From contig JALOPH010000003.1 of the NCBI GenBank assembly GCA_025453995.1, forward strand, positions 1-41,520: a DNA stretch of 41,520 nucleotides, read 5' to 3'. The stretch comes from Desulfobacterales bacterium (lineage in GTDB: Bacteria; Desulfobacterota; Desulfobacteria; Desulfobacterales; Desulfosalsimonadaceae). Made by a program: the position numbers and the translations under genes. Shown piece after piece: positions 1-41,520 of the stretch. The notes beneath the pieces were generated by a model. The model saw nothing but the letters and a program-made list of their open reading frames with translations. It had not been told where the DNA came from and made no database searches. The number at the start of each line of letters is the position of its first letter. The stretch's first letter is position 1.

Positions 1-782
1 ACGGAGGCAATGCGTATCAGGCTGTGAAGCATTTGAGAAATATAATGGTAAGGGTTAATCTGCGTGGTCAGCAATATCGGCTCGACACCGAGACATTCCA
101 CTATGAACCTCTGGCTGGCCGTGATCCAGTCAATATCCGGAAAAGTGAAAAAATGGGCATTGAAGTTGCCGCTGGCACCGTTCATTTTAGCATGAATGGG
201 TAGTCGCTCCAAACCGGTCGTTTCAAACCGTAATCGCCAGGCGAAATTAATGAATTCTTTGCCGAGGGTGGTCGGCGTGGCCGGCTGGCCATGGGTTCTT
301 GAGATCATCGGAATATTTTTATATTCCATGCCCAGCGCTTCGATTCTTGAAATAACCTCTGAAATCTGTTTGAGAATGATGTCCCGGCCTGCTTTGAGCA
401 TCATCGCATAAGCCGAATTGTTGATGTCCTCGGAAGTGCAGGCGAAATGGACCCATTCTTTTATGCCATCCAACCCCATTTCAGAGAGCCGCTGCTTGAT
501 ATAATACTCCACCGCTTTGACATCATGATTGGTCAGTTTTTCAATTTCCTTAATTTTTAAGGCGGCATCAGGATCAAATTCGAGAGCGATTGCAAAAATC
601 CTCGGAAAATCTTCTTCCTTGATGGCGTCAAGTTTTAATTCTTTAAACAAAAAAACAAGCCATTGGATTTCGACAAACACCCTGTGTTTGATCAAACCGA
701 ATTCGGAAAATATACCCGTCAGTTCATGCGTAAATTTCTTATACCGGCCATCTACAACTGATAAAGCTTCAATTTGATCCAT
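1..782 (-). CDS. purB: Adenylosuccinate lyase, C-terminus cut off by window edge
   Basis: PurB cleaves adenylosuccinate to AMP and SAICAR to AICAR in purine synthesis. The first 260 residues are visible. They read MDQIEALSVVDGRY near the start, then IFSEFGLIKHRV, TNHDVKAVEYYIK, the EWVHFACTSEDINN block and the SRTHGQPATPTTLGKE signature. These match the E. coli-type (about 455 aa) branch of the family, including the conserved His of the THGQPAT motif. The ATG at 782 is preceded by a GGGAAGGG-like ribosome site. The gene continues leftward out of the window. Its upstream neighbour on the same strand is the amidase at 972-2660, with a 189-base gap between them that contains a strong dyad. Identification is secure; only completeness is unknown. 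Confidence 0.96.
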   Translation of the reverse strand, partial: MDQIEALSVVDGRYKKFTHELTGIFSEFGLIKHRVFVEIQWLVFLFKELKLDAIKEEDFPRIFAIALEFDPDAALKIKEIEKLTNHDVKAVEYYIKQRLSEMGLDGIKEWVHFACTSEDINNSAYAMMLKAGRDIILKQISEVISRIEALGMEYKNIPMISRTHGQPATPTTLGKEFINFAWRLRFETTGLERLPIHAKMNGASGNFNAHFFTFPDIDWITASQRFIVECLGVEPILLTTQINPYHYISQMLHSLIRIAS

Positions 783-912
783 CGTTCAATCCCTTCCCAT
801 CTGATGTCCTGATTACCATTAGCCATTAAGGTTGCGCCGTTATGTCCTTCCGTATTTCAGAATCCGGCTCTCAATAATTGGTAACGCGCTTTGTTTGCAT
901 GCAATAACGGAC

Positions 913-943
913 TAATGACTTATTGGAATCCAATAAGTCATTA
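913..943. other. Perfect 14-bp inverted repeat with 3-nt loop between amidase and purB
   Basis: Arms at 913-926 and 930-943 are exact complements around an AAT loop, giving the core TTGGAATCCAA. No T-run follows on either strand, so it is not a canonical intrinsic terminator. It lies 29 bases after the amidase stop and 131 bases before the purB start, so it may protect a 3' end, attenuate, or bind a regulator of purB. The rest of 783-971 shows no gene. Confidence 0.6.
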
Positions 944-971
944 ACTTATCATTATATATATTAAAAAGATA

Positions 972-2660
972 TCAGCCCCCGGGACCCCTTGGATTTGTCG
1001 GCTCAATATACGCAGCCGGCTGCGTCTCCCTGATATATTGGCTAAGCCCGTGAATGATCCCTTCACATATAGCTTCCTGATATTTTGAATCCGCCAACCG
1101 TTTGCATTCCGTCTCGTTGCTGATAAAAGATGTTTCGATCAGTATTGCCGGCATCTGGGCCCCGAGAAGCACGTAAAAAGGAGCTTGTTTTACCCCCTTA
1201 TCATGAACCCCGCTGAATTTTCCGGAGAGGTTGCCAAAGAGCGATTTCTGAACATATGTCGCCAACCGGCTGGATTCATTTATTTTTGCGTTCTGCATCA
1301 GATCATTCAGGATGGCCTGGAGTTCACTGATATTTTTCTTTGAGGTGGCGTTCTCTCTGGCGGCCACGGATATGGATTCATCATCTGTTGTAAGATTGAG
1401 AAAATATGTTTCAACGCCGGCGGCGCGTTGATTTTTTGAGGCATTTGCGTGAATGGATATAAAGAGATCCGCTCTCTGAGTATTAGCGATGGCAGTTCTT
1501 TCCTCAAGGGTCAGATAGGTGTCCGAATCCCGGGTCATGATGACTTCACACTGCAGCTCCTCGCGGACCTTTGAAGCGAGTTTTCTGGCGATCTGCAGCA
1601 CAATTTGCTTCTCATGAACATTTTTCAGATAACCCGGAGCGCCATAGTCCTTGCCGCCATGCCCGGCATCAATGGCGATTCGCCTGACACCCAAAGCCAA
1701 CTGCTTGGCAATGGATGCGGTATCTGATTTCGGTTCTGGGATCGATTTTATCGAATCAATCGGCTTTCCTCGCACATCGATAATGATCCGGAAAGGGTTT
1801 TGAAGCGAGAAAACACTGTATTTTTCAAAAGATTTGATATCAACAACCACCCGGACCGTATCAAGGGCGTATTGCCCGGCTCTGGCCGATTCAAGCAGGT
1901 TGTCATTAATCGGGATGCTTTTTTCAATATTGCCCAGCCGGCTGTTTTTCAAATCAACGTACAGCCTCTGATTAAGTTTGTCGATACTTGGATCTTTTTT
2001 AAGCAGGTTATGCTGAAAGGTTGTTTCGGCATCTGCATCTATTACCACCCGAGTATATTCAGGGTTTGACCAGTATCGGATGCCTGTAACGGTTGCCATG
2101 CAGGAATGCCCTGGCGCAGCGCCCTTTTCAACAGCCGCTTCATCATCACGGCCTGAGCTCTTATGATCAATAATGGATTCAATGGATGTTGACTTTGATC
2201 CTGATAAGCTCCGGAGCCGATCTTCGGCCTTTTTTGAATATTCGCTATGGGGATAGATTTCGACGATCTGTTCATAGACAGACCTGGCCTCCTCCCGGTC
2301 GGCCTCGCTGAAAGAATATTTATAAAGCTCTTCATACAGGAACCCAGACATATACAGCCCGGCCGCCGCCCATGGCCCGGACGGGTCCGCGCGGTTCGAA
2401 TCTTCGAATTTACGGATGCAATCCAGCCAGTAGCATCGGAACTTTGTCCTTTTGGCATCACCCCGGAGATCATAATAACAGGCCTCGGCTTCAAAATAAG
2501 CCTGTTTGGCATTTTCTTCGCGCTCTGGATCCGTGGGAACGCCTGAACCCAGGGCCTTGTTTTTTGAGTCTACAGATAAAGACGCGCACGCCCCCAGAAT
2601 AAAGATGCCCCCCAAAAGGATAAACATCAGAAAGGTTTTCTTTTTGTTACACATAAACAT
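972..2660 (-). CDS. Lipoprotein N-acetylmuramoyl-L-alanine amidase (AMIN + Amidase_3)
   Basis: Predicted periplasmic zinc amidase that cleaves the amide bond between MurNAc and the stem peptide during cell separation. Residues 1-25 form a lipoprotein signal ending in the lipobox LGAC (Cys25). Residues about 50-150 look helical and TPR-like. An AMIN domain covers about 190-297 and the Amidase_3 catalytic domain about 325-545. Zinc ligands visible are His334 (DAGHGG), Glu350 (NVHEKQ) and His404 (SIHANA), with the catalytic Glu509 in ILIETSF. At 562 aa it is longer than E. coli AmiC (about 417 aa) because of the N-terminal helical segment; being a lipoprotein, it is probably tethered to a membrane. 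The start lies 2 bases after the mutS stop; Met3 is an alternative start. Confidence 0.93.
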   Translation of the reverse strand: MFMCNKKKTFLMFILLGGIFILGACASLSVDSKNKALGSGVPTDPEREENAKQAYFEAEACYYDLRGDAKRTKFRCYWLDCIRKFEDSNRADPSGPWAAAGLYMSGFLYEELYKYSFSEADREEARSVYEQIVEIYPHSEYSKKAEDRLRSLSGSKSTSIESIIDHKSSGRDDEAAVEKGAAPGHSCMATVTGIRYWSNPEYTRVVIDADAETTFQHNLLKKDPSIDKLNQRLYVDLKNSRLGNIEKSIPINDNLLESARAGQYALDTVRVVVDIKSFEKYSVFSLQNPFRIIIDVRGKPIDSIKSIPEPKSDTASIAKQLALGVRRIAIDAGHGGKDYGAPGYLKNVHEKQIVLQIARKLASKVREELQCEVIMTRDSDTYLTLEERTAIANTQRADLFISIHANASKNQRAAGVETYFLNLTTDDESISVAARENATSKKNISELQAILNDLMQNAKINESSRLATYVQKSLFGNLSGKFSGVHDKGVKQAPFYVLLGAQMPAILIETSFISNETECKRLADSKYQEAICEGIIHGLSQYIRETQPAAYIEPTNPRGPGG

Positions 2661-2662
2661 GC

Positions 2663-5299
2663 TTATGAGAAACCCGCTTTTTTTTTCATGGCGCTGATCG
2701 CATTCAATGCATCCAACGGAGTCATCGTCGCAATATCAACCTCTTTTAATTTTTCCATGATGACTTGCTCGGGCGATTTAAAAAGGCTCAACTGCACCTG
2801 TCCGCCGTTTTTTGGTTTTTTCTCTGTCCCGATCCCTTTTGCATCGGCCAATACATGTCCGAATTTTTCAACACTGGAAAGCACCTCTTTGGCGCGCTTG
2901 ATCACTTTGTCCGGAACTCCGGCCAGCCTCGCCACCTGTATGCCATAGCTCCGATTGGTGCCTCCTTCAATGATTTTATGGAGAAAAATGATCTCGTCAT
3001 TCCACTCTTTGACGGCAATATTGAAATTTTTAACCCTCGGCTTTACTTGAACCAGGTCCGTCAATTCATGATAATGGGTGGCAAAAAGAGTTTTGACGCC
3101 CGCGCCTTTTAAATCATGCAAATATTCTGCGACTGCCCATGCGATACTCAAACCGTCAAAGGTGCTCGTCCCCCTTCCGATTTCATCCATCACCACAAGG
3201 CTGGAAGGAGATGCATTGTTCATGATATTGGCGGCCTCTTCCATTTCCACCATGAAAGTGCTCTGCCCCTGGGACAGGTTATCCAGTGCGCCGACACGGG
3301 TGAATATCCGGTCCGTCAGGGAGATCGCGGCATGAGCCGCCGGCACAAAAGACCCCATCTGGGCCATCAGAACGATCAGCGCGACCTGCCTCAACACCGT
3401 TGATTTTCCGGCCATGTTCGGTCCGGTGATGATCAGTACCTGATTGTCCGAGTTGTCCATGTGGATGGTATTGGGAACAAAACGCTCACCAAAAATCAAT
3501 TTTTCAACCACAGGATGCCGACCGTCTTCGATATGAATCACTCCGTCAGAAGTCAGGCCGGGACGGCAATAATCATATCTGTCGGCGATTTCCGCCATGC
3601 TCAAGAGACAATCGATCCGGGCGATGAATCTTGCACATTCCATAACCGACAGATTGGTGTCAACAATTTGCTCGCGGATGCCCACAAACAATTCATATTC
3701 GAGATTGGCCCTTTTTTCTTCTGCGCCGAGCACTTTTTCTTCAAAGATTTTGAGCTCATCGGTGATGTATCGTTCGGCATTGACAAGCGTCTGCTTGCGT
3801 ATATAGGACACGGGGACGTCTTTAATATAGGATTTTGTTATCTCGATGTAATACCCAAATATTTTGTTATATCTGACCTTCAGAGTATGAATGCCAGTTT
3901 TTCCCTTTTCCCTGGCTTCAAGCTCCGCCAACCACTTTTTCCCATCTTTGGATATATTCATCAGCTCATCGAGTTCGGCATGGTACCCCTTTTTGATCAT
4001 CCCCCCCTCAGTGGTCGTATACGGCGGGTCATCCTCAATGGCGGCATCAATCAATTCAGCGATATTTATAAGCGGAGCGAGGAGGCTGGATTCCAGTTTC
4101 AAAAGCGGGGCGTTGAAATGAGCCAGATGAGTGATGATCTCCGGCAGTATAAAAATGGACCGTTTTAAAGCCACAAGATCTCTGGCGGTGGCCTGGCCCA
4201 GAGCAATTTTGCTACCCAGGCGCTCCATGTCTGAAACGGATTTAAGAGCACTGCGAATCGCCATACGGGTCGGTGCGTTTTGCTTTGCTTCTGCCACCGC
4301 ATCCAGCCGCCGGTCAATCGCCCGGGAATCCAGCAAGGGATATCGAAGCCAAGATTTAAGAAGCCTGGCGCCCATGGCGGTGACAGTCTTGTCAATGACT
4401 CCCAGCAGAGACCCCTGCCAAGCTCCGTTTCGGATATTTCTGATCAACTCCAGATTGCGGCAGCTGACATCGTCTATGAGCATGAACCGGTCGAATGAAT
4501 ACGTCTCAAGGCCGGTCAAATGCCTGATTTCCTGCTTCTGGGTTTCCCGGATATAATATACAATCGCGCCGGCAGCGGCAACCCCTGCTTTCAGATGCTC
4601 GCACCCGAATCCTTCAAGACTTCGGGTGTTAAACTGGTCCAGGAGCCGTTTTCTGGCAATTTGGAATTCAAAGACGCTGTCTGGAAGGAACGTGACGGCT
4701 TTTCCGCTGAATCCGTCAATGACAATCTTGAATTGCGGATCATTTCTGGATGACTCGGACAAAATAATTTCATTGGGATCGATGCGGAGCGACTCTTCCA
4801 AGATTACAGAGATTTGATCGGTTTGTGACACTCGAAAAGCGGCTGTTGAGAGGTCCAGACATGATATGCCGAACTGATCTTTGGCCCTGCTGATGGAAAC
4901 CACAAAATTATTGACTGTTTCATCAAGGAGTTCATTGTTGACCACCATGCCCGGCGTAATCACACGGACAACATCTCTGCGGACAAGCCCCTTGGCTTTT
5001 GCCGGATCCTCCATCTGCTCACAGATAGCGACCTTATATCCCTGTTCAAGAAGCCTCCCGATATAAACATCCACCGCCTTGACCGGAACACCGCACATGG
5101 GTACCGGCTGTTCATCATTTTTATTTCTCGCCGTTAAGGTGATTTCCAATGCCCTGGAGGCGGTTTTGGCGTCATCAAAAAACATTTCATAAAAATCCCC
5201 CATGCGATACAAAAGGATATAATCCTTATACTGCTCCTTGATCGACGCATACTGCCTGATCATGGGGGTTATTTTGACCTGATTCACCGCTTTACACAT
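2663..5299 (-). CDS. mutS: DNA mismatch repair protein MutS
   Basis: Recognises base mismatches and small loops and starts strand-directed repair as an ATP-dependent sliding clamp. Full-length at 878 aa (E. coli 853). The mismatch-reading Phe36-x-Glu38 motif lies in GDFYEMF. The connector and lever domains follow. The ATPase domain has Walker A GPNMAGKST at 626-634, Walker B VVMDEIGRGTSTFDG around 702-716, and FATHYHEL around 739-746. QLSLF at 836-840 matches the sliding-clamp binding consensus. The C-terminal PLDALNAI segment is typical of the bacterial repair MutS1 type. It lies between the LapA-domain gene (27 bases upstream) and the amidase, all on the minus strand. No intact MutL is seen in the window. 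Confidence 0.98.
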   Translation of the reverse strand: MCKAVNQVKITPMIRQYASIKEQYKDYILLYRMGDFYEMFFDDAKTASRALEITLTARNKNDEQPVPMCGVPVKAVDVYIGRLLEQGYKVAICEQMEDPAKAKGLVRRDVVRVITPGMVVNNELLDETVNNFVVSISRAKDQFGISCLDLSTAAFRVSQTDQISVILEESLRIDPNEIILSESSRNDPQFKIVIDGFSGKAVTFLPDSVFEFQIARKRLLDQFNTRSLEGFGCEHLKAGVAAAGAIVYYIRETQKQEIRHLTGLETYSFDRFMLIDDVSCRNLELIRNIRNGAWQGSLLGVIDKTVTAMGARLLKSWLRYPLLDSRAIDRRLDAVAEAKQNAPTRMAIRSALKSVSDMERLGSKIALGQATARDLVALKRSIFILPEIITHLAHFNAPLLKLESSLLAPLINIAELIDAAIEDDPPYTTTEGGMIKKGYHAELDELMNISKDGKKWLAELEAREKGKTGIHTLKVRYNKIFGYYIEITKSYIKDVPVSYIRKQTLVNAERYITDELKIFEEKVLGAEEKRANLEYELFVGIREQIVDTNLSVMECARFIARIDCLLSMAEIADRYDYCRPGLTSDGVIHIEDGRHPVVEKLIFGERFVPNTIHMDNSDNQVLIITGPNMAGKSTVLRQVALIVLMAQMGSFVPAAHAAISLTDRIFTRVGALDNLSQGQSTFMVEMEEAANIMNNASPSSLVVMDEIGRGTSTFDGLSIAWAVAEYLHDLKGAGVKTLFATHYHELTDLVQVKPRVKNFNIAVKEWNDEIIFLHKIIEGGTNRSYGIQVARLAGVPDKVIKRAKEVLSSVEKFGHVLADAKGIGTEKKPKNGGQVQLSLFKSPEQVIMEKLKEVDIATMTPLDALNAISAMKKKAGFS

Positions 5300-5326
5300 A
5301 AATTGATTTGGAAGAGTTTAAGAAGC

Positions 5327-5701
5327 TTATGAAACGGCTGCGCCCGATTGGTTTTCAGGTTTTTCATGTGGGTTTTGGGTCAATCTGGACTGGGCGGATG
5401 TCAGCTTGGCATCCAGTTCCGCCACTTTCTTCTTTTCAGCATCAAGGGCTTCGGTTAAATTGCGTATGGCTTTCCCTGACCGGAATCTTTCCGAAAGCCC
5501 CATTAAAAAAGCAATCATGAGCCCTGTAAAGAAAAAGAACATCAGGTAAATGGCGGTCGAAAAATCAGGGGTGTGGTAGCTCACCAATCCGATATCAACG
5601 CCAATCGCATGTCTTCGCAGAAAAAAATCAAGATTTTGCGCGACAACAACGACAATCATCCCGACCACCAGCAAACCGAATATGATTTTTACTTTTCGCA
5701 T
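5327..5701 (-). CDS. LapA-domain (DUF1049) inner-membrane protein
   Basis: A 124-residue membrane protein of the LapA/DUF1049 type. E. coli LapA works with LapB in lipopolysaccharide assembly control; the role here is inferred from fold only. Two hydrophobic segments are seen, about 4-22 and 48-70, followed by a charged coiled coil (about 75-110, rich in Glu, Lys and Ala) and a short polar tail. The start is taken at the ATG at 5701 because GAGGGAGAG sits 6-7 bases upstream; a longer frame to 5764 would add 21 residues with no membrane signal. It is followed by mutS after 27 bases. 5702-5814 holds no gene and is AT-rich. Confidence 0.8.
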   Translation of the reverse strand: MRKVKIIFGLLVVGMIVVVVAQNLDFFLRRHAIGVDIGLVSYHTPDFSTAIYLMFFFFTGLMIAFLMGLSERFRSGKAIRNLTEALDAEKKKVAELDAKLTSAQSRLTQNPHEKPENQSGAAVS

Positions 5702-5814
5702 ATGTTCTCTCCCTCTTTCGATATATTTGTCATTTTTATATTGTCTTTTGGATGGAAAAATCAATTATTTTTTAGAAAAACCAGGGGGTTTAAACAATTA
5801 TATTATATATAATA

Positions 5815-6543
5815 TTAATAAGTTAAAGGGACAATTTCAATATCTCCCCACATGCCGATTTTATCATCGGAAATTACCACGATGCCAGACACTCCCGATA
5901 TCTGTTTCCCGAACGCAATCGCACGCCCAATGGCTCCCGCCGAATCCACATGGTTGCATATGGCCGTTGCCGCTGCATCTGATAACGCGCAAGAATTTGA
6001 TACCACACAAACAGCGTCTGCCTTGCCCATGCTATACGAATGGCCGACTGTTCCAGATGACGTACAAATGCCAATGGGGGCTCCAGAATGTTTTAAGCTG
6101 ATGCCGATCTTCAGGCTGAGCGGGGAAGCGCCTGCGTATATAGCTGACACAATCGGTCGCTCTGTTTTCAGAAAAATATCGCCGCCGTTTTCCACAACCA
6201 CCTGACTGGAAGAGCCAAGCAGTTCAAGCCCGACGTATTCGGCAACCGCTCCTGCCACCGCCGCCATTGGTCCCACGCCGGCAAGCTGTCCTGCCAGGGC
6301 CATATCACAAACGATCTTCGGCGCTATACCTTTGATCCGCCAGGGTTTCAAGGAGGAAAGAAATTCTGGATTTTCGTGAATATATGACTCAATGTGCGCT
6401 CTGTATTTTAAAACAAGCTCACGGGTTTCACACTCGAGGTTTTTTTCCGCTTGAACCCATAAATCAGTTTCTTTGACAGAGACTTGAAACGACACCAGGT
6501 CGCCTCCCTTTACCAAACTTCTGTAGATTCTTTCCTGGCGCAT
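5815..6543 (-). CDS. UPF0280 family protein (ApbE-like fold)
   Basis: Conserved protein of unknown function, 242 aa, assigned to the UPF0280 family. The family is related to ApbE flavin transferases, but the biochemical role is not established. Visible markers are a Gly/Ala-rich middle with GPMAAVAGAVAEYVG, then VVVENGGDIFL with Glu118 and Asp122, similar to the ApbE GGD element. A later GICTSSGTVGHS motif and an Asp/Ala-rich ALSDAAATAICN helix resemble the ApbE C-terminal half. No signal peptide. It starts 3 bases after the dGTPase stop, so the two are probably co-translated. UPF0280 genes often occur in methanogens and sulfate reducers, which fits this host. Confidence 0.82.
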   Translation of the reverse strand: MRQERIYRSLVKGGDLVSFQVSVKETDLWVQAEKNLECETRELVLKYRAHIESYIHENPEFLSSLKPWRIKGIAPKIVCDMALAGQLAGVGPMAAVAGAVAEYVGLELLGSSSQVVVENGGDIFLKTERPIVSAIYAGASPLSLKIGISLKHSGAPIGICTSSGTVGHSYSMGKADAVCVVSNSCALSDAAATAICNHVDSAGAIGRAIAFGKQISGVSGIVVISDDKIGMWGDIEIVPLTY

Positions 6544-6546
6544 GGT

Positions 6547-7704
6547 TCAATAAAATTTGGAATCAGAAGACTGCCTTAAAAAATATTTATCCGTCATCCC
6601 GGCAACAAAATCCCTGACGATTTCTTCAGGACAATGGCTGTCAAGATAGGCTTCAGACATGCCGTCGATAAAATGTTTATAAATCGGTGAATCCAGGTTG
6701 CGGTTATGGATGTCCGACCGGAACAGCGAAAAGATTTCAGCAAACAATTCTTTTATGGCTCCCAGATTCTTTTTAATGGCCGGATTCATGTAAATTCGCT
6801 CATAATTGAATTGCTTTAGGAGTTTCAAAGCGTCTGATATTTCGGGACTGAATGCAATGTATGGCTTTTCAATACTATTGAAAATGATGTCCGTTACAAG
6901 CGAATAGACAATCGTGCCGTTGGTTTCACCAAGATGCCGGACGCTTTCGCCGGGAAGATCCGATCGTTCGATCAGATGCAACCGGATTGCGTCCTCAATG
7001 TCACGCCCGATATAGCTGACCGTGTCCGCAAACCGCACCACGCATCCTTCCAGCGTCATGGGGACAAGGCCCCTCCGGCTGCCGGATTTTTTCAACTTGA
7101 TTTCCGACTCGTGATCATCAAAGGCTTTGCCTTGGTTCAGAGACAATTTCTGATTGTGAATTTCTCCGTCATGACAGAGGATCCCATCCAGGGTCTGGAG
7201 GCAGAGATTCCATCCCTTTCCCTTGCGCTCAACTTTTTCCAGAAACTGCACGCTTTGCACGTTATGATGAAACTCCCCAATGCCATGCCGCCTGCAAATG
7301 GTCGACAAGATTCTTTCGCCGTCATGCCCGAAAGGGGGATGTCCGATATCATGGCCGATGGCAATGGCTTCAATCAGATCCTCATTGAGGCTCAGGTATC
7401 TGCCGATGGTCCGGGCGACTTTGGATACAAGCTGGACATGAAGCATCCGGTGGGTGATATGATCGTTTTCGATCAGATAGAATACCTGGGTTTTGTCGAT
7501 ATATCTCGTGTACGCCAGAGAATTTAAAATCCGGTCGACATCGACCGCATAATTCTGGCGGTAATCATTTTCCAGCAGCTTTTCAGGACGCCTTCGAACG
7601 CCCTGTATGCTCAATGTGGCGGTTGAACTCAATTCCTGGGATTCACGCCGGCCCAGAATGGACCTTAATTTATCAAATGAATCATCGGCATTATATCGCG
7701 CCAT
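6547..7704 (-). CDS. HD-domain dGTP triphosphohydrolase family protein
   Basis: Predicted deoxynucleoside triphosphate triphosphohydrolase (dGTP to deoxyguanosine plus tripolyphosphate), or a close HD-hydrolase relative. The N-terminus carries the family-typical arginine-rich segment followed by VDRILNSLAYTRYIDKTQVF. Metal-binding HD residues are His85 (ITHRML), His118-Asp119 and the following HPPFGHDGE with His122 and His127. The length of 385 aa suits the dGTPase type 2 group. The ATG at 7704 is chosen over the in-frame TTG at 7710. It overlaps the end of the upstream ATP-grasp gene by 14 bases, suggesting translational coupling. Substrate preference within the dNTPs cannot be told from sequence. 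Confidence 0.87.
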   Translation of the reverse strand: MARYNADDSFDKLRSILGRRESQELSSTATLSIQGVRRRPEKLLENDYRQNYAVDVDRILNSLAYTRYIDKTQVFYLIENDHITHRMLHVQLVSKVARTIGRYLSLNEDLIEAIAIGHDIGHPPFGHDGERILSTICRRHGIGEFHHNVQSVQFLEKVERKGKGWNLCLQTLDGILCHDGEIHNQKLSLNQGKAFDDHESEIKLKKSGSRRGLVPMTLEGCVVRFADTVSYIGRDIEDAIRLHLIERSDLPGESVRHLGETNGTIVYSLVTDIIFNSIEKPYIAFSPEISDALKLLKQFNYERIYMNPAIKKNLGAIKELFAEIFSLFRSDIHNRNLDSPIYKHFIDGMSEAYLDSHCPEEIVRDFVAGMTDKYFLRQSSDSKFY

Positions 7705-8476
7705 CGCCAATCAATTTCTCCATGAGTGCTGCATAATCAATCCCGGCCTGCCTGAATCCCTCCCTGCCGTATTTCATGTTTGCCTCAATTACATAAAATC
7801 GTCCGTCATATTCGCATACGTCAATCCCCACATCATCCCATCGGCAGCAGGCCGCAGTATGCCTGGCCAGCCGGATGGCCTCCGGCGGGATGTCATTAAA
7901 TTCTATCCTTGCGCCGATAGCGATGTTGCAGCGGAAATCACCGGCAGGGGCCACCCGCCAGTAAGCGTGAAAAAATTCATCACCGATAATGACGACCCGG
8001 ATATCCCGTTGAATCGGCAGGTATTCCTGAATATAGGCCGTTCTTGTCAGCTTGCAATAAGCATGAAGTTCATCACTGTTTTGAATCAGAAAAACGCCCA
8101 TGCCAAGGGCTGACCCCCTGGGAATTTTAGCGACAAATGGATAGGAAAAGTTGCTGATAATCTTTTGTTCTTTTTTGACGCCGTAAAATGTGCGTGTCCT
8201 GGGAGTGGGTATGCCCATCAGCTGAAATAATAACGTCTGTTTGATTTTGTTCTGCGCAAACCGATACGTATTGGGACTGGGGAATATTTTTTTCCCCATC
8301 GTCTCGAACATATCCGCATAATAAGATGACGGATAATATATTCTGTCTGCGCCTTGGATCAGTTGAGCCTCTTGGGAAGAGTAATCTGAAAAATTCGGCC
8401 GAACCCCCAATGTCATGACATTGGGGCAATGCCTCAAGCGCGACTCTAAAGCAATCACTTTCTTGAAATCATTCAT
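7691..8476 (-). CDS. RimK-like ATP-grasp ligase
   Basis: A 261-residue ATP-grasp enzyme of the RimK/LysX/glutathione-synthetase-like group; members join an acid to an amine through an acyl phosphate. Seen are the FVAKIPRGSALGMGVFLI nucleotide-binding loop (about 113-130), YIQEYLPIQRDIRVVIIGDE, and the C-terminal metal-binding IEANMKYGREG where many relatives have E-x-N-x-x-P-G-x-x-G. The short N-terminal preATP-grasp portion is reduced relative to RimK (300 aa). The ATG overlaps the preceding lipoprotein stop as ATGA. No substrate carrier gene such as an amino-group carrier is adjacent, so the acceptor is unknown. Confidence 0.85.
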   Translation of the reverse strand: MNDFKKVIALESRLRHCPNVMTLGVRPNFSDYSSQEAQLIQGADRIYYPSSYYADMFETMGKKIFPSPNTYRFAQNKIKQTLLFQLMGIPTPRTRTFYGVKKEQKIISNFSYPFVAKIPRGSALGMGVFLIQNSDELHAYCKLTRTAYIQEYLPIQRDIRVVIIGDEFFHAYWRVAPAGDFRCNIAIGARIEFNDIPPEAIRLARHTAACCRWDDVGIDVCEYDGRFYVIEANMKYGREGFRQAGIDYAALMEKLIGDGAI

Positions 8477-9243
8477 TCGGATTCAATTGAAAACATTTCA
8501 GGCGAAACGTCCATATCCAGCCAGCATTTTTCAACGTCGATGGAAAATCCTTTCTGATCCGCGTCTGAAAAAACAATGCGAAAGGGTACGGCCCGGCCGT
8601 CAACATCCCGCAAATCACTTATTTCAGCCCTGTAGACAATCCTGCCCCATCGATAGAATTCAACTTTTGCCGCGCGGTCATGTGTTTGATTTAAAAAAAG
8701 TTTCTCAACCACCCCGTGCCATTTCTTTTTTAAAACCAGTATATCCCTGCAATGGGGCTCGCCATATTGAAGGGCCGCTTCATCATAAAGCGCAACGGGA
8801 ATGGCGCCCGAAAGGATCTTGATAATATCCCCGGTCGGAACGGCTATTCCTGTCAGTGAATCAAGATCGGCATCCACGCTGTTTTTTCGATATGTCCGCT
8901 GATCCAGCGGCGAAATGAATATGCAATCCATTCCGTCATAGATGAATTTCGCTACAGGGTGGCCGGGCAGGCCCAGCATTTCAATCCGCAGCCGCCCGTC
9001 CGTGGTTCCAGCCCATGCCGCCCGGGAAGTCTGAATGCCGCCCGAATCCCACAACGAGATCCTGCCGATTCCTTTGATGGCCCCATCCAGGACGCCTTCG
9101 GATGATACGGTTGATATAAGCGCCGCCGCATCGGATGAGCTGAAAGGCAAATCAACACACGGCTCCTTCCGGATAAAGGATTGACAAGAAATCATGAAAA
9201 ACAAACAGATCAACAGGAATGCCAGGCGTATAAAACGATTCAA
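8473..9243 (-). CDS. LolB-like / DUF4292-type outer-membrane lipoprotein
   Basis: Predicted lipoprotein of 256 aa with a lipobox FFMISC after a hydrophobic stretch. The body is beta-rich with motifs such as GLPGHPVAKFIYDGMDC and DRAAKVEFYRWGRIVYRAEI, resembling the LolB/LolA half-barrel fold; LolB-like proteins insert lipoproteins in the outer membrane. That function is an inference. Start choice: an in-frame ATG at 9360 would overlap the TPR gene by 98 bases and add an Arg/Lys-rich stretch that looks like an off-frame artefact. The TTG at 9243 gives a classic 20-residue lipoprotein signal starting NRFIRLAFLL. No strong ribosome site is seen for either. The stop overlaps the next gene as ATGA. 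Confidence 0.75.
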   Translation of the reverse strand: MNRFIRLAFLLICLFFMISCQSFIRKEPCVDLPFSSSDAAALISTVSSEGVLDGAIKGIGRISLWDSGGIQTSRAAWAGTTDGRLRIEMLGLPGHPVAKFIYDGMDCIFISPLDQRTYRKNSVDADLDSLTGIAVPTGDIIKILSGAIPVALYDEAALQYGEPHCRDILVLKKKWHGVVEKLFLNQTHDRAAKVEFYRWGRIVYRAEISDLRDVDGRAVPFRIVFSDADQKGFSIDVEKCWLDMDVSPEMFSIESE

Positions 9244-9262
9244 ACGTTGCAAAGGTAACAGA

Positions 9263-11086
9263 TTAAAAATGAGAGCTTTCCTTTTTGAAAGATTCGATCT
9301 TGGTGTTGAGGTCTGATAGGTCTTTATCCTTTTTCTGAAGCGCCTTCTCATAGTATTCAAGCGCCTTATCCCTCTGATTCAGCTGCCGGTAAACATCTCC
9401 GAGATGCTCAAGAATAATCGGATCATCCGGAACCAGGGACACCGCCCTTTCAAGGTAGGCGGCGGCTTCGGTGTACATCCCTTTGCGATAGTATAGCCAT
9501 CCTAAGCTGTCGATGATATATCCGTTCTCGGGCTCCTGGGACAGGGCTTTCCGGATCAACTGCTCTGCCTCCTCAAGAAGAATGCCTTTATCCGCATATG
9601 TATAGCCGAGATAGTTTAAAGCATCCGTGTGGTCCGGGTTGAGACTGATTACTTTTTTCATCTGCTCTATCGCCCCATCGGTATTGCCCAGTTTGTCGAA
9701 AATCACACCGAGTTCAAAATTCAGATCCGCATTTTCAGGATCAAGGGCAAGGCCTTGGTTCACCATAGATATCGCCTCATCCATGAAGCCCTTTTCCTTA
9801 TACAGGGACACCAGATACGGAATAATTACAATCCTTGATGAATCCGGGATATTATTATATGCAGCCTGGAGCACCTCAATCCCCTTATCTATATCCTTTT
9901 TCTGGTAATATATAATCGCCATGTGAACGGCTGCATTGGAATAAAATTTTGACTGGGGCTGAATGGTTTCAAACTGCTCAAATGCCAAATCGTGTTGATC
10001 AAGATTGCTGTATGCAATCCCCAGCGCATAATGAATTTCAGGATTCTCGGGAGCGGTTTTCAGCATGCCGCCAAGCAGGATAACCGCATCCTGATCTCTT
10101 TTCTGGAGGATCAGATTCTGAATCACCGTTTTGATGACATTCGGATCTTCAAGACTCTGCATTCCCAATTCTTCAAATATCCTGCCTGCTGCTTCAACCC
10201 TTGAGTTCTGATGGTATAGAATGCTTAATTCAATGGCCACAGGGATATTGTCCGGATATTGTTCCCGGATTTCTTCATACACGGCAATCAACTTTTTGTT
10301 CTGCCGGGTGTTTTGGTAAATTTTAATAAGTTCCAGCCGGGGTTCTATCAAGGTCGGAGAAAGCTCAAGGGTCTTTAAAAAGGCTTCTTCCGCCTTATCC
10401 AGATTCCCCTTAACCTCATAGATCATTCCCAGGTAGTAGTACCCCGTATAATCGTTGCTGAAATTCTGAATCATTTGCTCATAAGTTCGATACGCGCTGT
10501 CCAGATCGCCATCATCCAGATACATTTTCCCTAAAATCTGGTAGGTGCTCTTTCTTGTAGGATCGCTTTGCAGCGCTTTTTCATACATGGCCTTGACATC
10601 TTCATCCTTGTTAAGCGCCTTTTTTATTGTCGCCGCCATAATCAAGGCGTCTACATGATTGGGATCAACATTCAGGATATCCTCAACCACAGCCAGGGCT
10701 TTTTCAGCTTGGTTGTTCTGAAGGTAAAGAATGGCCATCTCCTGTTTCAGATACAGTGATTCCGGGTCATTGTGCAGGGCCAATTCGAGATAGAGTATCG
10801 CCTTCGCCAAATCCCCCTGTTTTTTTTGGGCCTGAGCCTCCAGATACAGATAATAGCTGTTCTCTTCTTCCAAAGAAATCGAAGGTTTATCCATCCCTGA
10901 ATCATCGGTATCCGCTGGTTCAGGCTCAATCAATTGTTCCTCGGGGAGCAGTTCTTTATATGGCTCCTGACCGGATGTTTTTTTTAAAACGGCGCCGCAA
11001 CCTGATACACAAAAAAAAGCAACCATCAAACTGCAGGTTGTCCAGATTATCTTTTTCATAGCCAGTGACTGTGCATATTTATTCAT
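9263..11086 (-). CDS. Tetratricopeptide-repeat lipoprotein
   Basis: Large TPR scaffold, about 607 aa. A lipoprotein signal ending FFCVSGC is followed by an acidic linker and then at least ten consecutive TPR units from about residue 75 to the C-terminus. Typical repeats read DALNYLGYTYADKG, GYIIDSLGWLYYRKG and PIILEHLGDVYRQLNQ; the last pair is close to the C-terminal repeats of many bacterial envelope TPR lipoproteins. Function is presumably a protein-protein scaffold at the outer membrane; partners unknown. The ATG at 11086 overlaps the rpoH stop by 8 bases; the ATG at 11059 is the alternative and gives a shorter signal peptide. It forms a unit with the LolB-like gene just downstream. Confidence 0.9.
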   Translation of the reverse strand: MNKYAQSLAMKKIIWTTCSLMVAFFCVSGCGAVLKKTSGQEPYKELLPEEQLIEPEPADTDDSGMDKPSISLEEENSYYLYLEAQAQKKQGDLAKAILYLELALHNDPESLYLKQEMAILYLQNNQAEKALAVVEDILNVDPNHVDALIMAATIKKALNKDEDVKAMYEKALQSDPTRKSTYQILGKMYLDDGDLDSAYRTYEQMIQNFSNDYTGYYYLGMIYEVKGNLDKAEEAFLKTLELSPTLIEPRLELIKIYQNTRQNKKLIAVYEEIREQYPDNIPVAIELSILYHQNSRVEAAGRIFEELGMQSLEDPNVIKTVIQNLILQKRDQDAVILLGGMLKTAPENPEIHYALGIAYSNLDQHDLAFEQFETIQPQSKFYSNAAVHMAIIYYQKKDIDKGIEVLQAAYNNIPDSSRIVIIPYLVSLYKEKGFMDEAISMVNQGLALDPENADLNFELGVIFDKLGNTDGAIEQMKKVISLNPDHTDALNYLGYTYADKGILLEEAEQLIRKALSQEPENGYIIDSLGWLYYRKGMYTEAAAYLERAVSLVPDDPIILEHLGDVYRQLNQRDKALEYYEKALQKKDKDLSDLNTKIESFKKESSHF

Positions 11087-12071
11087 ATAAATCAAAATCC
11101 GGAATCTCATCTTTAAAAAAAACCTTCATTTTTTTGATAATGTTCTTTTCAAGCTGCCGGACTCTCTCCCGTGAAATGACATATTTGTCTCCAATATCCT
11201 GCAATGTCAAAGGCGTATCGGTAAAAATCCTGCTGTCGAATATCTCAAGCTCCCGGTCGGAAAGCTGGTTTCTGAATTTAGCGATTTTATCCTGAAGAAT
11301 TGATTCAATCTCTTTTTTTGCCATCTGATTTTCGATGGACTCTTCTTCAGAACTTAAAAATTCCCCTCTTTCGGTATTGGAATCCTCTTTAATGGGGGCA
11401 TCCAGAGAAACATCCCAGCCATTCAACCGCTGCTCCATCTGGGTGATTTCATTCTCCGAAACCCCGAGCCGGTCGGAAAGAAGTTTGGTTTGAGGATCAA
11501 ACCCCTGATCAATCAGCGCCTGTTTTTCTTTTTTAAGTTTGAAAAAAAGTTTGCGTTGGCCCTGGGTCGTTCCGATTTTGACCATCCGCCAGTTATCCAT
11601 GATAAACTTGAGGATATACGCTTTGATCCAGAATGATGCATAATAAGAAAACTTGACATTTTTATATGGATCAAACTTCTGAACCGCATGCATCAATCCG
11701 ATATTTCCTTCCTGAATTAAATCCAGAAGATTCTGCATCCATATTCTCTGAAATTCCAGTGCGATCTTTACAACCAGTCGAAGATTGGATGTGGCCAGCC
11801 TGTAAGCCGCATCCGGATCGCCTTCCTCCTGAATGCGCTTGCCAAGGTCAATCTCTTCCTCACGATTCAGAAGATGATATCGGCTGATTTCGGCAAGATA
11901 CCGTTGCAGCGGATCGTATTCAACGACACTTCTTTCTTTAATGACGCTGGCCGCAGGAGCTGCATCGGAATCATCCGCCGCTTCTGTGGGCTCATCCGGT
12001 TCGCCGTTTTCAAATTCATCGTTTTCGTATTGATCGTCCATTTTTTCCGCAGCCAGATTTCTTTTTGACAT
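11079..12071 (-). CDS. rpoH: RNA polymerase sigma-32-type factor
   Basis: Alternative sigma factor of the sigma-70 family. Region 1.2/2 begins at DPLQRYLAEISRYHLL (from about 53). Region 2 carries NLRLVVKIALEF, DLIQEGNIGLMHAVQKFDP and FSYYASFWIKAYI. QRKLFFKL at 172-179 matches the RpoH box that distinguishes sigma-32 from other group factors. Region 4.2 reads TLQDIGDKYVISRERVRQLE (about 289-308). Length 330 aa against 284 in E. coli; the excess is an acidic N-terminal tail of about 50 residues rich in Asp, Glu and Ala. It is the first gene of the minus-strand block; an Hsp20 gene lies at 36516. It could instead be a lineage-specific RpoH paralog. The 161 bases upstream to the tRNA show only a weak TTGCAA/TACTGT promoter candidate. 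Confidence 0.85.
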   Translation of the reverse strand: MSKRNLAAEKMDDQYENDEFENGEPDEPTEAADDSDAAPAASVIKERSVVEYDPLQRYLAEISRYHLLNREEEIDLGKRIQEEGDPDAAYRLATSNLRLVVKIALEFQRIWMQNLLDLIQEGNIGLMHAVQKFDPYKNVKFSYYASFWIKAYILKFIMDNWRMVKIGTTQGQRKLFFKLKKEKQALIDQGFDPQTKLLSDRLGVSENEITQMEQRLNGWDVSLDAPIKEDSNTERGEFLSSEEESIENQMAKKEIESILQDKIAKFRNQLSDRELEIFDSRIFTDTPLTLQDIGDKYVISRERVRQLEKNIIKKMKVFFKDEIPDFDLYE

Positions 12072-12232
12072 CGTGATGTCATGTATCCGAACGCCATCAC
12101 ACGATTAAAAAATGTACAGTATCAGGCTAAAAAAATATTGCAAAGAGATTCTTGCAGGAGTATTCACATCATCTTCTAATAATGTATTTCATATAGACAA
12201 AAAAAACAATTCATGTTAGCCAATTTCCCTAA

Positions 12233-12309
<77 letters not shown>

Positions 12310-12317
12310 TTAAAATC

Positions 12318-12358
12318 AAGGGGTTATTGCTTAAGGCAATAACCCTTTTTTATTTTTT
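12318..12358 (+). terminator. Intrinsic terminator of the tRNA-Arg gene
   Basis: A 10-bp stem GGGTTATTGC (12321-12330) and GCAATAACCC (12336-12345) with a 5-nt loop is extended by AAG/TTT-type pairing and followed by a long T-run to about 12359. It is placed 9 bases after the tRNA CCA end. Confidence 0.9.
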
Positions 12359-12415
12359 TCCAGCCATTGGGGGCCTACTTGACGATTTGTCTTTATTATT
12401 AAATAGCTCCCGAAA

Positions 12416-12521
12416 GGAAACCGCATCTTTTGATCCAATAGGGCGTTCTCGGATTTTGTTGATCCTCGACGGAGCGACGCTACGCCTGCGGTCATGTCTT
12501 GGCTCAAAATCTGCACTTTCC
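12416..12521. repeat. Palindromic intergenic element beside the tRNA
   Basis: Two 21-base segments, 12416-12436 and 12501-12521, are imperfect inverted copies (16 of 21 positions match after reverse-complementing; shared blocks GGAAA, GCA, TTTTGA). The roughly 64 bases between them contain a further partial copy, GGATTTTGTTGATCC. No open frame with a ribosome site covers it. It looks like a dispersed palindromic repeat rather than a gene; copy number elsewhere cannot be seen here. It accounts for most of the 12360-12560 gap. Confidence 0.55.
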
Positions 12522-12560
12522 GTTCAGACTCTTAATGGTGTTTTCTTATCCATAAAAAGA

Positions 12561-13178
12561 CTAATTGATATTTTTTGCGTGAATCAGCGTCCAAAATCCG
12601 AAAAAATTCACCGGAAGAACAGAGGTGACATTTAGCTTGGTATCGACGATCAGCCTTTCCAAAGAAAAACGGGGCCTGAACCCGATGACATTTTCAAAAG
12701 GGATCAGCACCGTCTCAATCAACCGCGGCAGCAGATGGCTGTTGCTGAAATGATTGAGAATGAAAATATCCCCATCTCGCTTGCACACCCGTTTCATCTC
12801 CGCAATCATCGACTTCGGATTCGGCACCACCGAGGCGACATACATGGCGGATACCTTGTCAAAGGAATTATCCCGAAAAGAAAGTTGCTGGGCGTCCATT
12901 AATGACAAACAGATATGGTTTACGCTTAAGCTTTCGACCTGCCGCTGGGCCACCCGCAGCATGTGGGGTGAAATGTCGACCCCCACCACCGTCGCATACT
13001 CAGGATAAAAATTCAGCGAAAGCCCTGTTCCGATCCCGACATCCAAAATTCTCTCGCCAGGCTGGCAATTCATCCGCTCAATCACTCGCCTGCGGCCCTG
13101 TTCAAAAATTTTTCCGAAAATAAGATTGTAATTGCGGGCATACCTTTTATATACGACTTGAATTGATGCTGAATTCAT
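12561..13178 (-). CDS. Class I SAM-dependent methyltransferase (PmtA/UbiE-like)
   Basis: A 205-residue methyltransferase. Motif I is RILDVGIGTGLSLNFYP (about 43-59), followed by VVGVDISPHML (acidic end of strand 2), the SLMDAQQLSFRDNSFDKVSAMYV motif around 93-115, and GDIFILNHFS. The GTGLSLNFYP form with a following proline resembles bacterial phosphatidylethanolamine N-methyltransferases (PmtA), but UbiE-like quinone or lipid methylation is also possible. The ATG at 13178 is chosen because GAGGAG lies 7-8 bases upstream; the frame extends to 13208. It is divergent from the enoyl-CoA hydratase, across a region with shared inverted repeats. No quinone-pathway neighbours are seen. Confidence 0.8.
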   Translation of the reverse strand: MNSASIQVVYKRYARNYNLIFGKIFEQGRRRVIERMNCQPGERILDVGIGTGLSLNFYPEYATVVGVDISPHMLRVAQRQVESLSVNHICLSLMDAQQLSFRDNSFDKVSAMYVASVVPNPKSMIAEMKRVCKRDGDIFILNHFSNSHLLPRLIETVLIPFENVIGFRPRFSLERLIVDTKLNVTSVLPVNFFGFWTLIHAKNIN

Positions 13179-13298
13179 TATGGGTCTCCTCAATAAACAC
13201 TGTCCCAATATCGCGGTCGTTCCGCTTCAAGGATGACAGGGTCTATATATCGCTGTAATTTTATAAAGCGGGCAATACTAATTAAATGCAAAAGGCCA

Positions 13299-13415
13299 TG
13301 TCAATAAAATAAGTTTCATTTTTTTATCAAACAGTTAAAAGCTTTTTCTTATGAGTGTCATCTGAATCAGTCAATATACTTCTGTTTGACAAAATATTGA
13401 AGTTATTTTATTGAC
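13299..13415. promoter_or_regulatory. Divergent promoter region with a perfect 13-bp inverted repeat
   Basis: Arms GTCAATAAAATAA (13300-13312) and TTATTTTATTGAC (13403-13415) are exact complements 90 bases apart. On the plus strand TTGACA (13386-13391), a 17-base spacer and TATTGA (13409-13414) form a candidate promoter for the catabolic operon, with the right arm over its -10. On the minus strand TTGACA overlaps the left arm (13299-13304), with TAGTAT 18 bases on, a candidate promoter for the methyltransferase. A smaller dyad, TCAATAT/ATATTGA, sits at 13371-13377 and 13394-13400. An operator pair is the simplest reading; MITE ends are the alternative. Confidence 0.5.
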
Positions 13416-13494
13416 CTTACGTATCGTGCGATATGATCTCCGGAAAATTTTTTACGGAAAGGCTGGATTAACCGCAAAACATCAGAGGCATCCC

Positions 13495-14286
13495 ATGACA
13501 TATGAGCATCTTTTAATGAAAGAGGAAAAAGGCATCGGCTTTCTCACCATCAACCGCCCGGCTGCTTTGAACGCTTTAAATACCGCCGTGCTCAATGAGC
13601 TGCGCAAGGCAGCGCAGGATATTGAAAAGGATGAAAACATCCGGGTTTTGATCATCACGGGCGCCGGTGAAAAAGCCTTTGTGGCCGGCGCGGACATTAC
13701 GGAACTGGCTAAATTAAACGCCCTTGAGGGAAAATATTTCGTTTCAAACGGCCATCAGACCATGGCCGCCTTTCAGAAGCTTCCCATCCCTGTTATCGCC
13801 GCCGTCAACGGCTTTGCTCTGGGCGGAGGCCTTGAACTGGCACTTGCATGTGATTTTATTTACGCTTCTGAAAATTCGAAATTCGGGCTTCCTGAAATTA
13901 CGCTCGGCCTGATCCCCGGATTCGGGGGCACCCAGCGGCTTGCCAGGATCATCGGAAAAAACCTGGCCAAAGAACTTATCTTTACCGGCAAAATGATCTC
14001 CGCTGAAGAAGCATTCCAATTAGGGTTTGTCAATAAAGTGATTCCGCCGGATCAATTAATGGCAGAAGCCGTCAAAACCGCCGGAACCATCGCTGCCAAG
14101 GGAAAAGTGTCCTTAAACGCTGCAAAACAGGCCGTCAATCAGGGTTTAAATGTCGATCTCGCCACAGCCTGTGAAATTGAAATTGACGCTTTTGCCCTGT
14201 GCATGGCCAGCGAGGACTCAAAAGAAGGGACCCATGCGTTCCTTGAAAAGAGGAAACCGCAATTCAAAGGGAATTTAAAAGGATAA
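13495..14286 (+). CDS. Enoyl-CoA hydratase/isomerase (crotonase family)
   Basis: Hydrates trans-2-enoyl-CoA to 3-hydroxyacyl-CoA in fatty, branched or aromatic acyl-CoA breakdown; cytosolic. 263 aa, normal for the family. The oxyanion-hole region reads AFVAGADITEL. Both catalytic acids of enoyl-CoA hydratase are present: Glu114 (in LGGGLELALACD) and Glu134 (in FGLPEITLGLIPGFGGTQRL). A specific crotonyl- or 3-hydroxybutyryl-type role is therefore plausible. The start is set at the ATG at 13495, where similarity to the family begins; a TTG at 13411 would add 28 unlike residues and overlap the promoter. It is the first gene of the plus-strand operon, 19 bases before paaK. Confidence 0.93.
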   Translation: MTYEHLLMKEEKGIGFLTINRPAALNALNTAVLNELRKAAQDIEKDENIRVLIITGAGEKAFVAGADITELAKLNALEGKYFVSNGHQTMAAFQKLPIPVIAAVNGFALGGGLELALACDFIYASENSKFGLPEITLGLIPGFGGTQRLARIIGKNLAKELIFTGKMISAEEAFQLGFVNKVIPPDQLMAEAVKTAGTIAAKGKVSLNAAKQAVNQGLNVDLATACEIEIDAFALCMASEDSKEGTHAFLEKRKPQFKGNLKG

Positions 14287-14305
14287 ATGAGGAGGATCTT
14301 GGAGG

Positions 14306-15607
14306 ATGATTTATAACATTGAATATGAAACAATGCCCAGGGAGGCCCTTGAATCCATCCAGCTCAAACGTCTGCAGGCAACTCTTTCAAGGGTTTATGC
14401 CACTGTGCCTTTTTACCGCAAGCAATTCACCAGTGCCGGGATTCTCCCGGGGGATATCTCAAAACTCAACGATATGCAGTCGCTGCCGTTTACAACCAAG
14501 AAGGATTTGCGGGACAATTATCCTTTCGGCATGTTTGCGGTCCCCATGGACAATGTCGTCAGGATTCACGCATCATCCGGGACCACAGGGCAGCCGACAG
14601 TTGTCGGTTACACCGCAAGAGATATCAACACATGGTCTGAGCTCATGGCGCGGGCCCTGGTCGCCGGAGGAGCCACGCGCGGCGATATCATCCACAACGC
14701 ATACGGTTACGGTCTTTTTACAGGCGGATTGGGAGTGCATTACGGCGCTGAAAAGCTGGGCGCATCGGTGATCCCTGTTTCAGGCGGCAACACCAAAAGA
14801 CAAGTGATCATTATGAAAGATTTCAAGCCCACCATCCTGACCGCAACCCCGTCGTATTCCCTTCACCTGGCCGAAGCTGCCGAGGAAATGGGATTTTCTT
14901 TTGCCGATTTTCATTTCAGATACGGCATTTTCGGCGCCGAGCCCTGGTCGGAAGACATGAGGCAGGAAATCGAGCGCAAGCTGAATCTGACGGCCATTGA
15001 TATTTACGGGTTAAGCGAGGTGATCGGTCCCGGAGTTTCCATTGAATGCCATGAAGCCAAACAAGGGCTCCATATTTTTGAAGACCACTTCATCCCTGAA
15101 ATCATAGATCCTGATACCGGGAAGGTGCTTCCCTACGGAGAAACTGGCGAACTTGTGATTACCAGCATCACCAAGGAGGCGTTCCCCGTTATCCGCTACC
15201 GCACGCGGGATATCACCACTTTGAATCCAGAGCCCTGTATTTGCGGACGAACCCACGTCCGGATGAAAAAGGTCAGCGGCCGCAGCGACGACATGCTGAT
15301 TATCCGGGGCGTCAATGTTTTCCCGTCGCAAATTGAAAGCGTTCTGATGCAGATTGAGGGCGTGGAACCCCATTACCAGCTGATTGTGGAGCGTGAGGAC
15401 AACCTGGATGTCCTTACCGTCATGGTCGAGGTGAGCGAAAACATGTTTTCAGACGAAGTCAAGCAGTTGCAGCAGTTCGAAAACAAAATCTCAAAAGACA
15501 TTAAAGAATATCTGGGCGTGACCGCAAAGGTCAAGCTGGTGGAACCCAAGTCCATTGCGAGAAGTGAGGGAAAAGCCGCCCGCGTTATCGACAAGCGAAA
15601 AATTTAA
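14306..15607 (+). CDS. paaK: Phenylacetate-CoA ligase (AMP-forming)
   Basis: Activates phenylacetate or a similar aryl or branched acid to its CoA thioester with ATP. 433 aa, family-typical. The phosphate-binding loop [10 protein letters not shown] lies at 89-98, the adenine/acid motif [10 protein letters not shown] follows about residue 234, the adenylate-binding Asp is in YRTRD, and the hinge region reads [19 protein letters not shown]. The C-terminal catalytic Lys423 lies in [11 protein letters not shown] Cys/His set ([14 protein letters not shown]) is as in other PaaK proteins. GAGGAGG precedes the start. It is followed after 11 bases by the ACT protein and then the Liv transporter. In anaerobes such enzymes serve phenylalanine-derived phenylacetate. 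A degenerate copy lies at 20737. Confidence 0.93.
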
Positions 15608-15618
15608 GGAGGAAAACC

Positions 15619-16050
15619 ATGCAGGCTGAACAGATATCCATATTTCTTGAAAACAAAGCCGGAAGACTGTCGGAAGTCACCGGAATTCTGGCAAAAGCCA
15701 AAGTGAACATACGGGCCCTGGCCCTCGCGGACACATCTGATTTCGGTGTACTGCGGCTCATAGTGGATAATAACGCTGTTGCAGAGCAGGCGCTCAAGGA
15801 AAACGGGTTCACCGTCCGAAAGACAAAAGTGGTGGCCGTTGAAGTGGATGATCGCCCCGGTGGTCTTTTCAACATTTTGGAGATCCTTAAAAACGCCCAG
15901 ATCAACGTCGAATATATGTATGCTTTTATCCGTCAGAGCGGCGACAAAGCCGTTATGGTGTTTCGGTTTGATCAATCCGATGAAGCCATCACCGTGCTGA
16001 CAGAAAACAAAATCACGGTCATCAACGGCAAGGATTTATACAAGCTATGA
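15619..16050 (+). CDS. Double ACT-domain amino-acid-binding protein
   Basis: 143 aa consisting of two tandem ACT domains, about 4-70 and 72-140, with no enzyme domain attached. The first reads QISIFLENKAGRLSEVTGILAKAKVNIRAL and the second VAVEVDDRPGGLFNILEILKNAQINVEYM, each with the Gly at the ligand-binding loop. ACT domains bind amino acids, usually as dimers, to control enzymes or transport. Stand-alone two-ACT proteins next to PaaK occur in other anaerobes; the ligand is not established. AAGGAGG lies 6-7 bases before the ATG. It probably reports amino acid supply to the ligase or the transporter (inference). Confidence 0.9.
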   Translation: MQAEQISIFLENKAGRLSEVTGILAKAKVNIRALALADTSDFGVLRLIVDNNAVAEQALKENGFTVRKTKVVAVEVDDRPGGLFNILEILKNAQINVEYMYAFIRQSGDKAVMVFRFDQSDEAITVLTENKITVINGKDLYKL

Positions 16051-16133
16051 TGCAAATTACAGTTTTTTTTGAAGCTTGCGGCATCATTCCCTTAAACTCA
16101 ACTGATAATATTTTAAGCTAAGGAGGACGACCC

Positions 16134-17303
16134 ATGATGAGAACAAAAAAAATCCGATTACTCTTCACCGCTCTCACCCTTTTGATCGCTGCAACTTTTT
16201 TAATTCCTTCATCCGTCCTCTCGGAAACAGAAAAACCGAGTTATAAGATTGGCGGATTGTTTTCAATTACCGGGCCGACGTCCTTTTTAGGAGACCCTGA
16301 AAAAAAATCCATGGAACTGGCCGTGGAGCAGATCAACAAAGCCGGCGGCATCAACGGACACATGCTTGAAGCGGTCATTTACGACGATGAAGGAGATCCG
16401 TCAAAAGCCGTGAACGCCGCCAGCAAGCTCATTGAAAGCGACAAAGTCATCGCCATAGTAGGCCCCAGCTTGACACCGACAACGCTGGCCGTCATGCCCA
16501 TGGTTCAGAAGGCCCAGATCCCTTTCATCAGTTGCGCTGCCGGCAACAAGATCGTTCAGCCGGTGGACCCGTGGGTATTTAAAACCGCCCAAAGCGACAT
16601 CCTGGCGGTGGCTGCCATCTATGCGCATCTGAAATCTCAAAACTTTAAAAAAATCGGGCTGCTGACTGTTGCCAATGCTTTCGGCGAAAGCGGCAAGGAG
16701 CAGCTGGTGAACCAGGCCGCCCCATTCGGCCTGACTGTCGTAAAAGCCGAAACGTTCGGCGACAAAGATACCGACATGACAGCCCAGATAACTAAAATCC
16801 GCCAGGACAATCCGGACGCCATCGTCTGCTGGGGCACGAATCCAGGGCCGGCAGTGGTCGCGAAAAACATCCAGCAGCTGGGCATAACCATTCCCCTGTA
16901 TCAGAGCCACGGGGTGGCATCGCCTAAATTTATTGAACTTGCCGGAACTGCGGCCGAAGGGATCATCCTTCCCACCGGAAAAATCCTTGTGACCAGCCTG
17001 CTCCCCGACACTGACCCGCAGAAAAAAGTTCTGATGGACTACACCGCCGCTTATGACGCCATGTTTAAAACGCCGGTTTCCGGCTTCGGCGGATATTCCT
17101 ATGACGCTATCCAAATCCTTGCAAAAGCACTTAACGGCAGCGACGGCGACAAGGAAAAAATTCGACAGGGCATTGAAAACCTCAAAGGACATGTGGGCAT
17201 CAGCGGAATTTTCAATTTCAGCCCGACTGAGCACAACGGCCTGGGATCGGATGCGTTTGTGATGGTGAAAATCAAAAACGGCAAGTGGGAACTGATTGAA
17301 TAA
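16134..17303 (+). CDS. livJ: Branched-chain/aromatic acid ABC transporter, periplasmic binding protein
   Basis: Secreted solute-binding protein of the LivJ type (type I periplasmic fold), 389 aa. The N-terminal signal has basic RTKKIR, a hydrophobic core (about 10-24) and a cleavage region near SSVLSE; no lipobox. The mature body starts YKIGGLFSITGPTSFLGDP, then INKAGGINGHMLEAVIYDDEGDPSKAV and IAIVGPSLTPTTLAV, the family hallmarks. GGAGGA precedes the ATG; Met2 is equally possible. The ligand could be branched-chain amino acids or an aryl acid, since the neighbours are PaaK and a crotonase. A stable hairpin separates it from livH. Upstream, 16051-16133 has only a T-run and an AT-rich stretch. 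Confidence 0.93.
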   Translation: MMRTKKIRLLFTALTLLIAATFLIPSSVLSETEKPSYKIGGLFSITGPTSFLGDPEKKSMELAVEQINKAGGINGHMLEAVIYDDEGDPSKAVNAASKLIESDKVIAIVGPSLTPTTLAVMPMVQKAQIPFISCAAGNKIVQPVDPWVFKTAQSDILAVAAIYAHLKSQNFKKIGLLTVANAFGESGKEQLVNQAAPFGLTVVKAETFGDKDTDMTAQITKIRQDNPDAIVCWGTNPGPAVVAKNIQQLGITIPLYQSHGVASPKFIELAGTAAEGIILPTGKILVTSLLPDTDPQKKVLMDYTAAYDAMFKTPVSGFGGYSYDAIQILAKALNGSDGDKEKIRQGIENLKGHVGISGIFNFSPTEHNGLGSDAFVMVKIKNGKWELIE

Positions 17304-17337
17304 TCAATTATCAAATTTAAACAAGTTCAAAATGCCT

Positions 17338-17365
17338 GTAGGGGCGTATAATGATACGCCCCTGC
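17338..17365. repeat. REP-like hairpin between livJ and livH
   Basis: AGGGGCGTAT (17340-17349) and ATACGCCCCT (17354-17363) form a perfect 10-bp stem with loop AATG, extended by a wobble and a G-C pair to 17338/17365. No T-run follows, so it is unlikely to end transcription fully. The GTAGGGGCG start is typical of dispersed GC-rich palindromes in many bacterial intergenic regions. Position after the binding-protein gene suggests mRNA 3'-end protection, giving more LivJ than membrane subunits, as for the malE-malF REP sequences. Confidence 0.7.
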
Positions 17366-17400
17366 CTGGAATATTGTGCGGCCTATATCAGCTTTAATCC

Positions 17401-18276
17401 ATGCAGGAAATCCTTCAATATTTCTTTTCCGGAATTACCAACGGCGCCATTTACGCCGTTATCGCCATCGGTTTTTCCATGCTTTACAATTCCACGGATC
17501 TCATCAATTTCGCTCATGGCGAATTTGTGATGCTGGGCGCGTTGACCATGGTCACGTTCTCCGGACCGTTTCACCTTCCGCTGTTGCCCGCCTTTATTGC
17601 GACTGTCTGTTGCATCAGTATCGCCGGCCTGCTTTTTGAGCGGCTGGCCATCCGCACGGTAAGGTTTCCGGAGCCCATCGTATTGATTATCATCACGGTG
17701 GGCGCATCCATTTTTTTGCGGGGCATAGGCATGCTTGCATGGGGAAAAGACGCCTATAGCATCCCGCCCTTCTCGACCCATCCGCCTTTGGATATTGCCG
17801 GCGCCAAACTTCTCGCCCAAAGCCTATGGATTCTTTTGATCGTATTGCTTATGGTCGCATGCCTTCATTTCTTCTTCAAAAAAACATTGACCGGCAAAGC
17901 CATGGAAGCCTGCGCTATAGACAAGCGGGCAGCCTGGATCGTGGGGATCCCCTCAAAACTCATGGTCATGCTCGCGTTCGGCCTAAGCACAGGACTGGGA
18001 GCCCTGTCCGGCGTCATCATCTCTCCGATCACCATGTGCAGTTATGATATGGGAACCATGCTCGGGCTCAAAGGATTTTGCGCGGCCATGCTGGGCGGTC
18101 TCGGCAGCCTCTGGGGTTCGCTCATCGGCGGATTCCTGCTGGGCATCCTCGAAGCACTCGGCGTCGGGTTTGTCTCCTCAGGATTAAAAGACGCCACCGC
18201 TTTTTTTCTTCTATTGTTCATCCTTTATGCCAGGCCCGGCGGCATCATCAGCGCGCTGAACGTAAAGCGGTTTTGA
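17401..18276 (+). CDS. livH: Liv-type ABC transporter permease LivH
   Basis: Inner-membrane permease of the branched-chain amino acid family, 291 aa with about eight hydrophobic segments. Motifs GAIYAVIAIGFSMLYNSTDLINFAHGEFVMLGA at the N-terminus and GALSGVIISPITMCSYDMGTMLGLKGFCAAMLGGLGSLWGSLIGG in the second half are the LivH signature and the site facing the ATPase. The ATG at 17401 starts the homology; its ribosome site is weak, which fits reduced expression relative to livJ. LivM starts 2 bases after its stop. Confidence 0.94.
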   Translation: MQEILQYFFSGITNGAIYAVIAIGFSMLYNSTDLINFAHGEFVMLGALTMVTFSGPFHLPLLPAFIATVCCISIAGLLFERLAIRTVRFPEPIVLIIITVGASIFLRGIGMLAWGKDAYSIPPFSTHPPLDIAGAKLLAQSLWILLIVLLMVACLHFFFKKTLTGKAMEACAIDKRAAWIVGIPSKLMVMLAFGLSTGLGALSGVIISPITMCSYDMGTMLGLKGFCAAMLGGLGSLWGSLIGGFLLGILEALGVGFVSSGLKDATAFFLLLFILYARPGGIISALNVKRF

Positions 18277-18278
18277 TC

Positions 18279-19217
18279 ATGCGCGTCCAGATCCTTTATT
18301 CCTTTTTTATTCTGATGGTGGCCCTTGCCGGTCATTTTATTTCAAATGCATATTATCTTCAGGTGCTCACCTTCATCGGGATCAATACGCTTCTTGCGCT
18401 GGGACTGAATATGCTGATGGGGTATGCGGGCCAGATATCCCTGGGGCATGCCGCTTTTTATGGCATCGGCGCTTATGCCACCGCCATTCTGACGGTTCAT
18501 TTCAGCTGGTCGCCCTGGCTGGCGCTTCCTGTCGCCATCGCGGCCGCTGTCATGGTGGCCTACATTGTCGGGGTGCCGACCCTCAAGCTCTCCGGTTATT
18601 ATCTCGGCATGGGAACCCTCGGTTTCGGCATGATCATCAATATCATCTTCCGGGAATGGAGCAGCGTTACAGGCGGCGCGTCCGGTTTTGTGGGCATACC
18701 GGCGCTCTCCTTAGGGCCCGTCTCATTTTCGTCCCGCCAGAATTACCTGTATCTGGTATGGGGATGCGTTCTGCTGTGTATTGTCCTGTGCCGAAGAATT
18801 ATTGATTCTCGCGTCGGCAGAGCCTTGCGCGCCATCCATGACGGGGAGAAGGCCGCCGCCGCCGTAGGCGTTGACACCCAGAAATTAAAACTTCAGGTCT
18901 TTGTTTTAAGCGCGGGGATGAGCGCGCTGGCCGGTTTTTTGTACGCCCATCTCGTCTGTTTCATCAGCCCGGAAACTTTCAGCTTTATCATGTCCATACG
19001 GATGGTCACCATGGTCGTTATCGGCGGCATGGCCAGCATCTGGGGCTCCCTGCTGGGCGCATCCCTGCTCACCTTGCTTCCGGAATGGCTCCATGCGTTT
19101 TCCGAATTCGAAATGGTGGTTTACGGCCTGATTCTCATGATCGTGATGATATTTCTTCCCAAGGGGCTGACCCGGGGAATCCTCGATATTGTTGAAAGGT
19201 CGCGGAGAAGCTTATGA
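18279..19217 (+). CDS. livM: Liv-type ABC transporter permease LivM
   Basis: Second permease of the transporter, 312 aa. Hydrophobic segments run throughout. Family motifs include LNMLMGYAGQISLGHAAFYGIGAYATAIL, VPTLKLSGYYLGMGTLGFG, GRALRAIHDGEKAAAAVGVD (cytoplasmic coupling loop) and MVTMVVIGGMASIWGSLLGA. The ATG at 18279 is chosen because a longer open frame upstream lies inside livH and reads as non-membrane Arg-rich sequence. Its stop overlaps the livG start as ATGA. Confidence 0.94.
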   Translation: MRVQILYSFFILMVALAGHFISNAYYLQVLTFIGINTLLALGLNMLMGYAGQISLGHAAFYGIGAYATAILTVHFSWSPWLALPVAIAAAVMVAYIVGVPTLKLSGYYLGMGTLGFGMIINIIFREWSSVTGGASGFVGIPALSLGPVSFSSRQNYLYLVWGCVLLCIVLCRRIIDSRVGRALRAIHDGEKAAAAVGVDTQKLKLQVFVLSAGMSALAGFLYAHLVCFISPETFSFIMSIRMVTMVVIGGMASIWGSLLGASLLTLLPEWLHAFSEFEMVVYGLILMIVMIFLPKGLTRGILDIVERSRRSL

Positions 19218-19993
19218 ATTCCGATCATCCGCTGCTGATTGTGGAAAATGTCTCCAAAGCGTTTGGCGGCGTCCAGGCTCTTTCGGATGTTTCCTTTCAA
19301 TTATTTCCCGGAACCATTACAGGACTGATCGGACCCAACGGCGCCGGCAAAACGACCCTGTTCAATCTCATCACCGGCATATTCCCCGCCGATACGGGCG
19401 ATATTCTTTTCAAAGGTTCCAGCACACTCAATAATACAGTCCATGAACTGGTTCAATGCGGTATCGCTCGGACCTTTCAGAATGTCGAGCTTTTTGAAAG
19501 CATGACGGCGCTTGAAAACATTCTCGTCGGGCAACATGCCCGCACCCGGTGCGGCATGTGGGGAAGCGTTTTTCGCTTCCCATGGGTGAGGCATGAAGAA
19601 GGCCGGGCGACGAAGATCGCCTTTGAGCTGCTGGATTTTATCGGATTAAAGGAGCATGCTTTACGAAAAAGCGGGGACCTTGCTTTCGGATGGCAGCGGC
19701 TTCTGGAGCTTGCCAGGGCGCTTGCCTCGGGGCCAAGACTTCTGCTCCTGGATGAACCCGCGGCTGGATTGAATATGGTTGAAACGATGCAGCTCGGCGA
19801 TTTGATCCGTAAAGTCCGGGATCAGGGAATTACGATTCTCCTGGTTGAACATGACATGAGTCTTACCATGGAGATATCCGACGCCATCGTCGTTCTGGAT
19901 CAGGGAAAAAAAATCGCCCAGGGATCGCCGCGATCCATTCAAGAGGATGAAGCGGTGATGAGGGCTTATTTGGGGACCTCTCCCCAGAAATAA
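19214..19993 (+). CDS. livG: Liv-type ABC transporter ATPase LivG
   Basis: Cytoplasmic ATPase, 259 aa. Walker A is GPNGAGKTT (40-48) and Walker B reads LLLLDEPAAGLN. The C-terminal half has the GITILLVEHDMSLTMEISDAIVVLDQG switch-histidine segment. The signature helix is LAFGWQRLLELARAL in place of the usual LSYGQQ form, a modest departure at the glutamine/glycine end. The SMTALENILVGQH region is as in other LivG. It overlaps livM by four bases and is 16 bases before livF. Confidence 0.94.
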   Translation: MNSDHPLLIVENVSKAFGGVQALSDVSFQLFPGTITGLIGPNGAGKTTLFNLITGIFPADTGDILFKGSSTLNNTVHELVQCGIARTFQNVELFESMTALENILVGQHARTRCGMWGSVFRFPWVRHEEGRATKIAFELLDFIGLKEHALRKSGDLAFGWQRLLELARALASGPRLLLLDEPAAGLNMVETMQLGDLIRKVRDQGITILLVEHDMSLTMEISDAIVVLDQGKKIAQGSPRSIQEDEAVMRAYLGTSPQK

Positions 19994-20009
19994 TTTAAAT
20001 GATACGGTG

Positions 20010-20747
20010 ATGCTGAGAATTCGAAATCTGAAATGTTTTTACGGCCGGATAATGGCGGTAAAGGGAATCAGCCTTTCCGTCGGAAAAGGCCAGATTGTCA
20101 CCCTGATCGGCGCAAATGGCGCCGGCAAAAGCACGCTCCTGGAGGCGGTCTGCGGACTGCTTCCCCGCTGGGAAGGAGAAATTCTCTATGAGGGGGACTC
20201 TTTAAAGGGATTGGATCCTCCCGCCATTGTCAGAAAAGGGGTCAGCCTGGTGCCCGAAGGCCGCATGATATTCCCGCCCATGACCGTTTCAGACAATTTA
20301 ATCCTCGGCGCATATACCATGATTCGCAAAAAAGAGGATGCAGCGGTCAAACAGGATCTGGAACGCGTCATGGAGCTCTTCCCCATACTCAAGGACAGAT
20401 ACCGGCAGCCCGCCGGCACCCTTTCGGGGGGTGAACAGCAGATGCTTGCCATCGGCCGCGCCCTGATGTCCCATCCCCGCCTGCTGCTGCTCGATGAGCC
20501 GTCCATGGGGCTTGCTCCGCTGATTGTTGAAAAAATATTCCAGACCCTCGAAATGCTGAGAAATGAAGGCATGACGATTCTTCTGGTTGAGCAGAATGCC
20601 CGGGCCGCGCTTCAAATAGCCGACCGGGGATACGTATTTGAAACCGGCAGCATTGTACTGCAAGGACCGGCGCCGGATCTTCTTGAAGATCAGGAGGTGA
20701 AGCGCGCCTATCTCGGGAAAGACTATGGAGGATTCTATGACCACTAA
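20010..20747 (+). CDS. livF: Liv-type ABC transporter ATPase LivF
   Basis: Second ATPase of the transporter, 245 aa. Walker A GANGAGKST (34-42), the LivF-typical GVSLVPEGRMIFPPMTVSDNLILGA segment, signature LSGGEQQMLAIGRAL, Walker B LLLLDEPSMGLAP and GMTILLVEQNARAALQIADRGYV are all intact. The ATG at 20010 is preferred to a GTG three bases earlier. Its last 11 bases overlap the start of the PaaK-like gene, whose ribosome site lies within livF, so the two are probably coupled. Confidence 0.94.
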   Translation: MLRIRNLKCFYGRIMAVKGISLSVGKGQIVTLIGANGAGKSTLLEAVCGLLPRWEGEILYEGDSLKGLDPPAIVRKGVSLVPEGRMIFPPMTVSDNLILGAYTMIRKKEDAAVKQDLERVMELFPILKDRYRQPAGTLSGGEQQMLAIGRALMSHPRLLLLDEPSMGLAPLIVEKIFQTLEMLRNEGMTILLVEQNARAALQIADRGYVFETGSIVLQGPAPDLLEDQEVKRAYLGKDYGGFYDH

Positions 20748-21990
20748 AGACAACTATCTGGCTTTAAGCAATGAAGAAAAGAATCAACTCCAGCTGGAGC
20801 GTCTCCAAAGCACCTTAAACAGAGCATACCGCAATGTTCCGTTTCATCGAAACCGTTTCAAGAAAATGGGGATTGATATTTCAGAGATCGGATCGATTCC
20901 CGACATCTTGCGCCTTCCGTTCATGGAACGGAAACACTTCAGCGAAAACTACCCGTATGATCTTTTCGCGGTGCCCCTGAGGGAAATCATAAGAATTCAC
21001 ACGGCGCCTGGGACAATGGAAAATCCTACAGTCAGCGGATATACCGCCCAGGATTTAAAAACCTGGGAGGCCATACTGGCCAGGGCCTTGACCGCTTCTG
21101 GCGTTACCTTTCATGACATTCTCCAGATCGGATTTCATCCTGGCCTGGCAAACTGGGGTCGCGATTATAAAAGAGGCGCCGAAGCCATTGAAGCCGGCGT
21201 CATCCCCAACACCCAGCTCTCCCTTGAAAAAAAGCTCATGGTGCTCAGGGATTATAAGACATCCGTCCTCGTGACAACGCCGTCATCGGCCAAACAGCTG
21301 GCAGCCTATGTCACCCGCCATGAAATAAACATCAACGCCCTGGAACTGAAAACGCTTATCCTTGGCGGAGAGGCCATCGACAATGATGAAAGAAAAAAAC
21401 TGGAAGAAACGCTTCAGGTAAAGATATGGCTTCATTATGGACTCAGCGAAGTGCCGGGTCCGGCCATTGGCTTCGAATGCGCCCGGCATGAAGGCTTGCA
21501 TGTGAATGAAGATCATTTTCTTCCGGAAATCATCGACCCCCATTCAGGAAAAGTATTGCCCGAAGGAGAATCCGGCGAGCTTGTATTGACCACACTGACC
21601 ACCCGCGCGTTTCCCCTGCTCCGCCTTAAAACCGGCGATCGAGCAAAAATTTTCAAAGAAAGATGCGCCTGCGGCATTGAACTGAAACGAATCGAATGGA
21701 CAGGGGAGCGGACGGATGATCTGATTAACATTGACGGGGTGAACGTCAACAGCAGGCAGATTCATTTGCATATTGCGCAGCAATTGGGACTTTCCCAGGG
21801 ATCAGCTCGTTTTTTCGTCTCCGTCCGCGATGAAAAAAAATTTCTGGAAGTCTGGCTCCCGGTGGACGAACGGCTATTTTCAGATGAAATAAAGGTTCTT
21901 GAAAAGATCATCCACAAGGCTGAAGAAAAGCTTTTTGAGAACCTGGGCATTCCGGTGTTGATCCGCCTTAAAGAACAGCAGACGATCTAA
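20737..21990 (+). CDS. Degenerate PaaK-like protein, probable pseudoenzyme
   Basis: 417 aa, colinear with the PaaK at 14306 from end to end (for example RLQSTLNRAYRNVPFHR, HYGLSEVPGPAIGFEC, NEDHFLPEIIDPHSGKVLP), so clearly a paralog. The ATP phosphate-binding loop at 89-98 reads TAPGTMENPT against [10 protein letters not shown]. The hinge [11 protein letters not shown] is INIDGVNVNSRQ. The protein stops about 16 residues before the end of PaaK, removing the catalytic lysine segment [10 protein letters not shown]. The zinc-like Cys/His set persists, so the fold is probably kept. The frame is intact, so this is not a decaying pseudogene. GGAGG lies 5 bases before the ATG at 20737. Likely an acid sensor or PaaK partner (inference). 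Confidence 0.88.
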   Translation: MTTKDNYLALSNEEKNQLQLERLQSTLNRAYRNVPFHRNRFKKMGIDISEIGSIPDILRLPFMERKHFSENYPYDLFAVPLREIIRIHTAPGTMENPTVSGYTAQDLKTWEAILARALTASGVTFHDILQIGFHPGLANWGRDYKRGAEAIEAGVIPNTQLSLEKKLMVLRDYKTSVLVTTPSSAKQLAAYVTRHEININALELKTLILGGEAIDNDERKKLEETLQVKIWLHYGLSEVPGPAIGFECARHEGLHVNEDHFLPEIIDPHSGKVLPEGESGELVLTTLTTRAFPLLRLKTGDRAKIFKERCACGIELKRIEWTGERTDDLINIDGVNVNSRQIHLHIAQQLGLSQGSARFFVSVRDEKKFLEVWLPVDERLFSDEIKVLEKIIHKAEEKLFENLGIPVLIRLKEQQTI

Positions 21991-22032
21991 AGCCTGACAA
22001 TCACGCATGAAGATTTTAAGGCCCGCCGAGCT

Positions 22033-22476
22033 TCATTTCTCGGCAATTTCAAATGAGATGACTGCGCATTCAAGCTGATCCGGCATTTTTACAGGCGCTT
22101 TTCCGCTTTGATCCATCAGATACGCAACGCCTTTGAAGCTGAATTCTTCATCGGCGCCTGCCGGGAGATACCCGATGATATCTTTCTCTTCAGCCGTTTT
22201 CTCAATATCTGAAATAAACCATGCGCCGCTGACAAGAACTTCTCCGCAGGATTTACAATAACCGGTCACCACGACATTTTTGACATCCGCCTCACCCACG
22301 TTTTCAACCTTCCCCCTGGCGTCAACCACCCAGGAAATTTTGGTATCCTGCCGGATGGAAAACTCCTGTTCTGAAACAACCACCCTGCCCTCCTTAGGCT
22401 TTCCGCAGGAATTAAAGAAACAGGCAATGAGCGTCATGCATACGCAAACTGCCATGTGGCGGCCAAAAGATGTCAT
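22033..22476 (-). CDS. CXXC lipoprotein, third gene of a tandem triplet
   Basis: 147 aa. A signal peptide ends FFNSC (Cys24), then KPKEGRVVVSEQEFSIRQD and a beta-rich body with GKVENVGEADVKNVVVTGYC, similar in style to FxLYD/fibronectin-like domains that sense or bind at the cell surface. Cys74-x-x-Cys77 is the only Cys pair of the mature chain apart from the lipid Cys and one near the C-terminus. About 60% of mature positions look the same as in the neighbour at 22585 by eye. A GGAGGGG ribosome site is present. Function unknown. A small hairpin (22025-22030 with 22039-22044) lies over the stop, between convergent genes. Confidence 0.85.
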   Translation of the reverse strand: MTSFGRHMAVCVCMTLIACFFNSCGKPKEGRVVVSEQEFSIRQDTKISWVVDARGKVENVGEADVKNVVVTGYCKSCGEVLVSGAWFISDIEKTAEEKDIIGYLPAGADEEFSFKGVAYLMDQSGKAPVKMPDQLECAVISFEIAEK

Positions 22477-22584
22477 CATTCCCCTCCCTTGATGATAAAA
22501 AATCGATCCAAGACTGCTGTCTGATTGGTCATGAATGGAACATGACCGGCGAAATTTTGAGGGCGACGCCCCGTTTTATTGGCT

Positions 22585-23049
22585 CTATTTATCTACGGTT
22601 TCAAAGGAAACGATTTCACATTCAAGGTTATCGGGCAATTGATCTGGACCTTTACCGGACTGGTCAGGCATAAATGCAACACCGGTAAAACTGAAATCTT
22701 CCTGGGCGCCCGCAGGGAGGTAGCGGATGACATCTTTCTGCTCCGGCGTTTTATCATATTCCGAGACATACCAGCTGCCCATGGTGAAAACTTCCCCGCA
22801 GGATCTGCAATAGCCGGTCACCTCAACGTTCTTGACGTCTGCCCCGCCTACATTCTTGACCTTTCCTTTGGCGTCAATTACCCATGAATTCGGCGCATCC
22901 TGACGGATGGCAAACTCCTGCTCAGAAACAACCACTTTCCCTTCCTTGGGTTTTTCGCAGGCAGCCGTTAGCAAGAGAACGAGAGACAGACAGAAGAAAA
23001 GAAGCCTTTGTTGATGAAAATTTTTTGCAAACTTTTTCATTTTTTTCAC
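22585..23049 (-). CDS. CXXC lipoprotein, second gene of a tandem triplet
   Basis: 154 aa. The signal peptide has basic KKMKKFAKN, a hydrophobic core, and lipobox LTAAC (Cys31). The mature domain opens EKPKEGKVVVSEQEFAIRQD and continues KNVGGADVKNVEVTGYC with Cys81-x-x-Cys84, then YLPAGAQEDFSFTGVAFMPDQSGKGP. It lacks the heme-binding CXXCH histidine (the residue after the second Cys is Gly), so it is not a c-type cytochrome. AGGTGGGG precedes the ATG. It starts 15 bases after the first copy's stop and is followed by a 108-base gap before the third, which has no evident feature. Function unknown. Confidence 0.85.
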   Translation of the reverse strand: MKKMKKFAKNFHQQRLLFFCLSLVLLLTAACEKPKEGKVVVSEQEFAIRQDAPNSWVIDAKGKVKNVGGADVKNVEVTGYCRSCGEVFTMGSWYVSEYDKTPEQKDVIRYLPAGAQEDFSFTGVAFMPDQSGKGPDQLPDNLECEIVSFETVDK

Positions 23050-23064
23050 CCCACCTTTTCTAAA

Positions 23065-23505
23065 TCAATCCACTACTTCAAATGATTCAATGACTACTTC
23101 CATTTTTTCCGGTTTTTCTTTGGGCTCTTCCGCAACAGTATTGTATATGAAGGCGACTCCCCTGAAAGTGAACTCTTCTTCCTGGCCGACCGGAATAAAA
23201 CTGATGACGTCTTTTTGATCCTGGGTTTTATCTTTTCCGGCCCCCATCCATTTACCCGGAATAATGGCATCAATGCATGACGGACATGACCCTGTCACCA
23301 CGACGTTTTTAACATCGACTTCGCCGACATTTCGGACTTTTCCCTTTGCGTCCACCACATATGCATTGGGATTATCCTGGCGGATCAAAAATTCCTGTTC
23401 CGTCACAACCACTTTGCCTTCCTTAGGTTTGCTGCATGAAAAAAAAATCAGAACCGCCATCATTAAAATAGCAGTCAGCGTGACCCGCCGGCCAAAGTTT
23501 TTCAT
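23065..23505 (-). CDS. CXXC lipoprotein, first gene of a tandem triplet
   Basis: 146 aa. Lipobox IFFSC (Cys24), then SKPKEGKVVVTEQEFLIRQD. The CXXC is Cys74-Pro-Ser-Cys77, followed by IDAIIPGKW where the other copies have GEV. The C-terminus is acidic and lysine-rich. It is the most divergent of the three, consistent with the copies having separated before the other two did. GGGAGGG precedes the ATG. The first two genes are tightly spaced, so a shared transcript is likely. A CPxC pair in a surface lipoprotein could bind a metal or be redox active; neither is shown by sequence. Confidence 0.85.
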   Translation of the reverse strand: MKNFGRRVTLTAILMMAVLIFFSCSKPKEGKVVVTEQEFLIRQDNPNAYVVDAKGKVRNVGEVDVKNVVVTGSCPSCIDAIIPGKWMGAGKDKTQDQKDVISFIPVGQEEEFTFRGVAFIYNTVAEEPKEKPEKMEVVIESFEVVD

Positions 23506-23584
23506 ATACCCTCCCTGTTATTTGAATTTCGGATTGAAGCTCGATCTGGTATTTTTTCAGTTTTTTTTACCAAAAAATTCTTCT

Positions 23585-23615
23585 ATAATCAAACTTAATT
23601 ATTGGGGGTTGTCAA
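23585..23615 (-). promoter_or_regulatory. Weak promoter candidate for the lipoprotein triplet
   Basis: On the minus strand TTGACA (23615-23610) is followed by GATTAT (23590-23585) at a 19-base spacing, longer than the ideal 17. It is 80 bases upstream of the first lipoprotein. The rest of 23506-23771 is AT-rich with no further feature seen. Confidence 0.3.
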
Positions 23616-23771
23616 ATTTAAAATTTTTTTACCATTTGATAATATGAAGGATATCTTCTGAATGGCAAAATTTTTTCCTTGCTTAAGCGCTTGGGGTAGG
23701 ATAAATTAACACTAAACTATATTTGACTCAAACCATCGAAATTCATGCGAATCGCTCAGAAAGGGAAGTCA

Positions 23772-24338
23772 ATGAAGAAAAATATGATTGGAATGATGAT
23801 GATCATCGTCTGCCTGATCCTTGCGTCACCGGCATCCGGAGAGAATTTCAGGCTGATTTATGAAGAAGGATTTGAAGCCAAAGCATCCGGCAATCTTCCG
23901 GATGGATGGCAGACAAAAATCAACCGGGGAACAACCGCGGAATTTAATTTTGATGAAACAGAAAAGCACAATGGGAAATCCGCTTATAAAATCTCAGTAA
24001 AGCCGCCGGGCGGGAGCGTCACACTTTACAGGGAAGCCAGTATAAAAAACATCAAGCCCGGGAAAAAATATGAAGTGAGCGTTTGGGTCAAAGCGAAAGA
24101 TCTCGGTTATAGCCCGAACTTCATCGCACCGGCATTCAGATATAACTATTTCCCCGACAGGATCAGTCCTGCTCCCACTCTGGATCTGATGTACATGCTC
24201 AAAGGCGAATCCGGATGGAAAAACCTCACTTATTCGACCACAGCGCCATCCAGCGCGCAGGAGATAACCTTAGACGTCATTCTCACAAAAGGGACTCTCT
24301 GGATCGACGATATACAGATATTTGAGGTCGGAAATTAA
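23772..24338 (+). CDS. Secreted carbohydrate-binding-like (CBM4/9-type) protein
   Basis: 188 aa. A signal peptide (KKNMIGMMMIIVCLILASPASG) precedes a single jelly-roll-like domain. The domain opens with YEEGFEAKASGNLPDGW, then HNGKSAYKISVKPPGG, GKKYEVSVWVKAKDLG and a final TLWIDDIQIFEVGN, the pattern of the CBM4/9 beta-sandwich. No catalytic domain is attached. It may be secreted or periplasmic, binding sugar polymers; the ligand is unknown. The ATG at 23772 is chosen for AGGGAAG just upstream; an ATG at 23745 lacks a signal. It is convergent with the phosphatase gene and ends in a strong terminator. Confidence 0.75.
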   Translation: MKKNMIGMMMIIVCLILASPASGENFRLIYEEGFEAKASGNLPDGWQTKINRGTTAEFNFDETEKHNGKSAYKISVKPPGGSVTLYREASIKNIKPGKKYEVSVWVKAKDLGYSPNFIAPAFRYNYFPDRISPAPTLDLMYMLKGESGWKNLTYSTTAPSSAQEITLDVILTKGTLWIDDIQIFEVGN

Positions 24339-24358
24339 TTTTTCCGATGATTCATCAA

Positions 24359-24399
24359 AAGTCTTTCTATGTTTTTTTAAAGCATAGGAAGGCTTTTTT
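24359..24399 (+). terminator. Terminator between convergent genes
   Basis: A 13-bp stem (24359-24371 with 24383-24395, two or three G-U pairs) with an 11-nt loop is followed by a TTTTTT run. It ends the 23772 gene. The reverse strand could fold similarly but with only a short T-run, so partial termination of the phosphatase is possible. Confidence 0.85.
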
Positions 24400-24422
24400 G
24401 TTTAATCACTTTTTATATTACA

Positions 24423-25424
24423 TCATATAAGCATTTTCTTTTTGAGAGATTCCTGCGTATCCCGGCTGACGCCCGCCTTTGTCGCAAGATAATCGGAAGC
24501 CGAGCCATATTTTTCGCTGATATGATCCAACACCGCGAGAATACAATCCCTGGGGGCGGTTAAATACGGGAAAACAAGGTCCGGATCAACCCCGTAGGAT
24601 GCGATGGAGGCGTATACGGCCGGAAGCAGATCGGCGATGTAAATATTGGAGAGTTGATGATCATCAACCACCGTTTCCTCGGGGACGCCCAACGCCAGCA
24701 AAATAAGGGCAGCGCATGTTCCGGTGCGGTCCTTTCCGCCGGTGCAGTGAAACAGAACCGGGTCTCCGTCTGAAATCGCCACTTGATTGATCACGCTCCC
24801 CCACACATGAGCGAACTGATCAATGTTGTTTACATAGCCGTTTACCATGAAATCCGGTGTCAACCAGGTGGAATCGCCTTTTTTCAATCTTTTGAGCGCT
24901 TCAACAAAGTCAATGGTGCCGTGAGTGACCGCAAGATTCACATGAGACATGCTGCCGTCCGCCGGAAGACGGTCCGGCGAGCTTTCAATTTCCGCCGGGG
25001 TTCTGAAATCAATGATTCGCCTGATACCCATGTTTTTCATCAGTCGGTGATCATGATCGGTGAGCCTTGAAAGCCCGTCGGAACGGAACACTTTTCCCCA
25101 GCGAACACGCCGGCCGTCTTGCGTAAGGTATCCTCCGATATCCCTGAAATTGACCGCCCCTTCAAGATATACACGGCGCTCAGCCGCCATCAGAGAATAA
25201 CCGTTGTCGTCTTCAAGCCGGTAATAGTAGCGGATATGGGGTTCATTTTCTGATATTTCCAGGCATCCGGATGGGCAATCTGTCGCCGGGATTTTTCTCT
25301 CAAGGGCATGGGCACCGTTATAAATTGAAACTGTCGGATTTTTGTGCGCAGGCTCCCAGCAGAGCTTGACGGTATGCCGATCAATCCGCTCCACCTTTGC
25401 GTCAGTGATGTGTGTCTGATTCAT
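24423..25424 (-). CDS. Tyrosine/dual-specificity protein phosphatase (Y_phosphatase3 type)
   Basis: 333 aa. The phosphate-binding loop is HCTGGKDRTG with catalytic Cys227 and Arg233. The upstream block VNFRDIGGYLTQDGRRVRWGKVFRSDGLSRL (about 90-120) and RRIIDFRTPAEIESSPD are typical of the Y_phosphatase3 group (MptpB/PhoI-like enzymes acting on phosphotyrosine or phosphoinositides). An N-terminal extension of about 80 residues contains a beta-rich, fibronectin-like segment before the catalytic domain. No signal peptide is seen in this start. The ATG at 25424 has CAGGAA upstream; the longer frame reaches the acylase stop at 25475. The gene follows the acylase by 50 bases. Substrate unknown. Confidence 0.88.
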   Translation of the reverse strand: MNQTHITDAKVERIDRHTVKLCWEPAHKNPTVSIYNGAHALERKIPATDCPSGCLEISENEPHIRYYYRLEDDNGYSLMAAERRVYLEGAVNFRDIGGYLTQDGRRVRWGKVFRSDGLSRLTDHDHRLMKNMGIRRIIDFRTPAEIESSPDRLPADGSMSHVNLAVTHGTIDFVEALKRLKKGDSTWLTPDFMVNGYVNNIDQFAHVWGSVINQVAISDGDPVLFHCTGGKDRTGTCAALILLALGVPEETVVDDHQLSNIYIADLLPAVYASIASYGVDPDLVFPYLTAPRDCILAVLDHISEKYGSASDYLATKAGVSRDTQESLKKKMLI

Positions 25425-25474
25425 GCTTATTCCTGAAAAGGTGCTTCCTTTTTTAATGATACTGTATAAAACCA

Positions 25475-28012
25475 TTATTGCGGGGGCGTCAGCGCCATCA
25501 CCCGGTCATACTGTTTTTTGATATTCTCATCCTGAAACGGCATGGACCGGGCGTCACCATTTAACCAGACGGGTATCCCGTCATCATAATGCCGGCTTGC
25601 GGGGTTCCCGGACTGGCCGCCGCAGTTGGTCAGAAACATGGGCTCCGCCAATCCGAAATCCACCACCATTCTCATGGCCGGAACCAGCCACACGTCATAA
25701 TCATCCCCCTTGTGAAAGCCTGCCACATTTAACGTGTTGAAATCTCCTCCACCGGGATATGGGCCCCTGTCCGTATATCCCCCGATGATGCCCGCAGCAA
25801 ATCGCTTCCAGAAGGATAAAAACGGCCGCATCTGGGTGGCCTGGGTCCGCCACTGATAATTGAGCAATCGCCCCCATCGCCATTCTTTCCGGTCAGATCC
25901 GAGAAGTTTTTCGGTTTCCCGGATGGTCGCCGCCAGAGCCCTTGCCATAATCTGACTTTTTATTTCAGTTTCAGGCGTTGATATATCATCCCAGAATGGA
26001 CTGTCCTCCCGACCCAGCATGTGATCCTGGTCTGCGCCATAGAAACCCTGGATGGTGGATTTAAAGGCGATCCATGCGTCGCTGTTTTCCGGCCCGAGTT
26101 CGTCCAGAAAGACTTCCTGGATGAACACATTCTGAAATACGCCGAATACCGCCGCGTCCTTAGAATCCGGCGCCATGACCCCGTCAAAATTTTTCAATAT
26201 GTCCAAGGCCTCCTGGGCGCCGGCGATTTCATGCTCATCGGCCCATGAGGATATTTCTTTTCGGATTCCTTCAGAAATGGGTGAATCATACAGCACGCAT
26301 TTCAGCTTTCCGGCAAAAGGATCATACCGGTCATTCTGCATGGAGACAGAAGATTGCCAGGTATGCTGCCCGTTGCTGTTAAGCATTTCCATAATCCGCT
26401 CGGATCGTTCCGGCGCATACCATGTTGAGCTGAGAATCAACCCGTCGTCTGCAGAAACGGTTCGATGATTGGCTGTTCCTAAAAATCCGGCCGGGGGATC
26501 CGCCGTATAGGGATGATCCATGACATCGATAAAGCCGTCCCAGTCATATTCGCCGGTCCATCCGGGTACGGGGAAGTGCCCGCGGCCTGCTTTTCGCTTG
26601 GGATAACAGCCGCTCACCTGCCAGGCGATATGGTCTTTATTGCCGTAAATGAAATTCAGCGCCATGAATCGCATGCCATGAATTGCCTGGCGCGCGTCGT
26701 CCATTGTTTTGGCGCGCGTCAAATCAAACATGGCGCTGAATGAGCGGGCTGACTCAGAAAGCACATGTTGAAGGGCAAGTCCATATGCAGTCTCTATATG
26801 GGGGGGCAGGGCCGGGTTCTTGGGCGGATTCTGCAATGCCATATTTAATAAAGGCCCGTGCCGGGTGCTGGAAACAGTCCGGACCTGATCATGTTCTCCG
26901 AGCACCTTGAAAACCTCCCGGCGCAGCCCGACCGGATGCCATTCCCCCTTGTAAAGATAAAACTGCTTCCCGTCGATGGTTTTGAGTTGTTCAATAAAGA
27001 CATCCTGGGTGTCTCCCATCACCATGGTTTCCCCCCATGCCATGTAACCGTTATATCCGGCAATGATGCAGGGAACGCCGGCGATGGCGATGCCCGCCCC
27101 GTCATACTCCGGGGATCTCATGTGAAGCATCATCCATACGGAAGGCATCTCAAGAGAAAGATGCGTATCGTTTGCGATGATACTCGAATTCAACAGGGTC
27201 CGTTCCGGCGAGATCCCCCAGTTGTTGGACGCAGGGATGCCCAGGGGAAGCCACATGGAACTCATTTTCTGGTGCAGCCGCGCAAGATGTTCAGAAGTCT
27301 CGCCCATTGAGCCCAAATCGATGGTGGACAAAGCGTCCGCAGCATCAAATGAAAGCGGCTCATCAGGATATACCGGTATCAGCCAGGCGGCCTTATTGAA
27401 GCCGACCTTTCTGGCCAAATTCAAAAAAGCGATTTCCTCAGACAGGTTAAAAGACAGACCCAGATTCAGGGCATGGGCAATATATAAAGAATTGACCGGT
27501 TCCCAGGGCTCCGGGGAATATCCGGATAATCGGAAATCAAGCGGCAGGCGATCCGTATGACTTTGAATATAGGCATTGACGCCTTTTGAAAATGCGACCA
27601 GCCCCTCCTGGAGATCATCATTCAAAACCGCATACTCTTTGCGCGCGGTTTCGGCAATACCCAAAGTTCTGACAAATATATCAATATCCAAGGTCAGACT
27701 TCCGGCCATTTCAGACAATCTGCCCTGCCCAAGCAGACTGAATCCGACCATCTGCGCCAGCCGGTCGGAAGCCATCACGTAGCCCGTGGCAAAGGCAAGG
27801 TCATGGAAATTGGCCGCCTCAATAACAGGTATGCCAAGACTGTCCCGCCGGACAGTCACAATGTTGTTCAAACCCTCAAGGGCGATGGAGCCGGTTTCAG
27901 GATCAACGGTTTCCTTAAACGTATCGTTTAAAAAACCCCGGCATCCGAAACACATGATGATCACTAAAACCGGGCACAGTATCCTGAGATTGCGGGCAAT
28001 CTGTTTTGTCAT
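25475..28012 (-). CDS. Penicillin-acylase family lipoprotein hydrolase
   Basis: Ntn-hydrolase precursor of 845 aa, cleaving amides such as beta-lactam side chains or N-acyl homoserine lactones. A lipoprotein signal ends CFGC (Cys24). The alpha-chain region (about 45-250) is followed by a likely self-cleavage site Ala|Ser262-Asn-Asn-Trp, whose Ser becomes the N-terminal nucleophile of the beta chain. The beta chain has SSIIANDTHLSLEMPSVW, GYNGYMAWGETMVMGDTQDVF and a C-terminal NCGGQSGNPASRHYDDG, as in the family. The ATG at 28012 is chosen because GGAG lies 7 bases upstream. It is anchored to a membrane, and is divergent from the MFS gene. The true substrate cannot be told. Confidence 0.92.
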   Translation of the reverse strand: MTKQIARNLRILCPVLVIIMCFGCRGFLNDTFKETVDPETGSIALEGLNNIVTVRRDSLGIPVIEAANFHDLAFATGYVMASDRLAQMVGFSLLGQGRLSEMAGSLTLDIDIFVRTLGIAETARKEYAVLNDDLQEGLVAFSKGVNAYIQSHTDRLPLDFRLSGYSPEPWEPVNSLYIAHALNLGLSFNLSEEIAFLNLARKVGFNKAAWLIPVYPDEPLSFDAADALSTIDLGSMGETSEHLARLHQKMSSMWLPLGIPASNNWGISPERTLLNSSIIANDTHLSLEMPSVWMMLHMRSPEYDGAGIAIAGVPCIIAGYNGYMAWGETMVMGDTQDVFIEQLKTIDGKQFYLYKGEWHPVGLRREVFKVLGEHDQVRTVSSTRHGPLLNMALQNPPKNPALPPHIETAYGLALQHVLSESARSFSAMFDLTRAKTMDDARQAIHGMRFMALNFIYGNKDHIAWQVSGCYPKRKAGRGHFPVPGWTGEYDWDGFIDVMDHPYTADPPAGFLGTANHRTVSADDGLILSSTWYAPERSERIMEMLNSNGQHTWQSSVSMQNDRYDPFAGKLKCVLYDSPISEGIRKEISSWADEHEIAGAQEALDILKNFDGVMAPDSKDAAVFGVFQNVFIQEVFLDELGPENSDAWIAFKSTIQGFYGADQDHMLGREDSPFWDDISTPETEIKSQIMARALAATIRETEKLLGSDRKEWRWGRLLNYQWRTQATQMRPFLSFWKRFAAGIIGGYTDRGPYPGGGDFNTLNVAGFHKGDDYDVWLVPAMRMVVDFGLAEPMFLTNCGGQSGNPASRHYDDGIPVWLNGDARSMPFQDENIKKQYDRVMALTPPQ

Positions 28013-28194
28013 GATATTCTCCATTGATGGCCATCAAACATGCTGACGGGTAAAGCCTGATCCAACATATAACCAAAGGTCCGGCCCCTGACAAGTCAAA
28101 TTAACGGATAGGCTTCGGCAATGGCCTGCGATGAAAAGATGATGTCTTGATGTTTTAATCGGAAAACGATAGTCAGAAAATCAGAGAAGGTCTT

Positions 28195-29442
28195 GTGCAG
28201 CGACTTCCTCAGACAAATTATGCGATGGACCGTATGCCGATGAACATAAACGGGTATTATCCGGGAGATAAGCCTGACGATTCTTTTTACAGATCATCTA
28301 ATCTGACGCCGCTTTTTTATCTGGTGATTATTTTCTTTATCACATTCATCGCCCGTGTCATCTTATCCCCGCTTATGCCAAAAATTGAAACCGATCTCGA
28401 TTTAACGCATTCACAGGCCGGATGCCTTTTTCTATCGCTTTCCATAGGGTATTTCATCTCCCTGACAGGCGCAGGTTATATTTCATCGATCATCTCCTAT
28501 CGCAAAACCATCGCCGCGTCCGTTGCAAGCGTTGGGATCGCCCTTTGCGCCTTGGCGCACAGCCAGAGCTTACCGGGTGTTCAAATATCCGTTTTCATGC
28601 TGGGAGTGGCCGCGGGCCCCTATTTGCCTTCGGGGATTGCGGCATTGACTGGAATGGTCAGTTCGCGCCATTGGGGAAAAGCCATTGCCCTCCATGAAGT
28701 CGCGCCCAATTTTGCGTTTGTCGCCGCCCCGATGATAGCTGAAATCCTGCTGCCGGTATGTTCATGGCGATCCATCATCCTATCCATCGGCATGGTTGCC
28801 CTGGGCATGGGATATCTTTTCTTGAAATACGGACGCGGGGGTGATTTCAAGGGGATCGCGCCGGGTTTAGACTCTGTCGGCGGCTTTATAAAAGATCGAT
28901 CATTCTGGCTTCTGCTCCTGCTTTTCGGACTGAGCATCAGCAGCACCATCGGCATTTACACCCTGCTTCCGCTATACCTTATCCACGATATCGGCATTTC
29001 AAGGGGAGACGCCAATATCATAGTGGGAACTTCAAGAATTTTCGGTCTCTTTTCCGCCCTGATCAGCGGATGGGCGACAGACCGGTTCGGCAGCAAACCC
29101 ACCATCATGATCTCTTCCCTCCTCGCCGGGTCATCCACCATTCTTCTTGGTCTGAACCTTCAACCGGCTTTTATTGTCATGGTTGTATATCTCCAGGCCA
29201 TACTGGCCACCCTTTTTTTTCCCGCGGGCTTTAAAATCCTGTCATCCATCTATCCCGCTGAAACCAGAGGCGCCGCGGTCTCATACACCATCCCCCTTGC
29301 GTTTGTTTTTGGGGGAGGAATCATACCCGCCTTTATCGGCTTTATGGCTGACAAAGGCGCCTTTTCAACCGGATTCACGATCACCGGAGCGCTGATTCTT
29401 GCCGGAGCGCTCCTCCCATCGCTATTCCGCATTAAAGAATAA
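28195..29442 (+). CDS. Major facilitator superfamily transporter
   Basis: 415 aa with about 12 hydrophobic segments and the MFS layout. The first loop has SIISYRKT after TM2, a weak form of the G-x-x-x-D/R-K signature; the central loop (about 225-245) separates halves; the second half has SGWATDRFGSKPTIM, the clear A-like motif. The start is taken at a GTG at 28195, with GAGAAGG 7 bases upstream; the ATG at 28225 would drop 10 residues. Substrate unknown. It is divergent from the acylase over a 182-base region (28013-28194) without a clear promoter, and 23 bases before the 5'-nucleotidase, so these two are likely co-transcribed. Confidence 0.88.
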   Translation: MQRLPQTNYAMDRMPMNINGYYPGDKPDDSFYRSSNLTPLFYLVIIFFITFIARVILSPLMPKIETDLDLTHSQAGCLFLSLSIGYFISLTGAGYISSIISYRKTIAASVASVGIALCALAHSQSLPGVQISVFMLGVAAGPYLPSGIAALTGMVSSRHWGKAIALHEVAPNFAFVAAPMIAEILLPVCSWRSIILSIGMVALGMGYLFLKYGRGGDFKGIAPGLDSVGGFIKDRSFWLLLLLFGLSISSTIGIYTLLPLYLIHDIGISRGDANIIVGTSRIFGLFSALISGWATDRFGSKPTIMISSLLAGSSTILLGLNLQPAFIVMVVYLQAILATLFFPAGFKILSSIYPAETRGAAVSYTIPLAFVFGGGIIPAFIGFMADKGAFSTGFTITGALILAGALLPSLFRIKE

Positions 29443-29465
29443 CCTTTTTTAGTCAAGGAGAGATT

Positions 29466-31019
29466 ATGCCTTTGAAATTTGAAACAAAGCGCTTCCGGTT
29501 TATCGCGGCTGCCGTTTTGCTGGCCTTTATGTTTGCGTGCGCCGGTTCGCCTTCATTTGAAAATCGCCCTGAGCCGATAGCACTGACGGTTCTTTTTTTT
29601 AATGATCTGCATGGCCATCTGATGCCTTTCGAAATAAAAGGCGAAAACGGAGTTGAAGAGGTGGGCGGCATCGCCCGGATGGCCACCCTGATTCGCCAGA
29701 TCCGTGAGGAAAACAGCCGCAAGCAGGTTCGCACGCTGGTGCTGGTGGCAGGCGATATCCTTCAGGGCACGCCCATGTCTACGGTCTTTAAAGGCGACCC
29801 TGACATCCGATGCCTTAATGCCATGGGAGTGGATGCCATGACCGTGGGCAATCATGAATTCGACTTCGGCTTTGAAAACTTTTTAAAACTAAAGAAGCAG
29901 GCAGACTTTCCCTTCCTAAGCGCCAATGTCGTTCAGAAAGATAACGGCCGGTTGCTATGTCAGCCTGCTTTGGAGGTGCCCTTGGGGGATGGCGTGACCT
30001 TCACCATCATCGGCGTCACCACACAGGAACTGCTTACCACCACTCAGGCCGAAAATGTGGCCACGCTTGACGTGCTTGATTCCGTTGCGGCCGTTGCCCA
30101 GGTTTATGCCAAGGCCATTGCGCAGGGACCGGTGCTGCTGCTCTCCCACAGCCGCCAAGAGACCGACCGCCGGATCGCCAAAGCGCTGCCCGATCTGACC
30201 GCCGTCATCGGCGGCCATGATCAGGTGCTTTTGTCTCCCTTCGGCATCGAGGGCAGCGTTCCCATCTTGCAAGCCTTTGAAAAAGGGCGCTACCTGGGCC
30301 GCATCGACCTGGGCATCGACCCGATTTCCGGGCGGGTGAAACTGATCGATGCGACCTACATCCGAGTGACCGGTGACATTGCATCAGACCCGGAGATTGC
30401 CGCCATCATGAACGACTTCAACGCACGACTCGGACAACAATTCAAAGAAGTGATCGGCCGCTGCGACACCTTTCTGGACGGCGAGCGTGAGCACATCCGA
30501 TACCAGGAGACGAACCTGGGCAATTTCATAACCGATATCATGCGCGCCCACACCGGCGCACAAGTCGCCATGATCAACGCAGGAGCCCTGCGGGCCAGCA
30601 TTAAGGAGGGCCCGGTCACCGTGGAAGATGTCTTCAAGGCCATGCCCTATGACAATGAGCTGGTTCGACTTGATCTGACCGGAGTCGAAATCCAGCAGAC
30701 CCTTCAACGGGGCGTTCGCGGCGCCCGTGAAGACGAAGACGGCGGGTTCCTGCATGTGTCAGGCATTACCTTCGATGTGCGCGGCCGGGAACCCGAAAAC
30801 ATTCAGGTGGGGACAACACGGCTGCCCCTGGAACCTGCTGCGATCTACTCCGTGGTGGTCCCGGACTTCCTTGCCTCTGGGGGTGACGGCCATTTGATTT
30901 TCAAGGACAAACCGCAAATAAAGACCGGATCACCGCTGCGGGAACTGATCGTCGATACAATCAGGCAGCAAAAGGTTATCTCAGCAATGACTGAGGGTCG
31001 GATTCGCCGGGTGGAATAA
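29466..31019 (+). CDS. 5'-nucleotidase/UshA-like lipoprotein
   Basis: 517 aa metallophosphatase of the UshA/5'-nucleotidase family, removing phosphate from nucleotides or UDP-sugars outside the cytoplasm. A lipoprotein signal ends FMFAC (Cys25). Metal ligands are visible as Asp47 and His49 (FFNDLHGHL), Asp97 (VAGDILQG), and Asn129-His130 (GNHEFDFG), then GGHDQV. The second domain (5_nucleotid_C, about 325-480) has the substrate-binding region with GALRASIKEGPVTVEDVFKAMPYDNELV. CAAGGAGAG precedes the ATG. It follows the MFS gene closely, so may feed a nucleoside or base to it (inference). Its stop is followed by a 264-base gap holding a MITE-like element. Confidence 0.93.
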   Translation: MPLKFETKRFRFIAAAVLLAFMFACAGSPSFENRPEPIALTVLFFNDLHGHLMPFEIKGENGVEEVGGIARMATLIRQIREENSRKQVRTLVLVAGDILQGTPMSTVFKGDPDIRCLNAMGVDAMTVGNHEFDFGFENFLKLKKQADFPFLSANVVQKDNGRLLCQPALEVPLGDGVTFTIIGVTTQELLTTTQAENVATLDVLDSVAAVAQVYAKAIAQGPVLLLSHSRQETDRRIAKALPDLTAVIGGHDQVLLSPFGIEGSVPILQAFEKGRYLGRIDLGIDPISGRVKLIDATYIRVTGDIASDPEIAAIMNDFNARLGQQFKEVIGRCDTFLDGEREHIRYQETNLGNFITDIMRAHTGAQVAMINAGALRASIKEGPVTVEDVFKAMPYDNELVRLDLTGVEIQQTLQRGVRGAREDEDGGFLHVSGITFDVRGREPENIQVGTTRLPLEPAAIYSVVVPDFLASGGDGHLIFKDKPQIKTGSPLRELIVDTIRQQKVISAMTEGRIRRVE

Positions 31020-31073
31020 CGGATTCAAAAACCATGTCAGACGCGTGGTCATCCTTTTGAAACAATGGGATTA

Positions 31074-31221
31074 ATACCAAGTTGCGATCAAAAATTTACT
31101 AAAATCTCCCCTGCCCCCTCTTTACTAAAAGAGGGGAATTAAAATCCCCCTTTTTAAAGGGGGATATAGGGGGATTTCAAGTGCCAGGATCATAAATATA
31201 TATTTGAATCCGATTTGGTAT
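31074..31221. mobile_element. MITE-like element with terminal inverted repeats
   Basis: About 148 bases with inverted ends ATACCAA (31074-31080) and TTGGTAT (31215-31221). Eight bases inside each end is CAAA (31089) and its complement TTTG (31203), placed symmetrically. The interior has two hairpins, CCCCTCTTT/AAAGAGGGG (31115-31136) and ATCCCCCTTT/AAAGGGGGAT (31144-31165), and a third arm AGGGGGATTT (31168-31177) that can also pair with 31142-31151. No open frame or transposase. Together with flanks this fills the 31020-31283 gap. No certain target duplication is visible. Confidence 0.6.
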
Positions 31222-31283
31222 AAAAATCTGTTGAAAGCAGGCGGATATTTCGCCTCTTTGGGGGAGGCAAACAGAAAATAAAT

Positions 31284-32357
31284 TTAAGCGGCTACGATTT
31301 CGGCAAGCAGTTTTTCGAGATTCGCTTTCATATAAAACCAGTTCCCCGTTGCTGAAGAAACACCGATGAGCCGGATTCGGGGATATGTTTTTTTTGAAGG
31401 ATTTAAAATAATAATAATACTATCCTGTTTATGCAGGGTGACAGCCTCTCCTTTATCAATATGGATATATTCATAGGTTTTATCGGCAGAAGAAAAAAGT
31501 TTTTTCAAATCGCCTGCAAGTCGGTTTAAGTTTATGGTCGCATCCTTTTGATCCGATACCAGAATTTCCCCCTGATCACCGATCACCGCCAAAGCCTGAT
31601 AGCCTTTTATTTTGTTGAACAACCTGATATGCCTATCAAGAACCATCGAAAGGGATTCTTTGGTCATCAGAATTGCGTTAAGCCCTTTATCCCTCTTTTG
31701 ATCCCAACTTGCTCCGACAATGTCCATCAAGTGGGTTTTAATGCGCGTCCGGGTGCGACATCGCGGCAATTCATTTAATTTAAATAAAATGCGGTCCCAT
31801 TGGACAATTTCCATGGCGGCCGCCTCTCCTGTTAATTTACTGAAATGGGCGTCAATGAGGTTTCCGTTGTTAAAATAAAGATATCCTTTCCCCTTTTTTT
31901 TGGACGTTATTTCCATACGGCATGTTTTTTGTAAAATTTCGACCAGCGGCAGAAGTGTCCCCATAGACATCCCATTTATATTGTTGCCTTCGTCCCTGAG
32001 ATTCAACCCCACAAGAACGGCGGATGCCAGCATGCTGATGGTAAAGGGCTTTTCAAGATGATAGAGGAATGACTGCTGCGCCATTTGTTTTTTGTACCAG
32101 GGTTTGCCATGATCCGTCATGATGATACAGGGAATATTGGGGCGCTTTTGAGTCATAAAGGATAACAGATCCAGCGCGTCTATATCGGGAGGAAAAACTT
32201 CAGTTACAAAGATTGAAAAATTCTTCTTTTCAAAAAGCTCTATCGCTTCTTTTCCGGATGTGGCAGTTTCCACCTCAAACTGACGCATTTTATTGAGCCC
32301 GGATTTAAGGGAATGAACATACGCGGCATCTCCGCTTAAGATAAGAACCTTGTCCAT
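31284..32357 (-). CDS. Degenerate receiver + PATAN (DUF4388) + roadblock-like protein
   Basis: 357 aa in three parts. Residues 3-118 fold like a response-regulator receiver: the switch Thr81 and Lys103 (LEKPF) remain, but the phosphoacceptor Asp is Glu53 (FVTEVFPPDID) and the N-terminal acidic pair is missing, so phosphorylation is unlikely. Residues 127-215 match the PATAN/DUF4388 domain (MGTLLPLVEILQKTCRMEI, GYLYFNNGNLIDA). Residues about 228-350 look like a roadblock/LC7 domain (ALAVIGDQGEILVSDQKDA), the fold of MglB-type GTPase regulators. The MglA-like GTPase 129 bases upstream on the same strand is the likely partner. The roadblock call is the least certain part. Confidence 0.78.
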   Translation of the reverse strand: MDKVLILSGDAAYVHSLKSGLNKMRQFEVETATSGKEAIELFEKKNFSIFVTEVFPPDIDALDLLSFMTQKRPNIPCIIMTDHGKPWYKKQMAQQSFLYHLEKPFTISMLASAVLVGLNLRDEGNNINGMSMGTLLPLVEILQKTCRMEITSKKKGKGYLYFNNGNLIDAHFSKLTGEAAAMEIVQWDRILFKLNELPRCRTRTRIKTHLMDIVGASWDQKRDKGLNAILMTKESLSMVLDRHIRLFNKIKGYQALAVIGDQGEILVSDQKDATINLNRLAGDLKKLFSSADKTYEYIHIDKGEAVTLHKQDSIIIILNPSKKTYPRIRLIGVSSATGNWFYMKANLEKLLAEIVAA

Positions 32358-32486
32358 GATAAACCCTTTATTTGGTCAATCTGATAAATTATTTTAAATT
32401 ATATCTCAATACTCATCAAAAAACAAATTATTAAATAACGGTCTTACTCAATGGCAAATTTCGATCGTCTGTGCGTTTGGCTGTTT

Positions 32487-33128
32487 TCAGTTTGCCCGAG
32501 TGATGGAATCAAAGTTCAGATGCTTCAGGGTCAGCTTGATGATGTCCTGAAGAGATCTTAAAATGTTTTTGCCCGTAACTGAGCTGCTCTCATTACATGG
32601 CGTTGTGTTTAAGATATGCCAGTTGTCACCCAGGCAGTTCCTGAGGTCGTCCAAGATATAGTCAGGGGAAAGGATCGGGATGCCTTCCTGGGCGAGATCG
32701 ACTTTGTTGAACTGGATGACCAGTGGTATGGTTGATATTTTTTTGTTGTACAAATGAAGGGTTTGAATCAGATTTTCAAAGGATTGAATGTTGTTTTTTC
32801 GCCTCAGAATCATTGAGTCCGCCACAAAAACAATGCCGTCCACCCCTCTTAAAATGAGCTTGCGGAGCGGCTCCAGTCTCTCCTGGCCGGGCACTGAATA
32901 AAGCTGTATTCGGATATCCAATCCTTTTATCCTGCCGAGGTTGAGCGGATAGAAGTCGAAAAAAAGGGTCCGTTCCCGATTCCCCGTCAGCTTAATCATT
33001 TTAACTTTGCTGCTATTGGCAAGCTTTTTCTGAATATACTCCAGGCTGCTGGTCTTGCCGCCTCGCCCGGGTCCGTAGTAAACGATTTTCAGCTGGATTT
33101 CATTTTTTTTTACATTAATCAGCGCCAT
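32487..33128 (-). CDS. MglA-type small Ras-like GTPase
   Basis: 213 aa. MglA proteins are polarity and motility switches in Myxococcus and relatives. The N-terminus MALINVKKNEIQLKIVYYG is the MglA form. P-loop GPGRGGKTSS lies at 19-28; the switch segment TLFFDFYPL at 54-62 is characteristic of MglA; the G3 region is SVPGQE (78-83); the G4 motif is NKVD (141-144). The start is taken at the ATG at 33128; a frame from TTG at 33161 adds 11 unlike residues. It may work with the roadblock-bearing protein downstream. About 245 bases upstream to 33373 hold no convincing gene. Confidence 0.9.
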   Translation of the reverse strand: MALINVKKNEIQLKIVYYGPGRGGKTSSLEYIQKKLANSSKVKMIKLTGNRERTLFFDFYPLNLGRIKGLDIRIQLYSVPGQERLEPLRKLILRGVDGIVFVADSMILRRKNNIQSFENLIQTLHLYNKKISTIPLVIQFNKVDLAQEGIPILSPDYILDDLRNCLGDNWHILNTTPCNESSSVTGKNILRSLQDIIKLTLKHLNFDSITRAN

Positions 33129-33330
33129 CAGTTTAAACAGGACTTTCTGAAAAGATTGCAAATTACTAAAATCTAAAGGGTCATTATTGCATTGCCATGA
33201 AGATTAAAATTAGAAGAACTTTAATGGAAAAAAAGAATAAAGGCAAGTATCTATTTTGTAAAAAAACGACATGCGAAATCAAAAGCCCGCATAAGCCTTA
33301 TTTATTACAACCTACAGAATTCATTGATAG

Positions 33331-33348
33331 ATCATTTGTATAAATGAT
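33331..33348. promoter_or_regulatory. Perfect 7-bp palindrome in the gap upstream of the GTPase
   Basis: ATCATTT (33331-33337) and AAATGAT (33342-33348) with a 4-nt loop. It lies between the unknown gene at 33374 and the GTPase gene, both on the minus strand. It could be a regulator site or part of a weak 3' end. No other feature is seen in 33129-33373 beyond AT-rich sequence. Confidence 0.3.
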
Positions 33349-33373
33349 ACAGACAGAATATTCTATCATTATG

Positions 33374-33712
33374 CTATAAAAAATCTACTTGATAGACCGG
33401 CTCTTTTTTAAAAAGCATTAACCTGATCTTTTCACGTTCGGACTCTCCGGCTACCGGTTCTACCAATGACACCGGATTTCCATTGGCGTCTGTTTGATAC
33501 TTCCACTTCCGGACAAACCCGGGCACCACTGCGTAAGAGCATCCGCCGCTTCCGCAACACGTGGAATCAAAGACCGCCACGCCGGTCAGAAATAATATAT
33601 CTTTCCCTTCAAGCGCCACGCGGTCTTCTTTTAAAAGAATGTATTTGCCGCCGATGGCTGTAATCTGTTCATTCAGCCTGGGATGGACAAAATCCCTTTC
33701 ATATTCACCCAT
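33374..33712 (-). CDS. Hypothetical protein with Cys-Cys-x3-Cys cluster
   Basis: 112 aa, not recognised as a named family. It begins MGEYERDFVHPRLNEQITAI, has a central hydrophobic strand region DILFLTGVAVFDSTCCGSGGC, then YAVVPGFVRKWKY and a charged C-terminus. The CCxxxGC grouping may bind a metal or Fe-S cluster, or simply be structural. It has no signal peptide or membrane segment, so it is likely cytoplasmic. The ATG at 33712 is chosen because GAGG is 7 bases upstream; a TTG start at 33724 would overlap the previous stop. It follows the DUF1499 gene by 8 bases, so is probably co-transcribed. Confidence 0.75.
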   Translation of the reverse strand: MGEYERDFVHPRLNEQITAIGGKYILLKEDRVALEGKDILFLTGVAVFDSTCCGSGGCSYAVVPGFVRKWKYQTDANGNPVSLVEPVAGESEREKIRLMLFKKEPVYQVDFL

Positions 33713-33720
33713 GCGCCGCC

Positions 33721-34194
33721 TCAATCATTCTTTCCCGGCCCGGCCTCCATCTTCTGTTGAAAAAGAACACGGATCTGTTCCATGCGTTTTTTATTGACCC
33801 CCAGATCCGAATAACCGACCCTGGATGCTGACCGGACATGAATGACCGGTGAAGCTTCGACAAACTGGAATTCCACATCATCCACAAATTTGAATATTCT
33901 GGATCTGAACTCGGCATGGACATAATCCACATCGGACTTGATGATGCTGGCTTCCGGCATGGCCTCCAGTATCGATATGACGGCGCTGATGGCTTTTTCG
34001 CGCGTCCCGGTGTATCTCAGCGCTTCTGTTTGATGGGATGCATCGGTTTCATATGAAGACACGCAATTTGGAGAACTCGGGCACGGCATGAGCCTTCCGT
34101 TTTGTATGCCGGTGACGGATCCTGCGCATCCGAAGGCGATAATGCTCACCAAGAAAGTAACAACAACAAATTTTGTCCGGTCGTAACGTCTCAT
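33721..34194 (-). CDS. DUF1499 family lipoprotein
   Basis: 157 aa. Signal peptide with lipobox IIAFGC (Cys23), followed by the DUF1499 hallmarks: LMPCPSSPNCVSS (about 36-47) and VDYVHAEFRSRIFKFVDDVEF (about 89-109). DUF1499 proteins are widespread but of unknown function. The ATG at 34194 has GAGGAG 7 bases upstream; a longer frame exists to 34227. It is divergent from the flavoprotein gene at 34333 over a 138-base region containing a candidate plus-strand promoter. Confidence 0.9.
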   Translation of the reverse strand: MRRYDRTKFVVVTFLVSIIAFGCAGSVTGIQNGRLMPCPSSPNCVSSYETDASHQTEALRYTGTREKAISAVISILEAMPEASIIKSDVDYVHAEFRSRIFKFVDDVEFQFVEASPVIHVRSASRVGYSDLGVNKKRMEQIRVLFQQKMEAGPGKND

Positions 34195-34289
34195 AATTTT
34201 GCTCCTCGGTTTTATTATTGTATACATGCAAAAAAAACTTTCATCTCTATGAGGCTTATTGTACCTAATATCATCAAATTGATGCTATA

Positions 34290-34318
34290 TTCAAATTCTA
34301 CTTGATGATCCGTATAAA
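34290..34318 (+). promoter_or_regulatory. Candidate sigma-70-type promoter for the flavoprotein gene
   Basis: TTCAAA (34290-34295), a 17-base spacer and TATAAA (34313-34318). A GGAGGGG ribosome site follows just before the ATG at 34333, which implies a short leader. A TTGATG repeat lies in and before the spacer. Confidence 0.4.
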
Positions 34319-34332
34319 AATTTTGGAGGGGT

Positions 34333-35373
34333 ATGAAAACCAGAATCACAGAACTTTTCGGCATTCAATACCCGATCATACTCTCGGGGATGACCGGCGT
34401 CAGCACGCCGGAGCTGGTGGCATCGGTATCCAATGAAGGCGGCCTGGGCATTCTGGCAACGGCCAACCTCAATGCCGACCAAACCCGTCAGGCTATCCGC
34501 AAAATCCGAGGGCTTACCTCAAAACCTTTTGGCGCCAATGTGCCTCTGATGCTGCCGGGGGCTGAAAAAAAAGCGCAAACCCTATTTGATGAAAAAGTTC
34601 CGGTCATTAATTATGCCCTGGGGAAAGGCAATTCCCTGGTCAAAAAAGCGAGGGCGTATAACGGCAAAGTGATCGCTACGGTGGCCACATATAAGCACGC
34701 ACTTGCCGCCAGACGGGACGGCGCGGACGCATTGATAGTTACGGGCCATGAAGCAGCGGCCCATGGCGGGGATGTGACTTCGCTGGTTCTTGTTCCGAGC
34801 ATTGTGGATGCAGTCGACATTCCGGTCATCGCCGCCGGGGGATTCGCCGACGGGCGCGGACTGGCTGCAGCCATGGCCCTGGGGGCTGACGGCGTGGCCA
34901 TGGGCACGCGGTTTATGAATACCGTTGAAAGCCCGGTCCACCCCCATACAAAACACGCGAGCATTGAGAAAACCGTTCATGACACGGTATACACCGACCG
35001 GGTGGACGGCCTTCCCTGCCGGGTGATGAAATCCAGGGGCGCCCAGCGCCTGATGAACGACCGGATTCCGCTGATACGCGCTTTATTTACATCACGAGAT
35101 GCGGCAAAGGCCTTTGGTTTTCCCTGGATCACCATGCTGCTGGGAATTCTTGCGGCCGGCTGGCAAAAATCAATTCAGCTTGCCCGCATGGCAAACGCGT
35201 TCCGTCCCATCCAAAAAAGTTTAGATGATGGAAATTGGGAAGACGGCGTGATTCCGTTGGGGCAGATCACCGGAATCATTCATGATACACCGACGGTCAA
35301 AGAGCTCCTCGAACGGCTGATCATAGAGGCTGCGGCTGCGCATCAGAACGCCGCTTTAAAATTTGAGGGATAA
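34333..35373 (+). CDS. Nitronate monooxygenase-family flavoprotein (NMO/FabK-like)
   Basis: 346 aa TIM-barrel FMN protein. Family motifs are IQYPIILSGMTGVSTPELVASVSNEGGLGILA at the N-terminus, GHEAAAHGG (about 138-146) near the FMN phosphate and substrate His, and VIAAGGFADGRGLAAAMALGADGVAMGTRFM at the phosphate site. Members include nitronate monooxygenases and FabK-type enoyl-ACP reductases; the motif set does not decide between them, though the absence of other fab genes favours the NMO side. GGAGGGG lies before the ATG. It is followed by a small gene after 6 bases. Confidence 0.88.
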   Translation: MKTRITELFGIQYPIILSGMTGVSTPELVASVSNEGGLGILATANLNADQTRQAIRKIRGLTSKPFGANVPLMLPGAEKKAQTLFDEKVPVINYALGKGNSLVKKARAYNGKVIATVATYKHALAARRDGADALIVTGHEAAAHGGDVTSLVLVPSIVDAVDIPVIAAGGFADGRGLAAAMALGADGVAMGTRFMNTVESPVHPHTKHASIEKTVHDTVYTDRVDGLPCRVMKSRGAQRLMNDRIPLIRALFTSRDAAKAFGFPWITMLLGILAAGWQKSIQLARMANAFRPIQKSLDDGNWEDGVIPLGQITGIIHDTPTVKELLERLIIEAAAAHQNAALKFEG

Positions 35374-35379
35374 TACGCC

Positions 35380-35844
35380 ATGACGAAAGACCTCCGCGAG
35401 TTCGTCATTCAAAAAGAAGACGCCGTGTTCTGGATGGATAAAGACGGCCGCTGGCGCAACTCGGACGGCCGGTTCAAGCATAAAAAAATCATCGATTATT
35501 TTCATGCATCCATTTCAAAGGATGCCAACGGGTATTTCGTCTCTCAGATCAAGGGAGACTGCTTGGAAAAAGTGTATTTCAGCTATGAAGATACGGCGCT
35601 TTTCGTCATCGACATCATCTGCGGACCCCAAATCTTATTAATTTTAAATACCCGGAAAAAAATCCCCCTCAATCCCGATTCCCTTTATCTGCATAACGAC
35701 AATTTATACGTGATGGACGGGGAAGATAGAATTAAATTTGCAGAATACGCTCTGATAAAAATATCAGCCTTCGTTGAAGATAATAACGACGGGCTTTTTA
35801 TTTCCATCGGCGCACATCGTTACAAAATCCATGAAAAACTTTAA
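35380..35844 (+). CDS. Conserved small protein with DUF1285-like pattern
   Basis: 154 aa, no signal peptide or membrane segment. The stretch FWMDKDGRWRNSDGRFKHKKIIDYFHASISKDANGYFVSQI resembles the opening of DUF1285 proteins (acidic residues, Trp, then a helix and a GYF/GYY strand), but later parts are weaker. The second half carries NPDSLYLHNDNLYVMDGEDRIKFAEYALIKIS. It begins 6 bases after the flavoprotein stop, so is probably in the same operon. Function unknown; the DUF1285 link is tentative. Confidence 0.65.
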   Translation: MTKDLREFVIQKEDAVFWMDKDGRWRNSDGRFKHKKIIDYFHASISKDANGYFVSQIKGDCLEKVYFSYEDTALFVIDIICGPQILLILNTRKKIPLNPDSLYLHNDNLYVMDGEDRIKFAEYALIKISAFVEDNNDGLFISIGAHRYKIHEKL

Positions 35845-35917
35845 AATTTCTGTTACATTCTAAACGAAAAAATGCCAAAACCATGAAAACCAGCTTTTTC
35901 ATTCAAAAGGAGGCGTT

Positions 35918-36346
35918 ATGAATAAGAAGGAACTGGAACTGCGGGTGATGAATTATTTTACTGAAAATATCAATCTTCATAAATACTGGGAGATTGCAAG
36001 GGAATGCGCCCGGGAAATCTGCAATGTGAAGTTTGATGATATTATTTCAGGGGGATTTGAGATACCGTCGTCCATGGAGTTGAAAGAAAAAATCGCTCCC
36101 AGAGTCCCCTATGATTTCAATGCGTCTGACTTCAAAGAAACCGGACCCATTGATTTTTCAGACCTGGATGAAAACCTGGTGAATGAAACCCTTGCAAAAA
36201 TTGAAAATATTTATAAAAAATTTCACGACGCCCAGACCATGGCAGTCGCCAAAGCGGCAAGGCATGTGTGTGAAAATCTTGCCGGCAACGTCAAAAAAGA
36301 AGTCCATCGAATCAAGGAAAAATATCTGACAAAAGAATCGGATTAA
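35918..36346 (+). CDS. Hypothetical protein, helical
   Basis: 142 aa, not recognised. Mostly helical and acidic with a KKELELRVMNYFTENIN start, a short hydrophobic segment FDDIISGGFEIP, and a C-terminal coiled region KAARHVCENLAGNVKKEVHRI. No signal peptide or membrane helix. AAGGAGG lies 6 bases before the ATG, so it is very likely translated. It stands between the flavoprotein pair and Hsp20, with 73 bases before and 169 after. Those 169 bases contain no clear gene; CTTGAA at about 36379 resembles half of a sigma-32 promoter, without the CCCCAT part. Confidence 0.7.
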   Translation: MNKKELELRVMNYFTENINLHKYWEIARECAREICNVKFDDIISGGFEIPSSMELKEKIAPRVPYDFNASDFKETGPIDFSDLDENLVNETLAKIENIYKKFHDAQTMAVAKAARHVCENLAGNVKKEVHRIKEKYLTKESD

Positions 36347-36515
36347 AAATTTGACGCAAAAAAAAGCTCTGCTTTGTCTTGAAGACGGGGAAAAAATGAT
36401 TAAATTGTTTATGAAGATTAATAGTCAATAATTACAGCAATATGTTTATGAGTCACCTGATGAGGGACCGATGGCTGTATAAATAACAATCTTCATGAAC
36501 AAGGAGGAAAGAGAA

Positions 36516-36959
36516 ATGGCGATTGTAAGATGGGATCCATGGACCACGCTGCCGACGCTTCAGGATCGGATCAACCGGATATTTGAAGAGGCGTTTCCGA
36601 GATCTTCTGCCAAAGAGGGCGATTTTGCACTCGCAGATTGGCGACCGGCCGTTGACACCTATGAAGAAAACAACAACATCGTGATCAAGGCGGAGCTTCC
36701 CGGTGTCAAAAAGGAAAACGTGACGATTGATATAAAAGACAACATGCTGACGCTCAAAGGGGAAAGAACAGAGGAAACCGAAGTCAAAGAAGAGAACTAC
36801 TACCGCAAGGAAAGGAGCTACGGAAAATTCCACCGGGCCTTTACCCTGCCTGATGCGGTGGATCCGAATAAAATCGAAGCCAGCTTCAAGGACGGGGTGC
36901 TGAAAATTTCGATTCCAAAAGCCGAGGAAGCAAAGACCAAAAAAATCGAAATCAAATAA
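36516..36959 (+). CDS. Small heat-shock protein Hsp20
   Basis: ATP-independent holdase that keeps unfolding proteins soluble as large oligomers. 147 aa, usual length. N-terminal MAIVRWDPWTTLPTLQDRINRIF is typical of the bacterial class. The alpha-crystallin domain runs about 43-135 with AELPGVKKENVTIDIKDNMLTLKGER and the hallmark GVLKISIPK (127-135). The C-terminal I-E-I motif at 144-146 is the oligomer contact. AAGGAGG lies 8 bases before the ATG at 36516. Regulation by the RpoH-type factor at 11079 is plausible but no clear sigma-32 promoter is seen. Confidence 0.95.
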   Translation: MAIVRWDPWTTLPTLQDRINRIFEEAFPRSSAKEGDFALADWRPAVDTYEENNNIVIKAELPGVKKENVTIDIKDNMLTLKGERTEETEVKEENYYRKERSYGKFHRAFTLPDAVDPNKIEASFKDGVLKISIPKAEEAKTKKIEIK

Positions 36960-36960
36960 A

Positions 36961-36996
36961 ATTTTGGAGGCTGTTTCATCAAACAGCCTCCAAAAT
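36961..36996. terminator. Strong dyad between hsp20 and ilvE, bidirectional terminator candidate
   Basis: A perfect 16-bp stem, 36961-36976 with 36981-36996, loop CATC, core TTTGGAGGCTGTTT. It lies 1 base after the hsp20 stop and 22 before the ilvE stop. The stem ends in AT pairs rather than a long T-run, so it may terminate both convergent genes or stabilise 3' ends. Confidence 0.75.
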
Positions 36997-37018
36997 GTTA
37001 TAATATTTTAAATTGTTA

Positions 37019-38080
37019 TCACAATTTTAAAATCCAGCCGTCGGGCGCTTCAGATTTTCCATACTGAATGTCGGTGATCGCTTTAAAAAATTTCTGGGCC
37101 CAAGATCCGACGCCTCCGTTTCCGACCTTCATGACCTTATCCTTATATTTAATCTCTCCCACCGGCGATATCACTGCCGCGGTTCCAGAACCGAACGCCT
37201 CCTGAAGCTTTCCAGATGCATGGGCGTTAATGACTTCATCCACACTGATCCGCCGCTGGGATACGGGATGCCCCCACATTTGGGCCAGCTGAATCACGGA
37301 ATCCCGTGTAATCCCCGACAGGATGCTCCCGCTCAAGGCCGGCGTGATGATTTCATCGTCGATGACGAAAAAAATATTCATGGAACCCACTTCTTCAATA
37401 TATTTAAGCTCCACGCCGTCGAGCCACAGCACCTGGGTAAAGCCAATTTTATGGGCTTCTTCACCTGCATAAAGGCTTGCCGCATAATTTCCCGCGGTTT
37501 TAACTTCACCGGTGCCCCCTCTTACCGCCCGGACATATTGATCCGTCACCCATATCCTTACCGGATTGAATCCTTCCTTGTAATAGGCGCCCACCGGACA
37601 CAGGATAATAAAAAACCGGTACGTGTGGGACGCTCTCACCCCTAAAAATGGATCCATGGCGATGATTGTCGGCCGGATATACAGGGATGTGCCGGGTTCG
37701 GAAGGAACCCACTGCTTTTCGATTTTCAAAAGTTCTGTCAATGCGGCCAATGCAAAGGCTTCATCAAACTGGGGGATGCACATCCGCTGGGCAGACCTGT
37801 TGAACCGCTTGAAATTCTCCTGGGGTCGAAAGAGCCGGATTTCGCCGGATTGAGTTTTGAATGCCTTAAGCCCCTCGAATATGGACTGGCCATAATGAAG
37901 AACCATGGTCGAAGGGTCCATTACAATCGGTTGATAAGGCTCTATTCTGGGATCATGCCATCCTTGTCCCGGGCTATAATCCATGCTAAACATATGATCG
38001 GTAAAAATCGTCCCAAAAGTCAGGCCCGATGCGTCTGGCAGGGCTTTGAGTTTGTCCGCTTTTTTTATTTTCAACTCCAT
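37019..38080 (-). CDS. ilvE: Branched-chain amino acid aminotransferase
   Basis: PLP enzyme, fold type IV, 353 aa, interconverting Val, Leu and Ile with their 2-oxoacids. The length and layout (GTIFTDHMFSMDYSPGQGWHDPRIEPYQPIVMDPSTMVLHYGQSIFEGLKAF) match the longer BCAT group shared with eukaryotes rather than E. coli IlvE (309 aa). The PLP lysine is Lys194 in GEVKTAGNYAASL. The conserved YIEEVGSMNIFFV, GITRDSVIQLA and EAFGSGTAAVISPV blocks are all present. The ATG at 38080 is preferred to a GTG 12 bases earlier, with GGAG upstream. It is divergent from a 2-oxoacid:ferredoxin oxidoreductase, which could consume its ketoacid products. Confidence 0.95.
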   Translation of the reverse strand: MELKIKKADKLKALPDASGLTFGTIFTDHMFSMDYSPGQGWHDPRIEPYQPIVMDPSTMVLHYGQSIFEGLKAFKTQSGEIRLFRPQENFKRFNRSAQRMCIPQFDEAFALAALTELLKIEKQWVPSEPGTSLYIRPTIIAMDPFLGVRASHTYRFFIILCPVGAYYKEGFNPVRIWVTDQYVRAVRGGTGEVKTAGNYAASLYAGEEAHKIGFTQVLWLDGVELKYIEEVGSMNIFFVIDDEIITPALSGSILSGITRDSVIQLAQMWGHPVSQRRISVDEVINAHASGKLQEAFGSGTAAVISPVGEIKYKDKVMKVGNGGVGSWAQKFFKAITDIQYGKSEAPDGWILKL

Positions 38081-38186
38081 TGACTTCTCCACAAATGATT
38101 CAATTATAAATTATATATCTGTTTTTTTACTAATCGTTTTGAGATTGATGTTCAAGAAATAATTAACATGAAGGTTAACTTTATGC

Positions 38187-38221
38187 ATTGACAAAAAAAA
38201 TCAATTTAAATAATTGTCAAT
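38187..38221 (+). promoter_or_regulatory. Dyad and promoter candidate upstream of the 2-oxoacid oxidoreductase
   Basis: ATTGACA (38187-38193) and TGTCAAT (38215-38221) are exact inverted copies 21 bases apart. The TTGACA also serves as a -35 with a poor TAATTG 17 bases on. The position, between divergent ilvE and the oxidoreductase, suits an operator. The rest of 38081-38323 shows only AT-rich sequence. Confidence 0.4.
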
Positions 38222-38323
38222 ATTGCTCGGCCAATGCCGGCATATTGCAACTATCAGATATATTCAGAAATCCGCTTCCGTCCGCTCCTCTTTCGGGAAT
38301 GGGATGTCATGCGGGGAGAAACA

Positions 38324-38896
38324 ATGATGCGAAAAGATATTATTGAAATCAGATGGCACGGACGGGGGGGACAGGGTGCGATAACCGCTGCAAAAATCGT
38401 TGCCAATGCAGCCTTTGCCAGCGGCTACAGCGGAGTCGTCATGGCGCCCACTTTCGGGACCGAACGACGGGGTGCGCCGGTGCTGACCTCGCTGAAAATT
38501 TCAAAACAAAAAATATACGACCTCTCACCGATTACCCAGCCGGATATGGTGATTGTGCTCGATCATCTGCTGGTCAAGGAGGCGGACGTGACCAATGGCC
38601 TAAAACCCGGTGGCCTGGTGATCATCAACACCCCCAAACCCCCCGGAGAATATCGATTCAAGGTGAAGGGCATAAAAATCGCCACCGCAGATGTCACGAA
38701 AATCGCCAGTGAAGTGGGGCTCCCCCAGGGGATCATCAATACGGGCATCATCGGCATCTTTGCAAAAGCCACCGGTTTGATCGACATTGAATTGCTCATC
38801 ACTGAAATTGAAAATGAATTCAAAGGAAAAAAACCAAAAAGAAACGGCAAGGCAGCCAGGGTCACATTTGCCCGGACCCTCGTTGGAGGCAATTGA
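38324..38896 (+). CDS. 2-oxoacid:ferredoxin oxidoreductase, gamma subunit
   Basis: Gamma subunit of a four-gene, archaeal-type 2-oxoacid:ferredoxin oxidoreductase (POR/VOR/KOR), 190 aa. Characteristic stretches are EIRWHGRGGQGAITAAKIVANAAF, APTFGTERRGAPVLTSLKIS and GLPQGIINTGIIGIFAKATGLI. It binds the complex together and helps hold TPP/CoA. The ATG at 38324 follows GGGGAGAAAC; the in-frame ATG at 38234 would add 30 unlike residues. It overlaps the delta gene by one base. Substrate (pyruvate, 2-oxoisovalerate or aryl pyruvate) cannot be told from this subunit; proximity to ilvE favours branched-chain. Confidence 0.93.
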   Translation: MMRKDIIEIRWHGRGGQGAITAAKIVANAAFASGYSGVVMAPTFGTERRGAPVLTSLKISKQKIYDLSPITQPDMVIVLDHLLVKEADVTNGLKPGGLVIINTPKPPGEYRFKVKGIKIATADVTKIASEVGLPQGIINTGIIGIFAKATGLIDIELLITEIENEFKGKKPKRNGKAARVTFARTLVGGN

Positions 38897-39201
38897 TGAA
38901 AAAAAACAAATTCGGATGCAGAAAATCCCACAGCGAACCCGGCCCGGGCGACGGCGGCAGAACAGGTTCCTGGCGCGTGGTGCGTCCGGTGATTGATTTG
39001 AAAAAATGTATTCCTGCCAAGCAGAACAAGCCGTCCTGTTTTACCTGCTGGCTCTACTGCCCGGATGCGGTCATTACGCGGACAGTTCCGCCGACCATCG
39101 ATTATGAATACTGCAAAGGATGCGAAATCTGCGCAGAGGAATGCCCTGTGGGCGCCATCACCATGGTTGATGAAACTGAATTTATAAAGGAGAATGATTA
39201 G
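38896..39201 (+). CDS. 2-oxoacid:ferredoxin oxidoreductase, delta (ferredoxin) subunit
   Basis: 101 aa 2[4Fe-4S] ferredoxin subunit that passes electrons to free ferredoxin. The second cluster motif is standard (Cys73-x2-Cys76-x2-Cys79-x3-Cys83-Pro). The first is Cys38-x9-Cys48-x2-Cys51-x3-Cys55-Pro: the loop between the first and second Cys has nine residues instead of two. The rest (FTCWLYCPDAVI) is typical of the delta subunit. The ATG overlaps the gamma stop (TGATG), with GGAGG upstream. Cluster 1 may still form, because all four Cys are kept. Confidence 0.92.
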   Translation: MKKNKFGCRKSHSEPGPGDGGRTGSWRVVRPVIDLKKCIPAKQNKPSCFTCWLYCPDAVITRTVPPTIDYEYCKGCEICAEECPVGAITMVDETEFIKEND

Positions 39202-39203
39202 CC

Positions 39204-40397
39204 ATGCATATTATCGAGTCCGGCAATGTGGCGGCGGCTTACGGGGTGAATTTAGCCCGCGCCCAGGTCATTGCGGCGTATCCGATCACGCCCCAGACCC
39301 CGCTCACTGAAAAACTCTCGGAACTTGTAGATGCCGGAGAAATGAATGCCCAGTATATTCCAGTTGAAAGCGAGCACAGCGCCCTATCCGTATGCATCGC
39401 CGCATCCAGCGCCGGTTCCAGGGCATTTACAGCCACATCGGCCAACGGATTGTTATACATGAATGAGCAGCTGCATTGGGCCGCTGGCGCACGGCTGCCC
39501 ATTGTCATGTGCGTGGTGAACCGGGGCATCGGCGCGCCCTGGACCGTATGGAACGACCACCAGGACGCCATATCCCAGCGGGACACCGGGTGGATGCAGC
39601 TATACGCCTGCGATCACCAGCAGATCATCGACACCGTCATCCAGGCCTATTATCTGGCCGAAACCGTGAGCATCCCGGTCATGGTCTGCTATGACGGGTA
39701 CATTCTTTCCCATACCTATATGCCCTTTGAGATTCCCGATGCCAAGACCGTGGATATGTTCCTTCCGCCCTTTACCCCTGCATACGCCCTGGAACCGTCC
39801 AATCCGGCCAACTTAAACACCGTGACCCTTCCGGACATACGGCCTGACGTGCGCGGAAACATGGCGCCCGCATACATGGAAATCCGCCACAATCTGCACA
39901 TGGACATGCGGGAGGCCATTGACGTGGTGGCGGACATTGACAAAAAATTCAAGAAAACGTTCAAGCGGGGCGGAAACCCCTATATCGAGCCCTATCGGTG
40001 CGATGACGCGGACTTTGTAGCCATCTGCCTGGGGTCCCTTTCATACCAGCTCAGGGACGTGATCGATCTCCTGCGGGATGAGGGTCTTCCGGTGGGAGTG
40101 ATGGGGTTGAGGCTATTCAGACCCTTTCCGGATCAAGCCATTGCCGGTGCTTTGTCCGGCCGGAAATGCGTGATTGTTTTTGAAAAAGCCCTCAGCTACG
40201 GAAACCAGGGGGCATTGTATGCCGATATAAAATCTGCGCTCTATCCCTGCAAAAGCCGGCCCATCGTGCATAATTATATCCTCGGGCTGGGCGGCAGGGA
40301 AATTAAAACAGCGCAATTGATTGAAGCGCTCCGGAAATCCTGTAAAAAGCCGAAAGAAATCGGTGATACGCCGGTGTGGATCGGGCTGAAGTTATAG
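39204..40397 (+). CDS. 2-oxoacid:ferredoxin oxidoreductase, alpha subunit
   Basis: 397 aa. The alpha subunit with the YPITPQTPLTEKLSEL motif (the TPP-pyrimidine-side Thr/Pro element), VESEHSALSVCIAASSAGSRAFTATSANGLLYMNEQLHWAAGARLPIVM, and the C-terminal domain with LGSLSYQLRDVIDLLRDEGLPVGVMGLRLFRPFP. Length fits a four-subunit enzyme. AAGGAG lies 8-10 bases before the ATG. The gene for beta follows after an unusually long 219-base gap that holds two palindromic elements. Confidence 0.95.
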   Translation: MHIIESGNVAAAYGVNLARAQVIAAYPITPQTPLTEKLSELVDAGEMNAQYIPVESEHSALSVCIAASSAGSRAFTATSANGLLYMNEQLHWAAGARLPIVMCVVNRGIGAPWTVWNDHQDAISQRDTGWMQLYACDHQQIIDTVIQAYYLAETVSIPVMVCYDGYILSHTYMPFEIPDAKTVDMFLPPFTPAYALEPSNPANLNTVTLPDIRPDVRGNMAPAYMEIRHNLHMDMREAIDVVADIDKKFKKTFKRGGNPYIEPYRCDDADFVAICLGSLSYQLRDVIDLLRDEGLPVGVMGLRLFRPFPDQAIAGALSGRKCVIVFEKALSYGNQGALYADIKSALYPCKSRPIVHNYILGLGGREIKTAQLIEALRKSCKKPKEIGDTPVWIGLKL

Positions 40398-40447
40398 AAT
40401 CCAGAATCCAGGAGCCGGAATAAACAATAAAAACTTTTTGAATGTCG

Positions 40448-40526
40448 AACCGCAGAACAAGTAACAGCAGAATTTAGAAGTGGTCAACTTCGTCATTCGA
40501 TATTCAGTATTCGATATTCTGCGGTT
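40448..40526. repeat. Palindromic intergenic element in the oxidoreductase operon
   Basis: AACCGCAGAA (40448-40457) and TTCTGCGGTT (40517-40526) are exact inverted copies bounding about 79 bases. Inside are two direct copies of ATTCGATATTC (40495-40505, 40509-40519). No open frame. This resembles dispersed palindromes of sulfate reducers; genome copy number cannot be seen here. Confidence 0.6.
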
Positions 40527-40558
40527 TATAAAAATTTCTTAACAATGCCTCAGTGCCT

Positions 40559-40582
40559 CCCTCTCTTCTTGGCGGGAGAGGG
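40559..40582. repeat. Second REP-like palindrome before the beta gene
   Basis: CCCTCTC (40559-40565) and GAGAGGG (40576-40582) form a GC-rich stem, followed by a G-rich GCCGGGATGAGGGGG stretch to about 40597. This CCCTCTC/GGGAGAGGG form with a trailing GAGGGGG is common as an intergenic repeat. The beta ribosome site is weak (CAGGAAAAAAA). Confidence 0.55.
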
Positions 40583-40616
40583 CCGGGATGAGGGGGATAT
40601 TAACACAGGAAAAAAA

Positions 40617-41520
40617 ATGACCGTAAAATCAACAATACTTACACTTCCTGAAGACGAGCTGATGCATCCCGGCAACCGGGCATGCTCCGGATGCGGCTTG
40701 GGAATCATTTATCGGATCGGATTGAAAGCGCTCGGCAGGGACACCATTCTGGTGGTCCCGCCCAGTTGCCTGACCGTCTTGCAGGGGCTCTATCCCATTG
40801 CCTCCACCCAGCTTCCCTGCTTGAACGTCACGTTTGCATCAACCGCTGCCGCCGCCACCGGCATCCTGGGGGCATTGCGCGCCCAGGGAAAAGAATCTAC
40901 CACTGTTGCCGCATGGGCCGGCGACGGAGGAACCAGCGACATCGGGCTCCAGGCCCTGTCCGGCGCATGTGAACGGGGAGAAAATTTTATTTTCTTCTGT
41001 TACGACAATGAAGCTTACATGAACACCGGCGTACAGCGGTCCGGCACCACGCCCCAGGGCGTCATCACCACCACCACGCCAATATCTGGAAAATTGCAGA
41101 AAAAAAAGGATGTGGCCGCCATTATCGCCGCCCACGGCATTGATTACGTAGCCACTGCGTCCGCTGCCTATCCCCTGGATTTATACGACAAAATCAAAAA
41201 GGCCAAAACCATCTCCGGTCCCAAATACCTTCATGTGCACACCCCCTGCCCTTCCGGATGGGGATTCAACCCCCGGTATACCGTGAAAATCGGCCGCCTG
41301 GCGGTTGAGACCGGCCTGTTTGATCTTTATGAAATCGAAAAATCAAGCTTCAGGCTGACCGGCGCGTCTGAAAAGCTGCTGGGAAAAATGCGCCGTCCGG
41401 TTCGGGAATATTTCGAAACCCAAACCCGCTTCAACGCGATTTCGGAAGACAAGATCGCCCAGATCCAGAAAGAAGTGGATGCCAAGTGGGCGGGGTATGA
41501 GCGGGGGGCGGAAAAACAGA
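40617..41520 (+). CDS. 2-oxoacid:ferredoxin oxidoreductase, beta subunit (partial)
   Basis: At least 301 aa, cut by the right edge. It carries the TPP and the third [4Fe-4S] cluster. Cluster ligands are Cys23 and Cys26 (ACSGCG), Cys51 (PPSC) and Cys211 (TPCPSGWGF). The TPP motif is AGDGGTSDIGLQAL (about 101-114) with the closing Asn131 (CYDNEAY). The ATG at 40617 gives MTVKSTILTLPED at the start. Together with gamma, delta and alpha it completes the enzyme. It is probably near its end at the window edge, as beta subunits are about 300-310 aa. Confidence 0.95.
   Translation, partial: MTVKSTILTLPEDELMHPGNRACSGCGLGIIYRIGLKALGRDTILVVPPSCLTVLQGLYPIASTQLPCLNVTFASTAAAATGILGALRAQGKESTTVAAWAGDGGTSDIGLQALSGACERGENFIFFCYDNEAYMNTGVQRSGTTPQGVITTTTPISGKLQKKKDVAAIIAAHGIDYVATASAAYPLDLYDKIKKAKTISGPKYLHVHTPCPSGWGFNPRYTVKIGRLAVETGLFDLYEIEKSSFRLTGASEKLLGKMRRPVREYFETQTRFNAISEDKIAQIQKEVDAKWAGYERGAEKQ

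Follow-up and report, generated by a model that had tools for sequence, protein, structure and literature searches.

A candidate secondary MglA module in a Desulfobacterales genome: an MglA-type GTPase beside a pseudo-receiver–PATAN–roadblock protein

MglA-type GTPases are usually served by separate GAP (MglB) and GEF (RomR/RomX) proteins. In the 41,520 nucleotides of Desulfobacterales DNA analyzed here (the window, contig C168 of a 3.65-Mb genome that is 92% complete), a gene for such a GTPase, P0002, lies next to a gene for a protein, P0001, that joins a receiver without its phosphoacceptor Asp to a PATAN domain and a roadblock-like end. The locus raises the question of whether P0001 is the GTPase's own regulator and what the Glu at its acceptor position contributes. 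The features concerned are as follows.

32487..33128, minus strand: MglA-type small GTPase P0002, 213 aa
31284..32357, minus strand: pseudo-receiver–PATAN–roadblock protein P0001, 357 aa
32004..32357, minus strand: pseudo-receiver domain, aa 1–118 of P0001 (Pfam, family alignment)
32199..32201, minus strand: codon 53 (GAA, Glu), the phosphoacceptor position of P0001
31707..31982, minus strand: PATAN (DUF4388) domain, about aa 126–217 of P0001 (Pfam over cut-off; structure model)
31290..31661, minus strand: Roadblock/LC7-fold domain, aa 233–356 of P0001 (AlphaFold, Foldseek)
31265..33256, minus strand: two-gene block homologous to G001:C31/JABZFM010000019.1

The GTPase has the intact MglA-type motifs that an initial annotation, made from the sequence alone, had ascribed to it. 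These include GPGRGGKT (G1), Arg53/Thr54, SVPGQ82 (G3), and NKVD, and the protein matches Myxococcus xanthus MglA (MxMglA) in the PDB with an E-value of 3e-41, residues 1–147 aligning without gaps. Its start is the ATG at 33128, which aligns with residue 1 of MxMglA; the TTG at 33161 is merely the earliest possible start of the frame. The same alignment finds Phe56, Phe57, and Phe59 of beta2 intact, along with Asp58. In MxMglA, Arg53, Gln82, Thr54, Asp58, and Phe56/57/59 act in catalysis, Mg binding, and roadblock docking (PMC6785124). The intrinsic Arg finger of Group 1 is present as Arg53, which adjoins the G2 Thr54. By the published motifs that define Group 1 MglA (Wuichet and Sogaard-Andersen 2014, PMC4316618), P0002 classifies from its sequence as Group-1-like, with SVPGQ for TVPGQ, a single conservative change found in all three GTPases of its subfamily. 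In a tree with only Group 1 references, P0002 nests with the resident Desulfobacterales MglA (support 99/96), next to which the subfamily's three GTPases sit on a long branch as a clade with full support. Their switch II reads [EDV]RL[EQ]PLRK, whereas the resident MglA has VKYNATRR. No MglB gene was found in the window neighborhood. An MglB neighbor is not universal, and 59 orphan MglA homologs have been reported (PMC4316618).

The roadblock end of P0001 is recognized by fold. Pfam matches over cut-off identify the receiver (Response_reg, E 2e-13) and PATAN (DUF4388, E 8e-7) domains. No roadblock was detected in P0001 by Pfam, NCBIfam, phmmer, or PDB sequence searches; sub-threshold Robl_LC7 matches occur in 6 of 22 relatives (best E 3e-4). 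In an AlphaFold model built from a 35-sequence alignment, residues 233–356 adopt the alpha-2beta-alpha-3beta-alpha roadblock topology. The model has a whole-protein pTM of 0.60 and a mean pLDDT of 84.5, with values mostly of 66–92 in the roadblock domain and weak regions around residues 81–100, in the receiver, and 221–230. The top solved roadblock in a Foldseek search is MxMglB (6hjm; target TM ~0.80, E 1.7e-7), and MglA-bound MglB chains are among the matches. The PATAN domain and roadblock-like end first proposed for this protein are therefore borne out, the former by Pfam and the latter by the predicted fold and its closest solved roadblock. As modeled, the protein ends one residue past the last core helix and so lacks the extra C-terminal helix of MglB, which in MxMglB serves nucleotide exchange (PMC6785124). 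An hhalign comparison of the family's roadblock end with the resident MglB reached a probability of 1%, a weak and shallow alignment that gives no sequence link. The C-terminal domain is a roadblock by its modeled fold, and any identity with MglB is putative.

The receiver departs from the canonical form at more than the acceptor. The Glu53 of the initial annotation is confirmed (codon GAA), and the acidic pair, whose loss had been overlooked, is replaced by Ser8 and Gly9; Thr81 and Lys103 are kept, and Phe105 sits at K+2. Among 54 family members, position 53 is D in 32, G in 6, S in 5, N in 4, E in 3, A in 3, and T in 1. Position 9, the equivalent of CheY Asp13 and the second acidic Mg-ligand, is Asp in none of the 54, while Lys103 is kept in 53 and Thr81 in 25. 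A receiver that lacks one or more of the five residues D, DD, T, and K counts as a pseudo-receiver (PMC12632262), and all 54 members therefore belong to this class, position 9 never being Asp. From these residues, the P0001 receiver is probably not phosphorylated in the usual way. The receiver helix-4 region (residues 82–97, window 32067–32114) is poorly predicted and contains a KPWF motif that, unlike the situation in ordinary receivers, is almost invariant across the family; the region may form a binding surface.

A tree of receiver plus PATAN places the three Glu53 proteins in one clade (support 90): P0001, its counterpart in a second genome (G001/L034/L100), and that of Desulfococcus sp. 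Ww167 (L106, genome G047). The clade sits in a fully supported group of six with three Asp53 proteins. Conservation of Glu53 among homologs thus holds for all three members of the subclade and fails in the nearest relatives, L104 and L035, which have Asp53 at receiver identities of 72% and 69% to P0001. On the tree, the acceptor Asp is lost in at least eight changes, and Glu53 appears as a single, conserved change within a family that often loses its acceptor. The three Asp53 relatives do not end in a roadblock, and the one scanned, L035, carries an AAA ATPase (AAA_22). Other C-terminal parts follow the receiver and PATAN in L035, L104, L107, and L037 (59–72% receiver identity to P0001), whose sequences indicate that the output domain was swapped relative to P0001.

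The initial annotation suggested that Glu53 may mimic phospho-Asp and so hold the receiver permanently 'on', in which state it could gate the roadblock regulator. Against this stand the missing acidic pair, the presence of S, A, G, N, or T at the acceptor site of relatives, the family-wide absence of the second acidic Asp, and the Phe at K+2, a residue that favors the inactive form of CheY. Mimicry has also been disproved for some pseudo-receivers, but Glu is what most often replaces the acceptor in Asp-less receivers, where contact with the conserved Thr and Lys can bring partial activation (PMC12632262), and P0001 keeps both residues. The closest precedent is RomR D53E, an active mimic in M. 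xanthus of a receiver that acts on MglA (PMC3441718), and Glu53 is fixed within the window's subclade. Given the lack of a CheY Asp13 equivalent and the variety of residues at position 53, loss of phosphorylation appears general in the family, and so Glu53 need not mimic phosphate. We regard the mimicry step as improbable; it can be accommodated within the reading of the two genes as a secondary MglA module that is developed below.

Evidence that the two genes belong together comes from a second genus. In the window, P0001 follows the GTPase after 129 bp, both on the minus strand, and in G001 the spacing is 146 bp. The block that the two genomes have in common starts some 130 bp upstream of the GTPase and runs to shortly after the end of P0001, with 76% DNA identity across 2018 bp, and its flanks are unrelated on both sides. 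Gene order, strand, and spacing are therefore kept in two genera. Between the two genomes, dN/dS is 0.19 for P0001 (0.12 for the receiver, 0.24 for the roadblock) and 0.16 for the GTPase, at a dS of 0.7–0.9 that leaves synonymous sites near-saturated. With this common block, chance adjacency of the pair seems less likely. A repeat, AAAGGGGGATATAGGGGGATTT, lies at window 31156–31177, just outside the block edge. It has 54 copies in the genome with at most two mismatches, compared with 0 for a reversed control, and is possibly a mobile or palindromic repeat. A promoter and terminator scan found no excess over shuffled sequence.

The pairing is also rare. An MglA-like gene within 6 kb was found for 2 of 54 family members, those of the window and G001, a count that is a lower bound given short flanks in 12 of the others. 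L106 has the left neighbors found in G001 (MFS, rubrerythrin, methyltransferase), and the 382-bp gap beside its Glu53 protein holds no GTPase; just two resident MglA copies were seen in this 76%-complete genome. A link between Glu53 and GTPase pairing, considered as a candidate, is ruled out by the same locus. Elsewhere, genome G044 encodes a 58% identical GTPase without a P0001-type partner beside it. In G050:C207, a 3' remnant of a window-type GTPase (L095, 6391–6648) is fused in frame to unrelated sequence, with no receiver–PATAN–roadblock gene next to it, and reads as a decayed copy. The association of the GTPase with P0001 is conserved but rare and separable. The pairing described at the outset stands as adjacency, conserved as a block in two genomes, and does not extend to every Glu53 protein.

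These exceptions are the basis for an explanation in which the neighborhood is weak or due to chance, P0001 acts independently of the adjoining GTPase, as seems true of its more than 50 relatives, and the resident MglB serves the GTPase. The 52 of 54 family members without a nearby mglA, the P0001 orthologue standing alone at the syntenic site in G047, and the solitary GTPase of G044 all fit this account. The block's preservation in two genomic settings that are unrelated, with purifying selection on its genes, does not, and the divergent switch II of the subfamily suggests a changed set of partners. On balance we find this explanation doubtful, while giving it some weight.

The rest of the genome shows what other MglA machinery is at hand. 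Three MglA-type GTPases are encoded, one in the main mglB-mglA cluster on contig C110, one at C10/C38, and one in the window, and the canonical mglB at C110 is the only gene in the whole genome over the Robl_LC7 cut-off. The C110 cluster (L033) has the conserved order mglB, mglA, a coiled protein, a HAMP/Zn-ribbon sensor, a receiver–PATAN protein whose receiver is canonical (DDD, Asp), another small roadblock-like protein (the second of the cluster), and a PilB-like ATPase carrying MshEN and TPR. Clusters of this type also occur in L069, L070, and other family genomes, and they probably serve to control type IV pili or secretion through MglA. The C110 receiver–PATAN protein could not be identified as a roadblock fusion, its C-terminal part giving no match to the roadblock family of the window. 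The third mglA-type gene is split between the end of L096 and the start of L097 (contigs C10 and C38, which overlap at the break). Next to it are genes for a PATAN protein and a PilZ-like protein; the latter, and the cyclic-nucleotide-binding-like repeats in the PATAN protein, were recognized by eye.

The second roadblock-like protein at C110 is the best hhalign match of the family's roadblock end (probability 65%). P0001 could, like MglC, pair through its roadblock with this protein or with the resident MglB and tune them instead of the GTPase. Roadblock domains form mixed complexes, and MglC binds MglB and RomR (PMC12719032). The hhalign match spans just 48 columns, however, and the P0001 gene adjoins the GTPase and not mglB, making such a role unlikely.

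Our preferred reading, to which we give a probability of roughly 45%, is that the two genes make up a secondary MglA module in which P0001 is the GTPase's own roadblock-type regulator. The GTPase would have arisen from the resident Desulfobacterales MglA by duplication and divergence, and P0001, from a lineage-specific pseudo-receiver–PATAN–roadblock family, would serve as its regulator. A roadblock dimer is expected to dock on the beta2 Phe face of the GTPase and alter its nucleotide state. The pseudo-receiver would work through protein contacts, either dimerization or partner binding, with Glu53 presumably fixed in a receiver that is not phosphorylated. Through PATAN, the complex could connect to machinery downstream, for which ATPases of type IV pili or of secretion are the most plausible candidates. 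The domain makeup, the folds, the motifs, the joint conservation of the two genes, and the selection on them are observed; direct binding, GAP or GEF action, and the output are what we infer.

Several lines of evidence argue for this module. The roadblock fold is best matched by MxMglB, with MglA-bound chains included, and the GTPase keeps its catalytic, Mg-binding, and roadblock-docking residues. One over-cut-off Robl_LC7 gene has to be set beside three mglA-type GTPases. The pair has kept its order, strand, and spacing under purifying selection in two genera with unrelated flanks, and the main mglBA cluster likewise encodes a receiver–PATAN protein and a PilB-like ATPase. In cyanobacteria, there is a connection between PATAN response regulators and type IV pili, and PixE is reported to act via PilB1 (PMC7690835). 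The module is weakened by the scarcity of a nearby mglA in the family, by L106 without a GTPase beside it and the G044 GTPase and G050 remnant without an adjoining partner, and by the missing sequence-level link to MglB and the absence of its C-terminal exchange helix. A bolder version, in which one polypeptide uniting PATAN with a receiver like that of RomR and a roadblock like that of MglB took over from MglB as the regulator dedicated to an MglA paralogue, and native Glu53 sets a phosphorylation-independent state, appears improbable by comparison.

Features of several known systems recur at this locus. With the Group 1 MglA/MglB pairs of M. xanthus and Thermus thermophilus, P0002 has in common the GTPase motifs, the intrinsic Arg finger, and the Phe beta2 face, and the C-terminal domain of P0001 has the roadblock fold of MglB. 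Unlike those systems, P0002 has no adjoining MglB, SVPGQ for TVPGQ, and another switch II, and the roadblock of P0001 is fused behind receiver and PATAN, with no detectable MglB sequence similarity and no extra C-terminal helix. As in RomR/RomX–MglA, a receiver-bearing protein is linked to MglA and position 53 is at issue. P0001 differs in having PATAN and a roadblock, of which RomR has neither, in place of the long unstructured linker and Glu-rich C-terminal helix that are hallmarks of RomR, and in having a native Glu while missing the acidic pair.

The combination of receiver and PATAN is that of PatA, PixE, PixG, and the deltaproteobacterial receiver–PATAN proteins near mglA/mglB, to which P0001 adds a C-terminal roadblock and a receiver that is probably not phosphorylatable in the usual way. 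An association in genomes between PATAN proteins and both Group 1 mglA and mglB has been described (PMC4316618) and, for mglA, is credited there to Makarova et al. 2006. In the searchable literature, we found no earlier report of a receiver–PATAN–roadblock protein beside an mglA. Other pseudo-receivers and aspartate-less receivers are likewise devoid of the acidic pair and the acceptor Asp and keep Thr and Lys, but their output is DNA binding, whereas that of P0001 is a roadblock domain.

The P0001–GTPase pair varies, in a form seldom seen, a theme already known from motility control, with the partner relation putative. If the relation is true, a receiver–roadblock fusion beside its own MglA would unite GAP/GEF control in one protein. 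To our knowledge, the phosphomimic idea for pseudo-receivers has been raised and rarely tested, and the natural D-to-E change would make it accessible to a defined GTPase assay. That the family has lost the acceptor repeatedly offers a useful series for understanding how receivers give up phosphorylation.
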